A stretch of 13,224 nt of DNA from Pyrobaculum sp. GTDB taxonomy: Archaea > Thermoproteota > Thermoprotei > Thermoproteales > Thermoproteaceae. A program made the translations under genes and the position numbers. The stretch lies in NCBI GenBank assembly GCA_020833205.1, contig JAJHQT010000017.1, forward strand, positions 1-13,224, read 5' to 3'. The notes under the pieces are model-generated. The model did no database searches, was not told where the DNA came from, and was given only the letters and a program-made list of their open reading frames with translations. This document shows, one piece after another, positions 1 to 13,224 of the stretch. Numbering within the stretch: position 1 is the first letter of the stretch; every line of letters begins with the position of its first letter.

Positions 1-98
1 GTTCTCGTACTGTGCAAGACCTCGCCCAAGCGCCGCGGGTCTACGGGGTAAAGCTTCGGAATTGGATCGAACAGCGGGGGCTCAGCTGTTGAAAGCAT
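1..98 (-). CDS. Unknown protein, N-terminal fragment (runs off the left edge)
   Basis: An ATG at 98-96 on the minus strand opens 32 codons with no stop before the window edge. The peptide begins MLSTAEPPLFDPIPKLYPVD and is proline-rich. An in-frame TGA lies three codons upstream, so this ATG is the only plausible start in view. The gene diverges from the zinc-ribbon gene at 123, and its start codon falls inside the AT-rich box that would serve that neighbour. I do not recognise the family and too little is visible to assign a function. Chance open frame remains possible, but the codon use and divergent layout favour a real gene. Confidence 0.5.
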   Translation of the reverse strand, partial: MLSTAEPPLFDPIPKLYPVDPRRLGEVLHSTR

Positions 99-103
99 AT
101 TAA
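96..103 (+). promoter_or_regulatory. Probable TATA box for the zinc-ribbon gene
   Basis: The AT-rich stretch CATATTAA is centred about 23 bp before the GTG at 123, the spacing seen for leaderless archaeal genes. It overlaps the ATG of the divergent gene (96-98). Confidence 0.4.
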
Positions 104-122
104 CTCAGTCATCTACCAAATC

Positions 123-452
123 GTGTCCTGCCCTAGATGTGGTTCGCGCGACGTCATGCTTCTTCCCAGTGACGAGTTTGTGTGTAAGCGCTGTGGGCAT
201 AGATGGCCTTTGCCGCAGGTAGATTACTCCTGGGTTGAGGTGGAGATAAAGAAGGCGAAGCTCTTCGAGAAATACATCGACGCGCCTATAGAGAGCTGTG
301 CCGAATTGTTGAGCCATCTGGTGAAGGAGCTCGACGAGAGAAACGCCAGATTGTTGGCGGCTAAGATCTTACTTTTGAGGGCTGAGAGGCGTAAGTTGAC
401 GCAGTCAGAGCTGAGGAAGCTATACGAGGACGCGGATAGGTGTTTTCAATGA
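123..452 (+). CDS. Small zinc-ribbon protein of unknown function
   Basis: A 109-residue protein with an N-terminal zinc ribbon: Cys3-x2-Cys6 and Cys21-x2-Cys24, the second pair in CKRCGHRW. The fold resembles the zinc ribbons of archaeal transcription and RNA-related proteins. Residues from about 40 to the end are predicted helical, charged and leucine-rich, possibly for protein-protein contact. The start is GTG at 123, supported by the AT-rich box at 96-103. The stop codon overlaps the ATG of the following MoaC-like gene (ATGA at 449-452), so the two are very likely co-transcribed and translationally coupled. The exact role is unknown; a link to molybdopterin synthesis rests only on this neighbour. 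Confidence 0.8.
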
Positions 453-1180
453 TAGTAGACATCTCTCAGAAGCCTTCTGTCTATAGATATGCGAGAGCCT
501 CTCTCGAAGCTTCTATAGACATATGCAACACTGCGTCTGCAATACGTGCAGCGGTCAACGCACATCGCTACCTGCCGTTTCTACATCCACTGCCTCTTTC
601 CGCCTCTGCTTATTGCAGAGACGGCAGATTCCACGTCGAGGGGTTTACTGAGTGGCAGACAGGGGTTGAGATGGACGTCCTCTTTGGCGCGTTGGTGGGG
701 GCCGTGGCGTCTGGCGCCTCTGTCTTGAGGAATCTCTCAGTAGACGTAAAACGTAAGGGCGTGGCACAGCCTCTCACGCCGCCGCAAAACACAGAGACGT
801 CTTTTACGAGACATGGTGGTCTCGTGGCGTCTGCATATGGCGAGATGGAGATGAGAAACCTAGAACTCGCCAAGAAGCCAGTGGACAAGGGCCACCCGCT
901 CTATGCGGCTCAGACCGCGGCTGCGCTCAACGTCAAGAGACTTTGTGAGCTTGTAGGAGGCCCCTGCCCTGCGGTGCAACACTTCAAAATAGACATAGAG
1001 GTATTGGACGTACTTAGAGTGTACGTAGTTGTGAAGGCAAGAGATGTACCTCCAGCTCCGGAGGCGTTATTCGCGGCGGGGGTTGCGTTTTTAACTGTCT
1101 GGGACATGACTAAGAAATATGAAAAAGACGAAGAGGGGCAGTACCCCCATACGAGGATTAAGGTGATATCGTTACAGTGA
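449..1180 (+). CDS. moaC: Double-length MoaC homologue (cyclic pyranopterin monophosphate synthase family)
   Basis: MoaC converts the MoaA product into cyclic pyranopterin monophosphate, an early step of molybdenum/tungsten cofactor synthesis. Usual MoaC proteins are about 160 residues; this one is 243 and looks like two MoaC domains in tandem. The N-half has the typical opening MIVDIS, then LHPLPLS (46-48 = HPL) and TGVEMD (71-76), but lacks the family's YDMCK-type motif. The C-half has [20 protein letters not shown] (146-165), which aligns with E. coli HKGDVF...AAKRT, and WDMTKK (218-223), but lacks HPL and GVEM. The active-site motifs are thus divided between the halves. The start is placed at ATG 449, which overlaps the upstream stop and matches the conserved N-terminus; GTG at 440 is an alternative. 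Family assignment is firm; activity is inferred. Confidence 0.85.
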
Positions 1181-1182
1181 AG

Positions 1183-1191
1183 AAATTTAAG
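1183..1191 (+). promoter_or_regulatory. Probable TATA box for glyA
   Basis: AAATTTAAG lies just after the MoaC stop codon and is centred about 24 bp before the glyA ATG at 1211. This fits a leaderless transcript and suggests glyA has its own promoter. Confidence 0.55.
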
Positions 1192-1210
1192 TCGTAGAAT
1201 TATTGAGTCA

Positions 1211-2503
1211 ATGCTTCCCCGGGAGGTCAACGACATAATAGACGTTGTGATTAGACACAACGTGTGGAGGCGACAAGAGACTATAAACTTAATAGCCAGC
1301 GAAAACGTGATGTCGCCGCTTGCGGAGCTTCTCTATTTGAACGACCTTTCTGGTAGGTATGCAGAGGGCACAGTCGGCCAGCGGTACTACCAAGGGACAA
1401 AGTTCGTAGACGTGTTAGAAGACGCGCTCTCTAGGCGATTTGCCAAGGTTCTAGGCGCAAGTTTTGTAGATGTAAGGCCCATCTCCGGCACGATTGCCAA
1501 CCTAGCGACCTACTTAGCCCTAGTCCCCGAGGGCGGCGTCGTCGCATCGCTTCCTGTTAAGTACGGCGGACACATCAGCCACAACACAGTCGGCGGACTG
1601 AAGGCGCTTAGGCTCAAGGCCGTCGATCTGCCATGGAATATGGAGAACTTCAACGTGGATGTGGACGCGGCGCGTAAAGTAATAGAGGAGAAAAAGCCCA
1701 ACTTAATAATCCTAGGCGCCTCGCTCTACCTATTCCCACACCCAGTGAAGGAGATAGCAGAAATTACAAAGACAGTAGGCGCCTACGTTCTTCACGACTC
1801 TGCACACGTCTTCGGCCTTATAGTAGGCGGCGTCTTCCCAAACCCCCTGAGAGAGGGGGCCCACGTAATCACTACCTCTACTCACAAAACCTTCCCAGGT
1901 CCCCAAGGCGGGCTTATAGCCACCGTGTTGGGAGACGAAGTAAATGCGCAGATACAAAAGGCGGTGTTCCCCACATTCACTTCCAACTACCACCTACACC
2001 GCTATGCGGCGACGTACGTGACGTTGGTGGAGATGGAGACCTTCGGAAGAGAGTACGCAACTAGAGTGGTGGAAAACGCCAAGGCTCTTGCGGAGGCCCT
2101 CTCCGCAGAGGGGATCACGCCGGTCGCCGAGAGACAAGGCTTCACCAAGACGCATCAAGTGGCTGTAGACGTCTCTAAGTTCGGCGGCGGCGACAAAGTA
2201 GCGGCGTTGCTCGAAGAGGCAAACATCATAGTCAACAAGAACGCCCTGCCCTGGGACAAAAGCGTGCTAAGGCCCAGCGGCATCAGAATGGGCGTACAGG
2301 AGATGACACGCTTCGGCATGGGCAGAGACGAAATGCAGGAGATAGCAAGATTCATAGCAAGGGTGCTGAGAGGCGAAGACCCAGCCACCGTCAAGCGCGA
2401 AGTAACGAAGTTTAGAAAGTCGTTCCTCGAAATAAAATACGGCTTTAAGTTATATAAAGACATTGTTGAAAACGTATTCGCATCGTTAAACCTCTATATG
2501 TGA
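1211..2503 (+). CDS. glyA: Serine hydroxymethyltransferase
   Basis: A PLP-dependent cytosolic enzyme that interconverts serine and glycine while transferring a one-carbon unit to a folate or archaeal pterin carrier. The 430 residues match the archaeal family length. Visible landmarks are the N-terminal [10 protein letters not shown] (about 26-35), a [13 protein letters not shown] segment equivalent to the family's cofactor and substrate loop, HDSAHVFGL with the PLP-contacting Asp/His, and [12 protein letters not shown], where Lys226 should form the Schiff base. The ATG at 1211 is the first in frame and sits 24 bp from a TATA box. The gene ends 24 bp from the convergent SDR gene. Thermoproteales enzymes may use a modified pterin rather than folate; the sequence does not settle this. 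Confidence 0.96.
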
Positions 2504-2527
2504 CCAAACAACTTGTGTGTAACGACG

Positions 2528-3310
2528 TTATACGCAGAGCGTCCGGCCGCCGTCTATTAAAATTAACGAGCCTGTTATATAGCTCGCCTTATCGGAGGCT
2601 AGGAAGGCGACTAATTCGCCGATCTCCTCGGGCTTCGCCAACCTGCCCAGGGGTATTTCCTTCTCTATTTCTCTAATCACGTCCTCGACGCTACGTCCCT
2701 CTCTCTGCGCTCTGGTAGCCGCCACTTCTCTCACGCGCTCAGTATCCACGTAGCCCTGCATAATGCCGTTCACCAATATGTTGTAAGGCCCCAGCTGATA
2801 GGCCAGAGTCTTCACAAGACCGGCTATAGAGATTCTTATGACGTTGGAGAGTGTAAGCGTCGGAATCGGCTGTTTCAACGTGGACGAAGTGATGTAGATC
2901 AGACGGCCCTGCCTCCTTTCGATCATGGAGGGCAACACGTCTCTGGTTATCCACACGGCGCTCATGAGAAGAAGCCTCACGCCGTAGTCCCAATCTTCCT
3001 CGGAGAGCTCCATGAAGGTGCCAGGCTTAGGCGGCCCCGTGTTATAAGCCAACACGTCCACTCTGCCGAAGTTTCGGACCGCCGTGTCTACTATCCGCCT
3101 TACGTCTTCCCTCCTTGTTATGTCCGCTTGAACGGGAATAACAGAAACCCCATGGCGCGTCTCGAGCTCCTTTGCAAGCTTCTCCAGCCTGGCGAAGTCT
3201 CGCGACGCAATGACCAAACTAGACCCCTCACGCGCCAAGACAGAGGCCACACCTGCGCCGATGCCTCTGCTTGCCGCAGTTACTATAGAGACTTTATCCT
3301 TGAGCAACAT
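2528..3310 (-). CDS. Short-chain dehydrogenase/reductase family protein lacking the canonical Tyr-Lys pair
   Basis: A 260-residue Rossmann-fold protein of the classical SDR type, resembling the beta-ketoacyl-ACP reductase-like subgroup. The cofactor motif reads TAASRGIG (11-18), with Ala in place of the first Gly. NTGP (90-93) replaces the usual NNAG. ITSS (140-143) carries the expected Ser. Where YxxxK should stand there is SNVIR (155-159), so the catalytic Tyr and Lys are Ser and Arg. The C-terminal VAFLASDKASYITGSLILID block is typical. The start at ATG 3310 gives normal family length, puts the protein start at MLLKDKV, and lies about 24 bp from an AT-rich box. A start at 3364 would add 18 residues not expected in the family. 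Substrate unknown; it may be a non-classical oxidoreductase. Confidence 0.88.
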   Translation of the reverse strand: MLLKDKVSIVTAASRGIGAGVASVLAREGSSLVIASRDFARLEKLAKELETRHGVSVIPVQADITRREDVRRIVDTAVRNFGRVDVLAYNTGPPKPGTFMELSEEDWDYGVRLLLMSAVWITRDVLPSMIERRQGRLIYITSSTLKQPIPTLTLSNVIRISIAGLVKTLAYQLGPYNILVNGIMQGYVDTERVREVAATRAQREGRSVEDVIREIEKEIPLGRLAKPEEIGELVAFLASDKASYITGSLILIDGGRTLCV

Positions 3311-3328
3311 AGAGGGCAAAATCTTGTT

Positions 3329-3338
3329 GTTTTTATTT
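3329..3338 (-). promoter_or_regulatory. Probable TATA box for the SDR gene
   Basis: Read on the minus strand this is AAATAAAAAC, centred about 24 bp before the ATG at 3310. It lies inside what would be coding sequence if the longer start at 3364 were used, which argues for the shorter form. Confidence 0.5.
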
Positions 3339-3431
3339 GTACCAACGTCCTTCGCCTTCCGCAATCTCGAGATCTCGTTTCTGTGGCAGGCTTACCTTGA
3401 TAACCAGCTTGTAAGACATACGACGTTCCTT

Positions 3432-4361
3432 CTATTTTAACTTGATAAAGACATGGCGCCTACAGACATCCCTCAGCGGACATTGTTCGCATTTCAACTC
3501 TCTACAGTACCTAACGCCTATGTCGTAGGCCCCCCTCTCAAAAAGCACGGGGTCTCCGCTGATCTTACCCACATACCTCACAAGCCCTCGTATAGATTCG
3601 AGACGCAACACCACGTCGCGACATTGGCCTCCTTTTGCTTCGCAAAGCAGTCTTTTTGCGACTCTGGCCTTGACTCTTTCTGCTGAGAGTGCAGGGACGT
3701 CTTCGTATGCCCCTGATCGTAATGTCACAAGGGCGGTGTACATGTCTCCGTGGAGGACGTATTTCCGATGTTCTTGGCCGTAGGCTATCTTAGCCGCCAA
3801 GGGGATGTTGGTCTCGTGGATAAAGAGACGGAGAAATAATCTCACGCCTCTGCCGACCCTGTTGCCGCCTCTGCCGCCGAAAATTATCCTCCGGATGTCA
3901 TTTTCAAAATCTGCTATTTTTTTCTGCTTAACAATCCATAAGTGAAGAAGTTTGTATTTATTATTTACGACGTTGAGCGCCCTTAGGAGGTCGGATACAA
4001 CAGAGTCGGCGACGTCTCTGTCTACGCCGACTTCCTCTAGTGCCTTGCGTAGCTTTGACGCCGACAAGATGTCGTAGATATGTTTCTCATACGCCGATGC
4101 CAAGTTTCTAAGGTTCGAGTCGCTAAGCGGCCTGTGCTGACTTAATAAAGCCACGAGCATCACATACGTTATCAGCAAGTCTAGCCCCTTGATGTTAGAG
4201 AGGTTAGCTATGTATGTATCAAAGTCTCTATAAGTACGCGAAATAGACTTCACCTGCTCCACCAACAGGGCGTAGCTGTGTGGAAGGCTTTCAATAATTC
4301 TGTCGCGTGTAGAGGCTCCGTGTTCCACGATCCTTCTCCTCACCTCCTCGGCGGTCGCCAC
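3432..4361 (-). CDS. Putative HhH-GPD-like DNA repair protein with an Fe-S cluster loop
   Basis: I do not know a characterised match for this 309-residue protein. Its C-terminus has Cys286-x4-Cys291-x2-Cys294-x5-Cys300, ending QCPLRDVC. This closely resembles the [4Fe-4S] loop of endonuclease III/MutY-type glycosylases (C-x6-C-x2-C-x5-C), and is preceded by ERGAYDIGVRYC, which resembles their HQALMDLGATVC helix. Further upstream AAKIAYG (189-195) and LHGDMYTALVTLRSG (203-217) place Asp206 where HhH-GPD glycosylases keep the catalytic Asp (D-x6-[VL]-x2-R-x-G spacing). No clear Gly-Pro-Gly hairpin is seen. The first 140 residues are helical and unrecognised. GTG start at 4361, with a TATA-like box about 24 bp upstream shared with divergent cdd. 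A DNA glycosylase/lyase or a non-catalytic relative is inferred. Confidence 0.72.
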   Translation of the reverse strand: MATAEEVRRRIVEHGASTRDRIIESLPHSYALLVEQVKSISRTYRDFDTYIANLSNIKGLDLLITYVMLVALLSQHRPLSDSNLRNLASAYEKHIYDILSASKLRKALEEVGVDRDVADSVVSDLLRALNVVNNKYKLLHLWIVKQKKIADFENDIRRIIFGGRGGNRVGRGVRLFLRLFIHETNIPLAAKIAYGQEHRKYVLHGDMYTALVTLRSGAYEDVPALSAERVKARVAKRLLCEAKGGQCRDVVLRLESIRGLVRYVGKISGDPVLFERGAYDIGVRYCRELKCEQCPLRDVCRRHVFIKLK

Positions 4362-4372
4362 GCGTTGCGTCC

Positions 4373-4390
4373 TTAAAATCCATATATAAA
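4373..4390. promoter_or_regulatory. Overlapping divergent promoters between the HhH-GPD-like gene and cdd
   Basis: Only 38 bp separate the two starts. TTAAAATCC (4373-4381) is centred about 24 bp before the cdd ATG at 4400. TTTATATATGG, read on the minus strand (about 4380-4390), is centred about 24 bp before the GTG at 4361. The two boxes are adjacent, so polymerase at one site should hinder the other. Confidence 0.55.
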
Positions 4391-4399
4391 CTAAGTCCC

Positions 4400-4783
4400 A
4401 TGGAGGAATTGGTCGAAAGAGCTAAGGCGGTGTTGAACAACGCCTACGCCCCCTATTCAAAGTTCAAAGTAGCCGCCGCAGTGAGGACTAAAAGCGGTAG
4501 AGTATACACTGGCGTCAACATAGAGAACGCCTCCTACGGGCTGACTATATGCGCCGAGCGCGTGGCTGTGTTTAAAGCGGTGTCAGAAGGAGATAGGGAT
4601 ATTGAGGTCGTGGCGGTCTATACCGACACAGAGGAGCCCACGCCGCCCTGCGGCGCGTGTAGACAAGTAATTGCAGAATTCAACCCAGACGCGCTTATAG
4701 TGATGGCCAGCAGAAAGAAAACCGTCGTGGTAAGGCTCAGCGAGCTGTTGCCGCACGCGTTTACGAGAAAAAACCTTGACTAG
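4400..4783 (+). CDS. cdd: Cytidine deaminase
   Basis: Deaminates cytidine and deoxycytidine to uridine and deoxyuridine in pyrimidine salvage. At 127 residues it matches the short, homotetrameric zinc-dependent form. The zinc ligands and catalytic Glu are clear: CAE at 51-53 (Cys51, proton-shuttling Glu53) and PCGAC at 83-87 (Cys84 and Cys87). Conserved APYSKFKVAAA (17-27) and GVNIENASYG (38-47) form the substrate pocket. The ATG at 4400 is preceded by a TATA box at the leaderless distance. Its stop codon overlaps that of the convergent Mrp gene within the palindrome CTAG (4780-4783). Confidence 0.96.
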   Translation: MEELVERAKAVLNNAYAPYSKFKVAAAVRTKSGRVYTGVNIENASYGLTICAERVAVFKAVSEGDRDIEVVAVYTDTEEPTPPCGACRQVIAEFNPDALIVMASRKKTVVVRLSELLPHAFTRKNLD

Positions 4784-5703
4784 TTCTCTTCCTCTTCTTC
4801 GCCTGGAAGCTTTAACAAAGATATCCTTTTAGGCTTCTCCTCCTTAGGCTGAGTTTGTTGCGTCAACTTGTCTTTATACATCTCTGCAAGCTTATCTACT
4901 ATAGACAGAACTGCTCTAGCCGTTTCGCTATCTTTTGTGAGGAATTCATGGAGCCTGCCTGAGTCTAGGTACTGGGAGAACTCGGGGTCTATCGGTATGC
5001 CCCCTAGAAACGGCACGCCGGCAGCTTCTGCTATTCTCCTACCTGCGTCTTTGCCGAAAATGTGATATACCTTTCCATCGTCTGGACATTTGAAGCAACA
5101 CATATTTTCTACTATGCCTGCTACCTTGATGTTAAGCTTTCTAGAAAAGTCTATTGCCTTTAATACAATCCTACGTGAGATTTCTGTTGGAATTGTGACT
5201 ACAATGCTTCCGTCTAGCCCTCCTTGTAGACTTTGCGCGATGGTGAGCGGTGCGTCGCCTGTACCCGGCGGGAGATCGACCACAAATACGTCAAGAGGCC
5301 CCCAGTCCACCTGTGCGATGAAGTCGCGAAGTGCTTGGTTTACCAAGGGGGCTCTCCATATAACTGCCGTGTCGTCGCTGGGCAGGGCGAATTCGATAGA
5401 GACCACCTTTATGCCAAAAGGCCCCTGCGCAGGGATTATCTTGCCGCTCTTCTGGTCGACATAGAGCGTGGCGTCCGTAATGCCGAGCATCTTTGGGACA
5501 GTAGGTCCGTAGACGTCGCCGTCGAGAATCCCCACCTTGTACCCCCTCATGGCGAAGCCCACGGCGACGGCTGTGGTAACAAGCGACTTCCCAACGCCGC
5601 CCTTGCCAGAGATGGTGACTAGCTTAAGCTTGACATGTTTAAGAACATCGGCGAGAGAGCCAGGCGCGGCCGCTTGGCCGCGGATGTTGACCTTAACCGA
5701 CAT
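4780..5703 (-). CDS. mrp: Mrp/NBP35-family P-loop ATPase (Fe-S cluster carrier)
   Basis: A cytosolic ATPase believed to hold and deliver Fe-S clusters to apoproteins. The 307-residue protein has the deviant Walker A SGKGGVGKS (32-40), the Walker B-type region DGDVYGP (61-67), VVDLPPGTGD (141-150) and ENMCCFKC (199-206). In the last, Cys203-x2-Cys206 is the bridging cluster motif expected at the dimer interface. It starts almost directly with the ATPase domain and so lacks the N-terminal DUF59/MIP18 domain found in many bacterial Mrp proteins. The C-terminus is a charged tail ending in a run of Glu. ATG at 5703 has an AT-rich box about 25 bp upstream that overlaps the end of the MarC-family gene, so it can be transcribed independently of it. 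Confidence 0.93.
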   Translation of the reverse strand: MSVKVNIRGQAAAPGSLADVLKHVKLKLVTISGKGGVGKSLVTTAVAVGFAMRGYKVGILDGDVYGPTVPKMLGITDATLYVDQKSGKIIPAQGPFGIKVVSIEFALPSDDTAVIWRAPLVNQALRDFIAQVDWGPLDVFVVDLPPGTGDAPLTIAQSLQGGLDGSIVVTIPTEISRRIVLKAIDFSRKLNIKVAGIVENMCCFKCPDDGKVYHIFGKDAGRRIAEAAGVPFLGGIPIDPEFSQYLDSGRLHEFLTKDSETARAVLSIVDKLAEMYKDKLTQQTQPKEEKPKRISLLKLPGEEEEEN

Positions 5704-5722
5704 TGTATCTCTCAGGTTATGT

Positions 5723-5737
5723 ATATTTTAAATATTT
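5723..5737 (-). promoter_or_regulatory. Probable TATA box for the Mrp gene
   Basis: A strongly AT-rich stretch, TTTAAAATA on the minus strand, is centred about 25 bp before the ATG at 5703. Its upstream edge overlaps the stop codon of the MarC-family gene (5736-5738). Confidence 0.55.
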
Positions 5738-6344
5738 AGCCAAGATTTAACCACTGAGACAGCCCTCGTCGAATTAGGGAGATGCCGATAGCCGCGCTTA
5801 AGATAAGCATCATTTTCTCCATGACGCGGATTCCGAGGATGCCGAATACTCTGGTTAACAGTTCGGAGGCAAACAACGTGGCTAGCGTGAGAAGCGACAC
5901 TACTACAATCACTACCAGAGTATGAAAAAGACCTGTCTCTCTAGAGAGGAGAAGAACGTAAGAGATAGAGGCAGGCCCCGCCAAGAAGGGCACCGCCAGC
6001 GGCACAACTGCCACTTCCACCCCCTCTGCGGCGACGCCCTGCTCGTACGGCTTCACGAGATAAAACAAGGAGAAAACCGTAAGAATAACTCCGCTGGCTA
6101 TCATAAAGTCGCCTAGAGTAACGCCGAAATAGCCGAAAACCTCTAGGCCAAACACCGCGAAGAGCGTCAAGATGAAGGCGGCTAAGGCGACTGAAAGGAC
6201 AAGAACCCTGCGTCTATGTGCAGGATCTAGTCTCGCGGTAACTGCAGTAAATAGGGGGATGTTCCCAACGGGGTCCACAATGACGTAGAGCGCCGCAATA
6301 GATACTAACAGATTTAAGGCGTCAGAACCCAGATTAAACATCAT
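5736..6344 (-). CDS. MarC-family integral membrane protein
   Basis: A 202-residue protein with six hydrophobic segments, at roughly 8-28, 46-66, 74-94, 111-130, 142-162 and 174-194, matching the MarC/UPF0056 family. The conserved family block VDPVGNIPLF (about 23-32) is clear, as is the second-half block PLAVPFLAGPASIS. The fold has internal two-fold symmetry typical of this family. An amino-acid transporter has been described in an archaeal member (SnatA), but the substrate here is unknown. Three consecutive start candidates exist: TTG 6347, ATG 6344 and ATG 6341; ATG 6344 is chosen. The gene follows rpl37e by 38 bp and may be read from the lsm promoter. A TTAAGTAATG box inside the rpl37e end (about 6380-6389) could also serve it. 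Confidence 0.9.
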   Translation of the reverse strand: MMFNLGSDALNLLVSIAALYVIVDPVGNIPLFTAVTARLDPAHRRRVLVLSVALAAFILTLFAVFGLEVFGYFGVTLGDFMIASGVILTVFSLFYLVKPYEQGVAAEGVEVAVVPLAVPFLAGPASISYVLLLSRETGLFHTLVVIVVVSLLTLATLFASELLTRVFGILGIRVMEKMMLILSAAIGISLIRRGLSQWLNLG

Positions 6345-6382
6345 CAACTCAGCGATGACGGGCCGTCTCCACTAACCGTACA

Positions 6383-6541
6383 TTACTTAACCCAATTATA
6401 TCTTCTCCAACGTCTGCTTCTACCCCAGCCGCAAGATGCGCAGTATTTCTTAGTGACGTTGTAGGAATGGCGTCCACAGCGTGGGCACCTAATGTGCGTT
6501 TTTCCTTTGCTATGTTTACCCATCGAGGGGGTTCCCTTCAT
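6383..6541 (-). CDS. rpl37e: Large-subunit ribosomal protein eL37 (L37e)
   Basis: A 52-residue protein that binds 23S rRNA in the archaeal/eukaryotic large ribosomal subunit. It starts [19 protein letters not shown] and has a zinc ribbon of Cys19-x2-Cys22 (CPRC) and Cys34-x2-Cys37 (CASC), followed by the basic tail [11 protein letters not shown]. This is the standard eL37 pattern and length. The ATG (6541-6539) overlaps the TGA of lsm (6540-6538) as ATGA, so it should be coupled to lsm translation. The lsm-rpl37e pair is a well-known archaeal arrangement. Confidence 0.96.
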
Positions 6542-6780
6542 GGCACAGGCGAGATGAAGAGCACGTTCTCTCCTCTTACAACTATAGTTCCGCGTTTGTG
6601 TACATTGCCGTCAATGATCTCCTCGGCGTCGTCAAGCAACAAGTTGACGTGTTGATCAAACGCGCGGAGAACGCCTCTGATTTCGTGGCTATCTCTAAGC
6701 TTGACAAGCACCTGCCTACCAATTGAGTCTTGTAACGTGGCGCCGAGTGTGGCGAAGCATTTGCTGACGTCCGAAGCCAT
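6538..6780 (-). CDS. Sm-like archaeal protein (SmAP/Lsm)
   Basis: An 80-residue member of the Sm/Lsm family, which forms heptameric rings that bind U-rich RNA and act in RNA processing or stability. The Sm1 region runs from about [20 protein letters not shown] through [14 protein letters not shown]. The Sm2 region is [17 protein letters not shown]. From memory it is nearly identical to the P. aerophilum SmAP, supporting the genus-level guess. ATG at 6780, with a TATA box centred about 23 bp upstream. It overlaps rpl37e by ATGA and heads a likely lsm-rpl37e(-marC-like) transcript. Confidence 0.96.
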
Positions 6781-6798
6781 GGTCGACTACTGGGAGCT

Positions 6799-6808
6799 GT
6801 ATATAAAG
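6799..6808 (-). promoter_or_regulatory. Probable TATA box for lsm-rpl37e
   Basis: CTTTATATAC on the minus strand, centred about 23 bp before the lsm ATG at 6780. It is one of the best TATA matches in the window and fits a leaderless mRNA. Confidence 0.65.
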
Positions 6809-6853
6809 TTTATCAGCCAACGCCTAGGCGAGTACCCTCTCTGGTGTTTATTA

Positions 6854-7302
6854 CTAGGCGCTCTTTTCCCACTTCTCTACGACGGCAACGAGCTCCGCGT
6901 ACCTCTTCAGACATTCTAGGCGGCGCCTCATGTATTTGGCCCGTTCGTGGTTGTTATCTATGTTGGGTTCTTCGCCCGTGAGCACCTTTACCGGCGCCTT
7001 TATTCTCTTTGCGCCTTCGTCTTCGCCGCCGGGAGCCTTGACGCTGAGTATAGTGTAGCCCAACACGGCGTTGTTTACTGTAACGGCAGAAGGTCATTGT
7101 CCGCTTGCCCTCCACGCCGCCAACAACAGCCGTATATGCGTAACTTGCCACAGTCTTCCTCTGCGTGTATTTTCCTCACCTCCAGGGGCACTGCAATGCG
7201 CCGGCCCTACCACTCTATCTCAGCCACGCCCCTCGGCAGCCCCTCTACCCCCTCCCTGTATATACAACCAACTAGACAGAGCCTACGCGGCAATTCCGAC
7301 AT
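6854..7302 (-). pseudogene. Probable decayed gene (one stop, two frame changes)
   Basis: On the minus strand, protein-like sequence continues across three frames. From ATG 7302 the frame reads MSELPRRLCLVG...GVAEIEW, meets TAG at 7209-7207, then continues RRIAVPLEVRKIHAEED. A +1 shift near 7150 leads into ASYAYTAVVGGVEGKRTMTF. A second +1 shift near 7090 leads into AVTVNNAVLGYTILSVKAPG and on to a TAG at 6856-6854. The last frame alone gives 70 residues from GTG 7066, with a charged helical C-terminus (HERAKYMRRRLECLKRYAEL). Each shift equals one extra base. Joined, the pieces give about 148 residues of even composition. I do not recognise the family. Alternatives are sequencing errors, or only the 6854-7066 part being a real short gene. 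Confidence 0.5.
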
Positions 7303-7312
7303 GCAGAGCGGG

Positions 7313-7326
7313 TAAATTTAAAAAAT
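7313..7326 (+). promoter_or_regulatory. Probable TATA box for the 7344 gene
   Basis: TAAATTTAAAAAAT is centred about 25 bp before the GTG at 7344. It fixes that start and excludes the long upstream open frame. On the other strand it lies only about 17 bp from the ATG of the decayed gene. Confidence 0.6.
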
Positions 7327-7343
7327 CGCCGAGCCTTAACCGT

Positions 7344-7637
7344 GTGGAAGACGTACTTGTCGAGCAGGTCTTTAAAGACCTCCAGTCTCGTGGGTTCAAA
7401 ATCCTGGAGAGGCTTGGGGATAAGATGTTTGTGGCTGAGAAAAAAGACAAGTATTTATTCTACGTCATGGTGGAGGGCGTGGAGGTTACGGTTCAAACTT
7501 TGTTAAGCGTTATAAATATGGCCGAGACTCTGTCGATGCCTGCGGTGTTGGCGCTTGTAAGCAACGACGGCACGGTGACGTATTACTTCGTGAGGAAGAT
7601 CAGACTGCCACGCAACGTCTATGCTGAAGCTGTTTGA
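7344..7637 (+). CDS. Unknown 97-residue protein
   Basis: The start is GTG 7344 (MEDVLVEQVFKDLQSRGFKI), chosen from the TATA box 25 bp upstream. The frame is open far upstream, but that part is low-quality and overlaps the decayed gene. The predicted order is helix, then three strands (FKILERL, MFVAEK, KYLFYVMVE), then a helix (TLLSVINMAETL), then two strands (AVLALVS, VTYYFVRKI). This layout resembles the core of PD-(D/E)xK nucleases, but the expected E-x-K is not visible, so any relation would be to an inactive form. It overlaps the next gene by 17 bp, so the two form a unit. No function can be assigned. Confidence 0.75.
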   Translation: MEDVLVEQVFKDLQSRGFKILERLGDKMFVAEKKDKYLFYVMVEGVEVTVQTLLSVINMAETLSMPAVLALVSNDGTVTYYFVRKIRLPRNVYAEAV

Positions 7638-7899
7638 ACGACTAATTGAGGCCTCGAGAAGCCGGGGGGTACGCTTCGTGTTGTATTTTGCTAAATGCCG
7701 CGGCAGGGTAGGCATAGACAAAGAGATCAAAGCCTTAGACGAAGAAGGCAAGCCTGCTCCGTGGTCCCGCGTATTCCCCGGCGTCACGCCGCAGAACATA
7801 CTTCAGCAGTGCGTGTTGAAGAAGGTAGAGGTGTATAGAGGCCTGGAGCTTCTTGGCGAATATAAGACTATTGACGAGGCTCTTTCTGCGCTTCGGTAG
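7621..7899 (+). CDS. Unknown 92-residue protein
   Basis: Begins at ATG 7621, inside the last 17 bp of the preceding gene, which indicates coupled translation. The product (MLKLFERLIEASRSRGVRF...) is basic, with a single Cys pair spaced widely (CRGRVG and QQCVLKK). It ends in a helix IDEALSALR resembling the terminal helices of small regulatory or nucleic-acid-binding proteins. I do not recognise the family. It is followed directly by a T7 tract and overlaps the convergent PUA gene by 32 bp at the 3' end. Confidence 0.75.
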   Translation: MLKLFERLIEASRSRGVRFVLYFAKCRGRVGIDKEIKALDEEGKPAPWSRVFPGVTPQNILQQCVLKKVEVYRGLELLGEYKTIDEALSALR

Positions 7900-8326
7900 C
7901 TTTTTTTAGGGATTCTCTAACCCTCACGGCGTACCCCCTTCTTAGGGTGAGCTCCCTGGTGCTGTACATAAGTCTCCCCACTGCTACCACAGAACCGTGG
8001 GGGTCTACCACTGCGACTTCTCCGTAGGGCCTGACTTCTTGTGATGTAGTTACTACATACTTGGCGGGGACGTTACGTCCATTTTTTACATACTCCACAG
8101 CTTCGAAATCGAGGATAACTCGTCTCTCTAGAAACGTGGCGCCGTACAACGTGGGGAGGAGATACCCATCGTTGTTTCTTAAGACGAACGCGAGTTTCCC
8201 ATCTACATATATCCGTCTAATCCTGCCGGATTTGTTGTACTCTACGTCGATCTTACGTCCGCGTAGCTTCTCAGCGGTGGCCCGTCCGTAGATATACGCA
8301 ATTACGTTCATTACAGTAGTGGTCAC
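7868..8326 (-). CDS. Pre-PUA/PUA domain protein, likely the missing C-terminal part of archaeosine TGT
   Basis: A 152-residue RNA-binding protein. Residues about 8-65 (IYGRATAEKL...SGRIRRIYVDGKLAFVLRNNDGYLLPTLYGA) match the pre-PUA (C2) domain of archaeal tRNA-guanine transglycosylases and ArcS. Residues about 71-139 form a PUA domain with GRNVPAKYVV, EVAVVDPHGSVVAVGR and LRRGYAVRVRE. In Euryarchaeota these domains form the C-terminus of TGT and reach the tRNA acceptor end so that G15 can be exchanged. The TGT in this window (11263-12759) lacks them, so this is probably its partner subunit. GTG 8326 is chosen because the shared TATA box lies 23 bp upstream; ATG 8311 is an alternative. It diverges from MBF1. 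Confidence 0.88.
   Translation of the reverse strand: MTTTVMNVIAYIYGRATAEKLRGRKIDVEYNKSGRIRRIYVDGKLAFVLRNNDGYLLPTLYGATFLERRVILDFEAVEYVKNGRNVPAKYVVTTSQEVRPYGEVAVVDPHGSVVAVGRLMYSTRELTLRRGYAVRVRESLKKATEAQKEPRQ
7901..7907 (+). terminator. T-tract terminator after the two-gene unit
   Basis: Seven consecutive T residues begin one base after the TAG of the 7621 gene (7897-7899). Oligo-T tracts are the standard archaeal termination signal. Confidence 0.5.
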
Positions 8327-8342
8327 GTAGGGGAGTGACTAA

Positions 8343-8356
8343 GCTTTTAAATAAAT
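8343..8356. promoter_or_regulatory. Shared divergent TATA region for the PUA gene and MBF1
   Basis: The near-palindromic AT-rich stretch GCTTTTAAATAAAT is centred about 23 bp from both the minus-strand GTG at 8326 and the plus-strand GTG at 8371. The starts are only 44 bp apart, so one box region probably serves both directions. A GGAGGT at 8356-8361 could also act as a ribosome binding site for MBF1. Confidence 0.5.
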
Positions 8357-8370
8357 GGAGGTTTAGGTAT

Positions 8371-8859
8371 GTGTACTGTGAAATCTGTGGAAGACCGATA
8401 GAGGGCGAGCCGATACCTATTGAGGTGGACAAGGCCGTGTTGTATGTATGCAGAAGTTGCGCGGCTCAATACGGCAAGAGAGTAGTCCAGCGGCCGCCCC
8501 CGGCGGCGCCTCAGAAAAGACCAGCGGCTAGGCCCAGGCCAGCCCCGCCGCCTCAGCCGCCTCTTCATCTCGAGCTTGTGGACAACTTCGGCGAAGTTGT
8601 GAAAAAGGCTAGAGAGAACTTAGGCCTTTCGAGAGAGGCGCTGGCGGCCGCGCTAGGCGTCAAAGAGACAGTGTTGAGGAGAATTGAGGCTGGCCAGTTG
8701 CAGCCGGACTACGCACTTGCCAAGAAACTCGAGAAGACCCTCGGCGTGAGGCTGTTGATAGAAGTTGCTGAGGAGGGCGCGGCGAAAAGTGGCGGTAGGC
8801 TCGAGAGAGGCCTCACGCTGGGCGAGGTTGCGGAGATTAGAGACGAAGGTGAGAGCTAG
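8371..8859 (+). CDS. mbf1: Multiprotein bridging factor 1 (aMBF1)
   Basis: An archaeal MBF1 homologue, proposed to act with the transcription or translation machinery and reported to bind the small ribosomal subunit. The 162-residue protein has an N-terminal zinc ribbon (Cys3-x2-Cys6, Cys27-x2-Cys30), a proline/alanine/arginine-rich linker (about 41-64) and a Cro/C1-type helix-turn-helix (about 76-128: LGLSREALAAALGVKETVLR). The start is GTG 8371, so that the protein begins MYCEICG as in other archaea. The open frame to 8335 would place coding over the TATA box. The stop overlaps the hflX start by 11 bp. It diverges from the PUA gene. Confidence 0.93.
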   Translation: MYCEICGRPIEGEPIPIEVDKAVLYVCRSCAAQYGKRVVQRPPPAAPQKRPAARPRPAPPPQPPLHLELVDNFGEVVKKARENLGLSREALAAALGVKETVLRRIEAGQLQPDYALAKKLEKTLGVRLLIEVAEEGAAKSGGRLERGLTLGEVAEIRDEGES

Positions 8860-10033
8860 AGCGCTTTTAGCTTACGTTGGCTCTAAAACGTCAAGTTTAA
8901 CCTATAAACTGGAGGAGTTCATCTCTCTTGTTGAGGTAGCTGGCTTTGATGTTGTTGATTTAGTAACACAGTTCGGCAGAGCCGACACCAGATTTTACCT
9001 AGGCGCTGGTAAGGCGAGGGAAGTTGCCGAGAGGGACTTCGACGTCTTTGTTGCGTATCACAGCCTGTCGCCGCTTCAGGTATTTAACCTAGAGAGGCTT
9101 TTTAGACGGAGAGTTATCGACAGAGTGTTGGTGATACTGACTATATTTGAGAAAAGAGCTGGGAGCACAGAGTCTAAGCTTCAGATAGAACTCGCCAAGT
9201 TGCGGTACGAGCTTCCTAAGGTTAAGGAGTATCTGAGGCGGGCGAAAATGGGAGAGCAACTAGGTTTCATGGGCGCCGGCGAGTACGTCATTGATGCGTA
9301 TTATCGTCATATGGTGAAGCGGATCTCTACGATTAGGAGAAGACTGGAGGAAGTGCGAAGAAGTAGGGTGAGCCACATAACGAAGAGAAAGGAGGCCGGC
9401 GTGCCCGAGGTCGTCATCACGGGCTACACAAGTGCAGGCAAGACTACGCTTTTCAATAGGTTAGTAAGCGAGAGTAAGTTTGTAGATGGGAGACCCTTCG
9501 CCACGTTGGAGACATACAGCAGAGCGCTGGACTTGTGGGGCAAGAGAGTCGTTGTGACAGACACCATAGGGTTTATCGACGACCTCCCGCCGGTGCTTAT
9601 CGAATCCTTCCACTCCACGTTGCAAGAGGTCGTAGAGGCCGACACAATACTCCTCGTCGTAGACGGCTCCGAGCCGCGGGAGGAGATAGCCCGGAAACTG
9701 AAGACCTCTGTAGAGACGTTAAGAGAAGTGGGGATAGACAGAGATAGGATAATCCCCGTAGTCAATAAGGTGGATAAAATAAGGATGGAGGAGGTTAAGA
9801 GCCTACGGGATCTACTGGGGCGGTATTTCAGCTGGTTTGTGCCCGTCTCGGCGCTTACGGGTTTCGGCGTCGAGACCCTTAAGGCGGTCTTGTTCTTCAA
9901 AGTGCCTGGCTACGCCATAGTTAAGGTCGTGGGTAAAGACGGCGTAAGGGGGTTACGCATAGGCGACGTGACGTTCGTCGCAGTGCCGAGCAGAGGCGCG
10001 GAGGTTAGAGAAGCCGGGATAACGTATATATAA
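8849..10033 (+). CDS. hflX: GTPase HflX
   Basis: A ribosome-associated GTPase; bacterial HflX splits stalled or heat-damaged ribosomes. The 394 residues comprise an N-terminal HflX domain (about 1-150), a helical linker (153-180), and a G domain. The nucleotide motifs are G1 GYTSAGKT (192-199), G3 DTIGF (238-242), G4 NKVD (306-309) and G5 SAL (334-336). RAGSTESKLQIELAKLRYEL (103-122) is the typical family segment. The usual GPGETQ is changed to GAGEYV. GTG 8849 is chosen because the next residues begin the conserved domain; a start at 8765 would overlap MBF1 by 95 bp with unrelated basic sequence. Likely co-transcribed with mbf1; its end contains the TATA box for tfe. Confidence 0.95.
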   Translation: MRARALLAYVGSKTSSLTYKLEEFISLVEVAGFDVVDLVTQFGRADTRFYLGAGKAREVAERDFDVFVAYHSLSPLQVFNLERLFRRRVIDRVLVILTIFEKRAGSTESKLQIELAKLRYELPKVKEYLRRAKMGEQLGFMGAGEYVIDAYYRHMVKRISTIRRRLEEVRRSRVSHITKRKEAGVPEVVITGYTSAGKTTLFNRLVSESKFVDGRPFATLETYSRALDLWGKRVVVTDTIGFIDDLPPVLIESFHSTLQEVVEADTILLVVDGSEPREEIARKLKTSVETLREVGIDRDRIIPVVNKVDKIRMEEVKSLRDLLGRYFSWFVPVSALTGFGVETLKAVLFFKVPGYAIVKVVGKDGVRGLRIGDVTFVAVPSRGAEVREAGITYI

Positions 10034-10034
10034 A
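10024..10034 (+). promoter_or_regulatory. Probable TATA box for tfe
   Basis: GTATATATAAA overlaps the last codons and stop of hflX. It is centred about 16 bp before ATG 10045 and 25 bp before the in-frame GTG at 10054. The usual leaderless spacing therefore favours the GTG or a start site just upstream of it. Confidence 0.5.
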
Positions 10035-10044
10035 GACGTGGCAA

Positions 10045-10566
10045 ATGAGCAACGTGAAGGACGCATATCTGTACCTTGTTGAGAAGGCTGTTGCCTTTGA
10101 GTTCGACAGTCCCGAATACGGGAGATTAGCTCGTAAGATTGTGGATATGCTTCATGAGAGAAAGGAGGATCTCACAGATGACCGGGTGGCGATTCTTCTG
10201 AATATCTCCACTGCAGAGACGAGAAGAATACTGCAATATCTCATGAAGCATGGGTTGGTGGGGGTCAAGAAGAGGACCACCGAGGACTATAGGATTGAGT
10301 ACACGTGGTATGTTGATGACGAAATCATACGGCAAGCGATTAAGAACAGAGCCCGCGTGGCTAAGGAGAAGATATCTTCGCTTATAAGATCCCTTACCGA
10401 GGGCGCCTTCTACGTCTGTCCCAACTGTTTTATGCGTTACACTTTAGACGAGGCGGTCAATAGGGGCGGCGTATGTCCAGTATGTGGCACCCAGCTGGAG
10501 TATGTAGAGAACGTCGAGGAGATAAACAAACTTACTAAGGTGTACGAGATTCTTGACAAATTATGA
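10045..10566 (+). CDS. tfe: Transcription factor E (TFIIE-alpha homologue)
   Basis: A basal transcription factor that helps RNA polymerase open promoter DNA and stabilises the pre-initiation complex. The 173-residue protein has an N-terminal winged helix (about 5-95, with DRVAILLNISTAETRRILQY), a charged helical linker (95-120), and a C-terminal zinc ribbon with Cys125-x2-Cys128 (CPNC) and Cys144-x2-Cys147 (CPVC). ATG 10045 is used here, but GTG 10054 is in frame and better placed relative to the TATA box, which would shorten the protein by three residues. The stop overlaps the next ATG as ATGA (10563-10566). Confidence 0.95.
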   Translation: MSNVKDAYLYLVEKAVAFEFDSPEYGRLARKIVDMLHERKEDLTDDRVAILLNISTAETRRILQYLMKHGLVGVKKRTTEDYRIEYTWYVDDEIIRQAIKNRARVAKEKISSLIRSLTEGAFYVCPNCFMRYTLDEAVNRGGVCPVCGTQLEYVENVEEINKLTKVYEILDKL

Positions 10567-11279
10567 AGGTGGAGTTTAGAGTGTTTAAGCCGGTTGAGGA
10601 TTATGAGCTCTTCATAACTGGATTTGCTGGGATAGGCATCGTCGGCCATTTGGCCACTAAATATATCGCTAAGAACTGCGAAGTAGTTGGAGTGGTTAGA
10701 TACAGAGGCGAGCCGCCTATGGTATCGATAGAGGGTGAGAGGTTGTTGTTACAAAACGAGATTTTTTCGTGTGGTAGGGTGGTGGGCGTGGTAAACAACT
10801 ACGGGATACATGAAGCCGCGGTTTACGATTACACAAAGGCGTTGGCGTCTTGGATAGCTGCTAACGAGTTCAGGGCGGCGGTTCTCTTCGGCGGGCTCGA
10901 CGGTAGGCTTAGAAGAGATGAGGATTTGTTGCGTATAGTCTATACTTCTGCGTACAAGAGAAGCGGCTTGCCCACCGGTAACGCGAAGGTGTTAGAACAA
11001 GGACTGCAGATAGTGGGGCCCCTGGCCCACTTGACGTCGTTTTTGGAGGAGTTGGACTTTCCCGCGTTGGTGATACTGCCGTACGCCGACGTCTCTAGGC
11101 CGGCGGATCCCTACGCGGCCAGCGTCGCCGTCGAGTTCTTCTCACGCCTATTCAACTTCCCGATTGACGTAAGCGGCTTGAGACAGCTGGCCGAGGAGCT
11201 TGAGAGAGAAATTGCTGAGGTGCGTAGGCGGCTTGAGGAACAGGCGAAGAGGGAGGAAGTCTCTAAGCTGTACATCTAG
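10563..11279 (+). CDS. PAC2-family protein (proteasome assembly chaperone-like)
   Basis: A 238-residue member of the PAC2 family, related to the eukaryotic proteasome assembly chaperone PSMG2 and to archaeal PbaB-type proteins. Visible features are GFAGIGIVGHLATKYI (20-35), a typical N-terminal signature, GGLDGR near 115-120, GNAKV at about 140, and LPYADVSRPADPYAASVAVEFF. The C-terminus (about 200-233) is a Glu/Arg-rich coiled coil, QLAEELEREIAEVRRRLEEQ. ATG 10563 overlaps the tfe stop. The gene converges on tgtA with a 17-bp overlap at the 3' end. A role in protein complex assembly is inferred from the family. Confidence 0.92.
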   Translation: MKVEFRVFKPVEDYELFITGFAGIGIVGHLATKYIAKNCEVVGVVRYRGEPPMVSIEGERLLLQNEIFSCGRVVGVVNNYGIHEAAVYDYTKALASWIAANEFRAAVLFGGLDGRLRRDEDLLRIVYTSAYKRSGLPTGNAKVLEQGLQIVGPLAHLTSFLEELDFPALVILPYADVSRPADPYAASVAVEFFSRLFNFPIDVSGLRQLAEELEREIAEVRRRLEEQAKREEVSKLYI

Positions 11280-12759
11280 CCAGTTGAACGAGTTCTTCGA
11301 ACGTCTCGGCCTTGACGACTTTCTTTGCGACGAGTGGAATATCTACGTTGTAGACGTACACCACGTCGTATCTGCTCAGCCACTCGTAGGCATATGCCCG
11401 GCTTTCCTCGTTTTCGCCTTCTGAGTCGTTTTGAGACAGTGGGTAAACCTCCGCCACCTCCTCCGGCACGACGCCGAATATGGGGTCGAAAAACAACACG
11501 TGGACGCAGTCCCGAGCCACGTCTTTCAACACTCTGTACTGCCAACTTCTGTTGTAGGGCTTCTCGTCTACTCTAAGCACGACGGCCTTCTTAGCCGCTG
11601 GCTCGACTTCCATGAGCCTTGCCGTGTGTCTCAGAGGCTCTGGCCGGGAGGAGGCTGTGTCGTGGAAGAAGAGGAGGCCGTGTGGCCTTGGGTGCGTCTC
11701 TGGGTCGAAGTTCTCGAGGAGGCGGCGGTATCGGCGGAGGGTCTGTAGAAATCTGTAGAGCGTGGGGTGGGACCTGGCTTTGATCTCTAGGTACTCCCAG
11801 AGGGTGCCTTCGTAGATTCTTTGTTTTATCTCTAGGAGCTCCTCCCTCAACACGGCGAGGTTGTGCTCGGCTATGAGCACGGCGCGTTCTTGCCGCGGCA
11901 TTTCTCTAAGCTCTTTTACAGAGATGTTGCAGAGCTTTGTGCTACAGGGGAGATAGTCCGTCTTCACGTCGTCGAGTCTCAACGTGCGGTCTCTGAGGAT
12001 TATGCGGTCGTCGCGGGCGTAGAGTATATACGACGCGCTGTCGAAGAGGTCGACCCCCAGCGCCACGGCGAAGGGCAGAATAAGCGGATGCCCAGCGCCG
12101 AAGAGATGAAGCGGCGCCTCTCGAGACATGTTGGCCTTGACCTCGGCGACTACGCCAAGGACCAGGTCGAATCTATACTCCTCGAGAAGCGTGGTGGGGC
12201 TCCCAATTGCAAATATGTGGAAGCCAAGTTTAGACAGCTCGCGGGTTGACCGCATGAGTAAGTCTGTGTGAAGGGCGCCTTGTATAGGCGCCACGACCAA
12301 CATATCCAGTTTGTCTAAAAGCGTAGCCGCCCTCTTTGCCCGTCTCAAAGTCTCCTCTACCTTAACCACGGCGCTGTGATAAGGCTCCTCGTAGTCGAAG
12401 GGGAGGTCGAGAATGACGCCTATGTCGCTTCCGATTCTGGACTGGTACAACAATATCTCGTCGGGGTCTACCTCCACTGTTCCGTACCGCAGAATTTGGT
12501 AGGCGCCTGAGTCTGCCATAACCACGCCGTCCCAGCCAAGTAGCTTCTTCACATCTACAGACCTGCCGCCTGCGAGCCTATAGACGAAGTAGGAATTTGT
12601 GATGACTTGTCTAAAGTATCGCCCTATTACTTCCGTAGGGACCTCCTGCTTTCGAGGGTCTACCACGGGGAACAGCGCCGGCGTCTCCACGACGCCGCTC
12701 TTGGTATAGAGACGCCCTACTCTACCGGCCAAGTCTTTGGCCAAGACCTCAAACGACAT
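11263..12759 (-). CDS. tgtA: Archaeosine tRNA-guanine transglycosylase, lacking the PUA region
   Basis: Exchanges guanine-15 of tRNA for preQ0, the first tRNA-level step toward archaeosine. The 498 residues hold the TIM-barrel catalytic domain with ADSGAYQ (82-88, Asp83), DLPFDYEE (118-125), APIQGALH (157-164) and DLFDSASY (237-244, where Asp240 should be the nucleophile). The zinc site reads PCSTKLC (271-277) with His299 in AEHNL; the usual pattern is C-x-C-x2-C-H, so the middle Cys is Thr274. A C1-like domain follows (about 310-498), but the chain stops before the pre-PUA/PUA domains present in the roughly 580-residue euryarchaeal enzyme. Those are probably supplied by the gene at 7868-8326. 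It lies 14 bp after the upstream membrane-protein gene and may share its transcript. Confidence 0.95.
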   Translation of the reverse strand: MSFEVLAKDLAGRVGRLYTKSGVVETPALFPVVDPRKQEVPTEVIGRYFRQVITNSYFVYRLAGGRSVDVKKLLGWDGVVMADSGAYQILRYGTVEVDPDEILLYQSRIGSDIGVILDLPFDYEEPYHSAVVKVEETLRRAKRAATLLDKLDMLVVAPIQGALHTDLLMRSTRELSKLGFHIFAIGSPTTLLEEYRFDLVLGVVAEVKANMSREAPLHLFGAGHPLILPFAVALGVDLFDSASYILYARDDRIILRDRTLRLDDVKTDYLPCSTKLCNISVKELREMPRQERAVLIAEHNLAVLREELLEIKQRIYEGTLWEYLEIKARSHPTLYRFLQTLRRYRRLLENFDPETHPRPHGLLFFHDTASSRPEPLRHTARLMEVEPAAKKAVVLRVDEKPYNRSWQYRVLKDVARDCVHVLFFDPIFGVVPEEVAEVYPLSQNDSEGENEESRAYAYEWLSRYDVVYVYNVDIPLVAKKVVKAETFEELVQLARCTA

Positions 12760-12773
12760 AACGGAGCGAACTG

Positions 12774-13224
12774 CTACTCTAGATCCATAATTTCGTATTC
12801 CGACAGTACTTTTGTCCTGTCTGCGGCATACCGTGGGCCGACTGACGCCAGATATTGACGTACTATTTTGAACCAGCTGGGCTCCTCTACCGAGTAGCCT
12901 TTAGAGTGGGCGTCGTTCATCAAGGAGATGAGCTCCACGATTTTTGGATGTATCGCCCTTACAGAGCCCGCCGGAATGACGTCTAAAATGTTGTCGGGCA
13001 ACGTTCTCACAGCTTCCTCTAGTTTTGTCAGCCTCCGCCTAGATCTGTAGATGCGTATTTTTCTCTCCACCACGCGTTTACCAGCCTTTCCGATTTTCAC
13101 AGCCGCCACAGAAAGGCCTAGGAGACCTAGAGAAATGGCAGGCATCTGCAAGAGATAAGAGAGCAGAAACGCTAAAAGCGCCGTGAGGAGTGTAAATATG
13201 GCGATGGCCCTTAAGTCTTTTATA
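12774..13224 (-). CDS. Unknown membrane-anchored protein, 5' end beyond the window
   Basis: The frame is open from the right edge to TAG at 12776-12774, giving at least 149 residues. The visible N-terminus carries two hydrophobic stretches, AIAIFTLLTALLAFLLSYLL and AISLGLLGLSVAAVKIG, separated by a short turn. A strongly basic segment (KRVVERKIRIYRSRRR) follows. The remaining 90 residues are mixed helical and soluble, with the positive-inside rule suggesting they are cytoplasmic. A TTG at 13151 would give a 125-residue form, but it falls inside the first hydrophobic block, so the real start is probably outside the window. I do not recognise the family. It precedes tgtA by 14 bp on the same strand. 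Confidence 0.7.
   Translation of the reverse strand, partial: IKDLRAIAIFTLLTALLAFLLSYLLQMPAISLGLLGLSVAAVKIGKAGKRVVERKIRIYRSRRRLTKLEEAVRTLPDNILDVIPAGSVRAIHPKIVELISLMNDAHSKGYSVEEPSWFKIVRQYLASVGPRYAADRTKVLSEYEIMDLE

Follow-up and report, generated by a model that had tools for sequence, protein, structure and literature searches.

A self-fused MoaC in Pyrobaculum and its relatives, probably with one working active site per chain

The window analysed here, a stretch of 13,224 nucleotides from Pyrobaculum sp., carries close to its start a moaC gene (Table 1) that encodes 243 amino acids plus a stop and whose ATG (449-451) overlaps the stop of an upstream zinc-ribbon ORF (ending at 452) as ATGA. 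The Pfam MoaC family (PF01967) matches the encoded chain in two stretches, with 59 bits against a curated cut-off of 27, and the MoaC fold is present as well, so that the protein is a member of this family by both profile and fold. A separate check of each half against the same profile, as proposed in a preliminary description of this DNA, gave 37.5 bits for the C-half and 24.5 bits (E 3.1e-5) for the N-half, the latter slightly below the cut-off. In profile-profile alignment both halves match MoaC, and two confident fold models match it as well; the single-chain model reaches a pTM of 0.94. Sequence matches to MoaC in the PDB are confined to the C-half (2ohd, E 1.9e-17, residues 128-240). The equivalog models are not reached: TIGR00581 gives 52.2 bits against 141.5, and PRK12343, the archaeal MoaC model, is the top NCBIfam match of the protein, yet with 80.7 bits against 171. 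The closest protein match (P0002) shares 98% identity, and the organism-named matches above 60% identity, four in number, are all from Pyrobaculum.

Table 1. Coordinates of the fused moaC gene, its parts and other annotated genes of the window (Ec, E. coli MoaC numbering)
Feature	Position	Strand	Basis
Fused moaC gene	449..1180	+	translation, profile searches
N-half, residues 1-103; MoaC domain without helix-1/KGD segment and without D128-K131 loop	449..757	+	
Arg13 = Ec Arg26; N-half only	485..487	+	
His46 = Ec His77; N-half only	584..586	+	
TGVEMD, residues 71-76; Glu74 = Ec Glu112, N-half only; Asp76 replaces Ec Glu114	659..676	+	
Linker, residues 104-125; without regular structure in model	758..823	+	fold model
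C-half, residues 126-243; MoaC domain with KGH + [16 protein letters not shown], without CHP and TGVE	824..1177	+	
Lys147 = Ec Lys51; C-half only	887..889	+	
Lys163 = Ec Lys67; C-half only	935..937	+	
Glu205 = Ec Glu114; C-half only	1061..1063	+	
Asp219 to Lys222 = Ec Asp128 to Lys131; C-half only	1103..1114	+	
Two archaeosine TGT-part genes	11263-12759 and 7868-8326	- and -	

All residue equivalences follow the numbering of E. coli MoaC. Ten positions (R26, K51, K67, H77, T109, G110, E112, E114, D128 and K131) are invariant in 126 of 126 canonical MoaCs, and they served as the reference for both halves. Neither half of the window protein holds all ten: the N-half has five and the C-half the other five. 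Lost from the N-half are K51, K67, E114, D128 and K131, and from the C-half R26, H77, T109, G110 and E112, with no overlap between the two sets; if five of ten invariant residues are lost per half, the chance of zero overlap is 1/252. All ten are present somewhere in the polypeptide, as is the case in 43 of the 46 fused proteins considered below. The corresponding motifs of the chain are D4, H46-P47, T71-G72-V73-E74-M75-D76, K147-G148, K163, D219 and K222. The preliminary description had named VDIS, HPL and GVEMD in the first half and DKGHPLYA...NVKR and WDMTK in the second, and all of them are found in the translated chain. It had also assigned Asp17, His77 and Glu112 as kept and Lys51, Asp128 and Lys131 as lost in the N-half, and Lys51, Lys67, Asp128 and Lys131 as kept and His77 and Glu112 as lost in the C-half, in agreement with the residues seen here. 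To these can be added that Arg26, Thr109 and Gly110 are kept in the N-half and lost in the C-half, that Lys67 is lost from the N-half, and that Glu114 survives in the C-half as E205 and is Asp in the N-half.

The same polarity is found in every fused protein analysed. This set of 46 comprises the window protein, 36 proteins from genomes and 9 from protein searches, which are mutually related and not independent cases. R26, H77, T109, G110 and E112 are kept by the N-half, and K51, K67, D128 and K131 by the C-half, in 46/46, with zero losses on the tree. The mirror copies are retained in the N-half at very different frequencies (K51 0/46, E114 0/46, D128 1/46, K131 24/46, K67 30/46), and likewise in the C-half (E112 1/46, R26 3/46, H77 22/46, G110 24/46, T109 25/46). 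The single N-half Asp at the Asp128 column is that of P0026, and the single C-half Glu at the Glu112 column that of P0020. E114 is the exception to the rule; it is Asp in all N-halves and has also been lost from the C-half in G010, G011 and G054, where it is thus uncomplemented. Complementarity is much weaker in the 21 proteins of Vulcanisaeta, Caldivirga and Thermocladium and in P0147, whose C-halves have His77 and whose losses per chain are only K51, E114 and D128 (N-half) and R26 and E112 (C-half). In the Vulcanisaeta group the C-half retains T109 and G110 besides H77, and the mirror site lacks the same five residues. One site is thus intact throughout, and the mirror site was crippled early and decayed further to differing extents.

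This allocation can be compared with known MoaC geometry. In the published account of M. tuberculosis MoaC2, an eight-stranded sheet spans the dimer and the hexamer is a trimer of dimers; when GTP is superposed from a Thermus structure, chain A binds it through Lys62, Asp137 and Lys140, and chain B through His88 (PMC3602415). His88 lies in LIPLCHQ (83-89) and therefore corresponds to E. coli His77, Lys78 of helix 2 corresponds to Lys67, and Lys62, Asp137 and Lys140 were assigned by spacing to Lys51, Asp128 and Lys131. For these four residues, the split in the fusion (K51, D128 and K131 in one half, H77 in the other) equals the allocation between chains A and B in that account (PMC3602415). Each fused half has a fold like that of canonical MoaC from Sulfolobus tokodaii (2ohd), E. 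coli (1ekr, 4pya, 4pyd), Thermus (2ide, 3jqm) and M. tuberculosis (4fdf), and all ten invariant residues of the canonical enzymes recur in the window chain. Unlike them, it has two domains per chain, each with half of these residues.

We consider it quite likely that the gene encodes a fused pseudo-dimer of MoaC (cyclic pyranopterin monophosphate synthase), probably the only MoaC of the organism, in which the site at the interface of the N- and C-halves is catalytic and its mirror is dead. Duplication and fusion of MoaC would have put two domains into one chain, and the halves would pack like two subunits of the ordinary MoaC dimer. To the catalytic interface site the N-half would contribute Arg13, His46, Thr71, Gly72 and Glu74, and the C-half Lys147, Lys163, Asp219 and Lys222, with the mirror interface presumably inactive. 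Three chains may trimerise like the usual hexamer, giving three sites and not six. The N-half probably lost Lys51 and Glu114 (and, in most, Asp128) early on, as the C-half did Glu112; further residues of the dead site would then have decayed in several lineages. Duplication with fusion and complementary degeneration was also the reading of the preliminary description, and profile-profile alignment, both fold models, the clade formed by the N-halves (see below), the polarity in 46/46 and the cross-chain allocation agree with it. Residue complementarity alone is silent on whether the site forms within or between chains, so that the N-half of one chain could pair with the C-half of another to give the same single type of site in trans. 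We regard this arrangement as improbable: the single-chain model places the halves confidently relative to each other and the 22-residue linker permits their direct pairing, although both are still compatible with swapping.

The genomic context bears on function. An order survey covered 45 genomes around the nearest of the genomes compared (G001). MoaC is present in 42/45 of them and in 25/25 near-complete ones, and MoaA is found in 42/45; thus the step before MoaC is present. The fused-type genomes of this order belong to two families, one with Pyrobaculum, the Thermoproteus-type genus and a third genus (f1), the other with Vulcanisaeta, Caldivirga, Thermocladium and a fourth genus (f3); the sole genome of a further family (f2, G002) has one canonical MoaC. 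The spacing between MoaA and the fused gene is 0.6 kb in the six Thermoproteus-type (g7) genomes and 1.2 kb in the two g8 genomes. Ten g1 genomes have MoaC; in nine of them the two matches are 5.8-7.8 kb apart, and the remaining one has MoaA on a different contig. The preliminary description had suggested a survey of the Thermoproteales for a second MoaC of normal length. No second locus was found in 24/24 near-complete fused-type genomes (f1 and f3) of the order, where all matches fall at one locus; by analogy, the window organism probably has no other MoaC either. Both halves are under purifying selection; dN is well below dS in the N-half (0.109/0.997) and the C-half (0.152/1.105) for the window protein against WP30, one of eleven pairs compared overall. 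As a separate observation, MoaE (PF02391) has no match in 20/20 genomes of genera g3, g5 and g6, which contain MoaA in 18/20 and MoaC in 20/20; MoaE is either lost or too diverged there.

The fused protein is most likely the working cPMP synthase of the organism, with one site per chain. A protein of MoaC descent that has become a regulator or scaffold, the reaction being taken over by another enzyme, would explain why half of the invariant residues are missing from each half taken by itself, and it has a possible counterpart among the relatives. Six proteins (P0148-P0153), of which one is labelled Conexivisphaera sp. and one a thaumarchaeote, share 36-41% identity with the Vulcanisaeta fused MoaC over 81-96% of its length and look dead: K51 and D128 are gone from both halves in 6/6, and E112 from both in 4/6. 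Both halves of the two that were placed on the tree branch with the Vulcanisaeta group. These six are probable pseudoenzymes, with a MoaC fold and no catalysis. For the window protein such a role is very unlikely, since nine of the ten invariant residues are kept in one half or the other in 46/46 fused proteins, a pattern for which a dead protein would have no need, and no other MoaC was found in 24/24 near-complete fused-type genomes, MoaA being present.

Both halves lie in one intact frame in 35 of the 41 f1 and f3 genomes with a match, single-contig genomes included. The frame is broken in five relatives (G013, G017, G018, G022 and G042), and in G007 the gene is cut by a contig end. In G042, a single contig of 1,841,542 bases, the gene (L072) runs over two reading frames with the break directly upstream of the C-half KGD motif, which reflects either an error in sequencing or a genuine division into two chains. 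G054, from another order of the same class, has the identical fusion type and polarity. When 84,980 species were scanned with a DNA pattern for the N-half hallmark TGVEMD..FG, 24 contigs matched. Two of them encode a single MoaC (L084 and L096) and the other 22 a fused-type MoaC; of these 22, 19 hold the two halves in a single frame, one is broken, and two are truncated by the limits of the fetched stretch. L084 is a canonical single MoaC that already has the hallmark as TGVEMDALFG, and it is possibly near the pre-fusion state. A tree built from 22 N-halves, 22 C-halves and 35 canonical MoaCs joins the N-halves in a single clade (SH-aLRT 100) and groups the C-halves weakly (support 29), several branches being long; this fits a single fusion that was then inherited, possibly with some transfer. 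An origin of the fused gene as a frameshift or assembly artefact from two adjacent moaC copies, as the broken and cut frames and the excerpted remark that MoaC self-fusions could stem from frameshifts (PMC11237513) might suggest, is hardly credible given the 35 intact frames in both families, halves that are strongly diverged and lie apart on the tree, and purifying selection on both.

Self-fusion of MoaC has been recorded before. In the excerpted account of a 2024 survey of archaeal fusions and fissions, MoaC fused to itself on multiple occasions, not limited to certain taxa and possibly by frameshift (PMC11237513). Its cluster 625.1, likewise archaeal MoaC-MoaC, very likely includes the type found in the window; as excerpted, the cluster is described as independent and maybe derived from frameshifts, whereas here an ordered state with fixed polarity is seen in two families (PMC11237513). 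The excerpt contains no analysis of active sites or residues in these self-fusions. The present data argue that in the Pyrobaculum/Vulcanisaeta lineage the self-fusion has been stably inherited and does not represent scattered frameshifts. The excerpt also shows that MoaC-MoaB fusions were already known (PMC11237513), and MoaC fused to what by eye appears to be a MoaB/MogA domain was observed at L054 and L056 (G046 and G047), in frames of 304-311 amino acids.

Large-type PurL, the monomeric dUTPase of herpesviruses and the deoxyhypusine synthase of trypanosomes are fused or paired enzymes that keep a subset of their sites; they differ from MoaC in fold and pathway and share the principle of site loss. 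The principle of one surviving site is thus already known, and MoaC is a new case of it. The fusion is a natural experiment, in which evolution alone divides the invariant residues between the two sides of a shared active site, with R26, H77, T109, G110 and E112 assigned to one subunit and K51, K67, D128 and K131 to the other. Such an asymmetric MoaC allows residues of the working and the dead site to be mutated separately within one chain. It also means that in two archaeal families a fused pseudo-dimer stands where a homo-oligomeric cofactor enzyme would be expected, with equivalog scores far under the cut-offs.

The N-halves of Vulcanisaeta, Caldivirga and Thermocladium carry an insertion, some 30 residues long and with three conserved Cys, directly after the crippled Asp128-Lys131 stretch (21/21; for example L004, L012 and L017). 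The Conexivisphaera-type proteins have it too, with three Cys in five of the six and two in the sixth, and it is absent from the other fused types. A rather doubtful proposal would be that fusion turned MoaC into an obligate three-site enzyme and freed the dead interface for a second use; the three-Cys insertion might then hold a metal or a partner protein such as MoaA, and the Conexivisphaera-type proteins would be non-catalytic scaffolds with the MoaC fold in which both sites are dead.

Elsewhere in the window, the archaeosine tRNA-guanine transglycosylase is split, its catalytic TGT domain and its TGT_C2+PUA part being separate genes about 3 kb apart. Three ORFs have no Pfam match at E 0.001, at 7621-7899 (+), 12774-13151 (-) and 3432-4361 (-), and the last of these carries a CxxC-type cysteine cluster at its end.
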